From the NCBI RefSeq assembly GCF_036226365.1, contig NZ_CP108462.1, positions 7,162,501-7,226,500 on the forward strand: a stretch of 64,000 bases of DNA, in the 5' to 3' direction. Below the pieces are notes generated by a model. The model saw only the letters and a program-made list of their open reading frames with translations. It did no database searches and was not told the DNA's origin. How positions within the stretch are numbered: position 1 is the stretch's first letter; each line of letters opens with the position of its first letter. The translations under genes and the position numbers were made by a program. Positions 1-64,000 of the stretch are shown piece by piece. Origin of the DNA: Streptomyces sp. NBC_01262 (lineage in GTDB: Bacteria > Actinomycetota > Actinomycetes > Streptomycetales > Streptomycetaceae).

Positions 1-22
1 GGCGAAGAGCAAGCCCGGCAAC

Positions 23-427
23 GTGATCAGCTGCGAGGACGCTACGGCGCACCCGCTCCCGGACGGCAGAGACCGCTACACGATCAGCGAGGTGGCCGAG
101 GTCACCGGGCTCACCGCGCACACCCTGCGCTGGTACGAGCGGATCGGGCTGATGCCGCACGTCGACCGCTCGCACACCGGCCAGCGGCGGTTCACCAACC
201 GCGACCTCGACTGGCTGAACTTCGTAGGCAAGCTGCGGCTGACCGGGATGCCGGTCGCGGACATGGTCCGCTACGCCGAGCTGGTGCGGCTCGGTGACGA
301 CACGTACGACGACCGCCGGGCGCTGCTGGAGGGGACCCGGACCGACGTACTGCGCCGGATAGCGGAGCTCCAGGACACCCTCGCGGTCCTCGACCACAAG
401 ATCGACATTTATGCGGAAAGGGCCTGA
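23..427 (+). CDS. MerR family transcriptional regulator
   Basis: The product is a one-component DNA-binding regulator. An N-terminal MerR winged helix spans about residues 18-85, with the typical ISEVAEVTGLTAHTLRWYER helix-turn-helix followed by RRF and a predicted dimerisation coiled coil (about 90-130). No cysteine cluster or GyrI-like effector domain follows, so the inducer cannot be predicted. The GTG at 23 gives 134 aa, a normal length. The frame stays open to the window edge and no clear ribosome-binding site precedes the GTG, so the real start could lie outside the window. The stop is 4 nt before the aldo/keto reductase start, so the two are probably cotranscribed, and the regulator may control that enzyme (inference). 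Confidence 0.85.
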   Translation: MISCEDATAHPLPDGRDRYTISEVAEVTGLTAHTLRWYERIGLMPHVDRSHTGQRRFTNRDLDWLNFVGKLRLTGMPVADMVRYAELVRLGDDTYDDRRALLEGTRTDVLRRIAELQDTLAVLDHKIDIYAERA

Positions 428-431
428 CCCC

Positions 432-1448
<1,017 letters not shown>

Positions 1449-1451
1449 GCC

Positions 1452-2636
1452 CTAAGCCGTGCAAGCGGAGCCGCTCGCGCAGGTCACCGAGCCGTAGGCT
1501 CCGAGCGCTATACGCGTGAAGTTGGCCAGGCTGGCCGTGCCCTGCTGGAAGTACCCCGCGTGTCCCTGGGCGCCCGTGGCCGCGATGACGCGGGCGCCGA
1601 AGGCGCGGGAGACGGGGTCGGCGCCGTGGCCGAGGCCGGCGAATTCCAGGTGGGGGACGTCGCCGATCCAGTCGGTGGAGTCCCGGGTGGCCCAGACGCG
1701 CGCGGTGGTGTGCAGGTCGGCGGCGTGCTCGGCGCGCATGCCGGGGCTGCCGAAGACGGCCACGTCGGTGACCGAGGCCGGCAGGTGGGAGGCGGCCACG
1801 CCGCACAGCACGGAACCGTACGAGTGGCAGAAGAGCGAGACCTGCGAGCGCGCCGGGAGCGCGGCGAGCAGGGCGTTGAGCCGCTTGGCACCGGCCTCGG
1901 CCAGTTCGCCGGTGGAGGCGTCCAGGCCCACGCCGGAGGGCGTGGTGTAGTCGGCCCAGGCGATGACCGCGGTGTGCGCGGACGGCCGCACCGTCCGCTC
2001 GGCGGCGTACAGCGCGGACGCCATGCCGACCGGGGCCCGGTACTCCTCGACGGTGCGCTCGAAGCTCAGGACGTCGGTGTCCACACCGGGGACGATGACC
2101 GACACCCGGTCGGCCGCGGCGAGGTCGCCGAAGACCTCGGCCACCCGGCCGCGCCCGGTGGGGTCGAAGGCGAGGATCTGCCGGTCGCCGCTCAGCAGCG
2201 AGGCGTAGCGCTCGGCGCGGCCGGCCGCGTCCTGGCGGCCCTCGAAGGTCAGCAGGTCGCTGTGCGAGCGCTGGGCCTCCCGTAGCTCGGCCGTCGCGAG
2301 CGCGTGGCGGTTCGCCGCGTAGCGCAGGGCGACCGGCGCGCCGTTGAGGTTCCCCACGACCAGCGGGTACCGCACGGCGAGCCGCTGGCGCTGGGCCGGT
2401 GAGAGCGTGGCGAAGAAGTGCGCGACGGCGTCAGCGCCGGCCTCCGGTTTCGGCAGGCTTCGGCCCCCGACCGAGTCCTTGAGCCAGGCCGTCAGAGCGG
2501 TGGCTCTCGGGTCGGAACCGGCCCTCGAACTGTGCAGGGCCGTCCATCCGGTGGTCGCCAGCATGACGAACACCACGGCCAGCGCCAGCAGGGCACGCAG
2601 GGAGGGCGAGCTGAAGCGCTCGTCGACAAAGCCCAA
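1452..2636 (-). CDS. membrane-anchored alpha/beta hydrolase (DUF1023 type)
   Basis: The protein resembles the DUF1023 alpha/beta hydrolases of actinobacteria. A single hydrophobic N-terminal segment (ALLALAVVFVMLATTG) probably serves as signal anchor and places the enzyme outside the cytoplasm. The nucleophile elbow is FCHSYGSV, a G-x-S-x-G variant with His at the first position. An aspartate in FGSPGM surroundings and a C-terminal histidine in GLGHGADP are candidates for the triad. The TTG at 2636 has GAGGCGG upstream and gives 394 aa; an in-frame ATG at 2771 would add an unlikely Arg/Pro-rich extension. It converges on the aldo/keto reductase with 3 nt between stops. Substrate unknown. Confidence 0.8.
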   Translation of the reverse strand: MGFVDERFSSPSLRALLALAVVFVMLATTGWTALHSSRAGSDPRATALTAWLKDSVGGRSLPKPEAGADAVAHFFATLSPAQRQRLAVRYPLVVGNLNGAPVALRYAANRHALATAELREAQRSHSDLLTFEGRQDAAGRAERYASLLSGDRQILAFDPTGRGRVAEVFGDLAAADRVSVIVPGVDTDVLSFERTVEEYRAPVGMASALYAAERTVRPSAHTAVIAWADYTTPSGVGLDASTGELAEAGAKRLNALLAALPARSQVSLFCHSYGSVLCGVAASHLPASVTDVAVFGSPGMRAEHAADLHTTARVWATRDSTDWIGDVPHLEFAGLGHGADPVSRAFGARVIAATGAQGHAGYFQQGTASLANFTRIALGAYGSVTCASGSACTA

Positions 2637-2994
2637 GGATTTCCGCCTCGCGTTGTGATGTGGGGGTGTCCGTCCAGGAGGTACGAGGCCCAACGAGGCC
2701 GCTCCCCGGAGGAAACGCGTACCGGCCAGCGTAAGAGACGCGGAGGCCCTCCCGGCCCGGGGGTGACCCAAGTCACGTTTGAAACGGTGCGATTCCGCCC
2801 ACTCGTTCGGGGGATGGCTCCTGGCGCCGCTGCGGGTGGTAATGGGGTGCCGTCGGGGCTTTCGACGCGGTCCGGCCAGGCCTCGTTTGTCAATTCCCTA
2901 TCAGGATGAAAGCGGTTGAACCCCCTTTTCCCGGGCGGGGTGGGACGGCGAAGCTGATCACGTACCTGAGAACCACAACGGGGAGTGATCCACC

Positions 2995-3366
2995 ATGCGT
3001 CACGTTCTGAACGCCGCCACCGCCGCCGTCCTCGTCCTCGCCGCCGCGGCCCCGGCCGCTGCGGCCCCTGCCCCCGCCTCCGCCTCCGGGGACTGCTCGC
3101 CCGGTGAGCTGTGCCTGTGGGCGAAGCCCGGTTACGGCGGTTCCCGTACGGTCCACGAGCTGGCCGACACCGACGTCAATTCCTGCGTCCCGCTGCCCGA
3201 GGGGACCACCGCGAAGTCCTTCGTCAACCGGACCAGGAAGCTCGTGACGACCTACCAGAGCCGCGAGTGCGCCACGGAAGGAGACTTCGTGACCTTCCCA
3301 TCGGGCACCTGGGTGCCGGAGTCCCGGCACACGATCCGGGCGTTCCAGATTGTCGACCAGAGTTAG
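2995..3366 (+). CDS. small secreted peptidase inhibitor I36-like protein
   Basis: This is a 123-residue secreted protein. It has a Sec signal peptide (about residues 1-28, Ala-rich core ending near APAPASA) and one domain with paired cysteines (CSPGELCLW, NSCVPL, SRECAT). The CLW followed by a Gly-rich turn is the beta/gamma-crystallin-like pattern of the peptidase inhibitor I36 (SMPI) family found across Streptomyces. It could inhibit extracellular metalloproteases, but many family members are uncharacterised. The ATG at 2995 is preceded by GGGGAG at good spacing. Confidence 0.72.
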   Translation: MRHVLNAATAAVLVLAAAAPAAAAPAPASASGDCSPGELCLWAKPGYGGSRTVHELADTDVNSCVPLPEGTTAKSFVNRTRKLVTTYQSRECATEGDFVTFPSGTWVPESRHTIRAFQIVDQS

Positions 3367-3408
3367 GGGCAAACGAACTGGTGACCCTTTGACACCCAAG
3401 GAGGTGCC

Positions 3409-3660
3409 ATGCCGGCCCGCCCGCCCACCAGTACCCGTTCCGCCACCGGAACCCTGGCCATCGTCGGAATGATCTGCGCACTCGCCGGATTCTTCGTCCT
3501 CGGCATCGTGCTCGGCCCGATCGCCGTCTTCTGCGGCTGGCTCGGCATGAGGCGCGGCGGCACGAGCGGCCGCAAGCCGATCCCGGCCGTCGTCGCGCTG
3601 GTCCTGGGCGCGATCGACACGCTCATAGCACTGCTCTGGCTCACGAACGCCGGCTGGTAG
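3409..3660 (+). CDS. small DUF4190-like membrane protein
   Basis: This is an 83-residue protein with two predicted transmembrane helices: GTLAIVGMICALAGFFVLGI plus the following segment, and a C-terminal AVVALVLGAIDTLIALLWL. The G-x-G-rich helices joined by GWLGMRRG match the DUF4190 pattern (small actinobacterial membrane proteins of unknown role). A strong AAGGAGGTG ribosome-binding site precedes the ATG. It is followed directly by a long terminator hairpin. Confidence 0.7.
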   Translation: MPARPPTSTRSATGTLAIVGMICALAGFFVLGIVLGPIAVFCGWLGMRRGGTSGRKPIPAVVALVLGAIDTLIALLWLTNAGW

Positions 3661-3665
3661 CAAGA

Positions 3666-3708
3666 ACGGCCGGGCCCCCGCCGCGTGGTGCGTCGGGGGC
3701 CCGGCCGT
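3666..3708. terminator. bidirectional terminator between DUF4190 gene and aceE
   Basis: A perfect 15-bp inverted repeat, ACGGCCGGGCCCCCG (3666-3680) and its complement (3694-3708), is separated by 13 nt. It lies between the convergent small membrane protein gene and aceE and has no T-run, as is usual for Streptomyces terminators. Confidence 0.85.
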
Positions 3709-3730
3709 GGCTTACCGCAGTTGGTGACGA

Positions 3731-6463
3731 CTACGCGTCGCCACCGGCCGCGCCGGGGTGCGCCGCGGAGACGTCGAGCAGCTGGTATCGGTCGATCGCC
3801 TGCTTGAGCACGGACCGGTCGATCTTGCCGTCCTTGGCGAGCTCGGTGAGGACGCCGAGGACCACCGACTGCGCGTCGATGTGGAAGAAGCGCCGGGCCG
3901 CGCCACGGGTGTCCGCGAAGCCGAAGCCGTCCGCCCCGAGGGACTGGTAGGGGCCGGGGACCCAGCGGGAGATCTGGTCGGGGACGGCCCGCATCCAGTC
4001 GGAGACGGCGACGAAGGGACCTTCGGAGCCCGCGAGCTTGCGCGTGACGTAGGGCACACGCTGCTCCTCCTCCGGGTGGAGGAGGTTGTGGGTCTCGGTC
4101 TCGACGGCGTCGCGCCGCAGCTCGTTCCAGGAGGTGGCGGACCAGACGTCGGCCCGTACGTTCCAGTCCTCGGCGAGGATCTTCTGCGCCTCCAGGGCCC
4201 ACGGCACCGCCACGCCCGACGCGAGGATCTGCGCGGGGATGGATCCGGCGTCGCCGGTGCGGTACTTGTAGATGCCCTTGAGGATGCCCTCGGCGTCGAC
4301 GTCGGCCGGCTCCGCGGGGTGCACGATCGGCTCGTTGTAGACAGTCATGTAGTAGAAGATGTCCTCGGCGTTCTCGCCGTACATCCTCCGCAGACCGTCC
4401 TTGACGATGTGCGCGATCTCGAACCCGAAGGCGGGGTCGTAGGCGACGACCGCCGGGTTGGTCGAGGCGAGCAGGTGCGAGTGGCCGTCGGCGTGCTGGA
4501 GACCCTCACCGGTCAGGGTGGTACGGCCCGCCGTGGCGCCGAGCACGAAGCCGCGCGCGAGCTGGTCGCCCATCTGCCAGAACTGGTCGCCCGTGCGCTG
4601 GAAGCCGAACATCGAGTAGAAGACGTAGATCGGGATCAGCGGCTCGCCGTGGGTGGCGTACGCGGAGCCCGCGGCGATCAGCGAGGCCGTACAGCCGGCC
4701 TCGGAGATGCCGTCGTGCAGCATCTGACCGGTCGGGGACTCCTTGTACGCCAGGAGCAGATCGCGGTCCACGGCCTCGTACTGCTGGCCGAGCGGGTTGT
4801 AGATCTTGGCGGACGGGAAGAGCGAGTCCATGCCGAAGGTGCGGTACTCGTCGGGGGCGATCGGCACGAAGCGCTTGCCGATCTCCTTGTCCCGCATGAG
4901 GTCCTTGAGCAGCCGGACGAAGGCCATGGTGGTGGCGATCGCCTGGGTGCCGGAGCCCTTCTTGGTGGCGGCGTAGGCCTTCTCGTCCGGGAGGTTGAGG
5001 GGCTTGGCACGCACCACGCGGGTGGGGACATAGCCGCCGAGGCCGGCGCGGCGGTCGTGCATGTACTGGATTTCCTCGGACTTCGCGCCCGGGTGGTAGT
5101 AGGGCGGGTAGCCCTCTTCGAGCTGCTTGTCCGTGATGGGGATGTGCAGCCGGTCCCGGAAGCGCTTGAGGTCGTCGGTGGTGAGCTTCTTCATCTGGTG
5201 GGTCGCGTTGCGGCCCTCGAAGTTCGGCCCGAGGGTCCAGCCCTTGACGGTCTGGGCCAGGATGACGGTCGGCTGGCCCTTGTGCTCCTTGGCCGCCTTG
5301 TACGCCGCGTAGATCTTCTTGTGGTCGTGACCGCCGCGGCCCAGGTGCAGGATCTGGTCGTCGCTGAGGCCCTCGACCATGCCGCGCAGCCGCTGGTCGT
5401 CGCCGAAGAAGTGCTGGCGGATGTACGCGCCGGTCTCGGTGGCGTACGTCTGGAACTGGCCGTCGGGCGTGGTGTTGAGCTTGTTGACCAGCACGCCGTC
5501 GCGGTCCTGGGCGAGCAGCGGGTCCCAGCTGCGGTCCCAGATGAGCTTGATGACATTCCAGCCGGCGCCCCGGAACTGGGACTCCAGCTCCTGGATGATC
5601 TTGCCGTTGCCGCGCACCGGGCCGTCGAGCCGCTGGAGGTTGCAGTTGACGACGAAGGTGAGGTTGTCCAGGCCCTCGCGGGCGGCCAGGGAGAGCTGGC
5701 CGAGGGACTCGGGCTCGTCCATCTCGCCGTCGCCGAGGTAGGCCCACACATGCGAGGCGGAGGTGTCGGCGATGCCGCGCGCCTGCATGTAGCGGTTCAT
5801 CCGGGCCTGGTAGATCGCCCCGAGGGGGCCGAGGCCCATGGAGACGGTCGGGAACTCCCAGAAGTCCGGCATGAGGCGCGGGTGGGGGTACGAGGACAGG
5901 CCGTAGGGGGCCTTGGACTTCTCCTGCCGGAAGGCGTCGAGCTGCTGCTCGCTCAGCCGGTCCAGGAGGAACGCGCGGGCGTAGACGCCCGGCGAGGCGT
6001 GCCCCTGGAAGAAGATCTGGTCGCCGCCGTCGCCGCCGTCCTTGCCCCGGAAGAAGTGGTTGAAGCCCACGTCGTACAGGGAGGCGGAGGAGGCGAACGT
6101 GGCGATGTGGCCGCCGACGCCGATACCGGGCCGCTGAGCACGGGACACCATGACCGCCGCGTTCCAGCGGGTCGCGTTCAGGACCTTGCGCTCGATCTCC
6201 TCGTTGCCGGGGAAGAACGGCTCGTCCTTGGTCGCGATGGTGTTCACGTAGTCCGTGCTGCGCATCTCGGGCACGGCCACACGCTTTTCGCGGGCGCGCT
6301 CGATGAGGCGCAGCATCAGGTAGCGGGCGCGCTCGCGTCCGCGCTCGTCGATAGCGGCGTCAAGCGAGTCGAGCCATTCCGCCGTCTCCTCGGGATCGAA
6401 ATCCGGGACCTGGCTGGGAAGGCCACCAATGATGATCGGGTTGCGATCGGATCCGGAAGCCAC
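3731..6463 (-). CDS. aceE: pyruvate dehydrogenase E1 component, homodimeric
   Basis: This is the thiamine-diphosphate-dependent E1 subunit, which decarboxylates pyruvate and reductively acetylates the lipoyl domain of E2, feeding glycolysis into the TCA cycle. At 910 aa it has the full length of the homodimeric AceE type. The ThDP/Mg motif is visible as [12 protein letters not shown] followed about 30 residues later by [10 protein letters not shown]. The remaining transketolase-like domains (central pyrimidine-binding with [11 protein letters not shown], and the C-terminal domain) are intact. The ATG at 6463 starts [10 protein letters not shown]. No E2 or E3 gene is adjacent, as is usual in Streptomyces, so it is transcribed alone from the 420-bp upstream gap. 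Confidence 0.97.
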
Positions 6464-6885
6464 GCTGTTCCTTCGCTACTAGGTCTTGCTCTGCTGGGTC
6501 GCGCCGCCTCCATCGTGTACCGCGTCACTCGAAATCGTCATCTCTACTGAGCGGTAACAGCCACGTACTGAGACAGACCCCTTACAGGGTCCTCGGTGCC
6601 CCTTGCGTGGCGCTGGTGAGCCGGTCGGCCCGGGGCCCGGTGTGGCCAGGCCTCACCGAACTTTACGCCCAGTCGGACGTACGACCGACCCTGGGACTGA
6701 TTCGTGGCGAACCCTGGCAAACCGCCGTGATCTGCGTCACGATTCAAGGTGCGGGTTGCGGTGACACGTCAACGTATGGGCGTGATGGGTGGTCGGGTAC
6801 TTGCGCGATCCGCCGCGCCCGTGTGGACTACCGCCAATAACCCGCGCAGTGGCGGGAAGGTATCCCCCATGACAGGAGGCAAAAC
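6464..6885. promoter_or_regulatory. divergent aceE / DUF3052 intergenic region
   Basis: This 422-bp gap separates divergent aceE and the DUF3052 gene, so both promoters must lie here. No convincing gene is present. The most regular element is the imperfect 18-bp palindrome GTCGGACGTACGACCGAC at 6672-6689, which could be an operator. CAGGAGGC at 6874-6881 is the ribosome-binding site for the GTG at 6886. I cannot place -35/-10 boxes with confidence. Confidence 0.5.
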
Positions 6886-7326
6886 GTGAGCGCGACCGCG
6901 GACCACGCGGAGGAGCGGACCAACCCGGCTGGCCGGCTTGGTTTCGAGCCCGGACAGGTGGTCCAGGAGCTGGGTTACGACGATGACGTCGACCAGGAGC
7001 TCCGCGAGGGTATCGAGGAGATCACGGGCGAAGAGCTCGCTGACGAGGACTACGACGACGTTGTTGACGCCGTCATTCTGTGGTTCCGCGACGACGACGG
7101 CGACCTGACCGACGCCCTGGTCGACGCCACGTCCGCCGTCGACGACGGTGCCCAGATCTGGCTCATGACCCCGAAGACCGGCCGCGACGGACACGTCGAG
7201 CCGAGTGACATCGGAGAGGCCGCGCAGACCGCCGGCCTGGCTCAGACGAGCAGCCTCAATGTGACCAAGGACTGGACCGCCAGCCGCCTGGTCACCCCCA
7301 AGACGGCTCGGGCGGGCAAAAAGTAG
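6886..7326 (+). CDS. DUF3052 family protein
   Basis: This is an acidic cytosolic protein of 146 aa matching the actinobacterial DUF3052 family, which commonly sits beside aceE. It has an N-terminal acidic stretch ([20 protein letters not shown], about residues 31-50) and a C-terminal basic tail (PKTARAGKK). No catalytic motif is recognisable. The GTG at 6886 has an excellent AGGAGG site 6 nt upstream. A strong terminator follows at 7352-7387. Function is unknown; the conserved pairing with pyruvate dehydrogenase E1 suggests a role connected with central carbon metabolism (inference). Confidence 0.85.
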
Positions 7327-7351
7327 GCTCCGCCCCGCACCGATGGACAAA

Positions 7352-7387
7352 CGCGCCCCCGACGGCCTCCCGACCGTCGGGGGCGCG
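7352..7387 (+). terminator. Rho-independent-type terminator after DUF3052 gene
   Basis: A perfect 14-bp stem CGCGCCCCCGACGG (7352-7365) pairs with 7374-7387 across an 8-nt loop, starting 25 nt after the stop codon. Confidence 0.85.
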
Positions 7388-7463
7388 CTGTGTCGCGCCC
7401 GGGGCCGGTGGCAGACTGGCTGCGCCCGACGGGCCCCGGCCCCGTCACCAGAAAGGTGTTCCC

Positions 7464-7922
7464 ATGACGATCGCCGTAGGCGACAAGGCTCCGGACTTCG
7501 AGCTGAAGAACCAGCACGGCCAGACCGTTCGGCTCGCCGACTTCCGCGGCGAGAAGAACGTCGTACTGCTGTTCTATCCCTTCGCCTTCACCGGTGTCTG
7601 CACGGGTGAGCTGTGCGCCCTGCGCGACGAGCTGCCCAGCTTCCAGAACGACGACGTGCAGCTGCTCGCGGTCTCCAACGACTCGCCGTTCACCCTGCGG
7701 GTCTTCGCCGAGAAGGAGGGCCTGGACTACCCGCTGCTCTCCGACTTCTGGCCGCACGGCGAGGCCTCGCGCGCCTACGGCGTCTTCGCCGAGGACAAGG
7801 GCTGCGCGGTGCGCGGCACCTTCGTCATCGACAAGGAGGGCGTGGTCCGCTGGACCATCGTCAACGGGCTGCCGGACGCCCGTGACCTGAGCGAGTACGC
7901 CAAGGCTCTCCAAGCGCTGTAA
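7464..7922 (+). CDS. AhpE-type peroxiredoxin
   Basis: This thiol peroxidase reduces hydroperoxides in the cytosol, probably with mycothiol- or mycoredoxin-dependent recycling as in actinobacteria. At 152 aa it is full length. The peroxidatic cysteine lies in [19 protein letters not shown]; the first Cys of this stretch follows the conserved P-x-x-x-T/S-x-x-C pattern. A second Cys four residues later and a third in KGCAVRG could act as resolving residues. An AGAAAGG ribosome-binding site precedes the ATG. The last codons and stop lie in a 12-bp tandem repeat. Its position before the Ter genes fits a stress-response neighbourhood. Confidence 0.93.
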
Positions 7923-7946
7923 GAAGCGCTGTAAGAAGCCCTGTAA
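7911..7946 (+). repeat. triple 12-bp tandem repeat spanning the peroxiredoxin stop
   Basis: Three near-identical 12-bp units (CAAGCGCTGTAA, GAAGCGCTGTAA, GAAGCCCTGTAA) run head to tail. Each ends with an in-frame TAA, so the gene has three consecutive in-frame stop codons spaced four codons apart. Confidence 0.9.
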
Positions 7947-7980
7947 CAGGCGGGAACCGCTCACTAGGCTCAGCGCGTTG

Positions 7981-7999
7981 ATCCGGTTGAACACCGGAT
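7981..7999. promoter_or_regulatory. inverted repeat upstream of first terD
   Basis: ATCCGGT-TGAAC-ACCGGAT is a perfect 7-bp inverted repeat with a 5-nt spacer, 33 bp before the GTG of the first TerD gene. It could be an operator or a leader hairpin. No known regulator motif is recognised. Confidence 0.4.
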
Positions 8000-8031
8000 G
8001 GAACCGGCAATGCGAACAATCGGGAGGACCC

Positions 8032-8607
8032 GTGGGAGTCAGCCTCAGCAAGGGTGGCAACGTATCGCTGACGAAGGAGGCCCCCAACCTGACGGCCGTC
8101 ATCGTCGGCCTCGGCTGGGATGCCCGCACGACCACGGGCACGGACTTCGACCTCGACGCCAGCGCGCTGCTCGCGGGCACCGAGGGCAAGGTCATCTCCG
8201 ACCAGCACTTCGTGTTCTTCAACAACCTCAAGAGCCCCGACGGCTCCGTCGAGCACACCGGTGACAACACCACCGGTGAGGGCGAGGGCGACGACGAGGC
8301 GATCAAGGTGAATCTGGCCGGGGTCCCCGCCCAGGTCGCCAAGATCGTGTTCCCGGTGTCGATCTACGAGGCCGAGGCCCGTCAGCAGTCCTTCGGCCAG
8401 GTCCGCAACGCGTACATCCGCGTGGTGAACCAGGCCGACAACAAGGAGCTGGCCCGCTACGACCTCACCGAGGACGCCTCCACCGAGACCGCGATGGTCT
8501 TCGGCGAGCTCTACCGCCACGGCGCGGAGTGGAAGTTCCGGGCCATCGGGCAGGGCTACGCGTCCGGTCTGCGCGGCATCGCGCAGGACTTCGGCGTCAA
8601 CGTCTGA
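8032..8607 (+). CDS. terD: TerD family protein (first copy)
   Basis: This is a cytosolic calcium-binding stress protein of the TerD family, 191 aa. The hallmark motifs are intact: [19 protein letters not shown] near residues 27-45, and the acidic loop of the [15 protein letters not shown] stretch that coordinates Ca2+. The C-terminus ends with the usual [14 protein letters not shown]. The GTG at 8032 is chosen because GGGAGG lies 6 nt upstream and the product then starts [13 protein letters not shown] like its paralogue. TerD proteins are linked to tellurite and metal tolerance and to differentiation in Streptomyces. It probably starts an operon with the next TerD and TerC genes. Confidence 0.95.
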
Positions 8608-8672
8608 TTCACCCGTACGGTGCCGCGCGCCCGGCGCGGTGCCGTACGCCAGCCGGGGAGGAAACAGAGGAC

Positions 8673-9248
8673 ATGGGCGTCACGCTCGCCAAGGGGGGCA
8701 ATGTCTCCCTCACCAAGGCCGCACCCAATCTCACCCAGGTGATGATCGGACTCGGCTGGGACGCGCGCTCCACCACCGGAGCCGACTTCGATCTCGACGC
8801 CAGCGCCCTGCTGTGCGCCTCCGGGCGGGTGCTCGGCGACGAGTACTTCGTCTTCTACAACAACCTCAAGAGCCCCGACGGCTCGGTCGAGCACACCGGC
8901 GACAACCTCACGGGTGACGGCGAGGGCGACGACGAGTCGATCCTGGTCGACCTCAGCCAGGTGCCGGCTGGCGTCGACAAGATCGTCTTTCCGGTCTCGA
9001 TCCATGAGGCCGACAGCCGCGGCCAGACCTTCGGCCAGGTCAGCAACGCCTTCATCCGGGTGGTCAACCAGGCCGACCAGGCCGAACTGGCGCGCTACGA
9101 CCTCTCCGAGGACGCTTCGACGGAGACCGCGATGATCTTCGGCGAGCTCTACCGCTACAACGGCGAGTGGAAGTTCCGTGCAGTCGGTCAGGGGTACGCG
9201 TCGGGGCTGCGAGGCATCGCCCTAGACTTCGGGGTCAACGTTTCGTAA
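8673..9248 (+). CDS. terD: TerD family protein (second copy)
   Basis: This is a close paralogue of the preceding gene with identical length (191 aa) and collinear sequence, so it looks like a tandem duplication. It starts [15 protein letters not shown] and has [10 protein letters not shown] and an [13 protein letters not shown] Ca2+ loop. The ATG at 8673 lies 65 bp after the first copy's stop, behind GGGGAGG. The main differences are a one-residue shortening after DASALL and scattered substitutions on the surface. Its role is presumably the same Ca2+/metal stress function, with possible heteromer formation (inference). Confidence 0.95.
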
Positions 9249-9278
9249 AGCCGCAACCGCAATGGGAATGGGTTACCA

Positions 9279-10418
9279 GTGCTCCTGAGAACATTCGGCT
9301 GGTCGTTCGGCATCACAGCCGCCGGCCTGGCCCTGGCCGGCGTCCTCTGGGGCGCTGAGGGGCTCGCCATCGTGGCGATCCTCTCCGTACTGGAGATCTC
9401 GCTCTCCTTCGACAACGCCGTGATCAACGCGGGCATCCTGCGGAAGATGAACGCCTACTGGCAGAAGATCTTCCTGACCGTCGGTGTTCTGATCGCCGTC
9501 TTCGGCATGCGGCTGGTCTTCCCCGTCGTGATCGTCGCGATCACCGCGAAGCTCAGCCCGTGGGAGGCCGTGCAGCTCGCGATCAATGACAAGGATCAGT
9601 ACGAGAGCCTGGTCACCAGCGCCCACCCGGCGATCGCCGCCTTCGGTGGCATCTTCCTGCTGATGATCTTCCTCGACTTCATCTTCGAGGAGCGCGAGCA
9701 CCAGTGGCTCTCCTGGCTGGAGAAGCCGCTCGCCAAGCTGGGCAAGCTGGACATGCTCTCGGTCGTCATCGCGCTGACCGCGCTGCTGGTCACCTCCATG
9801 ACCTTCGCCACCGACGTGGCCCACGGCGGCGGTGACAAGAGCGCCACGGTGCTGTTGTCCGGCGTCGCGGGCCTGATCACCTACCTGGTCGTGGGCGGCA
9901 TCTCCGGCTACTTCGAGGACCGCCTGGAAGAGGGCGAGGAGGAGGCCGACGAGTCGGTCGCCGAGATCGCCAAGGGTGGCGGCACGAGCCCGGGCGCCTC
10001 CGCCGTGGGCCTGGCCGGCAAGGCCGCGTTCTTCATGTTCCTCTACCTGGAGGTCATCGACGCGTCCTTCTCCTTCGACGGTGTCATCGGCGCCTTCGCG
10101 ATCACCAACGACATCTTCGAGATGGCGCTCGGTCTCGGCATCGGCGCGATGTACATCCGGTCGCTCACCGTCTACCTGGTCCGCCAGGGCACCCTGGACG
10201 ACTACGTGTACCTGGAGCACGGCGCGCACTACGCGATCGGCGCCCTGGCGGGCATTCTCCTGGTCACCATCAAGTTCGAGATCAACGAGGTCATCACCGG
10301 CCTCGTCGGTGTCCTCCTGATCGGCGCTTCCTACTGGTCGTCGGTGGTGCGAAACCGGCGTGAAGGGGAAAGCTCAGGACAGGCGAACGACAAGGCGGAA
10401 GTCACTTCGGGAGTCTGA
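9279..10418 (+). CDS. TerC/DUF475 family integral membrane protein
   Basis: This is a 379-aa polytopic membrane protein of the TerC superfamily (DUF475 type). The signature acidic motifs are in helices: SLSFDNAVINA near residue 45 and SFSFDGVIGAF near residue 267, with further acidic residues in FLDFIFEE. About eight to nine hydrophobic segments are visible. A cytoplasmic acidic loop (EDRLEEGEEEADES) lies mid-protein. TerC proteins are proposed metal-ion transporters that interact with TerD-type proteins. A GTG start 30 bp after the second terD supports cotranscription. A terminator follows at 10452-10482. Confidence 0.93.
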   Translation: MLLRTFGWSFGITAAGLALAGVLWGAEGLAIVAILSVLEISLSFDNAVINAGILRKMNAYWQKIFLTVGVLIAVFGMRLVFPVVIVAITAKLSPWEAVQLAINDKDQYESLVTSAHPAIAAFGGIFLLMIFLDFIFEEREHQWLSWLEKPLAKLGKLDMLSVVIALTALLVTSMTFATDVAHGGGDKSATVLLSGVAGLITYLVVGGISGYFEDRLEEGEEEADESVAEIAKGGGTSPGASAVGLAGKAAFFMFLYLEVIDASFSFDGVIGAFAITNDIFEMALGLGIGAMYIRSLTVYLVRQGTLDDYVYLEHGAHYAIGALAGILLVTIKFEINEVITGLVGVLLIGASYWSSVVRNRREGESSGQANDKAEVTSGV

Positions 10419-10451
10419 TCCGGAGTCTGGGATTCCGATCGGGCAGACTCG

Positions 10452-10482
10452 CCGCCCCCTGCCGACGACCGGCAGGGGGCGG
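10452..10482 (+). terminator. terminator after terC-like gene
   Basis: A perfect 13-bp stem CCGCCCCCTGCCG (10452-10464) pairs with 10470-10482 across a 5-nt loop. Confidence 0.8.
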
Positions 10483-10509
10483 TTCGCGTCCAGGGGAGGG
10501 TGGAACGGT

Positions 10510-11247
10510 ATGTGGAAGTTCCCGGGTTTTCTGCGGCCCAGCGGCGCCGCTCAGTTCGACATCGCCAACGCGCACACCGTCGAGCTGACCCGGCGGCACC
10601 CGGTGGTGTCCCTGAGCAAGCAGGGCGCCGCCACCGGCAACCTGCGGATCAATCTGTCCTGGTCCATGCGCCCCTCCGACGGGGCCTGGGACCAGCGCCA
10701 CGGCTCCTGGCTGCGCCGCCAGCTCCAGCTCTTCAAGCCCGAGCCGGTGCAGGCCGCCGGGCCCGCCATGGTCAACGTCGACCTCGACCTGGCCTGCCTG
10801 TACGAGCTGGCCGACGGCACCAAGGGCGTCGTGCAGCCGCTCGGCGACTTCCTGGGCGACCTCGACGCGCCCCCGTACATACAGATGAGCGGCGACGACC
10901 GCTTCGGCGGCTCCTCCGGCGAGACGCTCTACATCAACTTCGACAAGCGCGAGGAGTTCAAGCGGCTGCTGGTCTTCGTCTACATCTACGACGGCACGCC
11001 CGCCTTCGACCGCACCCACGCCAAGGTCGAGATCTTCCCGACCTCCGGCCCCCGCATCGAGATCCCGCTCACCGAGCGCGAGCCCCAGGCCCGCTCCTGC
11101 GCGGTCGTCCTCATCGAGAACGTGAAGGGCGAGCTCACGGTGCGCCGCGAGGTCAAGTACGTCTACGGCTTCCAGGCCGAGCTCGACCGGCTCTACGGCT
11201 GGGGCCTGCAGTGGGGCCGGGGCTACAAGACGAGCGCCAGGCCCTAG
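10510..11247 (+). CDS. TerA-like tellurium resistance protein
   Basis: The 245-aa protein resembles the single-domain TerA-like branch of the TerD superfamily: a long amphipathic N-terminus (WKFPGFLRPSGAAQFD), a lead-in VVSLSKQGAATGNLRINL strand and a core with NVDLDLACLYEL, where TerD proteins have FDLDAS. The acidic Ca2+ loop is degenerate (MSGDDRFGGSSGETLYIN). A conserved TRR-EVKYVYGFQAELDRLYGW C-terminus closes the domain. The ATG at 10510 follows GGGGAGGG. The stop codon overlaps that of the convergent terD-like gene by two bases. A role in the same metal/stress complex is inferred from location. Confidence 0.85.
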   Translation: MWKFPGFLRPSGAAQFDIANAHTVELTRRHPVVSLSKQGAATGNLRINLSWSMRPSDGAWDQRHGSWLRRQLQLFKPEPVQAAGPAMVNVDLDLACLYELADGTKGVVQPLGDFLGDLDAPPYIQMSGDDRFGGSSGETLYINFDKREEFKRLLVFVYIYDGTPAFDRTHAKVEIFPTSGPRIEIPLTEREPQARSCAVVLIENVKGELTVRREVKYVYGFQAELDRLYGWGLQWGRGYKTSARP

Positions 11248-12098
11248 CGGCGCTCCTGGAACTGCGGTCCCTGCGGGGGCAGCTTGAAGGCGGTCGGCGA
11301 GGCGAGCTGCTGGTGCGGGTAGCCGTACGCGGGCGCCGGGACGGTGGCGGGGGCCTGCTGGGGGTAGCCGTACGCCGCTGCCGGGACCGTCGGGGCGGCT
11401 GCGGGCGGGTAGCCGTAGGCGGGGCCGGCGGGCTGGGTGGCGGCGAGGGTGGGCGCCAGGGTCGGCGCGGCCAGCGGATAGCCGTCGGGCTCGGGCTCCG
11501 CCACGGCCGGCACCGGCTGGGGCACGGAGGTCGGCTCGGGGTCGGGAGCCGGCGCCGCCGTGCCGTCCTCGTCCACGGAGATGCCGAACTCGGTGGCAAG
11601 GCCGACCAGCCCGTTCACATACCCCTGGCCGAGGGCGCGGAACTTCCACCCGTCGCCCCGCCGGTACAGCTCCCCGCAGATCAGCGCCGACTCGCTGCCG
11701 GTGTCCGGCACGACGTCGAAGTAGGCCAGGGCCTCGCCGTCGCCGCCGTAGAGCGTCAGCCGCAGGTCCGAGACCAGGCCGAAGGGGCTGTCGTCGGCGG
11801 AGGCGCAGATCGCCACCCGGTCCACGCTCGGGTCGAGCGCGGACAGATCCACCTCTACGCTGTCGGTGAGGCCTTCCATGACGCTCTGCTTCGGCAGATG
11901 GCGGGCCACACCGGACGGGTGCCTGGGCTGGTTGTAAAAGACGAAGTCCGCGTCCGAGCGGACCCGTCCGTCCGGGCCGAGCAGCAGCGCCGACGCGTCG
12001 ACATCCGGCACGCCGGCGCCGGGGCTCCAGCGCAGCACCGCGCGCACCCCTGATGCCTTCAGGGGGATGTTCGAGCCCTTCACCATCGCGTGCGTCAT
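11244..12098 (-). CDS. TerD family protein with Pro/Ala/Tyr-rich C-terminal tail
   Basis: This 284-aa protein has an N-terminal TerD domain (about residues 1-175) and a low-complexity tail (about 180-284). The TerD part is divergent: the first motif reads GVPDVDASALL and the acidic Ca2+ loop is replaced by a basic/neutral RHPSGVARHLPKQS segment, so Ca2+ binding may be lost. The tail is rich in Pro and Ala and carries four YGYP-type repeats, suggesting a disordered interaction arm. The ATG at 12098 is preferred over 12107 because AGGA then has normal spacing. It is transcribed divergently from the lyase operon. Confidence 0.88.
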   Translation of the reverse strand: MTHAMVKGSNIPLKASGVRAVLRWSPGAGVPDVDASALLLGPDGRVRSDADFVFYNQPRHPSGVARHLPKQSVMEGLTDSVEVDLSALDPSVDRVAICASADDSPFGLVSDLRLTLYGGDGEALAYFDVVPDTGSESALICGELYRRGDGWKFRALGQGYVNGLVGLATEFGISVDEDGTAAPAPDPEPTSVPQPVPAVAEPEPDGYPLAAPTLAPTLAATQPAGPAYGYPPAAAPTVPAAAYGYPQQAPATVPAPAYGYPHQQLASPTAFKLPPQGPQFQERR

Positions 12099-12107
12099 GC
12101 CGGTCAT

Positions 12108-12298
12108 CCTGCCCTTTCGGGCGGTGTGGCCACAACGCGGCGGCGCCGTCTGTCACGACGACACGCTGAGGACGCGAGGGGGTTACCTGATTTTCACGCA
12201 CGACGGGAACGCAGGTCGTATACCCACACGTACGATAATCGGCCAGATGGCGTCGGGGGACGACACCCATCACATCCACCACTCACACGGGGACACGC
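12108..12298. promoter_or_regulatory. divergent promoter region, terD-like / HpcH operon
   Basis: This 191-bp non-coding gap must drive both the terD-like gene and the coupled lyase-PRTase-HAD operon. A TACGAT hexamer at 12231-12236 is a possible -10 for the rightward operon, but no clear -35 accompanies it. GGGGAC at 12289-12294 is the likely ribosome-binding site for the ATG at 12299. Confidence 0.4.
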
Positions 12299-13465
12299 AT
12301 GCGCCACTTCGGGCACCTCGCGCCAGACGTACGGGATGAGCTGTTCCACCGCGAGCCGCAGGAATTCACCTCCGACTCGCCCGCGCGCACGCTCGCCGTG
12401 GCCCTGGGAGCGACCCTCTACAGCCCGGCCACCCGGACCACCCTCGCCGACGCCGTCCTCAAGCAGGCCGCGCAAGGCGTCGTCTCCATGGTGCTGTGCC
12501 TGGAGGACTCCATCGACGACCGCGAGGTCGAAGGCGCCGAGGAGAACCTCGTCCGCCAGTTCGCCGACCTCGCCGCCCGGGCCGACCGCGACCAGCTGCC
12601 GCTGCTCTTCATCCGCGTCCGCACCCCCGAGCAGATCAGCGACCTCGTCCGCCGCCTCGGCGACGACGTCCGGCTGCTGTCCGGATTCGTACTCCCCAAA
12701 TTCACCGAGGAAACCGGCGTCCCCTTCCTCGAAGCCCTCACCGCCGCCGAGCTCGCCTGCGGCCGGCGGCTCTTCGCCATGCCGGTGCTGGAGTCCCCGC
12801 AGCTGCTGCACCTGGAGACCCGCACCGAGACCCTGTACGGCATCTCGCGCACCGTCGACAAGTACCGCGAGCGGGTGCTGGCCCTGCGGCTCGGCGTCAC
12901 CGACTTCTGCTCCGCGTACGGGCTGCGCCGCTCGCCCGACATGACCGCGTACGACGTCCGGATCGTCGCCTCGGTCATCGCCGACCTGGTCAATGTGCTG
13001 GGGCGGGCCGACGGCACCGGCTTCACGATCACCGGTCCGGTGTGGGAGTACTTCAAGCACTCCGAGCGCATGTTCAAGCCGCTGCTGCGCCACAGCCCCT
13101 TCGTCCCCGAGGCGGTCGACCTGCGCCAGTCCCTGATCCAGCACGACATGGACGGGCTGCTGCGCGAGATCGAGCTCGACCGCACGAACGGCCTCCAGGG
13201 CAAGACCTGCATCCATCCGTCGCACGTACTGCCCGTGCACGCGCTCAACGTCGTCTCGCACGAGGAGTGGAGCGACGCCGTCGACATCCTCCACGAGGAC
13301 CGCAGCGGCGGCGGCGTCCTGCGTTCGGCCTACACCAACAAAATGAACGAGGTGAAGCCGCACCGCGCCTGGGCCGAGCGCACCCTGCGGCGCGCCGAGG
13401 TCTTCGGCGTGGCCCGCGACGAGATCGGCTTCGTCGAGCTGCTGTCCGCGTGCGTGCCCGCGTGA
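12299..13465 (+). CDS. HpcH/HpaI (CitE-like) aldolase/citrate lyase family protein
   Basis: This is a TIM-barrel lyase of the HpcH/CitE superfamily, 388 aa, with the typical VSMVLCLEDSIDD metal/acid motif near residue 70 and a GKTCIHPSHV motif near residue 300 that binds the acyl or carboxylate substrate. CitE-like enzymes cleave or form C-C bonds of oxo-acid thioesters. In Ter-linked operons this family has been predicted to help build a nucleoside-like metabolite. The stop TGA overlaps the GTG of the following gene (GTGA), so translation is coupled. The C-terminal 50 residues extend beyond the barrel. Confidence 0.9.
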   Translation: MRHFGHLAPDVRDELFHREPQEFTSDSPARTLAVALGATLYSPATRTTLADAVLKQAAQGVVSMVLCLEDSIDDREVEGAEENLVRQFADLAARADRDQLPLLFIRVRTPEQISDLVRRLGDDVRLLSGFVLPKFTEETGVPFLEALTAAELACGRRLFAMPVLESPQLLHLETRTETLYGISRTVDKYRERVLALRLGVTDFCSAYGLRRSPDMTAYDVRIVASVIADLVNVLGRADGTGFTITGPVWEYFKHSERMFKPLLRHSPFVPEAVDLRQSLIQHDMDGLLREIELDRTNGLQGKTCIHPSHVLPVHALNVVSHEEWSDAVDILHEDRSGGGVLRSAYTNKMNEVKPHRAWAERTLRRAEVFGVARDEIGFVELLSACVPA

Positions 13466-15927
13466 CGGGCCCGACCGGCGTCTGGACCGGCCAGTGGGTC
13501 GCCGACCGCCTCGGCATCGAGCTGAGCGGTGACGGCATCCGCGAGCTGCTCGGGCTCGCCCTGCGCCGCAACCCCAAGCGGGCCCACCTGCTGGTGTCGA
13601 ACGTGCTCGGCAAGCACGTCCCCCAGCGGCCCGCCGTCGTCCACGCCGCCGGGCACGGCCTGGGGGTGCGGGTGCGGGCCCTGCTGGGTGACGACGACGC
13701 CGCCCGGTCCGTCGTCCTCGGCTACGCCGAGACCGCCACCGGGCTCGGCCACGCCGTCGCGGACGGCCTCGCCCTCGCCCCGTACCTGCACTCCACCCGC
13801 CGCCCCGTCGCCGGCGTCCGCACGGCCGGCGGCTTCGAGGAGAGCCACAGCCACGCCACCTCGCACCTGCTCCTCCCGGAGGACCCGGGGCTCCTGGCGG
13901 GTGACGGGCCGCTCGTGCTGGTCGACGACGAGTTCTCGACCGGCAACACCGTGCTCAACACGATCACCGACCTGCACGCGCGGTACCCGCGTGAGCGGTA
14001 CGTCGTCGTGGCGCTCGTCGACATGCGGTCGGAAGCGGACCGGGGGCGCCTGCGGGACTTCGCGGCGGAGCTCGGCGCGCGGGTCGACCTCATCGCGCTC
14101 GGCTCCGGCACGGTCCTCCTGCCGGAGGGGGTGCTTGAGCGGGGGCAAGCGCTGGTGGCGGCCCACGAGGGGCTTTCCCCCACCCCGCCCCTTCCCGAAA
14201 CCGGGGCTTCGCCCCGGACCCCACTGGGGGCTTCGCCCCCAGACCCCCAGTCCTCAAACGCCGGACGGGCTGAGTTTGTCGACCTCGGCTGGCCGGCCGG
14301 CCTCCCCGACGGCGGCCGCCACGGCTTCACCCCCGCCCACCGCACCCGCCTCGACGCCGCCCTCCCCGCCATGGCGGCCAAGCTCGCCGCCGCGCTCCCG
14401 CGAACAGCGCGCCGCGTGCTCGTCCTCGGCAACGAGGAGCTGATGTACGCCCCGCTGCGGCTCGCGCAGGCCATGGAGGAGGCCCTCGGGGGCGAGGCGG
14501 AGGTCCGGTTCTCCACGACCACGCGGTCGCCCGTGCTGGCGGTGGACGACCCGGGGTACGCGATCCGCACACGTATCGTCTTCCCTGACCACGACAATCC
14601 GGCCGATGGCGACGGCGAACGCTACGCGTACAACGTCGCGGGCGGCGGCTTCGACGCGATCGTCGCCGTCGTGGACTCGGCGGGGGACACCCCCGCCCTG
14701 CAAGCCCCGGACGGGCTGCTCGCGCGGCTCGCCGGACACACAGAAAGGCTGCTGCTCGCCGTGGTGCCCTCGTACACGCCCAGCGCGCTCCCCTCCCCCC
14801 TGCGCGGCCCCGCCTTCTCCTCCTACGCGCCGGAGGAGGTCGGCTGGCTGCTGAAGGACCTGTCGGAGACGGAGCTGGAGGCGCCGACGGAGGAGCGGGA
14901 AGAGGCGATCCAGAGCGGGGGCGCGCACTACGCGGAGTCGCTGCCGGTGGAGTACCAGCCGAGCGCGGAGTACCAGGCGCTGTTCAGGGCCGCGCTGGAC
15001 ACCTCGGCGGGCCGGATGGCGCGGGCGGTCGGCGCGGTGACGGAGCTGGTGCTGGCGGAGCGGGGCCCGGACGCGGTGCTGGTGTCGCTGGCCAGGGCCG
15101 GAACCCCGGTCGGGGTGCTGATGCGCCGGTGGGCGCGGCACGCGCACGGCCTGGAGCTGCCGCACTACGCCGTCTCGATCGTGCGGGGCCGCGGCATCGA
15201 CACCACGGCGCTGCGCTGGCTCGCCGAGCACCACGACCCGGCCCAGGTGGTCTTCGTGGACGGCTGGACCGGCAAGGGCGCGATCACCCGCGAGCTGGCC
15301 GAGGCCGTCAAGCCGTACGGGAGCTTCGACCCGGAGATCGCCGTGCTCGCCGACCCCGGCGGCTGCGTACGCACCTACGGCACCCGGGACGACTTCCTGA
15401 TCCCCTCCGCGTGCCTCAACTCGACCGTGTCCGGGCTGATCTCCCGCACCGTGCTGCGCGCCGACCTGATCGGGCCGGACGACTTCCACGGCGCGAAGTT
15501 CTACCGCGAGCTGGCGGGCGCGGATGTCTCCGGGCTCTTCCTCGACACGGTCGAGGCGCGCTTCGCGGAGGTCGGCGACGAGGTCGCGCACGACGTCAAG
15601 GCACTGCAGGCCGCCGACCGCAGCCCCACCTGGGAGGGCTGGGCGGCGGTCGAGCGGATCAGCGAGGAGTACGGCATCAACGATGTCAACCTCGTCAAAC
15701 CGGGGGTCGGGGAGACCACGCGCGTGCTGCTGCGCCGCGTGCCCTGGAAGATCCTCGCCCAGCGCGGCGCCGGCGCCGACCTGGATCATGTACGCCTGCT
15801 CGCCGAGCAGCGCGGCGTCCCCGTGGAGGAGGTGGACGGCCTGCCCTACTCGTGTGTCGGGCTCATCCACCCCCGCTTCACGCGGGGCGCGACCGGCACG
15901 GACGGCAAGGCGGTAGCGGCGAAGTGA
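13462..15927 (+). CDS. fused PRTase_2-TRSP-StiP-PELOTA protein of Ter-linked pathway
   Basis: This 821-aa protein joins modules usually described separately. Residues 1-235 are a type I phosphoribosyltransferase with PRPP loop LVLVDDEFSTGNT (151-163). Residues 239-271 are a low-complexity linker encoded by a Streptomyces hairpin repeat. Residues 272-440 are a TRSP domain with the literal motif STTTRSP (351-357). Residues 450-705 are a StiP-like module (FSSYAPEEVGWLLKDL) with a second PRPP-loop-like VFVDGWTGKGAIT (597-609) and candidate cysteines 635 and 651. Residues 735-803 resemble the PELOTA-type RNA-binding domain (NDVNLVKPGVGETTRVLLRR). The GTG at 13462 is chosen because it overlaps the lyase stop. 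Family databases call StiP a cysteine protease, although the sequence also looks PRTase-like. Product of the pathway is unknown. Confidence 0.85.
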   Translation: MTGPTGVWTGQWVADRLGIELSGDGIRELLGLALRRNPKRAHLLVSNVLGKHVPQRPAVVHAAGHGLGVRVRALLGDDDAARSVVLGYAETATGLGHAVADGLALAPYLHSTRRPVAGVRTAGGFEESHSHATSHLLLPEDPGLLAGDGPLVLVDDEFSTGNTVLNTITDLHARYPRERYVVVALVDMRSEADRGRLRDFAAELGARVDLIALGSGTVLLPEGVLERGQALVAAHEGLSPTPPLPETGASPRTPLGASPPDPQSSNAGRAEFVDLGWPAGLPDGGRHGFTPAHRTRLDAALPAMAAKLAAALPRTARRVLVLGNEELMYAPLRLAQAMEEALGGEAEVRFSTTTRSPVLAVDDPGYAIRTRIVFPDHDNPADGDGERYAYNVAGGGFDAIVAVVDSAGDTPALQAPDGLLARLAGHTERLLLAVVPSYTPSALPSPLRGPAFSSYAPEEVGWLLKDLSETELEAPTEEREEAIQSGGAHYAESLPVEYQPSAEYQALFRAALDTSAGRMARAVGAVTELVLAERGPDAVLVSLARAGTPVGVLMRRWARHAHGLELPHYAVSIVRGRGIDTTALRWLAEHHDPAQVVFVDGWTGKGAITRELAEAVKPYGSFDPEIAVLADPGGCVRTYGTRDDFLIPSACLNSTVSGLISRTVLRADLIGPDDFHGAKFYRELAGADVSGLFLDTVEARFAEVGDEVAHDVKALQAADRSPTWEGWAAVERISEEYGINDVNLVKPGVGETTRVLLRRVPWKILAQRGAGADLDHVRLLAEQRGVPVEEVDGLPYSCVGLIHPRFTRGATGTDGKAVAAK
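14176..14275. repeat. Streptomyces hairpin repeat inside coding sequence
   Basis: Two back-to-back perfect hairpins, CCGGGGC-TTC-GCCCCGG (14201-14217) and TGGGGGC-TTC-GCCCCCA (14225-14241), are followed by CCTCAAACGCCGGACGGG (14252-14269). This composite is a familiar intergenic repeat of Streptomyces genomes. Here it lies within an open frame and encodes the linker between the PRTase and TRSP modules. Confidence 0.8.
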
Positions 15928-16748
15928 CCACTACGAATCTCAAGCGGGTCCTGGTCGCCAGCGACCTCGACCGCACCCTCATCTACTCCCCCTCCGCGCT
16001 CGCGTTGAGCATGCCCGACGAGTACGCCCCCCGGCTGCTCTGCGTCGAGGTCAACGAGGCGCGCCCGCTGTCCTTCATGACCGAGACCGCGGCCGACCTC
16101 GTCCAACGGCTCGCCGTCGCCGCGGAGTTCGTCCCCGCCACGACGCGCACGCGCAAGCAGTACCGGCGCATCAACCTCCCCGGGCCGATCCCGCGCTTCG
16201 CCATCTGCGCCAACGGCGGCCACATCCTCGTCAAGGGGCACACCGACCACGACTGGAACGCCGAGATGCGCCGCCGTCTGGCCGACGGCTCGGTGCCGCT
16301 CGCCGAGGTGCGCGAGCACCTCGCCGCGAACGCCGACCCGGCATGGCTGCGCAAGGAGCGCGTCGCGGAGGACCTGTTCGTCTACCTGGTCGTCGAGCGC
16401 GGCCTGATCTCCGAGGGCTGGGTCAAGGAGTTCTCCGGCTGGGCGGACGAGCGCGGCTGGACGGTCTCCCTGCAGGGCCGCAAGATCTACGCCGTCCCCA
16501 AGCCGCTCACCAAGAGCGCGGCCCTGGAGGAGGTCGTCCGCCGCACCGGCGCCGACCACGTGCTCGCCGCGGGGGATTCCCTGCTCGACGCCGACCTCCT
16601 GATGGCGGCCCACGCGGGCTGGCGCCCGGGCCACGGCGAACTCGCCGACAGCGGCTGGTCCGCCCCGCACGTCGAGCCGCTGGCCATCGCAGGTGTGGCG
16701 GCGGGCGAGGAGATGCTCCGGCGGATGCTCGCGGTCGCGGAGGCGTAA
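15924..16748 (+). CDS. HAD superfamily hydrolase of Ter-linked operon
   Basis: This is a 274-aa phosphatase of the haloacid dehalogenase superfamily. Motif I is SDLDRTLIY near residue 15 (nucleophile and acid Asp), the Lys motif lies around KPLTKSAAL, and motif IV is AAGDSLLDADLL near residue 215. A cap region sits between motifs I and III, as in sucrose-phosphatase/Cof-like members. The GTG at 15924 overlaps the preceding stop (GTGA), so it is translationally coupled to the fused PRTase. In the predicted Ter-linked pathway a HAD enzyme removes a phosphate from the nucleotide-like intermediate. Substrate not established. Confidence 0.92.
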   Translation: MTTTNLKRVLVASDLDRTLIYSPSALALSMPDEYAPRLLCVEVNEARPLSFMTETAADLVQRLAVAAEFVPATTRTRKQYRRINLPGPIPRFAICANGGHILVKGHTDHDWNAEMRRRLADGSVPLAEVREHLAANADPAWLRKERVAEDLFVYLVVERGLISEGWVKEFSGWADERGWTVSLQGRKIYAVPKPLTKSAALEEVVRRTGADHVLAAGDSLLDADLLMAAHAGWRPGHGELADSGWSAPHVEPLAIAGVAAGEEMLRRMLAVAEA

Positions 16749-16753
16749 AAACC

Positions 16754-17383
16754 CTACGCGGGCCGCACGACCCGCCCGCACGCGGCGCGCGTCGCTTCGA
16801 CGCGCGCCGCGTTGGGCCGCTCGCTGGCCGCGATGAAGGCCCGTGCCTCGGCTTCCGTACGGCCCCCCTGGACGTGCCGCTCCAGCAGCCGCCGCTCCCG
16901 CAGCCCGGCCGGGGCCTCGACGAACCACAGCTCGTCCAGCAGGTCCCGCACCTCGCCCCACCCCGGCCCGCTGTCGGCCAGGTAGTTGCCCTCGGTCACC
17001 ACGAGCTGCGTGGCCGCGGGCACGACGATCGCGGCGGCGACGGGCTCGTCGAGGGCGCGGTCGAAGTTCGGTGCGTAGACCGGCCGGCCGTGCCAGGCGC
17101 GCAGGCGCCGCAGGAGCGAGACGTAGCCGTCGATGTCGAAAGTGTCCGGGGCGCCTTTGCGGTCGCGAAGGCCGAGCCGGTCGAGCTGGATGTTGGAAAG
17201 ATGGAAGCCGTCCATCGGTACATAGGCGGCGGTGTCCGGGCCGAGGCGGGCGTTGACGCCGTCGACCAGGGACCGGGCGAGGGTGGACTTGCCGGCGGCG
17301 GGGGCGCCGGCAAGGCCGAGGAGAGCGCGCCGGGCAGGGATACCGGGGACGAGGGCGATGGCGTGATCCACTTCGACGGACAT
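16754..17383 (-). CDS. P-loop nucleoside/nucleotide kinase family protein
   Basis: This is a 209-aa kinase of the uridine-kinase/pantothenate-kinase/phosphoribulokinase fold. Walker A is GLAGAPAAGKST near residue 25. The acceptor motif is YVPMDGFHLSN, with DGFH typical of pantothenate and fructose kinases. A lid-type Arg cluster (ERRLLERHVQGGRTEAEA) lies near residue 165. It probably phosphorylates a small sugar, nucleoside or pantothenate-like substrate. TAGGGT at 17390-17395 (minus strand) ends 6 nt before the ATG with no ribosome-binding site, suggesting a leaderless mRNA. It converges on the HAD gene with 5 bp between, so a link to that pathway is possible but not shown. Confidence 0.87.
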   Translation of the reverse strand: MSVEVDHAIALVPGIPARRALLGLAGAPAAGKSTLARSLVDGVNARLGPDTAAYVPMDGFHLSNIQLDRLGLRDRKGAPDTFDIDGYVSLLRRLRAWHGRPVYAPNFDRALDEPVAAAIVVPAATQLVVTEGNYLADSGPGWGEVRDLLDELWFVEAPAGLRERRLLERHVQGGRTEAEARAFIAASERPNAARVEATRAACGRVVRPA

Positions 17384-17416
17384 ACCGCCACCCTAGGAGC
17401 TAAGGGGAGACAGATC

Positions 17417-18079
17417 TTGCACGAGACCAAGAATCCGACGCTCACACCCGAGCTGTACGCATACATGCTCAAGCACAATCCGCCCCTGGACCCCGTCCAG
17501 CGGGAGCTGGTCGAGGTGACGCACGCCCGGCTGGGCGAGGACGCGACCATGCAGTCCGCGGAGGAACAGGGGCCGCTGCTGGCCTTCCTGGTGCGGCTCA
17601 CCGGGGCGCGCCGGATCGTGGAGGTCGGTACGTTCACCGGCTTCTCGGCCTTGTCGATGGCGCAGGCGCTCCCTGCCGACGGCGAGCTGATCGCCTGCGA
17701 CATCTCCGAGGAGTGGACCGCGTACGGGCGTCAGGCCTGGGCGAAGGCCGGGGTGGCCGACCTGATCGACCTGCGGATCGGCCCGGCGCTGGAGACGCTG
17801 CGGGCGCTGCCGGCGGATCCGGTGGTCGACTTCGTCTATCTGGACGCCGACAAGGAGAACTACGTCAACTACTGGGAGGAACTGGTCCCCAGGATGCGCC
17901 CCGGCGGGATGATCGTGGCCGACAACACGCTCTTCCACGGCCGGGTCCTGGACCCGGCGGCCACGGGCTCGACCGCCGGCATCCAGGCCTTCAACGAGCG
18001 GGTGCACGCCGACGACCGCGTCGAGGCCGTCCTGCTCACTGTCGCCGACGGGCTCACGCTCGCCCGCAAGCGCCCTTAG
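17417..18079 (+). CDS. class I SAM-dependent O-methyltransferase
   Basis: This is a 220-aa catechol-O-methyltransferase-like enzyme. SAM motif I is VEVGTFTGFSALSMA (about residues 64-78), the acidic post-I residue is in LIACDISEEW, and the metal ligands are in FVYLDADKENYVNYW and IVADNTLFHGRV, the pattern of divalent-metal-dependent class I O-methyltransferases (caffeoyl-CoA type). The TTG at 17417 is selected because AGGGGAG lies 7-8 nt upstream and no ATG or GTG fits the family N-terminus better. It is divergent from the P-loop kinase, with only 33 bp between starts. Substrate unknown. Confidence 0.92.
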   Translation: MHETKNPTLTPELYAYMLKHNPPLDPVQRELVEVTHARLGEDATMQSAEEQGPLLAFLVRLTGARRIVEVGTFTGFSALSMAQALPADGELIACDISEEWTAYGRQAWAKAGVADLIDLRIGPALETLRALPADPVVDFVYLDADKENYVNYWEELVPRMRPGGMIVADNTLFHGRVLDPAATGSTAGIQAFNERVHADDRVEAVLLTVADGLTLARKRP

Positions 18080-18106
18080 GGCCCGTCCAGGCCCTAAGGT
18101 GACTGC

Positions 18107-18325
18107 ATGCCCCGTTACGAGTACCGCTGCAAGTCCTGTGGCAGCACCTTCGAGCTGAACCGTCCGATGGCCGAGTCCTCCGCCCCCGCGACGTGCCCGG
18201 ACGGGCACGAGGACACGGTCAAGCTGCTCTCCACCGTGGCCGTCGGCGGCTCGGCCTCCGCCGCACCCCAGCCGAGCGGCGGTGGCGGTGGTGGCGGCTG
18301 CTGTGGCGGAGGCTGCTGCTCATAG
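18107..18325 (+). CDS. FmdB family zinc-ribbon protein
   Basis: This is a small 72-aa protein. The N-terminal zinc ribbon starts MPRYEYRCKSCGSTFEL with CxxC, and a second Cys/His pair is in CPDGHED. It ends in a Gly-rich tail with CC pairs (GGGCCGGGCCS) that could bind further metal. FmdB-like proteins are small regulators of uncertain function. TAAGGT at 18095-18100 ends 6 nt before the ATG, and no ribosome-binding site is visible, so the mRNA may be leaderless. Confidence 0.85.
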   Translation: MPRYEYRCKSCGSTFELNRPMAESSAPATCPDGHEDTVKLLSTVAVGGSASAAPQPSGGGGGGGCCGGGCCS

Positions 18326-18405
18326 GAGCCGGCGCGCTCTGACAGTTCTTGGCTGCGGCCCGCACTGTGAGTCGTGAGGCGCGGTAAAGGTCCGTCGGCA
18401 ATGCC

Positions 18406-19647
18406 CTAGTGGTGCGCCGCCCGCTCGCCGCGGATGTCGGCGACGACCCGGGCCGCCGTCTCGCGCACGGCGGCGGTCTCGGTGAGGAAGTGCCAGTAGT
18501 CGGGGTGGCGGCCCTCCAGCGCGGCCTTGGCGCGGTCGAGGCGGGCCACGGCGTCGTCGAGGGGGCGGGCATGGCGGGGCTCGGGGGTGTTGCGGCCCTG
18601 CATGGCGAGGCGCTGGGCGTCGCGGATGGCGAAGCGGGTCTTGTCGATCTCGGCGCCGGGGTCCTTGCTGACCTCGTTGAGGCGGCGCAGCCGGTCACCG
18701 GCGGCGGAGACGGCCCCGTCGAGCTCGTCCAGCAGCGCGCGGACGGTGCTCAGCAGTGACGTGGCGTCCGGCCAGCGCTGCTCGTCGCGGGCGCGGGAGG
18801 CCTCGGCGAGCTTCTGCCCGGCCTGGGCGAGCACGCCGTCCGCGTGGTCCGGGACGTGCTGCAGGTCCTCCCAGCAGGCGAGGCTGAAGCGTCTACGCAG
18901 CTCGCTCAGGACCGGGTCCACGCCCTCGGCGCGGGTGGCCAGCGCCTGGGTGCGGGTGCGCAGGGACACCAGCCGTTTGTCGATCTCGCGGGCCCGCTCC
19001 GGCAGCCGGTCGGCCTCGGTGCGGATGGCCTCGGCGGCCCGCACCACCTCGTCGGCCCGCTGGATGGTGGGCTGCACGCCGTGTGCGCCCGCGCCCTGGT
19101 TGAGCTTGGTCAGCTCCGGCGACAGCGCCGCCAGCCGCGCCGCGAGGTCGTCGGCCTTGAGGCCGGAGGCCCGTACGGCGTCCAGCGCGTTGCTCGCCGC
19201 GAGCAGCGCCTGGCGGGCCCGCTCGACGGCGGGGGCGAGGCGGGCGAGCTGGGTCTCGGCCTTGCCGAGGAGGGGGCCGAGGCTCTGGGCGAAGCGGTCG
19301 AGGTCGGCCTTGGCGCGTACCAGGTCGTCCTTGGCCCGGGTGAGGTCGGCGCGCGCCCGGGCGGCCTCCGCTGCCTCCAGCTCGTCGCGGTCCAGGTCGT
19401 GGGCGTCCACGGCCGCGATGTAGGCGCCGCTGACCTGGTCGATGCGCTCGCCGAGGGCCCGGAAGTCGGTACGTACGCGCTGCGCGGCGGGGGAGTTGTC
19501 GACAGCGCCGATCGTCTCGATCGAGATCACGAGGTCGCGCTGGGCGGTGTCGAGCTCGTAGAACGCCTCGGCGGCGGCGTCCTTAGCGGCCTGGGCGTCG
19601 GCCCGCAGGTTGTCGCCGCGCCGCCACCACGAGCGTGCCGTCGTCAC
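18406..19647 (-). CDS. coiled-coil protein of unknown function beside encapsulin
   Basis: I do not recognise a named family. The 413-aa product is almost entirely Ala/Arg/Glu/Asp-rich helix with heptad patterns over about residues 10-330, including AAEAARARADLTRAKDDL. It carries two Trp-rich spots, TTARSWWRRGDNL at the N-terminus and HPDYWHFLTETA near the C-terminus. No signal peptide or membrane span is seen. GTG at 19647 has GGAGAG upstream at good spacing. It lies 123 bp downstream of the encapsulin gene on the same strand, so cotranscription is plausible; whether it is cargo, scaffold or unrelated is unknown. Confidence 0.72.
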   Translation of the reverse strand: MTTARSWWRRGDNLRADAQAAKDAAAEAFYELDTAQRDLVISIETIGAVDNSPAAQRVRTDFRALGERIDQVSGAYIAAVDAHDLDRDELEAAEAARARADLTRAKDDLVRAKADLDRFAQSLGPLLGKAETQLARLAPAVERARQALLAASNALDAVRASGLKADDLAARLAALSPELTKLNQGAGAHGVQPTIQRADEVVRAAEAIRTEADRLPERAREIDKRLVSLRTRTQALATRAEGVDPVLSELRRRFSLACWEDLQHVPDHADGVLAQAGQKLAEASRARDEQRWPDATSLLSTVRALLDELDGAVSAAGDRLRRLNEVSKDPGAEIDKTRFAIRDAQRLAMQGRNTPEPRHARPLDDAVARLDRAKAALEGRHPDYWHFLTETAAVRETAARVVADIRGERAAHH

Positions 19648-19770
19648 AGTCGCTCTCTCCCGCTCCGCCACCGCTGGTTGTCCGCTCCAGTCTCCCACCT
19701 GGGGCGTACGAATACATCGGGCGGGCCCGGCCGGCGCCGGGGCGCCGGCCGGACGGGAGAGCAGGGTGGA

Positions 19771-21189
19771 TCAGCTCCAGCGGGCGACCTCGACGTTCTC
19801 CAGCACACCGAGTGCGTCGGGGACGAGCACGGCGGCCGAGTAGTAGGCACTGACGAGATACGAGATGATCGCCTTTTCGTTGATTCCCATGAAGCGCACG
19901 GACAGGCTCGGCTCGTATTCGTCCGGAATTCCGGTCTGGTGCAGGCCGATGACGCCCTGGTTGTCCTCGCCGGTGCGGAGCGCGATGATCGAGCTCGTGT
20001 TCTCCTTCGTGACGGGGATCTTGTTGCACGGGAGGATCGGAATTCCACGCCAGGCCGGAATCGAGTGGCCCTGGAAATCCACGTGATCCGGATAGAGGCC
20101 CCGGCTGTTGAACTCACGGCCGATCGCGGCGATCGCCTTCGGATGCGCCAGCAGGAACTGCGTGTTACGGCGACGGCTGATCAGCGCGTCCAGGTCGTCC
20201 GGGGTCGGCGGGCCGGCATGCGTGTTGATCCGCTGGGAGTAGTCCGCATTGTGCAGGAGGCCGAATTCCCGGTGGTTGATGAGCTCGTGCTCCTGCCGCT
20301 CGCGCAGCGCCTCGATAGTGAGCTTGAGCTGCTGCTCGACCTGGTTGTACGGCTGGTTGTACAGGTCGGCGACCCGGCTGTGCACCCGCAGCACGGTCTG
20401 GCCCACGCTCAGCTCGTACTCGCGCGGGTGGGTCTCGTAGTCGACGAAGGTGCCCGGCAGTTGCGCCTCGCCCACGTGGCCGGCGGACAGCGCGATCTCG
20501 GCCTGGCCGTACTTGTCCTGGGCCTGCCCGCCTCCGTCGAGGTACTCGGCTACGTGTGCCCGCAGCGCTTCCGACTGGCTCGCCACGGCGTCGAAGGCCT
20601 GGCGGGGGAGGGCGAGCAGGGTGACGGCGGTGGCGGCCTTGGCGGTGAAGCCCCAGGCGCCGTCGGAGGAGGCCAGCGACTCGTCGCCGAAGTGGCCGCC
20701 GTCCGCGAGGAATCCGACCACGGCCTGGCCGTCGTACTTGCCGGTGGCCAGCTTGTCGACCTTGCCGTGGGCGATCAGGAACACCTGGTCGGACGGCCGG
20801 CCCTCTTCCACGATCACTTCGCCCGGAGCGAATTCACGCTGCACGAACCGGTCCGCCAGGGCGCTGAGCACGCCCGGGTCCTCGAAACCGCGCAGCAGCG
20901 GCAGTTCCCCGAGCTCGGCCGGAATCACCCGTACCTCGGAGCCGGTCTGGATGAAATCGACCCGGCCGTCCCCCACCGAATAACTCAGCCGCCGGTTGAC
21001 CCGGTAGGTGCCGCCCGCGACCTGGACCCAGGGCAGAATCCTCAGCAGCCACCGCGAGCTGATTCCCTGCATCTGCGGAGCGGATTTCGTCGTGGTCGAC
21101 AGATTCCGCGCCGCCGCCGTACCAAGGGCCTGCTGGGGCGTTGCTTCCTCTGCCCCGGCCTCCGGCGCGATACCTGACTCAACCGACAT
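19771..21189 (-). CDS. family 2B encapsulin shell protein with cNMP-binding-like insert
   Basis: This is a 472-aa HK97-fold shell protein expected to self-assemble into a protein nanocompartment. The order is a disordered N-terminal arm (about 1-40), the first shell segment (41-92, with [20 protein letters not shown]), an inserted cyclic-nucleotide-binding-like domain (about 95-215, GGHFGDESL at 164-172), then the bulk of the shell fold with [20 protein letters not shown] and C-terminal [12 protein letters not shown]. This architecture defines family 2B. The insert lacks the Arg that normally contacts the cyclic phosphate. GGGAGGA lies 8 nt before the ATG. Family 2B shells usually enclose terpene cyclases; none is encoded nearby. 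Confidence 0.93.
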
Positions 21190-21504
21190 GTGCTGTCCTC
21201 CCCATAGGTACTTCGTGGCGGTAAATCCTCATGGATTCCGCCCAGTTGGGACGCTACCCATTCGGCCTGGCCCCGGCACTCACTCAAAAGAGTGAGCATG
21301 CGGCTGCCGCGAACCCCCTGGCGAATTCCCACCGCTCCCATGCGCCCCTCGGTGCGCCCCCGCACCAGAGGTTTCCTTTGCCGAGGTTTTGGTCATCCCG
21401 GGGCGGCCCGGCACCGGCCACCGGTGACACTGGATGACGGCGCCATCGAACGGCGACAACGAATGACGACACCAAGCGACACCAAGCGGCCACGGGAGGC
21501 CCCT
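21190..21504. promoter_or_regulatory. divergent encapsulin / tatA intergenic region
   Basis: This is 315 bp with no convincing gene. It holds the promoter of the encapsulin gene leftward and of tatA rightward. A perfect palindrome, CTCACTC-AAAA-GAGTGAG, lies at 21279-21296, about 90 bp before the encapsulin start, and is a good operator candidate. CGGGAGG at 21493-21499 is the tatA ribosome-binding site. Confidence 0.5.
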
Positions 21505-21756
21505 ATGCTCCGCAACGGACTCGAGCCCTGGCACCTGGCCCTGGTCGCCCTGATCTGCGTCCTGCTCTTCGGCTCCAAGAAGCTCCCGGAGGCCGCCCGC
21601 GGCCTCGGCAAGTCGATGCGGATCCTGAAGTCCGAGGCGCGGGCGATGAAGACCGACGACGAGACCCCCGCGCAGCCGGTGACGCCCGCCGCTCCGCTGT
21701 CCTCGGTGTCCGCTGAGCCCGCCGAGCCCGCGAAGGGCGCCGCCGACGTGGCGTGA
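21505..21756 (+). CDS. tatA: TatA/E family twin-arginine translocase subunit
   Basis: This is an 83-aa single-span protein of the TatA/E family, which forms the translocation path for folded Tat substrates. The N-terminal helix is [20 protein letters not shown], followed by the hinge [15 protein letters not shown] and an amphipathic helix with conserved Phe-Gly and Leu-Pro. The C-terminal 35 residues are a polar Pro/Ala/Glu tail. The family consensus has a Gln or Glu near the start of the span (here Glu at residue 7). No tatC is nearby, so it is a stand-alone TatA paralogue. It could serve the Tat-dependent amidase at 60767 or other substrates. Confidence 0.88.
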
Positions 21757-21877
21757 TCCGGCCCACACAGGCTGTGAACAACCGGCCCCGGCATGGACAC
21801 GGGCCGGCGGCACGGGATGATGTTCGGCGCACCACACCAGCACCTGCAGCCGCATCTGCCCCTGGGAGACCCCCACT

Positions 21878-23824
21878 GTGTCCGGAGCCGCAGCCCAGTC
21901 ACGCCATGCCATAGCCATCGTCGGCGCCGGCCCACGCGGCACCAGCGTGCTGGAGCGGGTCTGCGCGGCCGCCCCCGGCCTGCTGGCGCCCGGTGCGCGC
22001 CTGACCGTGCATGTGCTGGACGCGGCGCCGCCCGGCCCGGGGCGGGTGTGGCGCACCGCGCAGCCGCGCGAGCTGCTCATGAACACCGTCTCCTCGCAGG
22101 TGACCCTGTTCACCGACGAGAGCCTGCGGTGCGAGGGCCCGATCCGCCCCGGGCCGAGCCTGTACGCGTGGGCCGCCGCCCTCGCCCGCTCCGACACAGC
22201 GGCCGCCGGCTACGAGCCGTCGGTACGGGAGGAGGCAGCCGCCCTGGGCCCGGACGACTATCCGAGCCGGGCTTTCTACGGCCACTACCTGGAGTGGGTA
22301 TTCGGCCGAATCCAGCGGACCGCGCCCGACGGCGTCGACATCATCGTGCACCGCACCGAGGCCGTGCGGTTGGAGGACGACGCGTACGGCCGCCAGCTCC
22401 TGGAGCTCGACGACGGCCGGATCCTGCGCGGCCTGGACGCGGTCGTGCTCGCCCAGGGCCACCTCCCGGTCGCGCCGACCGCCCAGGAGGAGCAGCTCGC
22501 CCGCCACGCCGCCGCCCACGGCCTGCGCTACTTCCCGCCCGCCAACCCCGCCGACCTGGACCTGGGCCCGGAGGTCGTCCGCCCCGGCGAGCCGGTCCTG
22601 CTGCGCGGCCTGGGCTTGAACTTCTTCGACCACATGGCGCTGCTCACCATCGGCCGCGGCGGCTCCTTCCAGCCCGCGCGCGACGGCGACCGGCTCACGT
22701 ACATCCCCTCCGGCCGCGAGCCCCGCATTCTGGCCGGCTCGCGGCGCGGCGTCCCCTACCACGCGCGCGGTGACAACGAGAAGGGCGCGCACGGCCGCCA
22801 CCAGCCGCTGCTGCTCACCGTTGACGTCATAGAGGCCCTGCGCAGGCGCGCCGAGTGCGGCGACTGCCCCGACTTCCTGCAGGACGTGTGGCCGCTGGTC
22901 GCCAAGGAGGCCGAGACCGTCTACTACGCGACGCTGCTGGCCGACCCCGACGGCTTTCGCGAGCGCTATCTGCTCACCCCTCACGGCAGTGCCGAAGAGG
23001 CCGCCGTACTGGACGAGTTCGGGATCCCGGCCGCCCACCGCTGGGACTGGGCGCGCCTGGCCCGCCCGCACCGGGGCGCCGGGTTCGCCGACCGGCACGC
23101 GCATCGCGGCTGGCTCCTCGCCCACCTGCGCCAGGACGCGGAGCAGGCCCGGCTCGGCAATGTCGGCGGCCCGCTCAAGGCGGCCCTGGACGTGCTGCGC
23201 GACCTGCGCAACGAGCTGCGGCTGGTCGTGGACCACGCGGGCCTGACCGGGGAATCGCACCGTGACCACCTCGACCGCTGGTACACCCCGCTCAACGCCT
23301 TTCTGTCGATCGGGCCGCCGCGCCGCCGGATCGAGGAGCTGGAGGCACTGGTCGAGGCCGGGGTGGTCGAGGTGGTCGGGCCGCGGCTGGCGGTGGAGGC
23401 CGGACCGGGGCCGTGCTTCACCGCCGGGTCCCCGGACGTGCCGGACTCGCGGGTGCGCGTGGCCGCCCTGGTCGAGGCCCGGCTCCCGGAGCCCGATCTG
23501 CGGCGGACCGCCGATCCGCTGCTCGCCCGGCTGCTGGAGCGCGGTGAGTGCCGTCCGCACCGGGTCGGCGCCTACGAGACCGGCGGGCTGGACGTCACCG
23601 AGAGCCCGTACCGGCTCATCGACCGGGCCGGGCGGGTCCATCCGCGCCGCTTCGCGGTGGGCGTGCCGACCGAGGGAGTGCACTGGGTGACGGCGGCCGG
23701 GGCCCGGCCGGGGGTCAATTCGGTGACCCTGGCCGACACGGACGCGGTGGCGCGGGCGGCGCTGCGGACGGCCTTTCGGCCGGTCGTTACGGGTGTGTTT
23801 CCGCTGGCGGAAATCGAGTCCTGA
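21878..23824 (+). CDS. FAD/NAD(P)-binding protein (NAD_binding_9 type)
   Basis: This is a 648-aa flavoprotein-like enzyme with an N-terminal Rossmann dinucleotide-binding motif, AIAIVGAGPRGTSVLERV. This matches the NAD_binding_9 (PF13454) family, which includes L-lysine/L-ornithine N-monooxygenase-like proteins and uncharacterised FAD/NAD(P)-binding proteins of actinobacteria. Further landmarks are LLMNTVSSQVTLFTDE near residue 70 and LRGLGLNFFDHMALLT near residue 245. GTG at 21878 is preceded by GGGAGA. It does not have the length or C-terminal motif of siderophore N-hydroxylases. Reaction and substrate cannot be assigned. Confidence 0.82.
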   Translation: MSGAAAQSRHAIAIVGAGPRGTSVLERVCAAAPGLLAPGARLTVHVLDAAPPGPGRVWRTAQPRELLMNTVSSQVTLFTDESLRCEGPIRPGPSLYAWAAALARSDTAAAGYEPSVREEAAALGPDDYPSRAFYGHYLEWVFGRIQRTAPDGVDIIVHRTEAVRLEDDAYGRQLLELDDGRILRGLDAVVLAQGHLPVAPTAQEEQLARHAAAHGLRYFPPANPADLDLGPEVVRPGEPVLLRGLGLNFFDHMALLTIGRGGSFQPARDGDRLTYIPSGREPRILAGSRRGVPYHARGDNEKGAHGRHQPLLLTVDVIEALRRRAECGDCPDFLQDVWPLVAKEAETVYYATLLADPDGFRERYLLTPHGSAEEAAVLDEFGIPAAHRWDWARLARPHRGAGFADRHAHRGWLLAHLRQDAEQARLGNVGGPLKAALDVLRDLRNELRLVVDHAGLTGESHRDHLDRWYTPLNAFLSIGPPRRRIEELEALVEAGVVEVVGPRLAVEAGPGPCFTAGSPDVPDSRVRVAALVEARLPEPDLRRTADPLLARLLERGECRPHRVGAYETGGLDVTESPYRLIDRAGRVHPRRFAVGVPTEGVHWVTAAGARPGVNSVTLADTDAVARAALRTAFRPVVTGVFPLAEIES

Positions 23825-23845
23825 AAATTCTTGAAAGTTGCAGGT

Positions 23846-23863
23846 TTAAGGAAGGCTGCCTAA
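23846..23863. promoter_or_regulatory. weak iron-box-like sequence upstream of doxX-like gene
   Basis: TTAAGGAAGGCTGCCTAA has a partial dyad (AGG...CCT arms ending in TAA) and resembles DmdR/IdeR-type iron boxes, but with one base fewer than the 19-bp consensus and several mismatches. It lies 53 bp before the DoxX-family start. Confidence 0.2.
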
Positions 23864-23915
23864 TGTCTTGGCTTCATCGGTTCGTCCCCCACCTGACCGA
23901 AGGAGCATTATTGTC

Positions 23916-24353
23916 ATGCCCGCTTCAACTCTGGCCGAATCGGCCAAGCCCCACGTTCTCGCCCTCTTCCGGGTCGTCATCGGCCTGCTCTTCGCCTGCC
24001 ACGGCGCCGCCTCGCTCTTCGGCGTCCTCGGCGGCGCGATGGGCGGGGGCTCCATCCCGGCCGGCACCTGGCCCGGCTGGTACGCGGCCCTCATCCAGCT
24101 CATCGGCGGCAGCCTGGTGCTGCTCGGCCTCGGCACCCGCGTCGCGGCACTGATCGCCTCGGGCTCCATGGCGTACGCGTACTTCGACGTGCACGCCGCC
24201 CACGCCCTGTGGCCCATCCAGAACGGCGGCGAACTCGCCGCCATCTACTCCTGGGCCTTCCTGCTGGTCGTCGTCGCCGGTCCCGGCGGCTGGGCGCTCG
24301 ACGGCCTGCTCGGCGCCCGCGCGTCGGCGGAGCGTGAACCCAGCACGGTCTGA
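23916..24353 (+). CDS. DoxX family membrane protein
   Basis: This is a 145-aa protein with four predicted transmembrane helices, including LALFRVVIGLLFACHGAASL and ALIQLIGGSLVLLGLGTRVA. The pattern RVVIGLLFxxHG near the N-terminus is the DoxX signature. DoxX proteins associate with thiol/redox homeostasis in actinobacterial membranes. CGAAGGAG precedes the ATG. A terminator follows at 24384-24416. Confidence 0.88.
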   Translation: MPASTLAESAKPHVLALFRVVIGLLFACHGAASLFGVLGGAMGGGSIPAGTWPGWYAALIQLIGGSLVLLGLGTRVAALIASGSMAYAYFDVHAAHALWPIQNGGELAAIYSWAFLLVVVAGPGGWALDGLLGARASAEREPSTV

Positions 24354-24383
24354 CGCCTCGTCCGGCGTGCCGTTCCGAAGTGG

Positions 24384-24424
24384 CGGCGGAGGCAACCTTT
24401 CTGGTCGCCTCCGCCGTCCCTTTG
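24384..24424 (+). terminator. terminator after doxX-like gene
   Basis: CGGCGGAGGC (24384-24393) pairs perfectly with GCCTCCGCCG (24407-24416) across a 13-nt loop, followed by TCCCTTTGG. It lies about 30 bp past the stop. Confidence 0.8.
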
Positions 24425-24573
24425 GTTATTCCCCATCCCGGGGATTCGTCATGAGCGGAACGTCACTCTTGCCGCCGCACCCCAGGGCCGCCTGGGGAAA
24501 CATCCGAAGCGTACGCTGTACGGCGGAGCGGGTGAGTGATCCGCACCGCTCATCCGCCGGACAAGGAGGCACA

Positions 24574-25251
24574 GTGCTCGAGGGACTGGGCTCCTTGCTG
24601 CACGGGCCGTGGATCTACCCGCTCGTCGCCGTCTCGATCGTCCTCGACGTCTTCCTGCCGGTGCTCCCCAGCGGCATGCTGCTGATCTCCGCCGCCACCG
24701 CCGGATCGGCCACCGCCGGCGGCGAACTCATCGACATCGCCATCCTCCTGGCCTGCGCCGCCAGTGCCTCGATCCTCGGCGACATCGCCGCCTACCGCCT
24801 CGCCTGGCGCGGCGGCGACTGGCTCGACCAGCACCTCGCCCAGTCCCGGCGGCTGTCCACCGCCCAGGAACGGCTCGGCGCCGTCCTGGCCCACGGCGGC
24901 GGCGCCCTCGTCGTCCTCGCCCGCTTCGCCCCCGCCGGCCGATCCGTCGTCAGCCTCAGCGCCGGCGCCGCCCACCGCCGCGCCAAGGAATTCCTCCCCT
25001 GGTCCGCCCTCGCCGGCCTCACCTGGGCCGTATACAGCGTCGGCCTCGGCTACCTCGGCGGCCAGTGGCTCGGCGCCACCTGGCTCGGCACCGGCCTGTC
25101 GCTGCTCGCCCTCATCGCCTCCGGCTCCGTCGCCGCGTACGTCTTCCAGCGCGAGCGCAACAGCACGCGCGGCGTGCCGTCCACCGTCGTCGCCGTGAAC
25201 CTCCCGGCACAGGCGACCGCCGACCGGGCCGCGGTCGCCGAAGCGCTCTGA
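24574..25251 (+). CDS. DedA family membrane protein
   Basis: This is a 225-aa integral membrane protein of the DedA/VTT superfamily. It has a re-entrant segment near the N-terminus (VLDVFLPVLPSGMLLISAAT) and the conserved LARFAPAGRSVVSLSAGAA motif (residues about 120-138), in which F-x-P-x-x-R is the family hallmark for lipid scramblase/transporter activity. DedA proteins move undecaprenyl or polar lipids across the membrane. GTG at 24574 has AAGGAGG 6 nt upstream. The neighbouring GT-C-like protein and polyprenyl-phosphate-mannose synthase also work on lipid-linked intermediates, so a functional link is plausible. Confidence 0.9.
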   Translation: MLEGLGSLLHGPWIYPLVAVSIVLDVFLPVLPSGMLLISAATAGSATAGGELIDIAILLACAASASILGDIAAYRLAWRGGDWLDQHLAQSRRLSTAQERLGAVLAHGGGALVVLARFAPAGRSVVSLSAGAAHRRAKEFLPWSALAGLTWAVYSVGLGYLGGQWLGATWLGTGLSLLALIASGSVAAYVFQRERNSTRGVPSTVVAVNLPAQATADRAAVAEAL

Positions 25252-25252
25252 T

Positions 25253-27007
25253 TCACCTCACGCCCTGGTGCGGGATCTCGATGCTGGTCAGCGTCGCCGG
25301 CTCCGGCGTGAACGCGCGCAGCCGCACATGCTTGCGGGCATGGCGGGGAAGCTTGAACGGGCCATCGGGCGGCAGCAGTACGTAGTGCGCGGTCCCGTGC
25401 GCGGCGATGCGCGCCGGACCCGACCGGACCTTCCAGAAGGCGGACGTCCCCTGGCCGATGCTCACCACGAAGTGCGGGGTCAGTGCGGAGTCCGTGGGGT
25501 TGGTGACATCGACGGCGAGCAGCGTCAGGGCGCTGGGCGCCGGGCCGTGGAGGTGCTCGGCGGTGATCCGCATCCGCAGCGGCGGCGGCGAGGCCGCCGC
25601 GACCCCGACACACAGGAACGACGGCGCCAGCAGCCCCACCGCCAGCGCGGCCCGCACCGCCGGCCGGGACCACGACCGCAGACGCGGGCGCGGGCACCAG
25701 GCGGTGGCGAACGCGGCCGTGGGAGCGGTGGCCGCGGCGGCGAGCCACAGCGGGGTCATCATCACGTAGTAGCCGTCCTGGGAACGCGTCGCGAAGTAGA
25801 AGACGCACCAGGGCAGAACGGCCGCCGCCGGGCCGAGCCGGCGTATGAACACCGCGAACAGCGCCAGCAGTCCGCACAGCAGCAGGATGCTCGCGTAGGA
25901 GTAGAAGGCCAGCCGGCTGCTGCCATGGGTGAAGTAGTACGAGATGCCGACGATGCCCTGGCCGTGGAGGAAGGCGCCCTGCGTGAGCGGCAGCGCCACC
26001 CCCTCCAGCCACGCGCGGGGCGCCTGGACGATGAAGTACGCGTTGATGGCCAGCCAGGTGGCGGCCGCCGCCCCCAGGAAACGGGCGACCACGGCGAGCG
26101 CCCGGCGGTGGCCCAGTTCGCCCCGGCGCACCGCGTACAGGCCCACGAGCAGGAACGGCGTGAGGAACCATGGCAGTTGCTGGGCCGCGCAGGCCGCTCC
26201 CAGGCACGCCGCGCGCAGCAGCCCCGGGCGGCCGAGGCGCCCGCCCGCGCCGATCGACGGCCAGCCCACGACGACCGGAACCAGCAGCGCGAAGGAGGTC
26301 ATCGCCGGGTAGCCGATGCGGGCGTACTGGGGCAGCAGCCCGAAACCGAGGCACACGGCGGTCACCGCGGAACGCCAGGCGACCGGCATCTTGAACCACA
26401 GCAGCACGGTGCCCGCCAGGAGCGCGCCGGTGCTCACCATGGTCGCGGCGACCGCGCTGCCCACGACCGCGTACACCGGAGCCGTGAGCAACGGGACCAG
26501 CGGCGGGTACCCGTACGTGTAGTCGACGCCGCCGGACATGGTCTGCGTGATGGCGACCCGCCCGTCCTGGAACAGCCAGGGCCAGGGCTGCCCGTAGACC
26601 GGCCGGCCATGCAGCATCTCGTGCGCGGCCTGCGCGGTGAGCACCCCCTCGTCGCTCGCGCTGTGGGACATGGCGAAGGCGCACAGCGCCAGCACGATCC
26701 CGGTGAGCAGCACCGCCAGATCCACCCGGGCGAGCGCCGCCCGGCCGCGCACGGACAGGGCGAGGACGCCGGTCGCCAGGATGACGGCGTACGCGACGGA
26801 AATGACGGCGGCGATGGGCGGGAAAGCGCCCATCGCCGCCGTCCACACACCACGGGTGCCTATGAACAGGCTGATGACGCCGAGCAGTGTCATACCCCGG
26901 TGCAACTGCGACGGGGACGACCGGCCGGGACCGGCCTCAGGAGCAGGTCGCGGTCTCGCCGCGGGAACCACGGCCGGAATGGGGGCGACTTCAGCCGTCC
27001 TGCTCAT
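25253..27007 (-). CDS. polytopic GT-C-like glycosyltransferase family protein
   Basis: This is a 584-aa integral membrane protein with about eleven to twelve hydrophobic segments and an Asp-containing first extracytoplasmic loop (SHSASDEGVLTAQAAHE), as in GT-C enzymes that use polyprenyl-phosphate sugars. An extracytoplasmic beta-rich C-terminal domain (about residues 470-584) follows the last span. The N-terminal 35 residues are a cytoplasmic Pro/Arg-rich tail. It is divergent from a polyprenol-phosphate-mannose synthase gene 106 bp away, which supports use of that mannose donor. Acceptor unknown. It converges on the dedA gene with 1 bp between stops. Confidence 0.75.
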   Translation of the reverse strand: MSRTAEVAPIPAVVPAARPRPAPEAGPGRSSPSQLHRGMTLLGVISLFIGTRGVWTAAMGAFPPIAAVISVAYAVILATGVLALSVRGRAALARVDLAVLLTGIVLALCAFAMSHSASDEGVLTAQAAHEMLHGRPVYGQPWPWLFQDGRVAITQTMSGGVDYTYGYPPLVPLLTAPVYAVVGSAVAATMVSTGALLAGTVLLWFKMPVAWRSAVTAVCLGFGLLPQYARIGYPAMTSFALLVPVVVGWPSIGAGGRLGRPGLLRAACLGAACAAQQLPWFLTPFLLVGLYAVRRGELGHRRALAVVARFLGAAAATWLAINAYFIVQAPRAWLEGVALPLTQGAFLHGQGIVGISYYFTHGSSRLAFYSYASILLLCGLLALFAVFIRRLGPAAAVLPWCVFYFATRSQDGYYVMMTPLWLAAAATAPTAAFATAWCPRPRLRSWSRPAVRAALAVGLLAPSFLCVGVAAASPPPLRMRITAEHLHGPAPSALTLLAVDVTNPTDSALTPHFVVSIGQGTSAFWKVRSGPARIAAHGTAHYVLLPPDGPFKLPRHARKHVRLRAFTPEPATLTSIEIPHQGVR

Positions 27008-27038
27008 ACGGGGTGGTCCTCCGGGGCAACCTTGTGGC

Positions 27039-27064
27039 CTTCAACTACCTCTGTGTAGTTGAAG
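27039..27064. promoter_or_regulatory. palindromic operator candidate in divergent promoter
   Basis: CTTCAACTAC (27039-27048) and GTAGTTGAAG (27055-27064) form a perfect 10-bp inverted repeat with a 6-nt centre. It lies between the divergent GT-C gene and polyprenol-phosphate-mannose synthase, 32 bp from one start and 49 bp from the other. The TCAACTA half-site resembles those of MarR-family regulators. No such regulator is encoded next to it. Confidence 0.65.
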
Positions 27065-27113
27065 ATGCAGGGTCGGGAGATGTCGTTCCACGCCAGAAGA
27101 GGCCATCGAGTTA

Positions 27114-27842
27114 ATGACCAATGAATTCTCAGACCCGGGCCGTGTCCTGGTGATCGTCCCCACCTACAACGAGGCCGGCAACATCGCCGCCGTGACCGCC
27201 CGGCTCCGCGCCGCCGTCCCCGAGGCCGACCTCCTCATCGCCGACGACAACAGCCCCGACGGCACCGGCAAGATCGCCGACGAGCTCGCCTCCGAGGACC
27301 CCGACGGCCGCATCCACGTACTCCACCGCCCCGGCAAGGGCGGCCTCGGCGCCGCCTACCTCGCCGGCTTCCGCTGGGGCCTCGACCGCGGCTACGACGT
27401 CCTGGTCGAAATGGACGCCGACGGCTCCCACCGCCCCGAAGAGCTCCCCCGCCTCCTCGCCGCCCTCCACTGGTCCGACCTCGTCCTCGGCTCCCGCTGG
27501 GTCTCCGGCGGCGCCGTCGTCAACTGGCCCGCCTCCCGCAAGCTCCTCTCCCGCGGCGGCTCCACCTACTCCCGCCTCATGCTCCGCCTCCCCGTCCGCG
27601 ACATCACCGGCGGCTTCCGCGCCTTCCGCGCCCGCACCCTCCTCGGCCTCGGCCTCGACGAGGTCCAGTCCCAGGGCTACTGCTTCCAGGTCGACCTCCT
27701 GCGCCGCGCCGTCCAGCGCGGCTTCACGGTCACCGAGGTCCCGATCACCTTCGTCGAGCGGGAGCACGGGGTCAGCAAGATGAGCCGCTCGATCGTCGTC
27801 GAGGCGCTGTGGCGCGTCACGGTGTGGGGGATCAGGGGGTGA
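27114..27842 (+). CDS. ppm1: polyprenol monophosphomannose synthase
   Basis: This is a cytosolic-face GT2 glycosyltransferase of 242 aa that transfers mannose from GDP-mannose to polyprenyl phosphate, the donor for protein and lipid mannosylation outside the membrane. The GT-A fold motifs are [12 protein letters not shown] near residue 13, the [12 protein letters not shown] acidic motif, [14 protein letters not shown] and the metal-binding [12 protein letters not shown]. No C-terminal transmembrane segment is present, as in the short catalytic type (Ppm1 D2-like). AGAAGAGG precedes the ATG. Tetracopy paralogues occur in Streptomyces, so this may not be the main Ppm. Confidence 0.9.
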
Positions 27843-27906
27843 CGGGTGCGGGTATCGGTTTGCTGAGCAGGGGGTCTGGCAGGGTAAAGTGACCATCCGT
27901 GTTCAG

Positions 27907-27978
27907 GGGCGTGTAGCTCAGCGGTAGAGCATCGCTCTTACAAAGCGAGGGTCGGCGGTTCGAGACCGTCCACGCCCA
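27907..27978 (+). tRNA. tRNA-Val (anticodon TAC)
   Basis: A 72-nt cloverleaf folds with acceptor stem GGGCGTG/CACGCCC (27907-27913 with 27971-27977). The anticodon stem TCGCT/AGCGA carries loop CTTACAA, giving anticodon TAC for valine GTA. The T-loop is GGTTCGAGACC. The 3' CCA is only partly encoded (ACC). Position 27978 is the discriminator base. Confidence 0.93.
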
Positions 27979-27991
27979 CCCTGACCGTCGC

Positions 27992-28028
27992 AAATGCCCT
28001 CGGCGATCAAAGCCGGGGGCATTTTGTT
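27992..28028 (+). terminator. terminator after tRNA-Val
   Basis: AAATGCCCTCGGC (27992-28004) pairs with GCCGGGGGCATTT (28012-28024), with one G-T pair, and is followed by a T-rich run (TTTTGTTCT), a classical intrinsic terminator. Confidence 0.85.
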
Positions 28029-28090
28029 CTACCCAGCGTGACCTTCCGATCATCTGTTCGTTGGATCAAACGGACAGAGGGGGAACCCAG

Positions 28091-29686
28091 GTGGGAGCGG
28101 CTTCGCGCAGACGTCCCACGGACCGTGTGCTCACGGCGGTGGTGCCGTTGTGGCTGGACCGTGCGGATCATGAGATGGCGCACACCGGCTGCCATGCCTC
28201 GGCCCTGCTCTGGAACGCGGCCGTCGCGTGGGTGCGCGGCGAGTGGGATGAGGGCCGGTCGCCCGGCCGCGAGGACATCCGCCGCTACATCGAGACGCTG
28301 CCCGCCGAGATGCGGACGCTGCATTCGCAGACGGTGCAGGGCATCGCATACGACCTCTGGGAGATGATCCGGGGGACGCAGACCCGGCGCCGCAACGGCG
28401 AGACGAATACCCGCTTCCCGTGGCGGGCGAAGCGGTACCGGCCCTTGTCGTTCACCGCCAACTTCGGTTGGCGTCTGACACCCCAAGGTGAGTTCGCCCT
28501 GTCCTTCGGAAAAGGACGCCGACGCATCGTTCTGCCGGTGCCCGAGTTCGTCGGACGGGACGACAGCCTGGTGACGCCCGAGCGATGGGGCGAGATCACG
28601 TTGTGCTGGGACCTTGTCGCACGTGGATGGTCCCTGCACATCTCCTACTACCTTTCCAGCGACGCATTGCCTGATGCGTCCGCCCAGGCGGGCGAGGACC
28701 ACCGGGTCGTGACCGTCGCTGTTGACGAGGGCATCGTGAACGCGATGGCGCTTGCCGCGCCCGCCCCGGACGGTGCGATGGACGTGCTGGTCATCAACGG
28801 GCGCTGCGCGCGTTCGACCAAGCGGGAGCGGAACAAGGCGGTCGGCAAGATCCAGTCGAAGCTGTCGAAGTGCAGGATCGGGTCTCGTCGGCACAAGAGA
28901 CTGGTCTCCGCCAAGAAGAAGGTGCAGGCGAAGGCCAAGTCACGGCTCCGGGACTTCAATCACCAGGTCACGGCGAAGGCGAATGCCTTCGTACGCAAGG
29001 TGGTTGACGCACACCAAGCTGTCGCGCCTGAGGGAGTCAAGGTCGCGGTTCGGCTGGTGTTCGGGGACGCCCGCGAAGTCGAGCGTGATCTCAACAGGAA
29101 GCGTCGCTCGTCGCGGCGGACGCGTCAGCAACTGTCGGAGTGGGAGCGTGGCACGCAGGAGCGTCAACTCGCGTACAAGACGGGGCTGCCGATCGAGCAC
29201 ATCGACGAGGCCTTTACGTCGCAGACGTGCCCGCAGTGCGGTTGCCGGCGCCGTATGCGCGGGCGTTGGTACGAGTGCAGGAATGAGATGTGCCGCTTCC
29301 GGTCCCACCGGGACGCGGTGGGCGGGGTGAATATCCACACCCTTGCTGTCAACGACGGGGCAATCGTCCCGGCTGGACCCGGGTTGCAGATCCGGGTCAT
29401 GTATCTACGAGCCCAGGTCGGCTGGTCGACAGGCCAGCGATCGCGGCACGCGGCATCTCAACATGCCCTGAGGCGTGCGGGGAAACCGCGTCCGGAAGCC
29501 CGTAGTAGCGCCCTGAACCGGGCCCCCTCGCCGCCGCGAAGCGGTGGCGGTGTAGCCGTCGTCCGTCAACGCGAGGACAGCGACTCGTACATGAGCGAGA
29601 CCACCATCGCCCCTGCGGTGCTGGCACGACATGACGTCGGCGTCGCCTGTGTACCGGCCGGAGACGGAAACCCTGGCGAGCGTTGA
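28091..29686 (+). CDS. tnpB: TnpB-like RNA-guided nuclease, atypical RuvC
   Basis: This is a 531-aa TnpB/OrfB protein of an IS200/IS605-group element. RuvC-I Asp is at about residue 212 (TVAVDEGIV), the zinc finger cysteines are at about 380, 383, 396 and 401 (CPQCG and CRNEMC), and RuvC-III Asp is at about 408 in HRDAVGGVNI. At the RuvC-II strand, where canonical TnpB has Glu, this protein has VRLVFGDAREVE: a Gly-Asp at 325-326. That makes it a variant lineage or a rearranged active site. GTG at 28091 has GAGGGG upstream; a TTG at 28061 is an alternative. The C-terminal 90 residues after the RuvC-III motif are low-complexity and may overlap the omega-RNA. Confidence 0.85.
   Translation: MGAASRRRPTDRVLTAVVPLWLDRADHEMAHTGCHASALLWNAAVAWVRGEWDEGRSPGREDIRRYIETLPAEMRTLHSQTVQGIAYDLWEMIRGTQTRRRNGETNTRFPWRAKRYRPLSFTANFGWRLTPQGEFALSFGKGRRRIVLPVPEFVGRDDSLVTPERWGEITLCWDLVARGWSLHISYYLSSDALPDASAQAGEDHRVVTVAVDEGIVNAMALAAPAPDGAMDVLVINGRCARSTKRERNKAVGKIQSKLSKCRIGSRRHKRLVSAKKKVQAKAKSRLRDFNHQVTAKANAFVRKVVDAHQAVAPEGVKVAVRLVFGDAREVERDLNRKRRSSRRTRQQLSEWERGTQERQLAYKTGLPIEHIDEAFTSQTCPQCGCRRRMRGRWYECRNEMCRFRSHRDAVGGVNIHTLAVNDGAIVPAGPGLQIRVMYLRAQVGWSTGQRSRHAASQHALRRAGKPRPEARSSALNRAPSPPRSGGGVAVVRQREDSDSYMSETTIAPAVLARHDVGVACVPAGDGNPGER
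29529..29549 (+). ncRNA. candidate omega-RNA hairpin of tnpB element
   Basis: CGCCGCCGC-GAA-GCGGTGGCG forms a 9-bp stem (29529-29549, one G-T pair) inside the 3' end of tnpB. TnpB guide RNAs are typically encoded here and run past the stop into flanking DNA. The full extent cannot be fixed from the sequence alone. Confidence 0.3.
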
Positions 29687-29690
29687 GCAG

Positions 29691-30036
29691 GTTCACACCG
29701 CTTGCGCAGGGGAGGTTCGCACGGCATGGGTCGGGAGGCTCGCAAGCGTGATGTCGGCCCGGCGACGCTCCGAGGGCGCAGTGAGGGTCGCGCTGGAGGA
29801 ACTCCGTCGAGCACCTTCACGTCCACCTTCCCCGCGTGCTGGACAAGGCGTCCTCGTGACCTGTCACCGGAGGCGCAGGACGCCATTGGCGCGATCGTCG
29901 AAGATCTCGACCAGCCAATCAAAGACTGTGGTTCCCCGCTCCTCTCTCGCCGTGGCAAGGTCGGCGCTGACAGAAGGGCGTCGCGTGTGCGCGCCCTTTG
30001 GACGGGCCCAGGTATTTCAGAGAGGTTGGTGCCCTG
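29691..30036. other. intergenic stretch without convincing gene
   Basis: About 346 bp between tnpB and the kinase-like gene. Several short open frames exist on both strands, but none shows a ribosome-binding site with Streptomyces-like codon use or a recognisable motif. It may hold decayed accessory DNA and the promoter of the downstream gene. Confidence 0.4.
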
Positions 30037-31134
30037 GTGGAGGTAGCCGTCGAGAGCTTCGACGCGTCGCGTGGTGCGCGTTTGGCGGCCTACAGTGCCG
30101 TCTCCACATCGCTGGCGCTGTGCAGTGATCGCGAACTGCGCGACCTTGTGGATACGGCTACGCCGCTGGGTTCTGGCATCGGCGGGACCTCAGCGTTGCT
30201 AGAGGTCGGCGGAACCCCGGTCTTCGTTAAGCGGGTGCCGCTGACCGATCTGGAAAGGCAGCCGGAGAACGTCCAATCCACGGCGAACCTCTTCGGGCTA
30301 CCGACCTTCTGCCATCCCGGCCTCGGGGTTCCCGGAGGCCCGGGATGGGGGGCCTGGCGGGAGTTGGCCGTGCACACCATGACGACGAACTGGGTGCTCG
30401 CACAGGACCATGAGGGCTTTCCACTGATGTACCACTGGCGGGTGCTGCCGCACCCCGGGCAGGTGCTGCCCGAGCAACTGGCCGACGTGGAGAAAGCTGT
30501 CGCCTACTGGGGAGGCGGACCGCAGGTGCGCCACCGGATCGAGGCGCTGCGGGACTCCTCGGCGAGCGTCGCACTGTTCCTGGAGTACATCCCGCAGAAC
30601 CTGCACGACTGGCTGGACGTTCAGGTCAAAGCCGACGATGAGACGGCCGAGCAGGCATGCACCATGGTGGCGAAGGAACTTGAGGCCGGAACCTCTTTCA
30701 TGAACGCCCGCGGGCTCCTGCATTTCGACGGCCACTTCCAGAACATCCTCACCGACGGCAAGCGTCTGTTCTTCACGGACTACGGCCTCGCGATCTCCTC
30801 CCGGTTCGACCTGTCGAAGGAGGAGGCCGACTTCTTCGCCGAACACCAGACCTATGACCGCTGCTACACCGTCACCCACCTGGTGCAGTGGCTCACCACC
30901 GCCCTGTACGGGTACGAGCGGGACGAGCGCAGCGCGTTCGTGCACGCCTGCGCCCGAGGGGAACCTCCGACCGGAATTCCGTCGCAGGTCGCGGCGATCC
31001 TCATCCGCCACGCCCCGATCGCCGCAGTGATGACGGACTACTACCGCGAGTTCCGTTTTGAGAGCAGGCAGACTCCGTATCCCCTGGAGGCGATCCGCCG
31101 GATCGGCGGGCCGGACAGCTTGTTCATCATCTGA
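30037..31134 (+). CDS. protein-kinase/aminoglycoside-phosphotransferase-like protein
   Basis: This is a 365-aa protein with a kinase-like fold. The catalytic loop is LLHFDGHFQNIL (H-x-D-x4-N, about residue 225) and the metal Asp is in FFTDYGLAISS, the DFG equivalent. An N-lobe candidate Lys is in TPVFVKRVPLTD (about residue 60), with a preceding Gly-rich GSGIGGTSALLEV. So it could phosphorylate protein or small-molecule hydroxyls. No membrane span or PASTA repeat is present. GTG at 30037 is a guess among poor candidates (TTG 29998 is another), as no strong ribosome-binding site is visible. It lies in accessory DNA between tnpB and a truncated MerR gene. Confidence 0.72.
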   Translation: MEVAVESFDASRGARLAAYSAVSTSLALCSDRELRDLVDTATPLGSGIGGTSALLEVGGTPVFVKRVPLTDLERQPENVQSTANLFGLPTFCHPGLGVPGGPGWGAWRELAVHTMTTNWVLAQDHEGFPLMYHWRVLPHPGQVLPEQLADVEKAVAYWGGGPQVRHRIEALRDSSASVALFLEYIPQNLHDWLDVQVKADDETAEQACTMVAKELEAGTSFMNARGLLHFDGHFQNILTDGKRLFFTDYGLAISSRFDLSKEEADFFAEHQTYDRCYTVTHLVQWLTTALYGYERDERSAFVHACARGEPPTGIPSQVAAILIRHAPIAAVMTDYYREFRFESRQTPYPLEAIRRIGGPDSLFII

Positions 31135-31445
31135 TGGACCTGGGCGGCCAACAGCCGGGCTGGACTCGCGGCGGTTGCGGTCAGCTCCGCCACCCGGACG
31201 GTGGGGACGCTCTTGATGACAACGTCGTTCGTGGGCATGTGCCCCTCGCTCTCGATCGCTCGGAGCCTCGCCTCGACCTGGACCAGCCGTGCTCCTGCGG
31301 CAGCCATGGCGGTCTCCAGTTCGGCCCGTCGCAGCCGCAGCATGCCGCGCAGTTCCTCGGCGCTGACCTTCTCGTCCACGATGTCCTGCACCTGCTGGAG
31401 GGTGAATCCGAGGTCCTTGAGCTCCGAGCTGACCGCCTGACACGG
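31135..31445 (-). pseudogene. truncated MerR family regulator
   Basis: The minus strand encodes a fragment starting at about ELKDLGFTLQQVQDIVDEKV, the end of a MerR DNA-binding domain, followed by the dimerisation helix (LRRAELETAMAAAGARLVQVEARL) and the start of a GyrI-like effector domain (VVIKSVPTVRVAELTA). The first about 50 residues with the helix-turn-helix, and most of the effector domain, are missing. The frame then runs antisense into the kinase-like gene. It is a remnant of a BmrR/TipA-type regulator cut on both sides. Confidence 0.7.
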
Positions 31446-31659
31446 TGTGAGGGTCAAGAAGCTACTTGGCGGCCGAGGAACAGCAAGAACGCGGGGTAGC
31501 GTCACCAGCTCGGCTGCATGAAGTGCCCGTCAAGCGAGCAGTCCGTGATGACACGTCGCCGTGGAGGCGCCGCTCTGTGCGGCCAGGCGCGCACCGCGCG
31601 ACATGTCAGGGCGCTTCATTGCTGCCTTCACCGTGCCTTCTCCGTCTACGGTGCCTGGT

Positions 31660-32112
31660 ATGGCACTGAACTGGAAGCTTGTCTTCGACGCCCAGGACGC
31701 GCCCGCACTCGCGGATTTCTGGGCTGCCGCGCTGGAGTACGAGGTGGAGGACCCCGGCGCGCTCATCGAGCGGCTGCTGGCCGCCGGGCAGATCGGCGAG
31801 GACGCGGTCGCCGAACACAAGGGCCGCCGGATCTTCCGGGGCTATGCGGCGATCCGGCATCCGGAGGATCCGTTCGACGAGGTCAGCGGCATCGGGCGGG
31901 GGCGTCGGGTGCTGTTCCAGGAGGTGCCGGAGGGCAAGACCGTCAAGAACCGGCTGCACATCGACGTCCACAGCGAGCCGGGGGAGCTCGACGGGCTGGT
32001 GGCCCGGCTTCAGGCGCTGGGGGCGAACCGGGTCCGGGAGGTGGACCGGGGGCCGGCGGGGCACTGGTGGGTGATGCGGGACCCGGAGGGAAACGAGTTC
32101 TGCGCGGCCTGA
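31660..32112 (+). CDS. VOC superfamily (glyoxalase-like) protein
   Basis: This is a 150-aa protein of the vicinal oxygen chelate fold, glyoxalase-like subfamily: N-terminal LNWKLVFDAQDAPALADFWAAAL, central NRLHIDVHSEPGEL and C-terminal HWWVMRDPEGNEFCA, which contains the usual D-P-E-G-N-E-F motif. It is a single module with two beta-alpha-beta-beta-beta repeats, so it may bind a metal or sequester a hydrophobic compound. ATG at 31660 is chosen because TACGGT (31647-31652) ends 7 nt before it with no ribosome-binding site, a leaderless arrangement, and the upstream in-frame sequence is non-homologous. Confidence 0.88.
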   Translation: MALNWKLVFDAQDAPALADFWAAALEYEVEDPGALIERLLAAGQIGEDAVAEHKGRRIFRGYAAIRHPEDPFDEVSGIGRGRRVLFQEVPEGKTVKNRLHIDVHSEPGELDGLVARLQALGANRVREVDRGPAGHWWVMRDPEGNEFCAA

Positions 32113-32177
32113 GGTGCGTTGGGCGGGAACCGTCGCGCGCCGGTTTACGGGCGCGTAAAGAGGGCGTGTCCGGACCG

Positions 32178-32206
32178 TTGACGCGAGCATGGCATGCACC
32201 TATCTT
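32178..32206 (+). promoter_or_regulatory. sigma-70-type promoter of GH43 gene
   Basis: TTGACG (32178-32183) and TATCTT (32201-32206) are separated by 17 bp, close to the vegetative consensus. The transcription start would be near 32213. Confidence 0.7.
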
Positions 32207-32219
32207 CTGACCGAAGTTA

Positions 32220-32232
32220 CGAACCTCGTTCG
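32220..32232 (+). promoter_or_regulatory. operator candidate for GH43 gene
   Basis: CGAAC-CTC-GTTCG is a perfect short palindrome located just downstream of the predicted transcription start, where a repressor would block transcription. Its size and A/C content fit a LacI- or AraR-type sugar-responsive repressor site; the regulator is not in the window. Confidence 0.5.
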
Positions 32233-32253
32233 AAATTACGGACAGGAGCAGCT

Positions 32254-33696
32254 TTGAGCCGCCTCATCATCCGACTGATCATGGCCGTGACGGTCGTCCT
32301 GACCGCATCGCTCGCAGTCGGCACCGCTCACGCAACCGTCCCGGACTCTCCTGCTGTGACCTACACCAACCCGATCGCCGCGCAGCGCGCCGATCCGTTC
32401 ATCTACAAGCACACCGACGGGTACTACTACTTCACCGCGACCGTGCCCGAGTACGACCGCATCGTGCTGCGCCGGGCGACCACCATCCAGGGCCTGTCGA
32501 CGGCCACGGAGACCACCATCTGGACCAAGCACGCCAGCGGGGTGATGGGCGCTCACATATGGGCGCCGGAGGTCCACTTCATCGACGGCAAGTGGTACGT
32601 GTACTTCGCCGCGGGGTCGACCAGCGACGTGTGGGCGATCCGGATGTACGTCCTGGAGACCGACGCCGCGAATCCGCTGACCGGTACGTGGACCGAGAAG
32701 GGGCAGATCGCCACCCCGGTGTCCTCCTTCTCGCTGGACGCCACCACGTTCGCCGTGAACGGCGTTCGCTACCTGGCCTGGGCGCAGCGCAATCCGTCCG
32801 AGGACAACAACACCAGCCTGTTCATCGCCAGGATGACCAACCCGTGGACCCTCAGCGGCACCCCGGTCGAGATATCGCAGCCCACGCTGTCCTGGGAGAC
32901 GATCGGCTACAAGGTCAACGAGGGCCCGGCGGTGATCCAGCACGGCGGCAAGGTCTTCATGACCTATTCGGCCAGCGCCACCGACGCCAACTACTGCCTG
33001 GGCATGCTCACCGCGTCCGCCTCCGCCGATCTGCTCGACCCGGCGTCTTGGACGAAGGGTTCGCAGCCCGTCTTCAAGACCAGTGACGCGACCTCGCAGT
33101 ACGGCCCGGGCCACAACTCCTTCACGGTCTCGGAGGACGGGAAGTCCGACATCCTCGTGTACCACGACCGCAGCTACAAGGACATCACCGGCGACCCGCT
33201 CAACGACCCCAACCGCCGCACCCGCGTGCAGAAGCTGTACTGGAACGCCGACGGCACTCCCAACTTCGGCATCCCGGTCGCCGACGGCGTCACCCCGCAG
33301 CGCTTCTCCTCCTACAACTACCCCGACCGGTTCATCAGGCACTGGGAGTTCCGCGCGAAGATCGAGGCAGGCGTCACCAACCTCGCCGACTCGCAGTTCC
33401 GTGTCGTCACCGGCCTCGCCGGGACCGGCACGGTCTCGCTGGAGGCGGCCAACTACCCGGGCTACTACCTGCGGCACAAGAACTTCGAGGTGTGGGTGGA
33501 GAAGAACGACAGCACCTCGACGTTCGCGAGCGACGCCAGCTTCTACCAGCGCGCCGGGCTCGCCGACTCCGCCGGAATCTCGTACGAGTCCTACAACTAC
33601 GCGGGGCGGTACGTCCGCCACTACAACTACCTGCTGTATGTGCAGGCGGTGAGCACCACCGCCGCCCAGGGGGACGCGACCTTCTACGCGCAGTGA
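32254..33696 (+). CDS. secreted GH43 alpha-L-arabinofuranosidase with CBM42 (AbfB) domain
   Basis: This is a 480-aa secreted glycoside hydrolase. A Sec signal (residues about 1-28, ending GTAHA) is followed by a GH43 five-bladed propeller (about 30-330) with nucleophile-side Asp in AAQRADPFIYK, a central Asp in SSFSLDATTFA and general-acid Glu in VNEGPAVIQ. An AbfB arabinose-binding beta-trefoil (CBM42) follows at about 340-480, with repeats of SYNYPDRFIRHWEF type. It should remove arabinofuranosyl units from arabinoxylan or arabinan. TTG at 32254 has AGGAGC 6 nt upstream. It converges on phoD with 4 bp between. Confidence 0.92.
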   Translation: MSRLIIRLIMAVTVVLTASLAVGTAHATVPDSPAVTYTNPIAAQRADPFIYKHTDGYYYFTATVPEYDRIVLRRATTIQGLSTATETTIWTKHASGVMGAHIWAPEVHFIDGKWYVYFAAGSTSDVWAIRMYVLETDAANPLTGTWTEKGQIATPVSSFSLDATTFAVNGVRYLAWAQRNPSEDNNTSLFIARMTNPWTLSGTPVEISQPTLSWETIGYKVNEGPAVIQHGGKVFMTYSASATDANYCLGMLTASASADLLDPASWTKGSQPVFKTSDATSQYGPGHNSFTVSEDGKSDILVYHDRSYKDITGDPLNDPNRRTRVQKLYWNADGTPNFGIPVADGVTPQRFSSYNYPDRFIRHWEFRAKIEAGVTNLADSQFRVVTGLAGTGTVSLEAANYPGYYLRHKNFEVWVEKNDSTSTFASDASFYQRAGLADSAGISYESYNYAGRYVRHYNYLLYVQAVSTTAAQGDATFYAQ

Positions 33697-33700
33697 CCGC

Positions 33701-35329
33701 TCACGGGCCGGTGAGGTCGGCGTCGAGAGGCGTACGGAAGCCGGGGCCGCGGGCCTGGTCGAGACGGAGGTGGGCGGCGCGGCCCCGGAGGGTGAGGGTC
33801 ATGAGCTGGTTGCCGAACCAGGGGCCGCCGGTGCGGCGCCAGGTGATGCGGGGCGGGGGGACGCGGCCGTGGCGGGACAGGGCGCGGCCGAGGAGGCGGC
33901 CGGGGGCGCTCCAGGCGATGCGGAAGGCGAGCCGCATGTAGGAGGGGACGGTGTTGTGGATGGGGGAGCAGGTGAGCTGGAGGAGGCGGGATCCCGGCTG
34001 ATGGGCCGAGGAGTGCGCCTCGGCGGTGTAGGCGTGGTGGACGTCGCCGGACAGGACGCAGATGGTGGCGGGGGCCTGGGGGGAGGCGGCGATCCGGGTG
34101 AGGAGTTCGGCGAGGGCGTCGAAGGAGTGGCGGAAGGCCGACCAGTGCTCCAGGTCGGCGGCCTGGCGCAGGCGTTCGCCGCGCGGGATCCAGGGCAGGC
34201 CCCGTTCGCCGCGGGTGAGGGCGGAGGACCATTCCTCGGCATGGTGGACGGCGTGGGGGAGGAGCCAGGGCAGCGAGGTGCCGATGAGCAGGTGGTCGAA
34301 GGTGCCGTCGGGGTGGGCCTGTTGGCTGAGCCAGTCGTGTTCGGCGGGGTCGAGGATGGCGCGGGCGTCCTCGTCCAGGACGCGGGCGGCGCGGGAGTCG
34401 ACCATGAGCAGGCGTACGCGGCCGAAGTCGCGGCGGTAGCTCCAGCGCACCGAGGTCGGGTCGGTGTCGGCGCGGGCCGCGAAGGCGCGCAGCGCCTCGG
34501 TGCCGTCGGCGGTGGAGCGTACGGCGGCGTAGAGGGGGTCGGTGGCCAGCTCGGCGGGGGTGAGGTTGCCCAGGTGCTGGTGGACCCAGTAGGAGGTGAG
34601 GCCGCTGACGATACGTTCCTGCCACCAGGGGGTCGCGCGGATGTCGGAGCGCCAGGCGTGGGAGGTGTTCCAGTCGTCGATGACGTCGTGGTCGTCGAAG
34701 ATCATGCAGCTGGGGACGGTGGACAGCAGCCAGCGGATCTCGGGGTCGAGCCAGGACTCGTAGTAGAGGTGGGCGTATTCCTCGTAGTCGGCGACCTGGT
34801 CCCAGGGCGGCTCGGTGAGGTCGCGGCGCTTGGCGAGCCAGGTGCGGGTGGCGGCGGAGGTCTCGTCGGCGTAGACCTGGTCACCGAGCAGCAGGAGGGC
34901 GTCGGGGCGGGCGGCGGTGCCATCGGCGACCTTCCGGGCGAGGGTGTCGAGGGCGTCGGGGCCGACGGGGTCGTGGCCGTCGGCGGGCGGGGCGGCCCAG
35001 CGGCAGGAGCCGAACGTCACGCGCAGGGCGCCGGGTTCCTCGGCGGGCGCGTGGATGGTGCTGGGCGGGAAGGGCGAGCCGGGCAGGGGCCAGACCTGCT
35101 GCCCGTCCAGGAGTACGCGGTACGGGGTGCCCGTGCCGGGGCGCAGCCCGGTGACGGTGACGACGGCGTAGTGGTGGCCGGCGATCTGCCAGGTGCGGGC
35201 GGCGCCGTGGGCCCCGCTGTCGCAGACGACCTCGGCCTCGCGGGGCCGGTCGGCCTCGATCCATATGGTGGCGGTGTGGCTGTCGGCGTACCTGAGCAGC
35301 GGGCCGAGGCGCAGGGTTGCGGGGGCCAT
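33701..35329 (-). CDS. PhoD-like alkaline phosphatase D family protein
   Basis: This is a 542-aa metallophosphatase of the alkaline phosphatase D family. It has an N-terminal beta-sandwich (about 1-95), then the catalytic domain with LLLLGDQVYADE, IFDDHDVIDDWN, RLLMVDSRAAR and VLSGDVHHAYTAEAH. These Asp, His and Asn residues would hold the Fe/Ca centre. Unlike classical PhoD there is no Tat signal, so it should stay in the cytoplasm. Substrate may be a phosphodiester. Start at 35329 with MAPATLRLGPLLRYAD is consistent with the family. Confidence 0.9.
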   Translation of the reverse strand: MAPATLRLGPLLRYADSHTATIWIEADRPREAEVVCDSGAHGAARTWQIAGHHYAVVTVTGLRPGTGTPYRVLLDGQQVWPLPGSPFPPSTIHAPAEEPGALRVTFGSCRWAAPPADGHDPVGPDALDTLARKVADGTAARPDALLLLGDQVYADETSAATRTWLAKRRDLTEPPWDQVADYEEYAHLYYESWLDPEIRWLLSTVPSCMIFDDHDVIDDWNTSHAWRSDIRATPWWQERIVSGLTSYWVHQHLGNLTPAELATDPLYAAVRSTADGTEALRAFAARADTDPTSVRWSYRRDFGRVRLLMVDSRAARVLDEDARAILDPAEHDWLSQQAHPDGTFDHLLIGTSLPWLLPHAVHHAEEWSSALTRGERGLPWIPRGERLRQAADLEHWSAFRHSFDALAELLTRIAASPQAPATICVLSGDVHHAYTAEAHSSAHQPGSRLLQLTCSPIHNTVPSYMRLAFRIAWSAPGRLLGRALSRHGRVPPPRITWRRTGGPWFGNQLMTLTLRGRAAHLRLDQARGPGFRTPLDADLTGP

Positions 35330-35481
35330 TGCGGGTGTGCCTCCCCTCCGGCGCGGTCGCAGTCGCGGTTCGTAAGACTACGGACGGACGGAGGGGAGGC
35401 AGGGTTCCCGTGGGGGGCTCGTGTGGGGGGATTGCATCAAGGGAGTTCGCCGAGCCCCTCACGGGAGTGATGCGGGAGCGG

Positions 35482-36156
35482 TCAGCAGCTCGCGAGGTAG
35501 CTGGTGAGCGCGGACTTCTCGGCGGTGTCGACCGACAGGCCGTAGTAGTACTTCACCTGGACCCAGGCCCGCACGTAGGTGCAGTAGTAGGACGTGAGCG
35601 GGGGCATCCACTCGGCCGGGTCCTGGTCGCTCTTGGACTGGTTGACGTTGTCCGTGACCGCGATGAGCTGCGGGCGGACGAGGTCGTTGGCGAAGGCCTG
35701 GCGCTGGGCGGTGGTCCAGTTGCGGGCACCGGAGTCCCAGGCCTCGGCGAGCGGGACGAAGTGGTCGATGTCGACGTCGGAGGCGGCGGTCCAGGTGGCG
35801 CCGTCGTAGACCGAGTACCAGCTGCCGCTGGTGGCGGCGCAGGCGGAGCTGGTGACGACGTTCGTGCCGTCGCGCTTCAGGACCGTCTCACGGGTGTTGC
35901 AGGTGCCGCTGATGGTGATCCAGTGGGGGAACAAGTCGCGGTCGTAGCCGGTCCTGACCTCGGTCGCGACGGTGAGCGAGGCGAGGTAGGTGCGTGCGGT
36001 GGCGGCGCTGACCGGCGTGGGGAGCGCGGCCTGGGCCTGGGTGGACGGGCCGAAGAGGCCGGTCAGAGCGATGAGTGCGGAGAGGGCGGCTACGAAGCCG
36101 ACTCGTCGACGCGCGTAGACACCGCGCCGCACCAATGCACTGTCCTTACGGGACAT
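35482..36156 (-). CDS. secreted HNH (GmrSD C-terminal type) nuclease
   Basis: This is a 224-aa protein with a Sec signal (about residues 12-46, AALSALIALTGLFGPSTQAQA). The mature part carries the DUF1524/GmrSD C-terminal HNH-like motif VDIDHFVPLAEAWDSGARNW (His and Asp of the metal site) and NQSKSDQDPAEWMPP, typical of Streptomyces secreted HNH endonucleases. Paired cysteines (CNTRE, SSACAA, YYCTYV, ASC) could form disulfides. ATG at 36156 has GGGAG upstream, and a further upstream ATG (36222) would add unlikely basic residues. It probably degrades extracellular nucleic acid for nutrient use. Confidence 0.9.
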   Translation of the reverse strand: MSRKDSALVRRGVYARRRVGFVAALSALIALTGLFGPSTQAQAALPTPVSAATARTYLASLTVATEVRTGYDRDLFPHWITISGTCNTRETVLKRDGTNVVTSSACAATSGSWYSVYDGATWTAASDVDIDHFVPLAEAWDSGARNWTTAQRQAFANDLVRPQLIAVTDNVNQSKSDQDPAEWMPPLTSYYCTYVRAWVQVKYYYGLSVDTAEKSALTSYLASC

Positions 36157-36342
36157 TGCGAACTCCCTTGATGTGGGGGAATGTTGGCGGTAAAGCCAAG
36201 GTAAATCCTGTCGCCGCTTCATTTCCGGAAGGCAAGCAACAGGTAAAAGAGTGACGACATGTACACGTCATGTCGAGGGGGCGCGTACCCCCAAATCCAG
36301 CCGTTCCCGGGGCTTTTCGGCCCGCCGTCCTAGGGTGGCGGC

Positions 36343-37176
36343 GTGCTTCTCCTCGCCGTCCCCGTACGCGTCCCCGAGCGCATCCCCTCCGGCCTGGCGG
36401 TATCCGCCTCCACCACCCTGCTGCCCGTCGACCGCACCCTCGGCGTCGTCCTCGCCGCGCTGCTCATCGCGGCCGTCGCCGTCGCCGCGTACGCCCGGCT
36501 CTCCGACGGCCGCGAGGACTACGCCCGCGCCATCGCGCTCGCCGGGCTGCGCGCCACCGCCCAGCTCGCGGCCGTCTCCTTCGTCATCGGCTGGGTGGTC
36601 CACCATCAGGCGGCCCTGATCGGATTCGTTGTCCTGATGTATACGGTCGCCGCGCGCACCGCCGGCCGCCGCATCACCCGCGACCCCTCCTGGCGCTGGG
36701 CGGCGGTGCCCATCGCGGCGGGCGCGCTGCCCGTCGTCGTACTGCTGGTGACCACCGGCCTGGTGCCCCTCGACGGCATCGCCCTCGTCCCCGTCGCCGG
36801 GATCCTCATCGGCGGCGCGCTCACCGCCACGGTGCTGGGCGGCAGGCGCGCGATCGAGGAGCTGCACACCCGGCACGGCGAGGTCGAGGCCGCCCTCGCC
36901 CTCGGCTTCACCGACCGCGACGCGCGCATGGAGATCGCCCGCCCGGCCGCCTCCACGGCCCTCGTCCCGGGCCTGGACCAGACCCGCACTGTGGGCCTGG
37001 TCACGCTGCCGGGAGCGTTCGTCGGCATGCTGCTGGGCGGGGCATCTCCCGTGATGGCGGGGGCCGTTCAGCTCTTCGTACTGGTCGCGCTGCTGGCCGT
37101 GCAGGCGGTGTCGGTGGCGGTGGTGCTGGAGCTGTGCGCCCGCGGGCGCATCGTGCGTGACGTGGGCGTGACGTAG
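36343..37176 (+). CDS. FetB/UPF0014 family ABC-type metal export permease
   Basis: This is a 277-aa integral membrane protein with seven to eight hydrophobic segments of the UPF0014/FetB family, known in E. coli as the permease of the FetAB iron exporter. The family landmarks are AIALAGLRATAQLAAVSFVI near residue 70 and STALVPGLDQTRTVGLVTLPGAFVGMLLGG near residue 210, where GLVTLPG is strongly conserved. No FetA ATPase gene is adjacent. TAGGGT (36331-36336) ends 6 nt before the GTG and no ribosome-binding site is visible, suggesting a leaderless transcript. Next to a Mn-riboswitch gene it fits a metal-efflux pair (inference). Confidence 0.88.
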   Translation: MLLLAVPVRVPERIPSGLAVSASTTLLPVDRTLGVVLAALLIAAVAVAAYARLSDGREDYARAIALAGLRATAQLAAVSFVIGWVVHHQAALIGFVVLMYTVAARTAGRRITRDPSWRWAAVPIAAGALPVVVLLVTTGLVPLDGIALVPVAGILIGGALTATVLGGRRAIEELHTRHGEVEAALALGFTDRDARMEIARPAASTALVPGLDQTRTVGLVTLPGAFVGMLLGGASPVMAGAVQLFVLVALLAVQAVSVAVVLELCARGRIVRDVGVT

Positions 37177-37187
37177 ACTGAGAGCGT

Positions 37188-37312
37188 TCTGAAGGGGAGT
37201 AGCTCTTCGCCGGACCGTCGACATACTGGTTGATCTCGATCTGATCCTGATCAACCCGGCGCCCGGAGGCGGATTTCTTTCTACGTCCGCCAGCGAGACC
37301 TTCGGCCGCAGT
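37188..37312 (+). ncRNA. yybP-ykoY manganese riboswitch
   Basis: The aptamer signature is present: AAGGGGAGTAGC (37192-37203), a CCGGACCGTCGACAT arm and the conserved closing GCCAGCGAGACCTTCGG (37289-37305). These flank a variable helix around 37230-37260. yybP-ykoY RNAs bind Mn2+ and turn on Mn/Ca export genes; the gene downstream is a GDT1/TMEM165-type exporter, exactly the expected target. The 3' strand overlaps a second hairpin that could be the expression platform. Confidence 0.9.
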
Positions 37313-37334
37313 GTTCAACGCTGCCGTGCCGAAG
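37300..37334 (+). promoter_or_regulatory. expression-platform hairpin of the Mn riboswitch
   Basis: CTTCGGC (37300-37306) pairs with GCCGAAG (37328-37334), enclosing a GCAG/CTGC inner pairing. Its 5' arm is the end of the aptamer closing strand, so aptamer and hairpin are mutually exclusive, consistent with a switch. Confidence 0.6.
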
Positions 37335-37386
37335 CGACCCCTTTCGCCCATCGGTACGACAGCCCGACCGATGAGGACCCCATCCC

Positions 37387-37968
37387 GTGTTCAGCTTCAC
37401 CGTCGCCGCCATCGTCTTCGGCGTCGTCTTCCTCGCCGAGCTTCCCGACAAGACCGCGCTGGCCGGCCTCATGCTCGGTACGCGCTATCGCGCCTCGTAC
37501 GTCTTCGCCGGGGTCGCCGCGGCCTTCGTCGTCCACGTGTCCCTGGCCATCGCGGCGGGCAGCGTTCTGACACTGCTCCCGCACCGCTGGGTCCAGGGCG
37601 TCGTCGGCCTGCTCTTCCTCGCGGGCGCGGCCATGCTGCTCCTCAAGAAGGACGACGAGGAGGAGGGCGTCCGCGAGCCCGCCGACCACAGCTTCTGGAA
37701 GGTGGCGGGCAGCGGCTTCATGCTGATCCTGGTCGCGGAGTTCGGCGACCTCACGCAGATCATGACCGCGAACCTCGCCGCCCGCTACGACGACCCGGTC
37801 GCGGTCGGCCTCGGCGCGGTGCTTGCCCTCTGGGCGGTTGCGGGGCTCGGGATCTTCGGCGGGCGGCTGTTGATGAAGCGGGTTCCGCTGGCGCTGATCA
37901 CGAAGATCGCGGCCGGCGTGATGATCGTGCTTGCGGCTTTCAGCCTGTACGAGGCGATCGCGGGCTGA
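37387..37968 (+). CDS. TMEM165/GDT1 (UPF0016) family Mn2+/Ca2+ exporter
   Basis: This is a 193-aa integral membrane protein of the GDT1/UPF0016 family with six predicted helices and the two signature motifs at the ends: FLAELPDKTALA near residue 18 and LVAEFGDLTQIM near residue 120, corresponding to E-x-G-D-K/R-T/S. These acidic motifs form the cation path. A cytoplasmic charged loop (KKDDEEEGVREPAD) lies between halves. GTG at 37387. The upstream yybP-ykoY riboswitch indicates induction by Mn2+, so manganese efflux is the likely role. Confidence 0.93.
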   Translation: MFSFTVAAIVFGVVFLAELPDKTALAGLMLGTRYRASYVFAGVAAAFVVHVSLAIAAGSVLTLLPHRWVQGVVGLLFLAGAAMLLLKKDDEEEGVREPADHSFWKVAGSGFMLILVAEFGDLTQIMTANLAARYDDPVAVGLGAVLALWAVAGLGIFGGRLLMKRVPLALITKIAAGVMIVLAAFSLYEAIAG

Positions 37969-37993
37969 GGCCGCGCCCCTCCGGGGCTCGGCG

Positions 37994-38647
37994 TCAGCCG
38001 ATGTGCAGGACGAGGCCGCCGTCCGCGGTGGCCTCGATCCGGATCTGCTCCAGGGAGTCGACGTGGGCGGTCGGGCCGTGCGCGGCGGCGCGGGGGCCGA
38101 CGCCGACGACGCGCATGCCGGCGGCGAGGCCGGCGGCTATGCCGACCTCGGAGTCCTCGAAGACGATGCAGTCCTCGGGCCCGAAGCCGAGCTCGGCGGC
38201 GCCCTTGAGGAAGCCCTCGGGGTCCGGCTTGCTGGCGCTGACGCGCTCGGCCGTCACCATGACGTCCGGAAGCGGGAGCCCGGCGGCCCGCATACGGGTC
38301 CGGGCGAGGGCGTCGTCGGCGGAGGTCACGAGGGCGTGCGGCAGGCGCTGCGCCCGCAGGGCGGCCATGAACGCCGGGGCGCCGGGGATCGGCACGACGC
38401 CGTCGATGTCGGCGGTCTCCTGGGCGAGCAGCTCGCGGTTCTCCGCGTAGTTCTGCTCCATCGGGCGCTCCGGCAGCAGCACCGCCATCGTGGCGTGCCC
38501 CTGGCGGCCGTGCACGACGCCGATGACGGCGTCGCCGTCCAGACCGTGCCGCGCGGCCCAGCCGCGCCAGCAGCGCTCGACCACCGCGTCGGAGTTCACG
38601 AGCGTGCCGTCCATGTCCAGCAGCAGGGCGCGGGCGGCCAACGGCAT
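37994..38647 (-). CDS. HAD-IA family sugar phosphatase
   Basis: This is a 217-aa haloacid dehalogenase hydrolase with an alpha-helical cap. Motif I is LLLDMDGTLVNSD, motif II is ALVTSADD, the Lys motif is VSASKPDPEGFL and motif IV is CIVFEDSEVGIAAG. The GTLVNSD pattern and cap resemble phosphatases of hexitol, glycerol-3-phosphate or 2-deoxyglucose-6-phosphate type (GS1/YfbT group). The ATG at 38647 follows CGAGGAGC. Possible leftward regulation by nearby metal genes is not evident. Confidence 0.92.
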   Translation of the reverse strand: MPLAARALLLDMDGTLVNSDAVVERCWRGWAARHGLDGDAVIGVVHGRQGHATMAVLLPERPMEQNYAENRELLAQETADIDGVVPIPGAPAFMAALRAQRLPHALVTSADDALARTRMRAAGLPLPDVMVTAERVSASKPDPEGFLKGAAELGFGPEDCIVFEDSEVGIAAGLAAGMRVVGVGPRAAAHGPTAHVDSLEQIRIEATADGGLVLHIG

Positions 38648-38864
38648 ACGTGCTCCTCGGGTGAGTACTCAGTGGCCCCGCCCGCCGGTCAGGGGAAACG
38701 GGCGGAACCACTTTGTTCCTACACGATACAAAACCCTGGGCGCTTTACGCCAGGGGGTCCGCCCCTCGGGACGAGGTGTTCGCCGCGCCGTAACCGGATA
38801 TTCGCAGTGCGCCGGGCTTCAGCCCGGTGGTGAGGCGTTTCTGAGAAGTGCTCTGTCCTGAGTC

Positions 38865-39281
38865 TCAGAGTGGGCGGTTTTGCTGCTCGATGTACTGGCG
38901 GACGGTCGACAGTGGGGCTCCGCCGACGGATCCGGCGAAGTAGGAGCCGGACCAGAGTTTGTTGGCGCGGTAGTAGTGCCGTGCCAGGTCGGGGAACTCG
39001 TGCTTCAGGCGACGGGAGGAGACGCCCTTGAGGGAGTTGACCAGCTTGGAGACGGCGACTTTGGGCGGGAAGTTGACGAGCAGGCGTACGTGGTCGGCCT
39101 CGCCGTTGAACGCGGTCAGCTCTGTCTCGAAGTCCGCGCATACCGCGCGCATGATCTCCTCGCACCGCGTCAGATGCTGGTCGGTGAACACGTTGTGCCG
39201 GTATTTGGTCACGAAAACCAAGTGTGCGTGCATGAGGAACGTGCAGTGTCTGCCAGTTCTGATCTCTCCGTACTCGGTCAT
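38865..39281 (-). CDS. tnpA: IS200/IS605 Y1 transposase TnpA
   Basis: This is a 138-aa HUH single-strand transposase. The metal-binding HUH motif is MHAHLVF (H18 and H20), and the catalytic tyrosine is Tyr130 in VRQYIEQQ, both intact. Size and motif spacing match active Y1 transposases. It is divergently arranged from tnpB with 26 bp between start codons, so both share a promoter region. Confidence 0.95.
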   Translation of the reverse strand: MTEYGEIRTGRHCTFLMHAHLVFVTKYRHNVFTDQHLTRCEEIMRAVCADFETELTAFNGEADHVRLLVNFPPKVAVSKLVNSLKGVSSRRLKHEFPDLARHYYRANKLWSGSYFAGSVGGAPLSTVRQYIEQQNRPL

Positions 39282-39307
39282 AAACCAACTGTATTACGGT
39301 GATCGGC

Positions 39308-40531
39308 ATGCAGCTTCGTTACGCCTTCCGTATCGAGCCGGGGCCCGGTCAGCGCATTGCGCTGGGCCGGGCGTTCGGCTGTGCGCGGGTGGTGTGGAAC
39401 GACTGTCTTCGCGCACGGCGGGACGCGCGCACTGCGGGCCTGCCTTATCCGACGTCGGCGGAGCTGTCGAAGCGGTTGATCACCGAGGCGAAGCAGACCC
39501 CGGAGCGTTCCTGGCTCGGGGAGGTGTCCGCCGTGGTGCTGCAGCAGGCCCTGCGGGACCTGGATACGGCGTACTCCAACTTCTTCGCGAGTCTCAAGGG
39601 CACCCGCAAGGGACCGAAGATCGGTGAGCCGCGTATGAAGTCCAAGCGGGACCATCGGCAGGCCGTGCGGTTCACCGCCAATGCCCGCTGGTCGATCACG
39701 GCGGACGGGAAGCTGAACCTTCCCAAGATCGGCTCCGTCAAGGTGCGCTGGTCGCGTGCGCTGCCGTCCGTGCCGTCCACGGTGACTGTGATCAAGGACG
39801 CGTCCGGCCGGTACTGGGCGAGCTTCATCGTGGAGACCGACCCGGCGACCGAGATCCTGCCCCTGGCCGGGGGAGACCAGGGTATCGACCTTGGTTTGAC
39901 CCACTTCGCCGTCATGGCGGACGGTTCCCGGGTCAGGTCGCCTCGCTTCCTGCGCAGGGCGGAGAAGAAACTCCGCCGTGAGCAGCGCCGCTTGTCCCGC
40001 AAGGCGAAAGGTTCGAACAACCGCGACAAGCAGCGGGTCACAGTGGCCAAGGTGCACGCGAAGGTGGCGGATGCGCGCAGGGACTTTCACCACAAGCTCT
40101 CGACGAGGCTGATCCGTGAGAACCAAGCGGTCAGTGTCGAGACCTTGAGTGTGAAGGGTCTTGCCCGTACTCGTCTGGCCAAGTCCGTGCACGACGCGGG
40201 ATGGTCGGCGTTCGTCAGCATGCTGGAGTACAAGGCCTCCCGATACGGCCGCACCCTCACCAAAGTGGACCGGGCGTTCCCGTCCTCGCAGGTGTGTTCC
40301 GCCTGCGGGCACCGCGACGGCCCCAAGCCCCTGCACATCCGGACATGGACCTGCCCCGCCTGCGGCACCCGACACGACCGCGACCACAACGCGGCGAAGA
40401 ACGTCAAGTACGAAGGCCGCCGCATACGAGCGGCCTCCTCACGACAGCACAACCCACCCCCGGACCGGGGGCCTCACGCCGGCAACGGCGCGAGTAAAAG
40501 CCTGCGGAGCGCATGTAAGACCAGGGCATAG
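39308..40531 (+). CDS. tnpB: IS605 TnpB RNA-guided nuclease
   Basis: This is a 407-aa TnpB with a complete RuvC triad: Asp194 in QGIDLGLTHFA, Glu278 in QAVSVETLSVKG and Asp359 in RHDRDHNAAKN. The zinc finger is CSAC (330/333) with CPAC (349/352). It has the usual N-terminal WED/REC part. The ATG at 39308 is used because the next one upstream lies in the tnpA promoter. The C-terminal 35 residues after the RuvC motif are coded by the omega-RNA region. Compared with the other TnpB in this window it is canonical. Confidence 0.95.
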   Translation: MQLRYAFRIEPGPGQRIALGRAFGCARVVWNDCLRARRDARTAGLPYPTSAELSKRLITEAKQTPERSWLGEVSAVVLQQALRDLDTAYSNFFASLKGTRKGPKIGEPRMKSKRDHRQAVRFTANARWSITADGKLNLPKIGSVKVRWSRALPSVPSTVTVIKDASGRYWASFIVETDPATEILPLAGGDQGIDLGLTHFAVMADGSRVRSPRFLRRAEKKLRREQRRLSRKAKGSNNRDKQRVTVAKVHAKVADARRDFHHKLSTRLIRENQAVSVETLSVKGLARTRLAKSVHDAGWSAFVSMLEYKASRYGRTLTKVDRAFPSSQVCSACGHRDGPKPLHIRTWTCPACGTRHDRDHNAAKNVKYEGRRIRAASSRQHNPPPDRGPHAGNGASKSLRSACKTRA

Positions 40532-40646
40532 CCCGGCAGAGCGCACAACCCCCACCGCAGTGGGGAGGAACCAGGAACCCGACTCAAGGCCCACCGCACA
40601 CGCGGATGCCAGGGAGGGAATCCCCGTACTTATGTGGGGGAGGAGG
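40532..40646 (+). ncRNA. candidate omega-RNA 3' region and right end of IS605 element
   Basis: This segment holds the stable hairpins CCCCAC/GTGGGG (40550-40565) and CCCCGTA/TGTGGGG (40622-40639) immediately after tnpB. In IS605 elements the guide RNA scaffold ends at the right end and reads into the flank for its guide. Confidence 0.4.
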
Positions 40647-41243
40647 TCAACCGCCGTCCACGTACTGCAGCAGCCCGTACGTGAAGTGGGCGACGCGCGC
40701 CTGGCCGTCCGCCGGGTCGGTGAAGCCCAGCCGCCAGCGGGTGGGCGCGTCGCCTTCCATCGGGACGGCCGGCGCGAAGGCGCGGGCGACCTCGTCGACT
40801 GTGCAGGACCAGGGGGTGAGGTCGGCGGCTGTGCGTGGTTGGGGGCCCGGGTCGCCGGGGGCGCGGATGAGCCACTCGTTCCACGTCGCGCCGCCCTGGG
40901 GTGCGCAGAGGATCTCGAAGCGCAGCGTCGGCCAGAGGGGGACGGGCCAGTACGGGGCCCGGCAGGTCAGGTCGCCGATGCGGCGGGTCTGCTCGGCTTC
41001 GGGCGGGCCGAGCACGATCCGGTAGCGGCGTTCGCCCTTCGGGGCTCCCCGGGCGTGCGACCAGGCCTGCCAGCGGCGGTTCGCCTCCCGGAGGTCGGCG
41101 TGGGTGACGCCGAGGGTGCGCAGCGCGTCCTCGACGAGGACGGGCTGGTGATCCGCCATGCGGCGGAGGAGGACGAGGGTGAATTCCGTCGGGCCGAGGG
41201 GGGTTGTCGCTGCCACGGGGGTGATTCTGCCCGCCGCGGGCAC
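40647..41243 (-). CDS. hypothetical protein coupled to peptidoglycan-binding protein
   Basis: I do not recognise the family of this 198-aa protein. It has no signal peptide or membrane span. A Trp/Pro-rich core includes GGATWNEWLIRAPGDPG and LTPWSCTVDEVARAFAPAVP. GTG at 41243 shares its first base with the stop of the preceding gene (TAGTG), so translation is coupled. It is the last gene before the IS605 element, so its downstream neighbourhood may have been changed by that insertion. Confidence 0.65.
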   Translation of the reverse strand: MPAAGRITPVAATTPLGPTEFTLVLLRRMADHQPVLVEDALRTLGVTHADLREANRRWQAWSHARGAPKGERRYRIVLGPPEAEQTRRIGDLTCRAPYWPVPLWPTLRFEILCAPQGGATWNEWLIRAPGDPGPQPRTAADLTPWSCTVDEVARAFAPAVPMEGDAPTRWRLGFTDPADGQARVAHFTYGLLQYVDGG

Positions 41244-42169
41244 TACGGCTCCGTCGTACGGGACTCCAGCGACGCCCGCGTGTTCGCGCCGTAGACGCCG
41301 TCCGGGTCGCCCTCGACGTTGTAGACGGTCTGGTAGCTGGAGACGGAGTCGCGGACCTCGGAGGTGTAGTGGCCGTCGGCGACGCCGGAGTAGAGGAGGA
41401 CCTGGCGCAGGCGCTCCTGTAGCTCGACGACCTCGGGGCCGTAGTCGCCCGGGCTGAGGACTGCGGCGGCGGAGGTGCTCGCGGAGGGGTGGGAGGAGCG
41501 GGCGGCGGAGGTCGTGGACGAGGAGGAGGACGGGGAGGGGGAGGACGAGACGGTGGCGGAGGCGGACCGCGACACCGTGGCCGAGGGAGACGTGGAGGCG
41601 GAGGGGGACGCACTCGCGCTGGGGGAGGAGGAGCCTACGGCGGCGGCGGGCGTGGAACGGGTGGCGGAGGGGAGGACGAGCTCGGCCGTGGAGGTCCGCT
41701 CGTCGGGGAGGACCCGCTCGGCCGGGTCGGGGCGGCCCATGAGTTGTACGCCGAGCACGACGGCCCCGGCGACGGCGGCGGTGGCCGTGACGGCCGCAGC
41801 GACCAGCACGGGGCCCCGGCGCCGCCGCGGGCCGTCCTCCTCGGGCCCGTAGGGCGCGTAGGGCTCGTACGGCGCCGGAGCGGGGGCGGGGGCGGGAGCG
41901 GGGATGTGGACCGCCAGTGGCATCGTCGCCGCGTCGTCGGGGTCGGCCACGGGCTCCGGCTCCGGTGAGGGCTCCGGGACAGGCGCGGGCGCCTCGTCCG
42001 TGCTCGGGTCGGAGACGTAGGGCCGGATCCGCAGCGGGTGGAAGTCCGCGGCCTCGGCGACCACGTCCTCACGTATGGCCGCGCGCGCGGCGCACCCGCA
42101 GCCCGGCAGGCCGCCGTCGGTCTCCGCGGGGGCGTTGCATATGCCGCACGTTTCATGAGCAATAGCCAT
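41243..42169 (-). CDS. membrane protein with zinc ribbon and peptidoglycan-binding domain
   Basis: This is a 308-aa protein. The N-terminal cytoplasmic zinc-ribbon-like Cys pairs are CGICNAP and GCGCA; an acidic Pro-rich stretch follows. A single transmembrane span (about 130-152, PVLVAAAVTATAAVAGAVVL) leads into a Ser-rich linker (about 185-245) and a C-terminal peptidoglycan-binding type 1 domain (about 250-305, LSPGDYGPEVVELQERLRQV). The topology places the wall-binding domain outside. ATG at 42169 is used. It may link a cytosolic partner to the cell wall; role unknown. Confidence 0.83.
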   Translation of the reverse strand: MAIAHETCGICNAPAETDGGLPGCGCAARAAIREDVVAEAADFHPLRIRPYVSDPSTDEAPAPVPEPSPEPEPVADPDDAATMPLAVHIPAPAPAPAPAPYEPYAPYGPEEDGPRRRRGPVLVAAAVTATAAVAGAVVLGVQLMGRPDPAERVLPDERTSTAELVLPSATRSTPAAAVGSSSPSASASPSASTSPSATVSRSASATVSSSPSPSSSSSTTSAARSSHPSASTSAAAVLSPGDYGPEVVELQERLRQVLLYSGVADGHYTSEVRDSVSSYQTVYNVEGDPDGVYGANTRASLESRTTEP

Positions 42170-42271
42170 CGGCTGATTATGCAGACCTTCACATACGCAG
42201 CACAGTTTCACCCCGGCGGGAACTCGCACAAGTGGCCGTACAAAAGGCGCCAATACCGTCGATCGGTGTGA

Positions 42272-44371
<2,100 letters not shown>

Positions 44372-44454
44372 CGTAGGGCCTTGCCCGTACGCGTTTGAAC
44401 GGTGCGTCAGGGGTAACCCGATGTGATGAGTCGGCAGCCCTTGGAGGCACTTCC

Positions 44455-45204
44455 ATGACAACCGGCATAGTCATCGCCGCGATCATCATCGTTCTGGCGC
44501 TCGTCGTCGCTGTCGGGCTCGGCTTCGTACAGCCGCCCGGCATCGGCAAAGGCACCGGCACCGGACCGGGCGGCCTGCGGCGGCGCTTCGGCCCCGAGTA
44601 CGAGCGTGTCGTCGCGCGGCACGGTGGCGACACCGCGGCCGCGCGCAAGGAACTGCAGGAGCGGCTGAAGCGGTACGGCAAGATCGAGTTCCGGCCGCTC
44701 ACCTGGCAGGACCGGGAGCGTTACGCCGCCGAATGGACCGGCATCCAGGAGCGGTTCGTGGACTCGCCCGCCGACGCGGTCGGCGAGGCGGAGACCCTCC
44801 TCGCCCGGCTCGTCAAGGATCGCGGCTACCCGGACGCGGAGAGCGGCGAGCAGATCGACGCCCTGTCCGTCCACCGGCCGCACCACGTCCAGTCCTACCG
44901 CGAGATCCGTGAGGTCGTCGCCGGGCCGGCGAAGGACGTGGACGGCGAAGGCGATGGCGATGGTGAAGGCGACAGCGCCGGCGCGACCGCCTCGACCGCC
45001 TCGACCGAAGAGCTGCGCCTGGCCCTCGTACGCGCCCGTGGGCTCTTCGACGAGCTCGTCAAGGCCGGTCCCCAGGACCACCGGGCCGCGAAGAACGGCG
45101 CCGCTCCAGGCAGGCCGGGCAAGCCCGGTGAGCCCGGCAAGCCGGGTATAGCCGGCAAGCTCCGCACAGGCCGCATCCACCTCCCGTCGAGGAGTACCCG
45201 ATGA
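44455..45204 (+). CDS. membrane-anchored protein with collagen-like segment
   Basis: This is a 249-aa protein with one N-terminal transmembrane helix (residues 3-26, GIVIAAIIIVLALVVAVGLGF) and a soluble part, probably cytoplasmic. The soluble part has a conserved helical region (RKELQERLKRYGKIEFRPLTWQDRERYAAEW), an acidic spacer and a short collagen-like stretch with Gly-x-Pro repeats (GRPGKPGEPGKPGIAGK) near the end. Family unrecognised, but common in Streptomyces as a DUF4129-unrelated secreted-like protein. The ATG at 44455 follows TTGGAGG. It overlaps the next gene by 4 bp (ATGA). Confidence 0.75.
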   Translation: MTTGIVIAAIIIVLALVVAVGLGFVQPPGIGKGTGTGPGGLRRRFGPEYERVVARHGGDTAAARKELQERLKRYGKIEFRPLTWQDRERYAAEWTGIQERFVDSPADAVGEAETLLARLVKDRGYPDAESGEQIDALSVHRPHHVQSYREIREVVAGPAKDVDGEGDGDGEGDSAGATASTASTEELRLALVRARGLFDELVKAGPQDHRAAKNGAAPGRPGKPGEPGKPGIAGKLRTGRIHLPSRSTR

Positions 45205-45728
45205 CCGAGCAGCACGAAGACGTACGCCGACCGGACCCCATCTCGGTACGCAAGCCGGAACCCGCGAGGACGGAACCCGCGAGGACGGAACCCGCGAGGA
45301 CGGAACCCGCGAGGTCGGAACCCGCGAGGACGGAACCGGCGAAGCCGGAACCCGTCAGGTCGGAACCCGCCAGGCAGGCCATCGTGGCCCGGGCCCCGCA
45401 GGCTCCCCAGGTCCCGCAGGCCCGGCAGGCCCCCCGTGGGAATGCCGTCACCCTGATGGCCGAGGGCGAGAGCGAGAAGCTCACCCGCAGCCTGCAGCAG
45501 GCCGTCGGCGGGTTCGTCGACGAGCCGCGCAACGCCGTCCAGGAAGCCGACCGGGTCCTGGACGAGGCCACCGCCCGCCTGGCCGAGGGCATCAAGGAGC
45601 GCCGCCAGAGCCTGCGTTCCACCTGGCAGGGCAACGGCGACAAGAGCGCCAACGGCGCCGAGACCGAGGATCTGCGGATCGCGCTGCGCCAGTACCGCGA
45701 TCTGGTCCAGCAGTTGCTGCGGATATGA
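45201..45728 (+). CDS. repeat-rich protein coupled to membrane-anchored partner
   Basis: This 175-aa protein has two parts. The N-terminal about 60 residues consist of about eight EPARx pentapeptide repeats, a low-complexity charged, probably disordered, arm. The C-terminal part (about 85-175) is helical, with EKLTRSLQQAVGGFVDEPR and ALRQYRDLVQQLLRI, and resembles the soluble region of the upstream protein's class. Start ATG overlaps the previous stop (ATGA), so the two are translationally coupled and may interact. Function unknown. Confidence 0.75.
   Translation: MTEQHEDVRRPDPISVRKPEPARTEPARTEPARTEPARSEPARTEPAKPEPVRSEPARQAIVARAPQAPQVPQARQAPRGNAVTLMAEGESEKLTRSLQQAVGGFVDEPRNAVQEADRVLDEATARLAEGIKERRQSLRSTWQGNGDKSANGAETEDLRIALRQYRDLVQQLLRI
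45257..45376 (+). repeat. 15-bp coding tandem repeat (EPART units)
   Basis: Eight consecutive 15-bp units based on GGAACCCGCGAGGAC encode the EPARx repeats; the first five are nearly identical and the last three diverged, the pattern expected of slipped-strand expansion. Confidence 0.9.
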
Positions 45729-45733
45729 GCTGA

Positions 45734-45762
45734 GACAGGGCCTTCGATCCGGAGGCCCTGTC
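45734..45762 (+). terminator. terminator after EPART-repeat gene
   Basis: GACAGGGCCTT (45734-45744) pairs with GAGGCCCTGTC (45752-45762), with one G-T pair and a 7-nt loop, just after the stop at 45728. Confidence 0.75.
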
Positions 45763-45790
45763 CGGCCGCGGCAGGAAAAATCGCTGTCCG

Positions 45791-45809
45791 ATCACCGGAG
45801 CACGGTGAT
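45791..45809. promoter_or_regulatory. inverted repeat upstream of maleylpyruvate isomerase-like gene
   Basis: ATCACCG-GAGCA-CGGTGAT is a perfect 7-bp inverted repeat with 5-nt spacer, ending 11 bp before the GTG at 45821, in a position suited to repression. Confidence 0.45.
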
Positions 45810-45820
45810 AGACAACCGGC

Positions 45821-46618
45821 GTGGAAAAGAATCCTGAGTTTCCTGACCTGCTGCGGCTGATCGATGAACGGTCGACCGCCTTCCGCGCCGCGGTCGCCGC
45901 CGCGCCCGGTCTGGACGCACAGGTGCCGACCTGCCCCGGGTGGACGCTGTTCGATCTGGTGAAGCACCTGGGTGGGGGAGACCGTTTCTGGGCCGCCATC
46001 GTCGGCGCGGGGCCCGCCGACGCTCCCCCGGCCGAGGCCGCCGCCGCGCGCGCCGCTCTGGAAGTGCCGCGGGAGCGTGAGGTCCTGCTGGCCTGGCTGG
46101 CCGCGTCGACGCAGCTTCTGCTGAGCGCTCTGCGCGAGGCAGGACCGGACGTCGGCTGCTGGGCGTGGTGGAGTGCCCTGCAGACGCCGCGGACCTCCGG
46201 CGGAGTCGCCCGGCACCGGGTCCAGGAGAGCGCGGTGCACACCTACGACGCCCAACTCGCCGCGGGCGCCCCGCAGCCGCTGCCGACCGAGGTCGCCCTC
46301 GACGGTGTCGAGGAGTTCCTGTTCACCTGCGTCGCTACGCCCAGCGCCTGGCCGCACAAGCCCACGGCCTTCGACTTCCACACCGCCGAGGGCCGCTCCT
46401 GGCGCCTCACGGTCGACGGCGACGGCGCACGCTCCACCCGCATCCCCGCGCCCACTGCCGCGACCGGCGAGGACTCGGACGCAGCCGGGGCCTCCGTCCA
46501 TGGCACGGCCAGTGAGTTGGTCCTCTACTTGTACGACCGTATCCCTGCCGACTCCTTGCACGTTGACGGAGACGCAGGACTGCTCGACCTGCTCCGCGCC
46601 TGGGAGCCGGAGGAGTAG
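45821..46618 (+). CDS. mycothiol-dependent maleylpyruvate isomerase family enzyme
   Basis: This is a 265-aa actinobacterial protein of the DinB/mycothiol maleylpyruvate isomerase fold. The N-terminal domain has AAAPGLDAQVPTCPGWTLFDLVKHLG, the typical metal/mycothiol-binding region with His in the helix, and VARHRVQESAVHTYDAQLAA, containing the other conserved Glu and His residues. The C-terminal domain (about 175-265) is the smaller MDMPI-type domain. Such enzymes use mycothiol for isomerisation or detoxification. Start GTG at 45821 with no clear ribosome-binding site. It is followed by an IS4 relic. Confidence 0.88.
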   Translation: MEKNPEFPDLLRLIDERSTAFRAAVAAAPGLDAQVPTCPGWTLFDLVKHLGGGDRFWAAIVGAGPADAPPAEAAAARAALEVPREREVLLAWLAASTQLLLSALREAGPDVGCWAWWSALQTPRTSGGVARHRVQESAVHTYDAQLAAGAPQPLPTEVALDGVEEFLFTCVATPSAWPHKPTAFDFHTAEGRSWRLTVDGDGARSTRIPAPTAATGEDSDAAGASVHGTASELVLYLYDRIPADSLHVDGDAGLLDLLRAWEPEE

Positions 46619-46621
46619 GAC

Positions 46622-46860
46622 CTGGCGGGCACCACCGCGCTGCGGCGGGTGAACAAGTCCGCGCTGTCCCGGGCCCGGGCCCGCCTCGGCCCGGAGCCGC
46701 TGGGCCCGCGGCTGCTGGCGATCGACGGCACGCAGATCGACGTGCCGGACTCCAAGACCTCACGCCCACCGGCTTCCCTCAGGTCCGCGCGGTGGTCCTC
46801 GCCGAGGTCGGCACCCACTCCGTGGTGGACGCCGCGACCGGCGGCCCGGCCGTCGACCCC
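46622..46860 (+). pseudogene. IS4-family transposase relic
   Basis: Two fragments of an IS4-type transposase are visible in different frames. The first (46622-46755) reads ALRRVNKSALSRARARLG and LLAIDGTQIDVPDS, including the first catalytic Asp region. The second (46771-46860) reads GFPQVRAVVLAEVGTHSVVD after a frameshift and an internal deletion. The rest of the gene is absent. This is therefore a decayed insertion-sequence remnant just upstream of the drrAB-like genes. Confidence 0.8.
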
Positions 46861-46984
46861 GACCAGGTGTCCTACTCCTCCGGCGCCGGCGCGAGCAGGC
46901 CCGCAGCGACCGCCTACAGCAACGGCATTGCGCTGAAAGCGCCGTGAAACCGCACTGAATGCGCCCTGCCGCAACCTTCTCGGC

Positions 46985-47968
46985 ATGACGACACCGACAT
47001 TGCACTCACCCGCCATCGCGGCCAAGGGGCTGCGCAAGGCCTACGGGGACAAGACGGTCCTCGACGGAATCGACCTGACGGTGCCGGCCGGCACCGTCTT
47101 CTCCCTGCTGGGCCCGAACGGCGCGGGCAAGACCACCGCCGTCAAGATCCTCTCCACCCTCATCAGCGCCGACGCCGGCGATCTGCGGGTCGGTGGTCAC
47201 GACCTGGCCGTCGACCCGCAGGCCGTGCGGGCGGCGATCGGCGTCACCGGGCAGTTCTCCGCCGTGGACGGGCTGATCACCGGCGAGGAGAACATGCTCC
47301 TCATGGCGGACCTGCACCACCTCTCCCGCAGCGAGGGACGCCGCACCGCCGCCGAACTGCTTGAGCGCTTCGACCTGGTGGAGGCCGCGAAGAAGCCCGT
47401 CTCCACCTACTCCGGCGGCATGAAGCGCCGCCTCGACCTGGCCATGACGCTGGTCGGCAGTCCGCGGATCATCTTCCTCGACGAGCCGACCACCGGCCTG
47501 GATCCGCGCAGCCGCCACAACATGTGGGGGATCATCCGCGAGCTGGTCTCCGGCGGCGTCACCGTCTTCCTCACCACCCAGATCCTGGAGGAGGCCGACG
47601 AACTCGCCGACCGCATCGCGGTGCTGAACGACGGCAGGATCGCCGCCGAGGGGAGCGCTGACGAGCTGAAGCGGCTGGTCCCGGGCGGGCACGTGCGGCT
47701 GCGGTTCGCCGACCCGGCCGCGTACCAGTCCGCCGCCGTCGCGCTGCGCGAGGTCACCAGGGACGACGAGGCGCTGGCACTGCAGATCCCCAGCGACGGC
47801 ACTCAGCGCGAGCTGCGCGCCATCCTCGACTGGCTGGACTCGGCCGGCGTCGAGGCGGACGAGCTGACCGTGCACACCCCCGACCTCGACGACGTGTTCT
47901 TCGCCCTGACCGGCGGCGGCACCGACATCCCCACCCAGCCCACCCAGTCCAAGGAGACCGTCCGATGA
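46985..47968 (+). CDS. DrrA-type ABC transporter ATP-binding protein
   Basis: This is a 327-aa ATPase subunit of a daunorubicin-resistance-type exporter. It has Walker A GPNGAGKTTAVKIL near residue 43, signature YSGGMKRRLDLAMTL near residue 142, Walker B IIFLDEPTTGLDPRS and the C-terminal DrrA-family domain. It energises export of a hydrophobic compound. It overlaps the permease gene by 4 bp (ATGA), so both are coupled. No drug-biosynthesis genes are next to it. An ATG at 46985 starts the product. Confidence 0.94.
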   Translation: MTTPTLHSPAIAAKGLRKAYGDKTVLDGIDLTVPAGTVFSLLGPNGAGKTTAVKILSTLISADAGDLRVGGHDLAVDPQAVRAAIGVTGQFSAVDGLITGEENMLLMADLHHLSRSEGRRTAAELLERFDLVEAAKKPVSTYSGGMKRRLDLAMTLVGSPRIIFLDEPTTGLDPRSRHNMWGIIRELVSGGVTVFLTTQILEEADELADRIAVLNDGRIAAEGSADELKRLVPGGHVRLRFADPAAYQSAAVALREVTRDDEALALQIPSDGTQRELRAILDWLDSAGVEADELTVHTPDLDDVFFALTGGGTDIPTQPTQSKETVR

Positions 47969-48756
47969 GCGCCCTCGCCCTTGCCGTCCGCGACTCGAAC
48001 ACGATGCTGCGCCGCAACCTCCTGCACGTACGGCGCTACCCGTCCATGACCCTGAACCTGCTGCTCACGCCGATCATGCTGCTACTGCTCTTCGTCTACG
48101 TCTTCGGAAACGTGATGAGCGCGGGCATCGGTGGCGGCAGCGCGGACCGCTCCGACTACATCGCCTATCTCGTCCCGGGCCTCCTGGTGATGACCATCGG
48201 CAGCACCGTGATCGGGGCCGCGGTGTCCGTCTCCATGGACATGACCGAGGGCCTCATCGCCCGCTTCCGCACGATGGCGGTCTACCGCGGCTCGGTGCTC
48301 ATCGGGCACGTCGTCGGCACTGTGCTGCAGGTGCTCGCCAGCCTGGTCCTCGTAGGTGCCGTCGCCGTGGCCATCGGCTTCCGGTCCACGGACGCAACCG
48401 TCCTGGAGTGGCTGGCGGCGTTCGGACTGCTCGCGCTGTTCGCACTGGCTCTCACCTGGATCGCGGTCGGGATGGGCATGGCCAGCCCGAACCCCGAGGC
48501 CGCCAGCAACATGGCAACGCCGCTGATCCTCCTCCCGCTCATCTCCAGCGCCTTCACCCCGGCCGACACGATGCCGGGCTGGTTCCAGCCGATCGCCGAG
48601 TACCAGCCGTTCACCCCGGCCATCGAGACCCTGCGCGGCCTGCTGCTCGGCACCGAGATCGGCAACAACGGGTGGCTCGCGATCGCCTGGTGCGTCGGCC
48701 TGGCCGCGCTCGGCTACCGCTGGTCGACGTCGCTGTTCAACCGCGACCCGAGGTGA
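47965..48756 (+). CDS. DrrB-type ABC transporter permease
   Basis: This is a 263-aa permease with six membrane helices and the ABC-2 family features: an N-terminal cytoplasmic segment with RRNLLHVRRYPSMT, then NLLLTPIMLLLLFVYVFGNV, and the C-terminal LPLISSAFTPADTMPGWF, where the SSAFTPxxxMPGW pattern is the ABC-2 signature of this class. It forms an exporter with the upstream ATPase. Its 3' end overlaps the antisense end of the regulator gene by 20 bp. Confidence 0.93.
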   Translation: MSALALAVRDSNTMLRRNLLHVRRYPSMTLNLLLTPIMLLLLFVYVFGNVMSAGIGGGSADRSDYIAYLVPGLLVMTIGSTVIGAAVSVSMDMTEGLIARFRTMAVYRGSVLIGHVVGTVLQVLASLVLVGAVAVAIGFRSTDATVLEWLAAFGLLALFALALTWIAVGMGMASPNPEAASNMATPLILLPLISSAFTPADTMPGWFQPIAEYQPFTPAIETLRGLLLGTEIGNNGWLAIAWCVGLAALGYRWSTSLFNRDPR

Positions 48757-51700
48757 GCGCGCGGGCTGCCTCCCGCAGCTCGTCCCGCTCCAGGGCGGCG
48801 TACTCCGACACCGCGTCGGCGTACGCCGCCCTGTCGGCGTCCTGGGCCGCCTTCCGGGCGCGGTCCGCCGACATCGTCGGCTGGAAATCGCGCAGCACCC
48901 GCAGCCGTTCGGCCAGCGCGATCATCCGTACGGCGGCGGCGTCGCCGGACGCGAGCCCCGCCATGCCGAGGGCGTGCAGCACCGTCCCGAGCACAGGGAG
49001 TTCCATGGGCGAGCGGGACGGGCCGGAGAGCAGGGTCCGCAGCCGCTGCCGCAGCCGGTCGACCACCTCCGCGACGAGCCCGATCCGGCCGGCGTGCGCA
49101 TGCGCCGTCACCGCCGCCGACTGGATCTGCAGCAACCACCGGTCGAAGAAGGGGTCGTCGCTCTGCGTCGAGCCGGCCTCCAGCACCCCCTCCACGTTGC
49201 GGCGCCACAGGCCGAGCCCGACCTCCGTCAGCCCGCGGGCGAGCGCGATCTCGGCACGGCCGCCGAAGTCGGGGCTGTAGACGTCGTCCTTCTGCGGGGT
49301 GTTGTCGCCCTCCGCCTGCCGCAGCCAGTACTCGGCCTCGTCGGGGTCGCCGCGCTGCAGGCAGGCCAGCGCGAGGCCCCAGCGGACGCCGATGGAGTCG
49401 TGCTCGTCGCCCAGGCGCGGCAGCGCGTCGAGCGCCGCCCGGAGATGCCGGTACGCCGCCTCGCCCTGCTCCGTCTGCAAGCACAGCTCGCTCAGCCGGG
49501 CGTGGCCCAGGACCTGCAGGAACGGGTTGTCGACCGGCGCCAGTGCGTCGATGCTCCGGCGAGCCGAGGCGAGCGCGCGGTCGATGTCGTGCTCCTGCTC
49601 CCAGACGTAGGTGGCCACGCACTCGGCGACGCCGGCGAGCAGCGGCTGATCGCTGTCGCAGAGCCCCCGCAGCACCTCGTAGTCGGGAGGCAGCATCTCC
49701 GGGACCGCGCTCAGCACCACCGCGATGGCGCGCAGCAGCGTGTCCGGCGGGGCCGGGGGCAGCCGCCGGAGGGTGACGAGCTGGCGTACGACGTGCGGGC
49801 CGTAGCCCATGAACAGGGTCGCCGTGCACAACACCGCGGCGGCGCGGGCGACTTCGACGTACTCGGGTTCGGGGTGGTAGTGCGACAGCGGCGGGCCGGT
49901 GTCCGCGGCGAGGGCGGTGAGGCGGGGGTAGCTGGAGCCGGTGGACCACAGGGCGGCGAGGACGGCGGTGAGGGCGGCGATGGTGGGGCCGTCCGTACGG
50001 GCCAGGGCGTGCCGCAGGGCCAGCACGAGGTTGTCCTGCTCGGCCCTGATCCGCTCCCAGGCGACCAGCGGTTCCGAGCCGAAGAACCAGTCGTGGTGAG
50101 CGACCCCGAAGTCCCGCGCCCAGGCGAGGAACCGGCCGACGGCCTCCGCTTCCTCGCCGGCCTTCGTGCGCCGGGCCGCGCTGAACTCCCGTACGGTCTC
50201 CAGCATCCGGAACCGCACGCCGGCCGGGGTGTCGGCGACGGTGAGCAGCGACTGGTCGGCCAACTGCTCCAGCAGCGACAGCGCGTCCTCGCCGAGCACC
50301 TGCTCGCCCGCCTCGCCGGAGAAGCCGCCGGGGAAGACGGACAGCGTGCGCAGCGCCGCTCTGGCGTCCTCGGCGAGCAGGTTCCAGCTCCAGTCCACGA
50401 CCGCGTGCAGCGTTCGGTGGCGCTCCGGGGTGTCCCGGGTCCCGCCGCGCAGCAGCGCGAACCGGTCGCCGAGGCGGCGGGCGATCTCCGGCACCGAAAG
50501 GACTCGCACCCGTGCCGCGGCCAACTCCACGGCGAGCGGCAGCCCGTCGAGGTGGCGGCACAGCTCGGCCACCGCGTCCGGCGGCAGCTGTACGCCGCTC
50601 CTGGCGGCCCGGGCGCGCTGGGTGAACAGCTCGACCGAGGTGTCGAGACCCAGCTCCGGCAGCGCGTACGCCGCCTCCGATGTCAGGCCGAGCGGGGCCC
50701 GGCTGGTGGTGAGCACCCGCAGGTCCTTCGAGGACGAGACCAGGGCCTGTACGAGGTCGGCGGCGCCCCGGACGACCTGCTCGCAGTTGTCGAGCACCAG
50801 CAGCGCGGGCCCGGAGCCGAGCGCGCCGAGGATGGCGGACACCGGGTCGGTCGAGGACTGGCCGCCCACGGCGCCGGGCCGCCCCTCGCCCGCGCCGAGC
50901 GCGGAGGCCACCTCGGCGGCCACGTCCACGTCCGCGGTGACACCGGCGAGCGGCACGAAGTACACCACGCGCTGCTCGGCCCGGCGGCTGACGGCGTGCG
51001 CGAGCCGGGTCTTGCCCAGGCCTCCGGGGCCGATGACGGTGACGGCGCGGGAGGCGCGCAGCAGCCGCTCCACCGCCGCGATGTCCTCCTCGCGGCCCAG
51101 CAGCGGGTTCGGCTCGTGCGGCACACCGTGTCTGACCACGGGCGCCTCGCCGCGCAGCAGCTCCTGCTGTACGGCCTTGAGCCCGGCGCCCGGATCCGTA
51201 CCGAGCGTCTCCCGCAGCTCACGGCGGTACGCCTCGTACCGCGTCAGCGCGGCGGACGGGCCCGCCGTCGCCGCCTCGCCGCGCAGCAGCTCGGCCAGCA
51301 CCTCCTCGTCGCGCGGATGCCCCGAGGTGGCAAGGGCCAGCGGCCCGGCCGCCTCCGCGTGCCGTCCGAGGCGGGCGAGCGCGAGCGCCCGCGCGCGTAC
51401 GAGCGTGTCCCGGACGGGGGCGCGCTCGGCGCGCAACGCGGCCACGGGGTCATAGCTGTCGCCTCCCTCATCAGGGGTGCCCTCCCACAGCGCGAGCCCG
51501 GCCTCGGCCGCCGCCAGCGACCCCGCGTGGTCCCCGGCCCTGGCCCGGTCCGCGCTCGCGGCGGCGTGCAGCAGCAGCGCGGAGCTGTCGACCTGGTCCT
51601 CGGCGAGGGCGAGCCGGTATCCGGTCGGCGTGAGTACGAGAACGTCGGCGCCCAACTGCGCCCGCGCCCTGGACACCAGGACCTGCAGCGCCTTCTCCGG

Positions 51701-51865
51701 CTGCCCCGGCAACTCGTCCGGCCACAGCCCTGCCACCAGCCGCTCGACGCCGCAGCCCGTGCGCAGGTCGCCCGCGAGCAGCGCGAGGAGGGCGCGGAGC
51801 CGGGGCGCGGTGAACTCCTGGCCGCGATAGGCGACACGCGGCAGCAGGGTCAGGTCGGTAGTCAC
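48737..51865 (-). CDS. AfsR/SARP-type transcriptional regulator with NB-ARC and TPR domains
   Basis: This is a 1042-aa regulator. The N-terminal winged helix of OmpR type (about 1-90) leads into a bacterial transcriptional activation domain (about 95-240, KALQVLVSRARAQLG). An NB-ARC/STAND ATPase follows (P-loop VIGPGGLGKTRLA near residue 278, Walker B LLVLDNCEQVVR), with TPR-like repeats from about 600 to the end. The layout is that of AfsR-like antibiotic regulators. A GTG at 51865 starts the product. It converges on the DrrB gene, so it might respond to or regulate that exporter, though no biosynthetic genes are near. Confidence 0.92.
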   Translation of the reverse strand: MTTDLTLLPRVAYRGQEFTAPRLRALLALLAGDLRTGCGVERLVAGLWPDELPGQPEKALQVLVSRARAQLGADVLVLTPTGYRLALAEDQVDSSALLLHAAASADRARAGDHAGSLAAAEAGLALWEGTPDEGGDSYDPVAALRAERAPVRDTLVRARALALARLGRHAEAAGPLALATSGHPRDEEVLAELLRGEAATAGPSAALTRYEAYRRELRETLGTDPGAGLKAVQQELLRGEAPVVRHGVPHEPNPLLGREEDIAAVERLLRASRAVTVIGPGGLGKTRLAHAVSRRAEQRVVYFVPLAGVTADVDVAAEVASALGAGEGRPGAVGGQSSTDPVSAILGALGSGPALLVLDNCEQVVRGAADLVQALVSSSKDLRVLTTSRAPLGLTSEAAYALPELGLDTSVELFTQRARAARSGVQLPPDAVAELCRHLDGLPLAVELAAARVRVLSVPEIARRLGDRFALLRGGTRDTPERHRTLHAVVDWSWNLLAEDARAALRTLSVFPGGFSGEAGEQVLGEDALSLLEQLADQSLLTVADTPAGVRFRMLETVREFSAARRTKAGEEAEAVGRFLAWARDFGVAHHDWFFGSEPLVAWERIRAEQDNLVLALRHALARTDGPTIAALTAVLAALWSTGSSYPRLTALAADTGPPLSHYHPEPEYVEVARAAAVLCTATLFMGYGPHVVRQLVTLRRLPPAPPDTLLRAIAVVLSAVPEMLPPDYEVLRGLCDSDQPLLAGVAECVATYVWEQEHDIDRALASARRSIDALAPVDNPFLQVLGHARLSELCLQTEQGEAAYRHLRAALDALPRLGDEHDSIGVRWGLALACLQRGDPDEAEYWLRQAEGDNTPQKDDVYSPDFGGRAEIALARGLTEVGLGLWRRNVEGVLEAGSTQSDDPFFDRWLLQIQSAAVTAHAHAGRIGLVAEVVDRLRQRLRTLLSGPSRSPMELPVLGTVLHALGMAGLASGDAAAVRMIALAERLRVLRDFQPTMSADRARKAAQDADRAAYADAVSEYAALERDELREAARALTSGRG

Positions 51866-51919
51866 CCGTGCAGATTAATGAACCGGTGACTGTCAGAGGG
51901 CTGCGGCAGGATGCGGTTC

Positions 51920-53686
51920 ATGACGAAGATCCCCGACTGGACCTCGTTCCTTCGGACTTGGAGCGATGAGCGGAGCGCCGTGTGCGAGGACTGCCACGGC
52001 TGGCTCGGCCGCGAGCCGGCGACCCAGGACGAGATCGCGGCGGCGGAGATGCGCCTCGGACTGCGGCTTCCCCCGTCGTACCGGCGGTTCCTGGAGGCCA
52101 GCAACGGGTGGCGATGGGCAGGGGAGTTCGTGACCGAGCTCTGCTCGACCGAGAGCGTGGGGCTGCTCAGGGACATGACGGACTTCCTGTTCGAGATGCT
52201 CGACGAGTTCGAGCAGGAAGACCTGGCGGAGGAGGACGACCCGGACGACGAGGCGGTCCACCGCGCGGGGAGATGGGGCAGGGCGGTCCAGGTCTCCTTG
52301 GAGGGGGACCTGACCTGGTTCCTGCTCGACCCGGAGGACGTCAACGCCGAGGGGGAGTGGGCGGCGTACAGCTACGCGAGCTGGCGGGGCGAGGGGCCGC
52401 AGCGGTACGAGTCGTTCGCCGACCTGATGTACGCGAACTTCCAGGAGTTCCACCGCATGCGCAAGCCGGAGAACGCCACGACCCGGCACCTCGACGCCCA
52501 GGTCGAGCAGGCGCGGGCCGATCTGCTGGCGGGCAGGCTCGACGAGGCGGTGGCCGCGCTCAAGGATGCCAAGGAGTTCGGGCGCGCGCAGGCCGGGGTG
52601 TATCTGTTCCAGGTGCGGGTGCTCCAGGGCGACACGTACATGCTGCCGCCTGTCCGGAAGCTGCTGCCCAAGTCGGACGCCTTCCGGGAGCGGGGCGTAC
52701 TGCCGGTGCTGGCGATGCTCGCCGAGCAGAACCGTCACGGGCACGAGCAGACGGACGAGATCCTCGACGGCTACCGGCGGCGGATCGCGGACGGGACCCT
52801 GCGCCCGCTGGAGGGCGAGGCCGCCGCACGGGCGCGCGAGCTGGCGGTCCGGGGCGATCCGGAGGAGGCCTGGCGCGTCCTCGCCACGCAGGCGCTGCCC
52901 GCCTGGCGCCCGGCGAGCCACAACCATGTCGTCCCCGTCGAACTCCTCGCGGATCCCTTCCTGGGCCCGCTGGTCACGCCCGAACGCGCCAGGCGGATAC
53001 TCCGCACCCCCCGTCCCGGCACCCCGGTCGCCCTCGCGACGGCCGCGCGCTCCGACGACGGCATCGCCTGGCTGCTGGAGTCCACCTCCTGGGGCAGGCC
53101 CCCTTTCCTCGTGACCTTCGCCCGCAGCATGGACGCCGGGGAACTGGTCCTCCGGATCGGGGCCGACCCCGACGCGCCCATGCCCCCGTCGGTCGCCGCC
53201 TCCCGGGCCGTAATGCGGCTTGCCGACGGTCAGCAATGGGGCTCCCTGAGGGCCGGCGCGTGCGGAAACGGCTGGAGCTTCGCCATCGAGAACACCACCG
53301 ACCGGCTCGGCGACCCCACCGGGAACCCGATCCCCGGCGTCACGCTCTGGCGGGAGTCCTCCACCGCCCCGCTGCACTTCGCGTACGTGGACGCCCAGGA
53401 ACGGACACTGTGCGCCCTGACCGCCACCCCGCAAGACCTTGAGCGGGGCGGCGCTCAGCCTGATCTCCTGGACGCCGCCTTGAACGAGTCCGAGGCATTC
53501 GCACCGGACGCCTCCACCCGAGGCCTACGCATGCTCAAGGCCGTCGAACGGCACTTCGGCCTGACCCTGCCGCGCGAAGCCGTCGAACGCCACCGCCTGC
53601 CCGTCTTCCGCACTCCCCGCCCGCCGCGCCCCGAGCCCTTCGGACCGGCGCTCATCCTCGATTTCCGGCGGCCAGAAGGCCCGTAG
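51920..53686 (+). CDS. SMI1/KNR4 family protein
   Basis: This is a roughly 588-aa protein with an N-terminal SMI1/KNR4 domain (about residues 20-170): EIAAAEMRLGLRLPPSYRRF and FLEASNGWRWAGEF are the typical motif region. The rest has no recognisable domain; it contains a Leu/Ala-rich part near 170-330 and a C-terminal EAVERHR region. SMI1/KNR4 proteins often act as immunity proteins in polymorphic toxin systems or as binding modules in eukaryotes, but no toxin gene is adjacent here. Start is uncertain: ATG at 51911 or 51920. It is divergent from the AfsR-like gene, with about 50 bp between. Confidence 0.82.
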   Translation: MTKIPDWTSFLRTWSDERSAVCEDCHGWLGREPATQDEIAAAEMRLGLRLPPSYRRFLEASNGWRWAGEFVTELCSTESVGLLRDMTDFLFEMLDEFEQEDLAEEDDPDDEAVHRAGRWGRAVQVSLEGDLTWFLLDPEDVNAEGEWAAYSYASWRGEGPQRYESFADLMYANFQEFHRMRKPENATTRHLDAQVEQARADLLAGRLDEAVAALKDAKEFGRAQAGVYLFQVRVLQGDTYMLPPVRKLLPKSDAFRERGVLPVLAMLAEQNRHGHEQTDEILDGYRRRIADGTLRPLEGEAAARARELAVRGDPEEAWRVLATQALPAWRPASHNHVVPVELLADPFLGPLVTPERARRILRTPRPGTPVALATAARSDDGIAWLLESTSWGRPPFLVTFARSMDAGELVLRIGADPDAPMPPSVAASRAVMRLADGQQWGSLRAGACGNGWSFAIENTTDRLGDPTGNPIPGVTLWRESSTAPLHFAYVDAQERTLCALTATPQDLERGGAQPDLLDAALNESEAFAPDASTRGLRMLKAVERHFGLTLPREAVERHRLPVFRTPRPPRPEPFGPALILDFRRPEGP

Positions 53687-53706
53687 GGCAGGCTGCTCGG
53701 GGCCCG

Positions 53707-53756
53707 TCAGTCCTGCTTCGGCCCCGTCGACTGTACGACCTCGAACGACCACAGGG
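53707..53756 (-). pseudogene. severed 3' end of ABM-like monooxygenase gene
   Basis: On the minus strand, TLW then SFEVVQSTGPKQD and a stop (TGA at 53707-53709) are the natural C-terminus of the gene whose 5' part lies at 55185-55472. The IS256 element separates them, with the 8-bp duplication at 53749-53756. Confidence 0.85.
53749..53756. repeat. target site duplication, left copy (CCACAGGG)
   Basis: CCACAGGG immediately precedes the left inverted repeat of the IS256 element and is repeated exactly at 55185-55192. Confidence 0.88.
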
Positions 53757-55184
53757 GGTTGCGTCCAGGGAAGTGGTGTACGGGTTCGACCTGATCCGGG
53801 GGTTTGCTCCGGCATCGGGATGGTGCCCGCATAGATGAACGGCCACCGGCTGATCTTCGAAGTGTCGAAGCCTCGAAGGAGATCAGCACGATGACCGCAC
53901 CTGACAGTCTGCCCCTGCACGCCCTCGCCGAGGACAACCTCGCCACGGCGAGTCCCGATCTGCTGCGCGCGATGGTCAAAACGTTCGCCGACGCCCTCAT
54001 GTCCGCAGAGGCCGACGCGCTCTGCAACGCTGAATACGGGCAGGTCAGCGACGAACGCGTCAACCACCGCAACGGCTACCGCCCACGCGAGTGGGACACC
54101 CGCGCCGGCACCGTCGAACTCGCCGTCCCCAAACTGCGCCAGGGCAGTTACTTCCCGCACTGGCTCCTGGAGCGCCGCCGCCGGGCCGAACAGGCCCTCA
54201 TCTCGGTGGTCGCCACCGCCTACCTGCTCGGCGTCTCCACCCGCCGGGTCGAGAAACTCGCCGAGTCCCTCGGCGTCACCCAACTGTCGAAGTCCCAGGT
54301 CTCGGCGATGGCCAAGCACCTGGACGAACAGGTCGCCGCGTTCCGCAACCGGCCGCTCGACGCCGGGCCCTACGCGTTCGTCTGGGTCGACGCACTAACC
54401 CAGAAGGTCCGCGAGGGCGGCCGCATCATCAACGTCCACGCCCTGATCGCCGTCGGCGTCAACGCCGACGGCCACCGCGAGATCCTCGGCATCGACGTCG
54501 CCACCTGCGAGGACGGCGCCGGCTGGCTGGCCTTCCTGCGCTCCCTGACCGCCCGCGGCCTGTCCGGAGTCCAGCTCGTCGTCTCCGACGCCCACACCGG
54601 CCTGGTCGCCGCGATCGGCGCCGTCCTGCCCGGAGCCTCGTGGCAACGATGCCGCACGCATTACGCCCGCAACCTGCTCTGCCAGGTTCCGAAGTCCGCT
54701 CAGCCGTGGGTTGCCACGCTGCTGCGGACCGTCTTCGAACAGCCCGATGCCGAAGCCGTCCAGGCCCAGATGCGGCACGTCCTGGACGCGCTGGAAGCCA
54801 AGTTCCCCAAGGCCGCAGCCCACTTGGATGCCGCCCAGCACGACCTGCTGGCGTTCGCTGCCTTCCCGCGCGAGATCTGGCGGCAGATCTGGTCGAACAA
54901 TCCGCAGGAGAGGCTGAACAAGGAAATCAGGCGTCGCACCGACGTGGTCGGGATCTTCCCCGATCGCACCGCCCTGATCCGCCTGGTCGGCGCGGTCCTG
55001 GCCGAACAGAACGACGAGTGGACCGAAGCCCGCCGCTACATGGGCCGCGATCTCCTCGCCAAGGCCCGCCTCCACCCGATCGAGTCAGAAACAGACGAGA
55101 CCGCCCTGCCCACCGAACTCACCGCATAGCCTCAAAACGAGATCACCGAGTGGCCGTCGATACACCACTCCAGCGGACGTGACC
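53757..55184. mobile_element. IS256-family insertion sequence, apparently intact
   Basis: The element is 1428 bp. Its ends are imperfect 24-bp inverted repeats: left GGTTGCGTCC... (53757-53780) and right complement GGTCACGTCC... (55161-55184), each ending AGTGGTGTA on the inner side. A second inner inverted pair lies near 53833-53857 and 55139-55160. It carries a full-length mutator-type transposase and is flanked by the perfect duplication CCACAGGG, so the insertion looks recent. Confidence 0.92.
53891..55129 (+). CDS. IS256 (mutator) family transposase
   Basis: This is a 412-aa DDE transposase. Catalytic residues are visible as Asp167 in FVWVDALTQKV, Asp233 in VVSDAHTGLVA and Glu340 in NNPQERLNKEI. 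The C-x2-H-like motif between the second Asp and Glu reads RCRTHYARNLL, as in IS256 members. No frameshift or stop interrupts it, so it is probably active. ATG at 53891 follows GAAGGAG at good spacing. Confidence 0.96.
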   Translation: MTAPDSLPLHALAEDNLATASPDLLRAMVKTFADALMSAEADALCNAEYGQVSDERVNHRNGYRPREWDTRAGTVELAVPKLRQGSYFPHWLLERRRRAEQALISVVATAYLLGVSTRRVEKLAESLGVTQLSKSQVSAMAKHLDEQVAAFRNRPLDAGPYAFVWVDALTQKVREGGRIINVHALIAVGVNADGHREILGIDVATCEDGAGWLAFLRSLTARGLSGVQLVVSDAHTGLVAAIGAVLPGASWQRCRTHYARNLLCQVPKSAQPWVATLLRTVFEQPDAEAVQAQMRHVLDALEAKFPKAAAHLDAAQHDLLAFAAFPREIWRQIWSNNPQERLNKEIRRRTDVVGIFPDRTALIRLVGAVLAEQNDEWTEARRYMGRDLLAKARLHPIESETDETALPTELTA

Positions 55185-55472
55185 CCACAGGGTCGAGTCC
55201 GAGGCGGCAGGCTTCGGGCGCTCTGCCCCAGCCTCGCCCCCGCTACGGTGGGCAGCCTGCATCGAGCCGGACATCCAGGCCTGGAAGTCTTCTTCACTCC
55301 GCCACCGGGTGTAGACCAGGTACTTGTCTGTGCCCTCGACCGGGCGGAGGAGCTCGAACCACTCGAAGCCGTCAGAGTTCTCCACGGCACCGGCACGGGA
55401 CGCGAACCGCTTCTCAAGGACTTCCCGCTGCTCAGGCGGTACGGACAGAGCGTTGATCTTGACGATACTCAT
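55143..55472 (-). CDS. antibiotic biosynthesis monooxygenase-like protein, 3'-truncated by IS256
   Basis: This is a small ABM-domain protein of the dimeric ferredoxin-like barrel family: start MSIVKINALSVPPEQREVLE, then FEWFELLRPVEG and YLVYTRWRSEEDFQAWM. The intact C-terminus should read STLWSFEVVQSTGPKQD. The IS256 element interrupts the gene after the TLW codons, so the last 13 residues are replaced by GHVRWSGVSTATR from the element. The ABM core is complete, so the 109-aa product may still fold. ATG at 55472. Confidence 0.85.
   Translation of the reverse strand: MSIVKINALSVPPEQREVLEKRFASRAGAVENSDGFEWFELLRPVEGTDKYLVYTRWRSEEDFQAWMSGSMQAAHRSGGEAGAERPKPAASDSTLWGHVRWSGVSTATR
55185..55192. repeat. 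target site duplication, right copy (CCACAGGG)
   Basis: The 8-bp sequence directly after the right inverted repeat is identical to 53749-53756. It encodes part of the Leu-Trp codons of the interrupted ABM-like gene on the minus strand. Confidence 0.88.
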
Positions 55473-55915
55473 GCATCCATCCTGCCTCAGCGCTCTCGGC
55501 GACCGGCGGCGGGGGACCGGTCGATCCAGTGCGGCTCCGCAAAGGTTCGTGGAGCGGTGTTGTCGAGCGCAGCGCCACAGAACGCGGCTGATCACCTGCG
55601 CTTGAACTCCACTGGCCGGACGGAATCCTCACCGTGGAGGTGCCGGTTCCGGAAGCGAAGACCGGGGCGCGCACCATCCAGGTGAAGCACACTGCACCGT
55701 AGAACCGTCCCGTCCATGAACAGGCGACCGTCGTGTGCCCGGGCGCTCCGGGGCCCGGCGCGGTGACGTGGAGCGCCACGGGAGCGACGCGTCCGCCTCT
55801 GGTGAGGATCCGCCTCGGCCCGGTGAAAGGCCTCTCCAGCGACTTCTCCCGATGGCGTGCCCTGGAGGTCGAAGCGGCCTGCCGGGCAGCACGTCCGCCC
55901 TACGTGCCGGTGTTC
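55473..55915. other. gene-poor stretch between ABM-like gene and ThDP operon
   Basis: About 440 bp. Apart from the Hsp20-like fragment at 55592-55702 I see nothing convincing. Other open frames lack ribosome-binding sites and known motifs. Confidence 0.5.
55592..55702 (+). pseudogene. possible Hsp20 C-terminal remnant
   Basis: The plus strand encodes a 36-residue fragment ending at TAG (55700-55702) that contains DGILTVEVPVPEAKTGARTI. The DGILTVxVPVPE pattern is the signature of the last strands of small heat-shock proteins (alpha-crystallin domain). A stop at 55589-55591 precedes it in frame, so it is a broken relic and not a gene. Confidence 0.4.
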
Positions 55916-57469
55916 TCAGAAGAGCGCCGGCACGACGGCCTCGATGAGATGCGGTCCCGGCTCGGAGAGGGCCTGCCGCAGCTGGGCGGTGAGGCCCTCG
56001 GCCGTGTTGGCACGCGACGCCGGCACGCCCATGCCCCGGGCGATTGCGACGAAGTCGAGGCAGGGCCGGGACAGGTCGAGCAGGTCGCGCCGCGCGGGAC
56101 CGTCCGCCGGTGTTCCCAGGCGCTGGAACTCCATGGCGAGGACGGCGTACGAGCGGTTGGCGAAGACCACGGTGGTGAGGTCCAGCTCCTCGCGGGCGTG
56201 GGTCCACAGCGCGGAGATGGTGTACATGGCGCTTCCGTCGGCCTCCAGACACAGCACAGGGCGGTCCGGGCAGGCGATCGCGGCTCCGGCGGCGAGCGGC
56301 AGCCCCTGGCCGATGGCACCGCCGGTGAGGGTCAGCCAGTCATGGCGCGGCCCGCCCGCGGTGGCGCCCGGCAGCCAGAGGCCGCAGGTGTTGGCCTCGT
56401 CCACCACGATCGCGCCCTCGGGGAGAAGCGCGCCGACGGCCGCAGCGGCGGTTTCGGCGGTCAGCGCGCCGGTCGGCAGCGCCGGCCGACCGGCGGCGGG
56501 CAGCACCGCGGGTGTGTGCGCGGCGACCGTGTCGGCCAGGTGGCCGAGGGCTCCGGGGATGTCGTCGGCGGTCGTGGCGAGGATATGGACCCGGCAGCCG
56601 TCGGGCACGAGCAGACCCGGCAGGCCGGGGTGCGCGAAGAACGACACCGGGGCACGGGCTCCCGCCAGTACCAGGTGCCGTACGCCGTCGAGCTGCGCCA
56701 TCGCTCCCTCAGCGAGATAGCCCAGCCGTTCCACGGCGGGCAGGCTGGCGCCACGCTCCAGGCGGGCCGGGAAGGTCTCGCACAGCAGCCGGGCGCCCGT
56801 GGCGGCGGCGATCCGGCCCGCCGCGCGCAGTGCCGGTGCGCGGGTCGCGGCGCCGCCGAGCAGGATCGCGGCCGGTTCGCCGGTGCGCAGGGCCGCGGCC
56901 ACCGCCGCCACGGTCTGCTCCGGCACGGTCGCGGGCGGCCGGGCCGCCACCGGCGGTGCGGGCCGGGCACCGCCGGACCAGGACACGTCGGCGGGCAGGA
57001 TCAGGGTGGCCACCTGCCCGGGAGTACCGATGGCGGCGGCCACCGCCTGCGCGGTGTCGGTGCCCGCGGCGGAGGCGTCGCCGCAGCGGCGGACCCAGCC
57101 GGACACCGTACGGGCCAGGGCGTCGACGTCCGACTCCAGCGGGGCGTCGTACCGCTTGTGGAAGGTCGCGTGGTCGCCGACCAGGTTCACCACAGGGGTG
57201 GCGGCGCGGCGGGCGTTGTGGAGGTTGGCCAGACCGTTGCCGAGCCCGGGGCCCAGGTGCAGCAGGGTCGCGGCGGGGCGGCCGGTCATCCGGCCGTAGC
57301 CGTCGGCCGCACCGGCGGCCACTCCTTCGAAGAGGCAGGGCACGGCCCGCAGGGCGGGCTCGTCGTCGAGGGCGGCGACGAAGTGCAGTTCGGACGTGCC
57401 GGGGTTGGCGAAGCACACCTCGACCCCGGAGCCCACAAGCGTACGGGCAACGGCACATGCACCGTTCAC
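55916..57469 (-). CDS. ThDP-dependent acetolactate synthase/2-oxoacid decarboxylase-like enzyme
   Basis: This is a 517-aa thiamine diphosphate enzyme with three domains: the N-terminal pyrimidine domain with activating Glu in CLFEGVAAGAADGYGR, the middle domain near 190-330, and the C-terminal PP domain. The ThDP motif reads LEADGSAMYTISALW followed by VVFANRSYAVL, with ADG instead of GDG. Relatives include acetolactate synthase-like proteins and benzoylformate decarboxylase. GTG at 57469. The upstream FAD-oxidase gene lies 38 bp away on the same strand, so the pair probably processes a 2-hydroxyacid and its oxoacid. Confidence 0.85.
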   Translation of the reverse strand: MNGACAVARTLVGSGVEVCFANPGTSELHFVAALDDEPALRAVPCLFEGVAAGAADGYGRMTGRPAATLLHLGPGLGNGLANLHNARRAATPVVNLVGDHATFHKRYDAPLESDVDALARTVSGWVRRCGDASAAGTDTAQAVAAAIGTPGQVATLILPADVSWSGGARPAPPVAARPPATVPEQTVAAVAAALRTGEPAAILLGGAATRAPALRAAGRIAAATGARLLCETFPARLERGASLPAVERLGYLAEGAMAQLDGVRHLVLAGARAPVSFFAHPGLPGLLVPDGCRVHILATTADDIPGALGHLADTVAAHTPAVLPAAGRPALPTGALTAETAAAAVGALLPEGAIVVDEANTCGLWLPGATAGGPRHDWLTLTGGAIGQGLPLAAGAAIACPDRPVLCLEADGSAMYTISALWTHAREELDLTTVVFANRSYAVLAMEFQRLGTPADGPARRDLLDLSRPCLDFVAIARGMGVPASRANTAEGLTAQLRQALSEPGPHLIEAVVPALF

Positions 57470-57507
57470 GGTGCTTCCCTGCCTTTCAGGTGCTCGGTCG
57501 AGCGTGC

Positions 57508-58881
57508 TCAGCCGAGGAGGACGCCGGGGTTGAGGATCCCGTCGGGGTCGAAGGCATGCTTGATCCGGCGCATCAACTCCACCTTGGCGGGGTCCTCCAG
57601 CTCCAGGAAGTACCGCTGCTTCTCCGTGCCGATCCCGTGCTCGCCGGAGATCGCCCCGCCCAGAGCCTTTCCCGCCCGCAGCAGACGCCGCAGGACCGCG
57701 TCCCGCCGGTCCTGGTCCGGCTGGAAGACCGCGAGGTGCACATTGCCGTCACCCGCGTGTCCGCAGCCGGTGACGATCGACGCGGTGTCCCGGGCGATGA
57801 CGTCCGCCTCGGCCAGCAGTTGGGGCAGTGACGTGCGGGGCACGACGATGTCCACGATGTCGTCGGCACCGGCCGCCTTCGCCGTCCAGAACGCGTGCTC
57901 CCGGATCTCGATCAGGTGGCGCGCGGCGGCCGCGGGCAGGACGTAGACGTCCGTGGCCCCCAGACCCAGCAACTGCTCGCCCGCCGCTTCCACATCGGCT
58001 TCGAGCCGCTCGGCGGAATGCTCTTCGAAGACGACGACCAGGTAGCCGAGCGCGCTCCGGCGCACCTCGTCGGGGATTCCGAGCCCGAACTCGTGGTCGG
58101 CGGTCAGCGTCGCCATGGTGAGCATGTCGACGTACTCCAGGGCCAGCGGGTCCAGGCCGCCGGCCAGCAGCCGCGGCACCGCCCGCGAGATCTCCTCGGG
58201 CTCCGCGAAGGGCGCCAGCACCGTCGCGCGGTGCCCGGCACGCGGCCGGAGCCGCAGGACGGCCTCGGTGACCAGGGCCAGAGTGCCCTCGGAGCCGACC
58301 AGTAACTGGGTCAGGTCGTAGCCGGCGCTGGTCTTGACGTACTTCCCGCCGCTGCGCACGATCTCGCCGGAGGCGAGGACGGCTTCGACGCCGAGCACCT
58401 GGTGCCGGGTGACGCCGTGCCTGACGGCGTACATGCCACCCGCGTTGGTACCGATGGTGCCGCCGACCGTCGCGCTCTGCTCGCCCGGTCGCACCGGGTA
58501 GCACAGCCCGGCGGCAGCGGTCTGCCGGTCGAGCTCGGCCAGGGTGACGCCGGGCTGGACGACGGCGACATGGTTGCCGGTGTCGATCTCAAGAACCCGG
58601 TCCATGCGCTCGAACGACACGACGATCCCGTTCGCCCGGGGCACGCAGGCTCCGGACAGCCCGGTCCCCGAACCCCGGGCCGTCACCGGGATACGCCCCG
58701 CGGCGGCCACGCCCAGTACCCCCGACACCTCGGCCGCCGTCGCGGGGCGCACCAGATACTCCGGCGGCCGTGCGGTGGCGGTCAGCGACTCGTCGTGGCC
58801 GTACTCCGCCGGAACGCGGTCCCCGGCCATGACATGCTCAGGGCCAACCACCTTGGCCAGCAGCAATCCGATGTCCCTCAT
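57508..58881 (-). CDS. FAD-linked 2-hydroxyacid oxidase/dehydrogenase (GlcD-like)
   Basis: This is a 457-aa flavoenzyme of the VAO/PCMH fold. The N-terminal FAD domain has VTARGSGTGLSGACVPRANG and SATVGGTIGTNAGG; the C-terminal FAD-oxidase domain has CGHAGDGNVHLAVF and SGEHGIGTEKQRYFL, as in glycolate oxidase GlcD, D-lactate dehydrogenase and D-2-hydroxyglutarate dehydrogenase. ATG at 58881 has GGAGGAGG upstream. No GlcE/GlcF genes accompany it. It is cotranscribed with the ThDP enzyme, so its 2-oxoacid product may be the substrate for that enzyme (inference). Confidence 0.92.
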   Translation of the reverse strand: MRDIGLLLAKVVGPEHVMAGDRVPAEYGHDESLTATARPPEYLVRPATAAEVSGVLGVAAAGRIPVTARGSGTGLSGACVPRANGIVVSFERMDRVLEIDTGNHVAVVQPGVTLAELDRQTAAAGLCYPVRPGEQSATVGGTIGTNAGGMYAVRHGVTRHQVLGVEAVLASGEIVRSGGKYVKTSAGYDLTQLLVGSEGTLALVTEAVLRLRPRAGHRATVLAPFAEPEEISRAVPRLLAGGLDPLALEYVDMLTMATLTADHEFGLGIPDEVRRSALGYLVVVFEEHSAERLEADVEAAGEQLLGLGATDVYVLPAAAARHLIEIREHAFWTAKAAGADDIVDIVVPRTSLPQLLAEADVIARDTASIVTGCGHAGDGNVHLAVFQPDQDRRDAVLRRLLRAGKALGGAISGEHGIGTEKQRYFLELEDPAKVELMRRIKHAFDPDGILNPGVLLG

Positions 58882-59142
58882 GACGGGCCTCCTCCGCTCG
58901 ACGCGTACGCGCTCGGGCCGGCGTCGCGCTCGCCATGATGCGTCCGCTGTCGCGGGCGGCGGACCGGTCCAGTCAGTCCCTGTCACAGGGCCGGTCGGCT
59001 CTTTCGCGACGGGGCTGACCGCCTGCTGCCCACGAGCGGAGGGTGCCCGGCGTGGTCCCGGACACCGGAAATTGCGATGCCCGCGGCGGGGCCGCTGTGG
59101 CACGCTCCGACGGTGACCGCCCCGACTCCGCGAGGAGGAACC

Positions 59143-59421
59143 ATGCCCATCACAGCAACCGGTACCCACGAGGTGTCCGCGCTCTTCTCGCGCGGACGGC
59201 TGACGGCCATCCCGCGCAAGGCCGCGCGCCGTGAGCAGCTCCTCGCGCATCTGACGGAGAGCCTGTTCGAGGCCGGCCGGGACTACAGCGAGCTGGAGAT
59301 CAACGAGGCGCTGCTCACGGTCCACGAGGACTTCTCGGCGCTGCGCCGCTATCTCGTGGATGACGGGTGGCTCACCCGCCACCCGGACGGCAGCGTCTAC
59401 TGGCGGGCGGTGGCGGTTTAG
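59143..59421 (+). CDS. DUF2087 family protein
   Basis: This is a 92-aa protein matching DUF2087, a winged-helix-like domain common in actinobacterial small regulators: SALFSRGRLTAIPRKAARRE then LEINEALLTVHEDFSALRRYLVDDGWL. The final R-Y-L-V-D-D-G-W-L-x-R motif is the DUF2087 signature. Could bind DNA or regulate another protein. ATG at 59143 follows GAGGAGG. It converges on the GNAT gene with 3 bp between stops. Confidence 0.9.
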   Translation: MPITATGTHEVSALFSRGRLTAIPRKAARREQLLAHLTESLFEAGRDYSELEINEALLTVHEDFSALRRYLVDDGWLTRHPDGSVYWRAVAV

Positions 59422-59424
59422 GGC

Positions 59425-59934
59425 CTACGTCCTGTGCGCGATCTCCTTGCGCATGCACACCCTTGGCCAGCGCTCCAGGCCGTGCGCGGCCTCGCGGTGG
59501 CGGATGGCGCGCAGGCCGGGGGTGAGGGCGTCGTCGGGGAGGACGCGGAAGCCGCAGCGGGCGTAGTAGGGGGCGTTCCAGGGGACCTCGGCGAAGGTGG
59601 TCAGGGTGAGGGCGGGGGCGGCGCCGAGGGTGGCGAGGTGGTCGATGAGGGCGCGGCCGATGCGGCGGTGGGCGTGGCGGGGGTGGACGGAGACCTGCTC
59701 GATGTGGAGGTTGCCGTCGACGGGCTCGGCGAGGAGGTAGGCGACGGGGGTCCCGGTGCCGTCGTCGGCCACCAGGGCGGTGGCGGCGCGCTGGTAGCGG
59801 GCGAGTTCGTCGAGGGGGAGGGGGTCGTCGTCGGCGATCTCGGGCATGCCGATGTCGCGGAAGCAGGATCCGGCGGCTCGCTCGATGTCCTGGAGGAGGG
59901 GGAGTTCGTCGGGGCGGGCGGTCCGGATGTCCAT
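59425..59934 (-). CDS. GNAT family N-acetyltransferase
   Basis: This is a 169-aa acetyltransferase. The acetyl-CoA motif A is EQVSVHPRHAHRRIGRALIDHL near residue 80, matching V-x-P-x-x-R-x-x-G-I/R-G-x-x-L. Motif B is APALTLTTFAEVPWNAPYYARCGF. The N-terminus starts MDIRTARPDELPLLQDIERAA. Target could be a protein amine or small molecule. ATG at 59934. Confidence 0.93.
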   Translation of the reverse strand: MDIRTARPDELPLLQDIERAAGSCFRDIGMPEIADDDPLPLDELARYQRAATALVADDGTGTPVAYLLAEPVDGNLHIEQVSVHPRHAHRRIGRALIDHLATLGAAPALTLTTFAEVPWNAPYYARCGFRVLPDDALTPGLRAIRHREAAHGLERWPRVCMRKEIAHRT

Positions 59935-59984
59935 CGCGTCATTGTGCGGGCGGGCCGGTCGGGACGGTACGTAATATCGGCGGA

Positions 59985-60605
59985 ATGATGTCTGACGCCC
60001 CTGGTCCCCGTCCCGCCGTCCCGGTCGTGGTGGTGGCCCACGACCCCGCCTGGCAGTCGCAGGCGGCCGCCCTGCTCGCCGAACTGCGCGGCCCCCTCGG
60101 GCCGTTGGCGCTGCGCGCCGAGCACATCGGCAGTACGTCGATCCCGGGCATGGCCGCCAAGCCGGTGCTCGACCTCCAGGTGAGCGTCGCGGATCTGGAC
60201 GAGGCGGCGGGTGCCTTCGCGCGGCCCCTGGCGGAGCGGGGCTTCGAGCGGCTGCCGTACGAGCGCGATCATGTGCCCGCCGGGCGGGACGACGACCCGG
60301 CGCGCTGGGCGAAGCGCTACTGGCGGCGGCGCGGGGCGGATGCCGGGCAGGAGGGAGCGCTGGACGTCAACCTTCATGTGCGGAGGGCGGGTTCGCCGAA
60401 CGAGCGGCTGGCGCTGCTGTTCCGGGACTGGTTCCGGGCGCATCCGGGGGCGGTGCCGGCGTATGCGCGCTTCAAGGCGGTGCTGGCGGAGTCGGTGGCC
60501 GACCTGGACACGTATGCGGACATCAAGGACCCGGTGGTGGACCTGGTGGTCGAGGTCGCGGAGCCCTGGGCGGCGTCGACGGGGTGGACGGTCGCGAAGG
60601 GTTGA
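59985..60605 (+). CDS. GrpB/UPF0157 family protein
   Basis: This is a 206-aa protein of the GrpB family, related to nucleotidyltransferase-fold proteins. Its motif ALRAEHIGSTSIPGMAAKPVLDLQV (residues about 40-64), with G-S-T-S-x-P and D-L-x-V, resembles the metal-binding loop of nucleotidyltransferases. TAATAT at 59972-59977 ends 7 nt before the ATG, and no ribosome-binding site is present, so the mRNA is likely leaderless. Function unclear; some relatives modify nucleotides or CoA. Confidence 0.88.
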   Translation: MMSDAPGPRPAVPVVVVAHDPAWQSQAAALLAELRGPLGPLALRAEHIGSTSIPGMAAKPVLDLQVSVADLDEAAGAFARPLAERGFERLPYERDHVPAGRDDDPARWAKRYWRRRGADAGQEGALDVNLHVRRAGSPNERLALLFRDWFRAHPGAVPAYARFKAVLAESVADLDTYADIKDPVVDLVVEVAEPWAASTGWTVAKG

Positions 60606-60766
60606 ACCGCGCATGACCGGGCCCATGGGTTCTTCACATCATCGGCTCGATTTGTAGCGTGGGTGTTACGGAAGGGGCGATAGGGTCGATTGATAGTTCA
60701 AGCGCCCATGAGCTGAAGCCGTCGCCGGGCGCGTAGCGAGATGCAAGGAACCGGAAGGTCACCTCC

Positions 60767-61894
60767 ATGTCCAATCCCCCCACACCCCCCACCCCCACCC
60801 ACCGCGCGAAGTCGCGGATGTCGCGTCGGGGGGTGATCGGCGCGGCCGGGGCGGTGGCCGTCGGTGCGGCTCTGACGCCGGTGGTGTTCGCGGCCACCGA
60901 GCCCGACACGTCCGGTGCGTCCGGCAGCGCGGACACCGGTACGACGACCGAGCAGTTCCCGGCGACCCGGGCGCAGGCGGCCGACGGCACCGGGGCCGCC
61001 ACCGCCGCCTTCCCGATCAGTTATGTCGGGCTGCGCTGGGCCGGGGAGCAGGACGGGACCGCGATCAAGCTCGCGGACGGCGCGTGGCAGGACGTGGTCG
61101 GCGGCTGCGCGAGTGCGGCGGCGGACGACGGCACGCTGGGAACGGCGCTGGTGGCGGCCGGTGATGTCACCGCGTACGAGGTGAAGGCCTCGTCCGGGGT
61201 GACGGATGTGCGGTCGCTGGCGATCGACACGACGGACGGCAAGAAGCGCGACTGCGAGGTGCCCTCGGACCCGACGCGGGTGCGCGGGGTGGAGTATCTG
61301 TCGCGGGCGGCTTGGGGCGCGGACGAGTCGAAGCGGTTCAAGGCCGACGGTACGGAGAACACGCCGACGGCGTACTACCCGGCGCAGGTGCTGACCGTGC
61401 ACCACACCGACACCGTGAACGACGACCCGGACCCGGCGGCGACGGTCCGGGCGATCTACGAGTACCACGCGATCACCAACGACTGGGGCGACATCGGCTA
61501 CCACTTCCTGATCGACGAGGCCGGCCGGATCTACGAGGGCCGCTACTCGGGCGACGACGGCATCCCCGCCCACGACGCCGACGGCAAGGTCGTGACCGCC
61601 TTCCACACCGGCGGCTTCAACTCGGGCAACCTGGGCATCGCCCTGCTCGGCACCCTCATCGACCAGGGGCCGACCGCCGCCGCCAAGCGCTCGCTCACGC
61701 GGCTGATCTCGGTGCTGACCCGCTTCCACGGGCTCGACCCGCAGGCCAAGGTGACGTACACCAACCCGGTCAACGGCGTGAAGAAGGACGTCACCACGGT
61801 CGGCGGCCACCGCGACTGGATGGCGACGGACTGCCCGGGCGCGACGATGTACGCCCTGCTCGACGAGGTACGGGCGGCAGCCGCCAAGCGGTGA
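60767..61894 (+). CDS. Tat-exported PGRP/N-acetylmuramoyl-L-alanine amidase
   Basis: This is a 375-aa zinc amidase. A twin-arginine signal (MSRRGVIGAAGAVAVGAALTP) directs folded export. The catalytic PGRP/amidase_2 domain (about 180-370) carries zinc ligands His in LTVHHTDTVND and His and Cys in GGHRDWMATDCPG, plus YHFLIDEAGRIYEGRY. It should cleave the amide bond between muramic acid and L-Ala in peptidoglycan. ATG at 60767 follows AAGGTCACCTCC. Tat export might use a TatA paralogue such as the one at 21505. Confidence 0.93.
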   Translation: MSNPPTPPTPTHRAKSRMSRRGVIGAAGAVAVGAALTPVVFAATEPDTSGASGSADTGTTTEQFPATRAQAADGTGAATAAFPISYVGLRWAGEQDGTAIKLADGAWQDVVGGCASAAADDGTLGTALVAAGDVTAYEVKASSGVTDVRSLAIDTTDGKKRDCEVPSDPTRVRGVEYLSRAAWGADESKRFKADGTENTPTAYYPAQVLTVHHTDTVNDDPDPAATVRAIYEYHAITNDWGDIGYHFLIDEAGRIYEGRYSGDDGIPAHDADGKVVTAFHTGGFNSGNLGIALLGTLIDQGPTAAAKRSLTRLISVLTRFHGLDPQAKVTYTNPVNGVKKDVTTVGGHRDWMATDCPGATMYALLDEVRAAAAKR

Positions 61895-62011
61895 GCCGGA
61901 GCCGGCGCTGTTCCCTGTGGGTAGATCTGTAGCTACTGATCGGTATGTGTCAGGATGTGCTCCCCAGCTGGAGCACTCCGACAGATAATGCCCACAAAGG
62001 ATCTTCTTGCC

Positions 62012-62893
62012 GTGGAAATGACCGGCTGGAAGCGAAGAATGTTCTGGCCGGCGGCCGGTCTCCTTCTGGCCGCCGGTCTGGTCATCCTCGGCGCCGGCAC
62101 CGACACCCTGCTGACGGCCTCCGCGCCGCTTACCGCCCATGAACTGCTTGAGGCCGAGGCCTGTTTCGGGCTGCCGCTGCTGGCCGTCGCGGGGGCCGGC
62201 GTCGCGCTGCTCTTCCGTCGGCAGGCCTGGGAGCGGCAGGAGTCCGAGCGCCGGTTGCGGGAGTTCCTGGCCACGGCGGGGCACGAGCTGCGCAATGCGC
62301 TGACCACGGTCTCCTGCTACGTCCAGCTCGTCCAGCTCGGCGGCCCGCCCGAGGAGGCGCTCGGGCAGGCGGCGGCCGAGACCGAGCGGATGGCCTCCCT
62401 CATCGACGAGCTCGCCCTGCTCACCCGCCTCGACCTCCATCAGCCGCTCGAACGCCGCAGCGTCGATCTGCCCCAGCTCTGCCGCGACGCGGTCGCCGTC
62501 GTGCGCGACATCCACCCCGGGCACCAGGTGCGGCTGATCGTGGCGCCCGGCCGGCACACCGTCACCGGCGACCCGCTCTGGCTCCACCAGGTCGTCGTCA
62601 ACCTGCTGGCCAACTCCCGCCTGCACACCCCCGAGGGCACCACGACAACCCTGGCCCTGGGCACGGAGGAAGGCGGCTACCGGGTCATCGAGGTGATCGA
62701 CGACGGGCCGGGCGTGCCGCCCGAGCTGTTCCCGAAGATCTTCGACCGCTTCGTACGGGGCGCGAGCACCACGGCGGCGGGCAGCGGCCTCGGGCTCAGC
62801 ATCGTCGCGGCCGTCGCCGCCGCCCACGGGGGCACCGTGACGCTCGAACGCTTCGGCCGGGGCGCCTGGTTCCGGGTCCGACTACCGGGCTGA
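62012..62893 (+). CDS. orphan sensor histidine kinase
   Basis: This is a 293-aa membrane-bound histidine kinase with two transmembrane helices (about residues 7-27 and 48-68). The H-box is FLATAGHELRNALTTV near residue 84. The ATPase domain shows VVNLLANSRLHT (N-box), EVIDDGPGVP (G1) and GSGLGLSIVAAVA (G2). No response regulator is adjacent, so its partner is encoded elsewhere. Only a short extracytoplasmic loop is present, so it likely senses membrane conditions. Start is uncertain: GTG 62012, ATG 61988 and ATG 62018 are possible. Confidence 0.85.
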   Translation: MEMTGWKRRMFWPAAGLLLAAGLVILGAGTDTLLTASAPLTAHELLEAEACFGLPLLAVAGAGVALLFRRQAWERQESERRLREFLATAGHELRNALTTVSCYVQLVQLGGPPEEALGQAAAETERMASLIDELALLTRLDLHQPLERRSVDLPQLCRDAVAVVRDIHPGHQVRLIVAPGRHTVTGDPLWLHQVVVNLLANSRLHTPEGTTTTLALGTEEGGYRVIEVIDDGPGVPPELFPKIFDRFVRGASTTAAGSGLGLSIVAAVAAAHGGTVTLERFGRGAWFRVRLPG

Positions 62894-62906
62894 CGCCTTA
62901 GGGCCC

Positions 62907-64000
62907 CTACGCGTACCTGACCTTCAGCTCCTTCACCCCGTTGATCCACGCCGACCGGAGCCGACGCGGCTCGCCGTCGAGCCGGATGCCCGGCAGGGTG
63001 TCGGCGATCGCGTCGAAGATCAGGCCGATCTCCATCCGGGCGAGGCTGGCGCCGAGGCAGAAGTGCGGGCCGCCGCCGCCGAAGCCCAGGTGGGGATTGG
63101 GGTCGCGGGTGATGTCGAAGAGTTCGGGCCGGTCGAAGACCTCGGGGTCGTTGTTGGCCGAGGCGTAGAAGAGCCCCACCCGGTCTCCGGCCTTGATCTG
63201 CGCGCCGCACAACTCGGTGTCGCGGGTGGCGGTGCGCTGGAAGGAGGTGATGGGGGTGGCCCAGCGGACGATCTCGTCGGCGGTGGTGACAGGCCGCTCG
63301 GCCCGGAAGCGTTCCCACTGCTCGGGGTGGGTGAGGAAGGCGTGCATCCCGTGGGTGATCGCGTTGCGGGTGGTCTCGTTGCCGGCCACGGCCAGGGTCA
63401 GCACGAAGAAGCCGAACTCGTCGTCCGACAGATTGCCCTCGTCCTCGGCCGCGATGAGCTTGGTGACGATGTCCTGGGCGGGGCAGGCCCGGCGCTCGGC
63501 GGCCATGTTCATGGCGTACGAGATCAGCTCGATGGCGGCGTTGGTGCCGAGCTCCTCGGTGACGGCGAGTTCGGGATCGTCGTAGCCGACCATCGTGTTG
63601 GACCAGTCGAAGATCTTGGCCCGGTCCTCCTGCGGGACGCCGAGCAGATCGGCGATGGCCTGGAGTGGCAGCTCGGCGGCGATCTCGGTGACGAAGTTGC
63701 CGCCCTCGCGGGTCGCCGCGCCGGCCACGATCCGCGCCGCGCGCTCGCGCAGCGCGTCCTCCAGGGCGCGGATGGCGCGCGGGGTGAAGCCGCGCTGGAC
63801 GATCTGGCGCAGTCCGGTGTGCTCGGGCGGGTCCTGGTTGAGGATGCTCAGCCGCTGGGCCTCGATCCGGTCGCGCTTCATGTGCTCGTTGAAGCGGATG
63901 ATCGCGGTGTTGGCACGGGAGGAGAAGACCTCCGGGGCCACGGACACGGCCTTGACGTCGGCGTGCCGGGTCACCGCCCAGTAGCCGTCGTCGCCGAAGC
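62907..64000 (-). CDS. cytochrome P450, 5' end cut by window edge
   Basis: This is the C-terminal roughly 364 residues of a bacterial P450. The I-helix oxygen-binding motif is AVAGNETTRNAI, ExxR is DEIVRWATP, and the heme-Cys motif is FGGGGPHFCLGASLAR. An HMKRDRIEAQRL and VTRHADVKAVSV N-terminal part is present, but the start lies beyond 64000, as the frame remains open at the edge. The N-terminal pattern and FGGGGPHFCLG resemble CYP124/CYP125-like lipid or sterol oxidases. No ferredoxin gene is visible in the window. Confidence 0.9.
   Translation of the reverse strand, partial: FGDDGYWAVTRHADVKAVSVAPEVFSSRANTAIIRFNEHMKRDRIEAQRLSILNQDPPEHTGLRQIVQRGFTPRAIRALEDALRERAARIVAGAATREGGNFVTEIAAELPLQAIADLLGVPQEDRAKIFDWSNTMVGYDDPELAVTEELGTNAAIELISYAMNMAAERRACPAQDIVTKLIAAEDEGNLSDDEFGFFVLTLAVAGNETTRNAITHGMHAFLTHPEQWERFRAERPVTTADEIVRWATPITSFQRTATRDTELCGAQIKAGDRVGLFYASANNDPEVFDRPELFDITRDPNPHLGFGGGGPHFCLGASLARMEIGLIFDAIADTLPGIRLDGEPRRLRSAWINGVKELKVRYA

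Follow-up and report, generated by a model that had tools for sequence, protein, structure and literature searches.

The Ter system has been presented as one in which a nucleoside-type signal is made by phosphoribosyltransferases (PRTases) and HAD phosphatases (PMC7824862, citing Anantharaman 2012), and its biosynthetic module, as far as it is relayed by PMC7824862 and PMC5571608, goes back to Anantharaman, Iyer and Aravind (2012; doi 10.1039/c2mb25239b). PRTase_1 is listed beside PELOTA_1 in PMC5571608, where the Ter PRTase-PELOTA association is credited to Anantharaman and co-workers, and the StiP family PF11202 was formerly called PRTase_1 in Pfam (PMC13109261). Given this earlier family name and the Ter PRTases already described, the reading of StiP as a PRTase is known and is not new here. 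A second system with relevant chemistry is Bcs3. There CriT, a PRTase-like enzyme without the vicinal DD pair, uses PRPP to place ribose-5-phosphate on a hydroxyl group, and its HAD phosphatase partner CrpP takes off the 5'-phosphate (PMC10299916). In the literature examined we found no biochemistry on Ter-module PRTase proteins. The additions made here are a CriT-like structural match for StiP, the predicted fold of the TRSP domain, an analysis of the StiP cysteines and a history of the fusion that joins these domains into one chain.

The fused reading frame and its operon

The window analyzed is a stretch of 64,000 nucleotides from Streptomyces sp. NBC_01262, and all features described lie on its plus strand. 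Positions 13462..15927 translate to 821 amino acids with zero internal stops, and four Pfam domains follow one another in fixed order in this one frame, all far over cut-off (E 1e-35 to 1e-108): PRTase_2 (PF15609, E 2e-68; residues 29-216, 13546..14109), TRSP (PF12500, E 4e-41; residues 283-420, 14308..14721), StiP (PF11202, E 1e-107; residues 453-697, 14818..15552) and PELOTA_1 (PF15608, E 7e-35; residues 724-803, 15631..15870). Between TRSP and StiP lies a linker at residues ~430-452 (14749..14817), the site at which relatives with split genes carry a stop and a start codon, often with a 4-nt overlap. The earlier note on this DNA had proposed a single 821-residue polypeptide with two PRPP-loop-like motifs, and the unbroken frame, the four domains and the same fused architecture in related genomes bear this out; translation and alignments place the two motifs, LVLVDDEFSTGNT and VFVDGWTGKGAIT, at residues 151-163 (13912..13950) and 597-609 (15250..15288), respectively. 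An extension of the frame back to 12496, which appears in the ORF listing as a 1143-aa product, was rejected as spurious because it overlaps the well-supported gene upstream.

That upstream gene (12299..13465; PF15617, E 7e-124) encodes a C-C bond lyase with a CitE-like TIM barrel, and its TGA stop is overlapped by the GTG start of the fused ORF. On the other side, an ORF at 15924..16748 starts within the stop codon of the fused ORF. A Pfam search of this ORF returned no matches, and we read it as a putative HAD-type phosphatase on the basis of a weak match to the SPP subfamily (E 5e-4), the DxDxT-like motif VASDLDRTLIY near its N-terminus and its conserved position. Pfam matches within the window also place TerD-domain and TerC/DUF475 genes upstream of the fused ORF. 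The ORF stands in an operon with a C-C lyase and a putative HAD gene near TerD and TerC-like genes, the composition by which we recognize a Ter module. As far as the module of Anantharaman et al. (2012) is relayed in the two papers cited above, it contains the same PRTase_2-TRSP, PRTase_1/StiP-PELOTA, C-C lyase and HAD components beside TerD/TerC-like genes; the present locus differs in that two polypeptides are fused, the HAD gene lies downstream rather than between them, and no ATP-grasp gene adjoins. Genome-wide, matches to the ATP-grasp family (PF15632) occur elsewhere on the chromosome, and the best match to the ATPgrasp_Ter profile, remote from the locus, was not accepted as a dedicated Ter enzyme: the same profile scores in 13/14 control genomes as well, and the match was read as a generic member of the ATP-grasp group. 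The ATP-grasp gene is likewise unlisted at the actinobacterial locus of Tsukamurella; it was seen at a Pseudomonas locus and was counted as an accessory, not as a required member of the module.

Predicted PRTase-like folds and conserved residues

Residues 441-821 were modelled with AlphaFold from 66 sequences (pLDDT 92.2, pTM 0.91). A Foldseek search of this StiP-PELOTA model against the PDB gave hypoxanthine-guanine PRTases (HGPRTs) and PyrR as best matches (E ~1e-3), with TM-scores that were modest to low and are normalised to the two-domain query. VIA-align put CriT, as part of Bcs3, in first place (8a0c; Z 11.4, 196 aligned residues, 3.9 Å, 7% identity), followed by PyrR (Z 9-10) and then the HGPRTs (~9). 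At the sequence level, phmmer with the full 821-aa protein found no useful match in the PDB, and CriT was absent from the profile matches at E up to 10; the profile alignment of StiP with PRTase_2 gave P 0.002, its real score being equalled by 0/150 block-shuffled controls. A type-I PRTase-like fold for StiP is supported by these model-based comparisons. The earlier note had questioned whether the module is a protease at all and had suggested a second PRTase, and the AlphaFold model, Foldseek and VIA-align agree with it in finding a PRTase-type fold rather than a recognizable protease, a view that the literature already held. StiP resembles CriT in fold, in lacking the vicinal DD and in having a HAD partner, as CriT has CrpP, but differs in that no sequence match between the two was seen at E up to 10, StiP is joined to an L7Ae-like domain, and the setting is a Ter operon and not a capsule locus.

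Conservation was followed in two alignments, one of 66 diverse rows (the window's protein and 65 relatives from other phyla) and one of 158 actinobacterial sequences. The VDGWTGKG loop within VFVDGWTGKGAIT, the equivalent of the PRPP loop, is essentially invariant: D600, W602, T603, K605 and G606 are present in 66/66 and 158/158 sequences, and G601 in 66/66 and 157/158. The loop has no DD pair, D600 being its only acid and followed by G601. Both sets likewise keep S542, R545, S572 and D580 without exception, and residue 575 is Arg in all 66 diverse rows and Arg or Lys in the 158 actinobacterial rows. S542 and R545 belong to a conserved SxxRAGxPxG loop (residues 542-551, 15085..15114) that is the loop-1 equivalent by position.

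In the N-terminal half, the PRPP loop of PRTase_2 is intact (DDxxSTG, with D155, D156, T160 and G161), and D155, D156, E157 and G161 are present in 70/71 aligned rows. The neighbouring TRSP domain was modelled alone (residues 276-440, 56 sequences; AF2 pLDDT 82.8, pTM 0.80). All of the best 50 Foldseek matches listed were PRTases (E 6e-4 to 0.03), and the VIA-align matches (Z 8.5-9.7) were PRTases or PRTase-related except for the untitled entry 7f06; a Z of ~9 stands just moderately above the level of unrelated folds, and the uniformity of the list is the strong point. The predicted TRSP structure is therefore likely to be a degenerate PRTase-like fold. A PRPP loop with a DD pair is absent from it, the corresponding segment reading FDAIVAVVDSAGDTP with residue 405 being Glu in 69/71 rows; its conserved residues are R286, G323, E326, R355-S356-P357, Y390 and N391. 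PyrR and the HGPRTs have a fold in common with both StiP (Z 9-10) and TRSP (Z ~9), and differ from StiP in having the DD pair and from TRSP in having the PRPP loop. In hhalign, the TRSP segment LVLGxxE...STTRSP aligned with VLGYAET...STRRP of PRTase_2, with a score that is marginal, being matched by 9/150 shuffles in the smaller set and 1/120 in the larger. No sequence link between TRSP and StiP was found (P 0.38). We hypothesize that TRSP may have arisen from PRTase_2 by duplication. Taken together, the models suggest that three PRTase-like modules, PRTase_2, TRSP and StiP, stand in one chain. The likeness of TRSP to a degenerate PRTase had been missed by the earlier note, and a partial literature search turned up no earlier statement of a PRTase fold for TRSP.

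The current Pfam and RefSeq names present StiP as a cysteine protease, in which case the fusion would couple a PRTase to a protease. Within Actinobacteria, C635, C651 and C798 are indeed nearly invariant, and the earlier note had put forward Cys635 as a candidate catalytic residue. This role does not survive the wider comparison: Cys635 is Cys in 156/158 actinobacterial rows but in only 7/66 diverse rows, C651 is Cys in 1/66 with the window's own row counted, and the cysteine of an FHGC motif, found in 65/66 diverse rows, is Ala or Gly in 158/158 actinobacterial rows. Taking the 66-row and 158-row alignments together, StiP-PELOTA has no family-wide conserved cysteine and therefore no family-wide cysteine nucleophile; with a fold that matches PRTases in addition, we regard the protease reading as very improbable. 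Cysteines restricted to one lineage may play another role. A different alternative, in which StiP-PELOTA is an RNA-directed phosphoribosyltransferase (RNA O-ribosylation or base exchange) and not a small-molecule enzyme, draws on the C-terminal domain. The C-terminal part of the StiP-PELOTA model matches YbxF and L30e in VIA-align, a profile search links PELOTA_1 to L7Ae (E 0.0048), and K746, E751 and R754, invariant in the 66-row and 158-row alignments, fit the L7Ae motif K-x-G-x-N-E-x-T-K. PELOTA_1 shares the fold and the K..GE.TR/K motif with L7Ae, L30e and YbxF, but is fused to a PRTase and has Gly in place of the L7Ae-type Asn before Glu. The suggestion of an RNA-binding-like C-terminus made in the earlier note is in keeping with this L7Ae/L30e-like fold and K-turn-type motif, and since the motif residues are kept PELOTA_1 may bind RNA, judging by homology. 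That the closest structural match, CriT, forms O-glycosidic bonds, and that PyrR, an RNA-binding PRTase, is another close match, would also suit an RNA-directed enzyme; the C-C lyase and phosphatase neighbours favour a metabolite, however, and no RNA target is known, which leaves an RNA-directed role unlikely.

A proposed ribosylation pathway

Our main reading, to which we give a probability of roughly 0.6, is that this chain forms the core, in fused form, of a Ter-operon biosynthetic module and makes a ribosylated stress metabolite in concert with the lyase and the HAD phosphatase encoded on either side. StiP, with its single-acid loop, next to a HAD gene repeats the pairing of CriT and CrpP, and in the simplest model one or two acceptors would be ribosylated from PRPP and then dephosphorylated. 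PRTase_2, with its intact DD loop and probably with TRSP as a pseudo-partner, would attach phosphoribose from PRPP to an acceptor, and StiP would likewise transfer phosphoribose from PRPP to an acceptor, one of the acceptors probably being derived from the product of the C-C lyase. The HAD phosphatase would then strip the 5'-phosphate to leave a riboside-like stress metabolite, which may be sensed by Ter proteins. Against this model stand the single acid D600 of StiP, the weak sequence link between TRSP and PRTase_2 and the modest TM-scores, and RNA binding is argued by homology. A more elaborate version is doubtful. In it, an active PRTase_2 and its dead TRSP duplicate as pseudo-partner would share the chain with a CriT-like StiP whose L7Ae-like domain holds an RNA or a metabolite; on this StiP would form an O- or C-riboside, and the HAD phosphatase would finish the product. 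If true, a bacterial stress signal would be made by a PRPP-dependent chemistry that is new.

Genomes and plasmids that carry these genes number in the thousands, plasmids alone giving 2567 matching records, and the annotation is often the misleading 'cysteine protease StiP'. The predicted structures give substance to the assignment as a PRTase, and CriT with its HAD phosphatase is an experimentally known pair with testable chemistry, which would help in identifying the metabolite proposed for the Ter system, a problem that dates from 2012. For such work the Streptomyces-type protein, fused in nature, offers a handy single construct.

Fused and split forms across genomes

A whole-genome survey found StiP in 141/150 sampled genomes of the window's family and in 69/296 of its class. 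Fusion was called ORF by ORF, by BLAST matches to PRTase-TRSP and StiP-PELOTA in the same frame on the relatives' DNA; stop-to-stop frame length was dropped as a proxy since it is inflated by spurious high-GC frames. The fused form was found in 33/34 genomes of the window's genus and in all 38 of one sister genus, and the remaining actinobacterial genera were mixed or split. Split actinobacterial genes abut, often with a 4-nt overlap at ATGA- or GTGA-type junctions; in Tsukamurella the order lyase, PRTase-TRSP, StiP-PELOTA, HAD is that of the window, but the genes are separate and overlapping. On a tree of 160 actinobacterial StiP proteins, 108 of them fused, the fused/split label has to switch about 15 times, with well-supported branches forcing no fewer than 8 of these switches, as against 44 with shuffled labels; the tree is a quick build with many weak branches and long outgroup branches that meet. 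One genome (G219, 76% complete) was left out of it, its apparent split breaking inside StiP.

The fusion is genuine, clustered, common and evolutionarily labile. The separate genes in close relatives, among them one genome of the window's own genus (G283), might be taken to mean that an assembly frameshift had joined two genes here, a concern that the earlier note had itself raised; given the in-frame fusion in the 33 other genomes examined from this genus and in all 38 from the sister genus, the fusion is no local frameshift, and the comparison with related genomes refutes that explanation, to which we give practically no weight. The joining would have occurred in frame between two adjacent, often overlapping genes, and would have been made or broken many times in Actinobacteria; for this reason the fusion probably gives 1:1 stoichiometry or proximity and not a new function. 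Channelling of a substrate from one PRTase active site to another, an idea that the earlier note had drawn from the fusion, could account for both halves being in one chain in so many proteins of the tree set and neighbours in the actinobacterial loci examined. The repeated switching and the existence of split forms with both genes intact argue, however, that one chain is not required, and channelling, with the product of one domain as the substrate of the other, seems improbable.

Outside Actinobacteria, 82 loci were collected by scanning contigs from named genomes and from viruses, and none of the 70 with both genes on the fetched DNA was fused. The gap between the two halves is typically ~700 nt, the size of a HAD gene, and the gene in it is annotated as hypothetical in Azospirillum, as trehalose phosphatase in Pseudomonas and as haloacid dehalogenase in Acinetobacter phage ME3. 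The StiP gene of this phage is annotated as 'phosphoribosyl transferase'.

Cysteine positions in StiP

Alignments of Actinobacteria against other phyla, covering StiP positions 635, 651, 678 and 798 of the fused protein (window about 15364-15855), showed that the conserved cysteines are swapped between lineages: C635, C651 and C798 are retained in Actinobacteria, whereas residue 678 is Ala or Gly there and a near-invariant Cys in other phyla. The swap possibly reflects a metal or redox role.

Divergent and broken StiP genes

The StiP genes at two fetched loci, L183 (genome G151) and L006 (G130), are divergent, and no PRTase_2-TRSP match was present in the fetched DNA around them. At L184 (G219, a 76%-complete genome) two frames share StiP and the gene is broken, likely by frameshift or decay.

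Other genes of the window

The 295-aa ORF of the Ter region (10360-11247, + strand) gave no match in the Pfam profile search; its place in the Tsukamurella locus is occupied by L056:3615-4814, annotated 'hypothetical protein'. The same search identified the product of the gene at 19771-21189 (- strand) as the shell protein of an encapsulin (SrpI-like family PF19307, E 1.5e-138) that also carries a domain for binding cyclic nucleotides (cNMP_binding, E 5e-15).

Follow-up and report, generated by a model that had tools for sequence, protein, structure and literature searches.

The capture of a dispersed palindromic repeat in frame within a gene is a principle already known from Rickettsia and some proteobacteria. 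The Rickettsia palindromic elements (RPE) are short, palindromic and dispersed repeats that possess open frames and are found in frame inside conserved genes (PMC2229807, PMC10969869). REPs, which include the GTAG and CGTC REPs, are described as multicopy hairpins that often occur as inverted pairs and are mostly intergenic, with some copies in ORFs; two Xanthomonas species carry different REPs at about the same recB site, and flexible linkers have been proposed as tolerated sites for intragenic REPs (PMC3733652, the main text of which does not contain the word Streptomyces). In addition, bacterial MITEs such as ERIC, Correia/NEMIS, YPAL, and RUP, which are about 100-200 bp long, have been reported to form structured RNA and in some cases to be fused in frame to ORFs (PMC2229807). 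With regard to Streptomyces, the passages on palindromic elements in an S. coelicolor transcriptome paper name E. coli REPs and no Streptomyces family (PMC4681348). No report of such a capture in Streptomyces was found in the open-licence literature, from which four repeat strings were absent as well. What is new in the case presented here is the lineage, Streptomycetaceae, and the convergence of unrelated repeats on one linker.

Here, we have analyzed a hairpin repeat (family 1) of which one copy is read in frame between two domains of a protein encoded in the window, i.e., the whole stretch of DNA that was analyzed (64,000 nucleotides; Table 1). The repeat is similar to RPEs in kind in that it is dispersed mostly outside genes and is read in frame in a gene that has element-free orthologues, whereas it differs from them in its GC-rich actinomycete host, its mostly intergenic copies, the location of its captures at linkers, and the occurrence of two unrelated families in one linker. 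Compared to REPs and REPINs, the family-1 copies checked here have no nearby RAYT partner: 8 Y1_Tnp matches are present in the genome, and the corresponding loci of about 3 kb hold one tail with 4 mismatches and no left end. A RAYT/IS200 transposase was considered as the mover and rejected, since the element does not flank the Y1_Tnp genes of this genome. The CGTC motif, as judged by eye in intergenic copies, lies inside the antisense tail and is not terminal. Compared to MITEs, the window element has neither terminal inverted repeats (no inverted pair joins the element ends within 14050-14400) nor a target-site duplication (no duplicated flank was seen by eye in the captured copies listed). 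An IS200-type Y1_Tnp transposase gene is located elsewhere in the window (38880-39242, minus strand).

Table 1. Features of the host gene and of the captured family-1 element (positions in the window).
Feature	Position	Strand	Basis
Host gene, 821 aa, PRTase_2 - TRSP - StiP - PELOTA_1	13462..15927	+	Open frame; Pfam
PRTase_2 domain, residues 29-216	13546..14109	+	Pfam
PRTase-TRSP interdomain linker, 44 aa, counted GQALV to WPAGLPDGG	14158..14289	+	
Family-1 repeat element, whole	14169..14273	+	Limits by eye, sequence shared with intergenic copies
Small hairpin GGGG-CTTT-CCCC, left end of the element	14169..14180	+	
Left module TTTCCCCCACCCCGCCCCTTCCCGAAA	14174..14200	+	Repeat identity
Hairpin 1, 7-bp stem, TTC loop, perfect	14201..14217	+	
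Hairpin 2, 8-bp stem, TTC loop, perfect	14224..14242	+	
Tail module CCTCAAACGCCGGACGGGCTGA	14252..14273	+	Repeat identity
TRSP domain, residues 283-420	14308..14721	+	Pfam
StiP domain, residues 453-697	14818..15552	+	Pfam
PELOTA_1 domain, residues 724-803	15631..15870	+	Pfam

The host gene, which is conserved and belongs to the stress response, starts with GTG and overlaps the TGA stop of an upstream C-C bond lyase gene, and a TerD gene is located close to it on the opposite strand. Pfam matches to all four domains of the protein are over the cut-off. The frame is stop-free from 13462 to 15927, in agreement with the initial annotation, which had proposed that the repeat is read in frame between PRTase and TRSP. 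The repeat stretch between PRTase_2 and TRSP encodes GLSPTPPLPETGASPRTPLGASPPDPQSSNAGRA, and GLSPTPPLPETGASPR is a segment of the linker peptide encoded by the captured element. Residues 238-265 of the linker have pLDDT values below 50 and no predicted secondary structure (AlphaFold2), and the PRTase-TRSP linker is accordingly predicted to be flexible and disordered. TRSP and StiP (joint at about 14722-14817) also share one frame in the window and in most orthologues; in two orthologue loci (L089 and L123), a stop occurs less than 200 residues past the linker and StiP is separate or missing from that frame.

The same annotation had described a composite of two perfect TTC-loop hairpins and a tail at 14176-14275. 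Both hairpins and the tail after them were found and the composite is real, but the element is longer (about 14169-14273) and also includes a left module and a small hairpin. The order of modules in intergenic copies is the same as that in the window copy, and most of the intergenic copies listed carry an extra hairpin, GAACGCCCTNCGGGCGTGT, directly before the tail, where the window copy has AGT instead. Hairpins of such size alone mean little: in the window, 18 perfect stems with a 3-nt loop and a length of 7 bp or more were counted, compared to a mean of 11.4 in ten crude shuffles, and the folding z-score of the element region against shuffles is -1.97. Since single hairpins of this size are common in such DNA, the claim rests on repeat identity, which is what exceeds chance, and it is on this ground, not on folding, that chance hairpins were dismissed. 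Neither stem is followed by a T run and the copy is embedded in an open frame, a situation that does not correspond to an intrinsic terminator; similarly, an Rfam search of 13900-14600 gave no match over the gathering score (the best was ar15, with 20.4 bits against 40).

Copies of the repeat were searched for in the whole genome, a single contig of 9.74 Mb. The tail is present at 193 places with at most 2 mismatches, and its 20-base core is exact at 56 places; the left module has 17 exact copies, including that of the window, and 45 with at most 3 mismatches, while the reversed-pattern control was 0 for both modules. Across Streptomycetaceae, the tail family has a patchy distribution (140 of 297 genomes and 4 of 17 genera) and reaches up to 381 copies. 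For the analysis of genomic context, 158 of the 193 tail places, among them 100 of the 110 whose variable base is G or T and leaving out most 2-mismatch places, were combined with 45 left-end places, and these 203 sites formed 140 clusters. A cluster was considered to be in-frame coding if one stop-free frame spanned it and both sides had a coding codon score. By this test, with a codon-score classifier trained only on orthologues of the PRTase-TRSP gene, 4 of the 140 examined clusters, including that of the window, are in-frame coding and SoxD-SoxA is a borderline fifth, which bears out the earlier view that the repeat normally lies between genes. The coding density of Streptomyces is near 87%, and that so few copies are in frame despite this density implies that copies strongly avoid genes. 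The repeat also resembles BIMEs in layout, as the same pieces form modular arrays here (41 of 105 loci).

Several additional observations concern these copies. Stretches of at least 250 bp are shared with distant loci of the genome by 41 of the 105 loci around family-1 sites. Such loci, for instance L002, L005, L028, L217, and L220, are part of much larger intergenic arrays of family-1 modules (about 500-900 bp), whose distant recurrences are 75-95% identical and lack a coding signal. Family 1 was detected in 3 plasmid records, in none of which does an annotated gene lie under the best place.

Besides the window copy, four more in-frame captures were detected in the same genome, i.e., in AccD-AccA, SoxD-SoxA, HypF, and a TraG-like ATPase, all of which have Pfam domains. 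The AccD-AccA carboxyltransferase contains Carboxyl_trans (91-233) and ACCA (316-577) with the element peptide in between; in the HypF capture gene, HypF_C_2 is matched as two stretches; the TraG-like capture gene encodes a TraG-D_C protein; and Pfam finds SoxD plus the start of SoxA in the SoxD-SoxA capture. Three of the five captures (PRTase-TRSP, AccD-AccA, and SoxD-SoxA) are located at domain or subunit boundaries. The AccD-AccA linker was compared by sliding alignment, from which rows L232-L235 were left out as they scored too low. Its element is antisense in the window's genome (L012, G000:C1:4214289-4214398) and sense in the nearest relative, G014 (L231, G014:C9 around 20243-20387), encodes a peptide of the same type in both (SPTPPLPETG...QSSNAGRA), and is absent from G008, G026, G010, G019, G007, and G022. 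Such opposite orientations in one place suggest either separate captures or an inversion. The G014 copy apparently has further hairpin repeats nested inside it.

The PRTase-TRSP linker was then compared among 110 loci (80 from named Streptomyces and 30 from the window's genus, window included), in all of which PRTase and TRSP are in one frame whether a repeat is present or not. The linker sequences differ widely from one another, and their commonest length is about 22-26 aa, compared to 44 aa in the window. For 102 linkers (8 of the 110 loci were left out), the median length is 44 aa in those with a recognised repeat (n=29, including the window and 6 family-2 variants assigned by eye) versus 26 aa in those without (n=73; p=1.3e-8). 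The initial annotation had named hairpin-free orthologues with highly conserved linker residues as the observation that would speak against it; no such case was found, the 73 repeat-free linkers among the 102 having a median length well below that of the window linker and the 110 sequences being divergent.

A second, unrelated Streptomyces repeat (family 2), GGGGCGCGGGGAACTGCGCGA, was identified in 20 of the 110 linkers, on one strand or on both, with at most 3 mismatches, whereas in a codon-shuffle control (50 rounds of 102 linkers) it never matched with fewer than 4 mismatches. Six more linkers outside these 20 are family-2-like by eye (L037, L065, L088, L091, L094, and L098). Genomic copies of family 2 were counted in 20 hand-picked, non-random genomes: 49-318 copies were found in 14 genomes with family 2 in the linker and 10-31 in five without a linker repeat, and S. 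melanogenes has 542 copies while its linker holds the family-1 left module instead. In S. antibioticus, 2 of 60 family-2 clusters (taken in listing order from 119 places with at most 1 mismatch) are in-frame, one of them being the PRTase-TRSP linker and the other having no Pfam match. A family-2 query that partially overlaps the linker (L049:4732-4932, with the linker at 4685-4885) matched 12 plasmid records, in 2 of which annotated genes lie under the best place (AMP-binding protein and alpha/beta fold hydrolase). Across Streptomycetaceae, repeats of two or more unrelated families have evidently entered the PRTase-TRSP linker.

In a quick gene tree constructed with the linker removed, family 1 appears in two separate places, i.e., in S. 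melanogenes and in the window clade. The family-2 label, for which 6 variants were counted along with the 20 rows, requires 8 changes, which may be gains or losses. The linker of the nearest relative, G014, contains, on the opposite strand, a tail with 3 mismatches that directly adjoins part of the left module. This is probably a reversed, internally deleted family-1 remnant, although by its longest run the match is weak, as about 0.2 linkers in a shuffled set of 102 would be expected to share a run of 19 nt. The family-2 arms are 92% alike compared to 58% for flanking fourfold sites (153 pairs from 18 linkers, the rows having been chosen for having an arm). This contrast could fit recent or repeated arrival, conversion from genomic copies, or maintenance at the DNA level.

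Considering all of the above, the window linker very probably reflects near-neutral capture of a dispersed GC-rich hairpin repeat, in frame, in the tolerant disordered linker of a Ter-cluster protein whose domains had been fused beforehand. Since the repeat can be read in frames that lack stops, a copy of the right net length would add or replace about 35 residues of the linker; gene-breaking copies would presumably be purged, which would leave survivors at domain boundaries, and only captures with a tolerable length and frame would be kept. A net gain of about 20 aa over the usual linker of 22-25 aa, compared to the 35 codons of the element, would mean that the older linker was partly lost or replaced. 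Since the gain is this small and no target-site duplication was seen, either partial replacement or a route other than clean insertion may have been involved. We infer that the repeat is mobile, that insertion and not gene conversion was the route, that the capture was near-neutral, and that purging lies behind the rarity of copies in coding DNA. The greater similarity of the family-2 arms than of their flanks counts against near-neutral drift, as it could mean maintenance at the DNA level.

The initial annotation had raised the possibility that the mRNA hairpins modulate translation, and that similarity is also a reason to ask whether the hairpins are kept for an action in the mRNA, either slowing ribosomes at a domain boundary to let the upstream domain fold or affecting mRNA stability. 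Such a role would be consistent with the two strong local hairpins in the RNA fold, with the position of three of the five captures at domain or subunit boundaries, and with family-2 arms in the linker that are far more alike than flanking fourfold sites. However, the hairpins are not conserved at the site (no recognised repeat is present in 73 of the 102 linkers), G014 keeps just a deleted reversed remnant and L100 just the left end, any insertion would be best tolerated at domain boundaries, and the advantage of the fold over shuffles is modest (z -1.97), and we therefore regard an mRNA role as unlikely. A broader proposal, in which unrelated hairpin repeats have been repeatedly co-opted as ribosome-pacing linkers where domains or subunits meet in Streptomyces fusion proteins (Ter PRTase-TRSP, AccD-AccA, and SoxD-SoxA) and are maintained as DNA in coding sequence, is similarly improbable. 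The linker might instead be a preferred site of integration or gene conversion, to which its DNA or the movement machinery directs repeats, given that two unrelated families occur in the same linker in many species, that the 60 clusters examined in S. antibioticus include only 2 in-frame copies, one of which is this linker, and that the arms are near the family consensus while the flanks have diverged. This possibility has a low probability, as neither a common target motif nor a duplication was detected, short repeat-free linkers are the commonest state, and the tree does not distinguish gains of a label from losses.

The initial annotation had further suggested that the element could mark where two once separate genes were joined, in which case an intergenic repeat between the PRTase and TRSP genes would have lost the stop and fused them, with the element as the junction. 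This reading did not survive the comparison and was rejected for PRTase-TRSP, where it is very improbable: the two domains are in one frame in 110/110 loci, most of them repeat-free, and outside the family as well, in L353, whose linker is short and element-free; moreover, Pfam describes TRSP as C-terminal to PRTase_2. In a sample of the phylum, TRSP was found in 5 of 149 genomes, in all five in frame with the PRTase motif, and two of these (L350 and L351) have family-2 peptides in the linker. A join of this kind is possible at SoxD-SoxA, for which L176/L254 (G000:C1:5428366-5428392) was compared with L255, L256, and L261. SoxD and SoxA are separate genes overlapping as ATGA in G022, and they form one frame, with the element at the junction, in an antisense copy common to the window's genome and G014 and with a decayed copy in G019; on the other hand, they are fused without the element in G008, G026, and G010. 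SoxD-SoxA is a more plausible candidate for repeat-assisted gene fusion than PRTase-TRSP.

Near-neutral capture would explain the odd annotation of a Pro/Ser/Ala-rich linker without gene fusion. One linker that holds unrelated repeats in different species constitutes a natural replicate experiment in the conversion of non-coding repeats into protein sequence. The principle being established and any function putative, the recurrence in one linker is a neat case mainly for specialists.

Two minor observations were made on linkers in other genomes. Some long linkers (L050, L081, L089, L101, L103, L105, and L136) have apparently grown by short tandem amino-acid repeats, as judged by eye. In G032, the assembly breaks inside the PRTase-TRSP linker, as a repeat there would cause, with one contig ending 16 nt past GQALV (L344, C11) and the other 54 nt short of the TRSP start (L345, C619).
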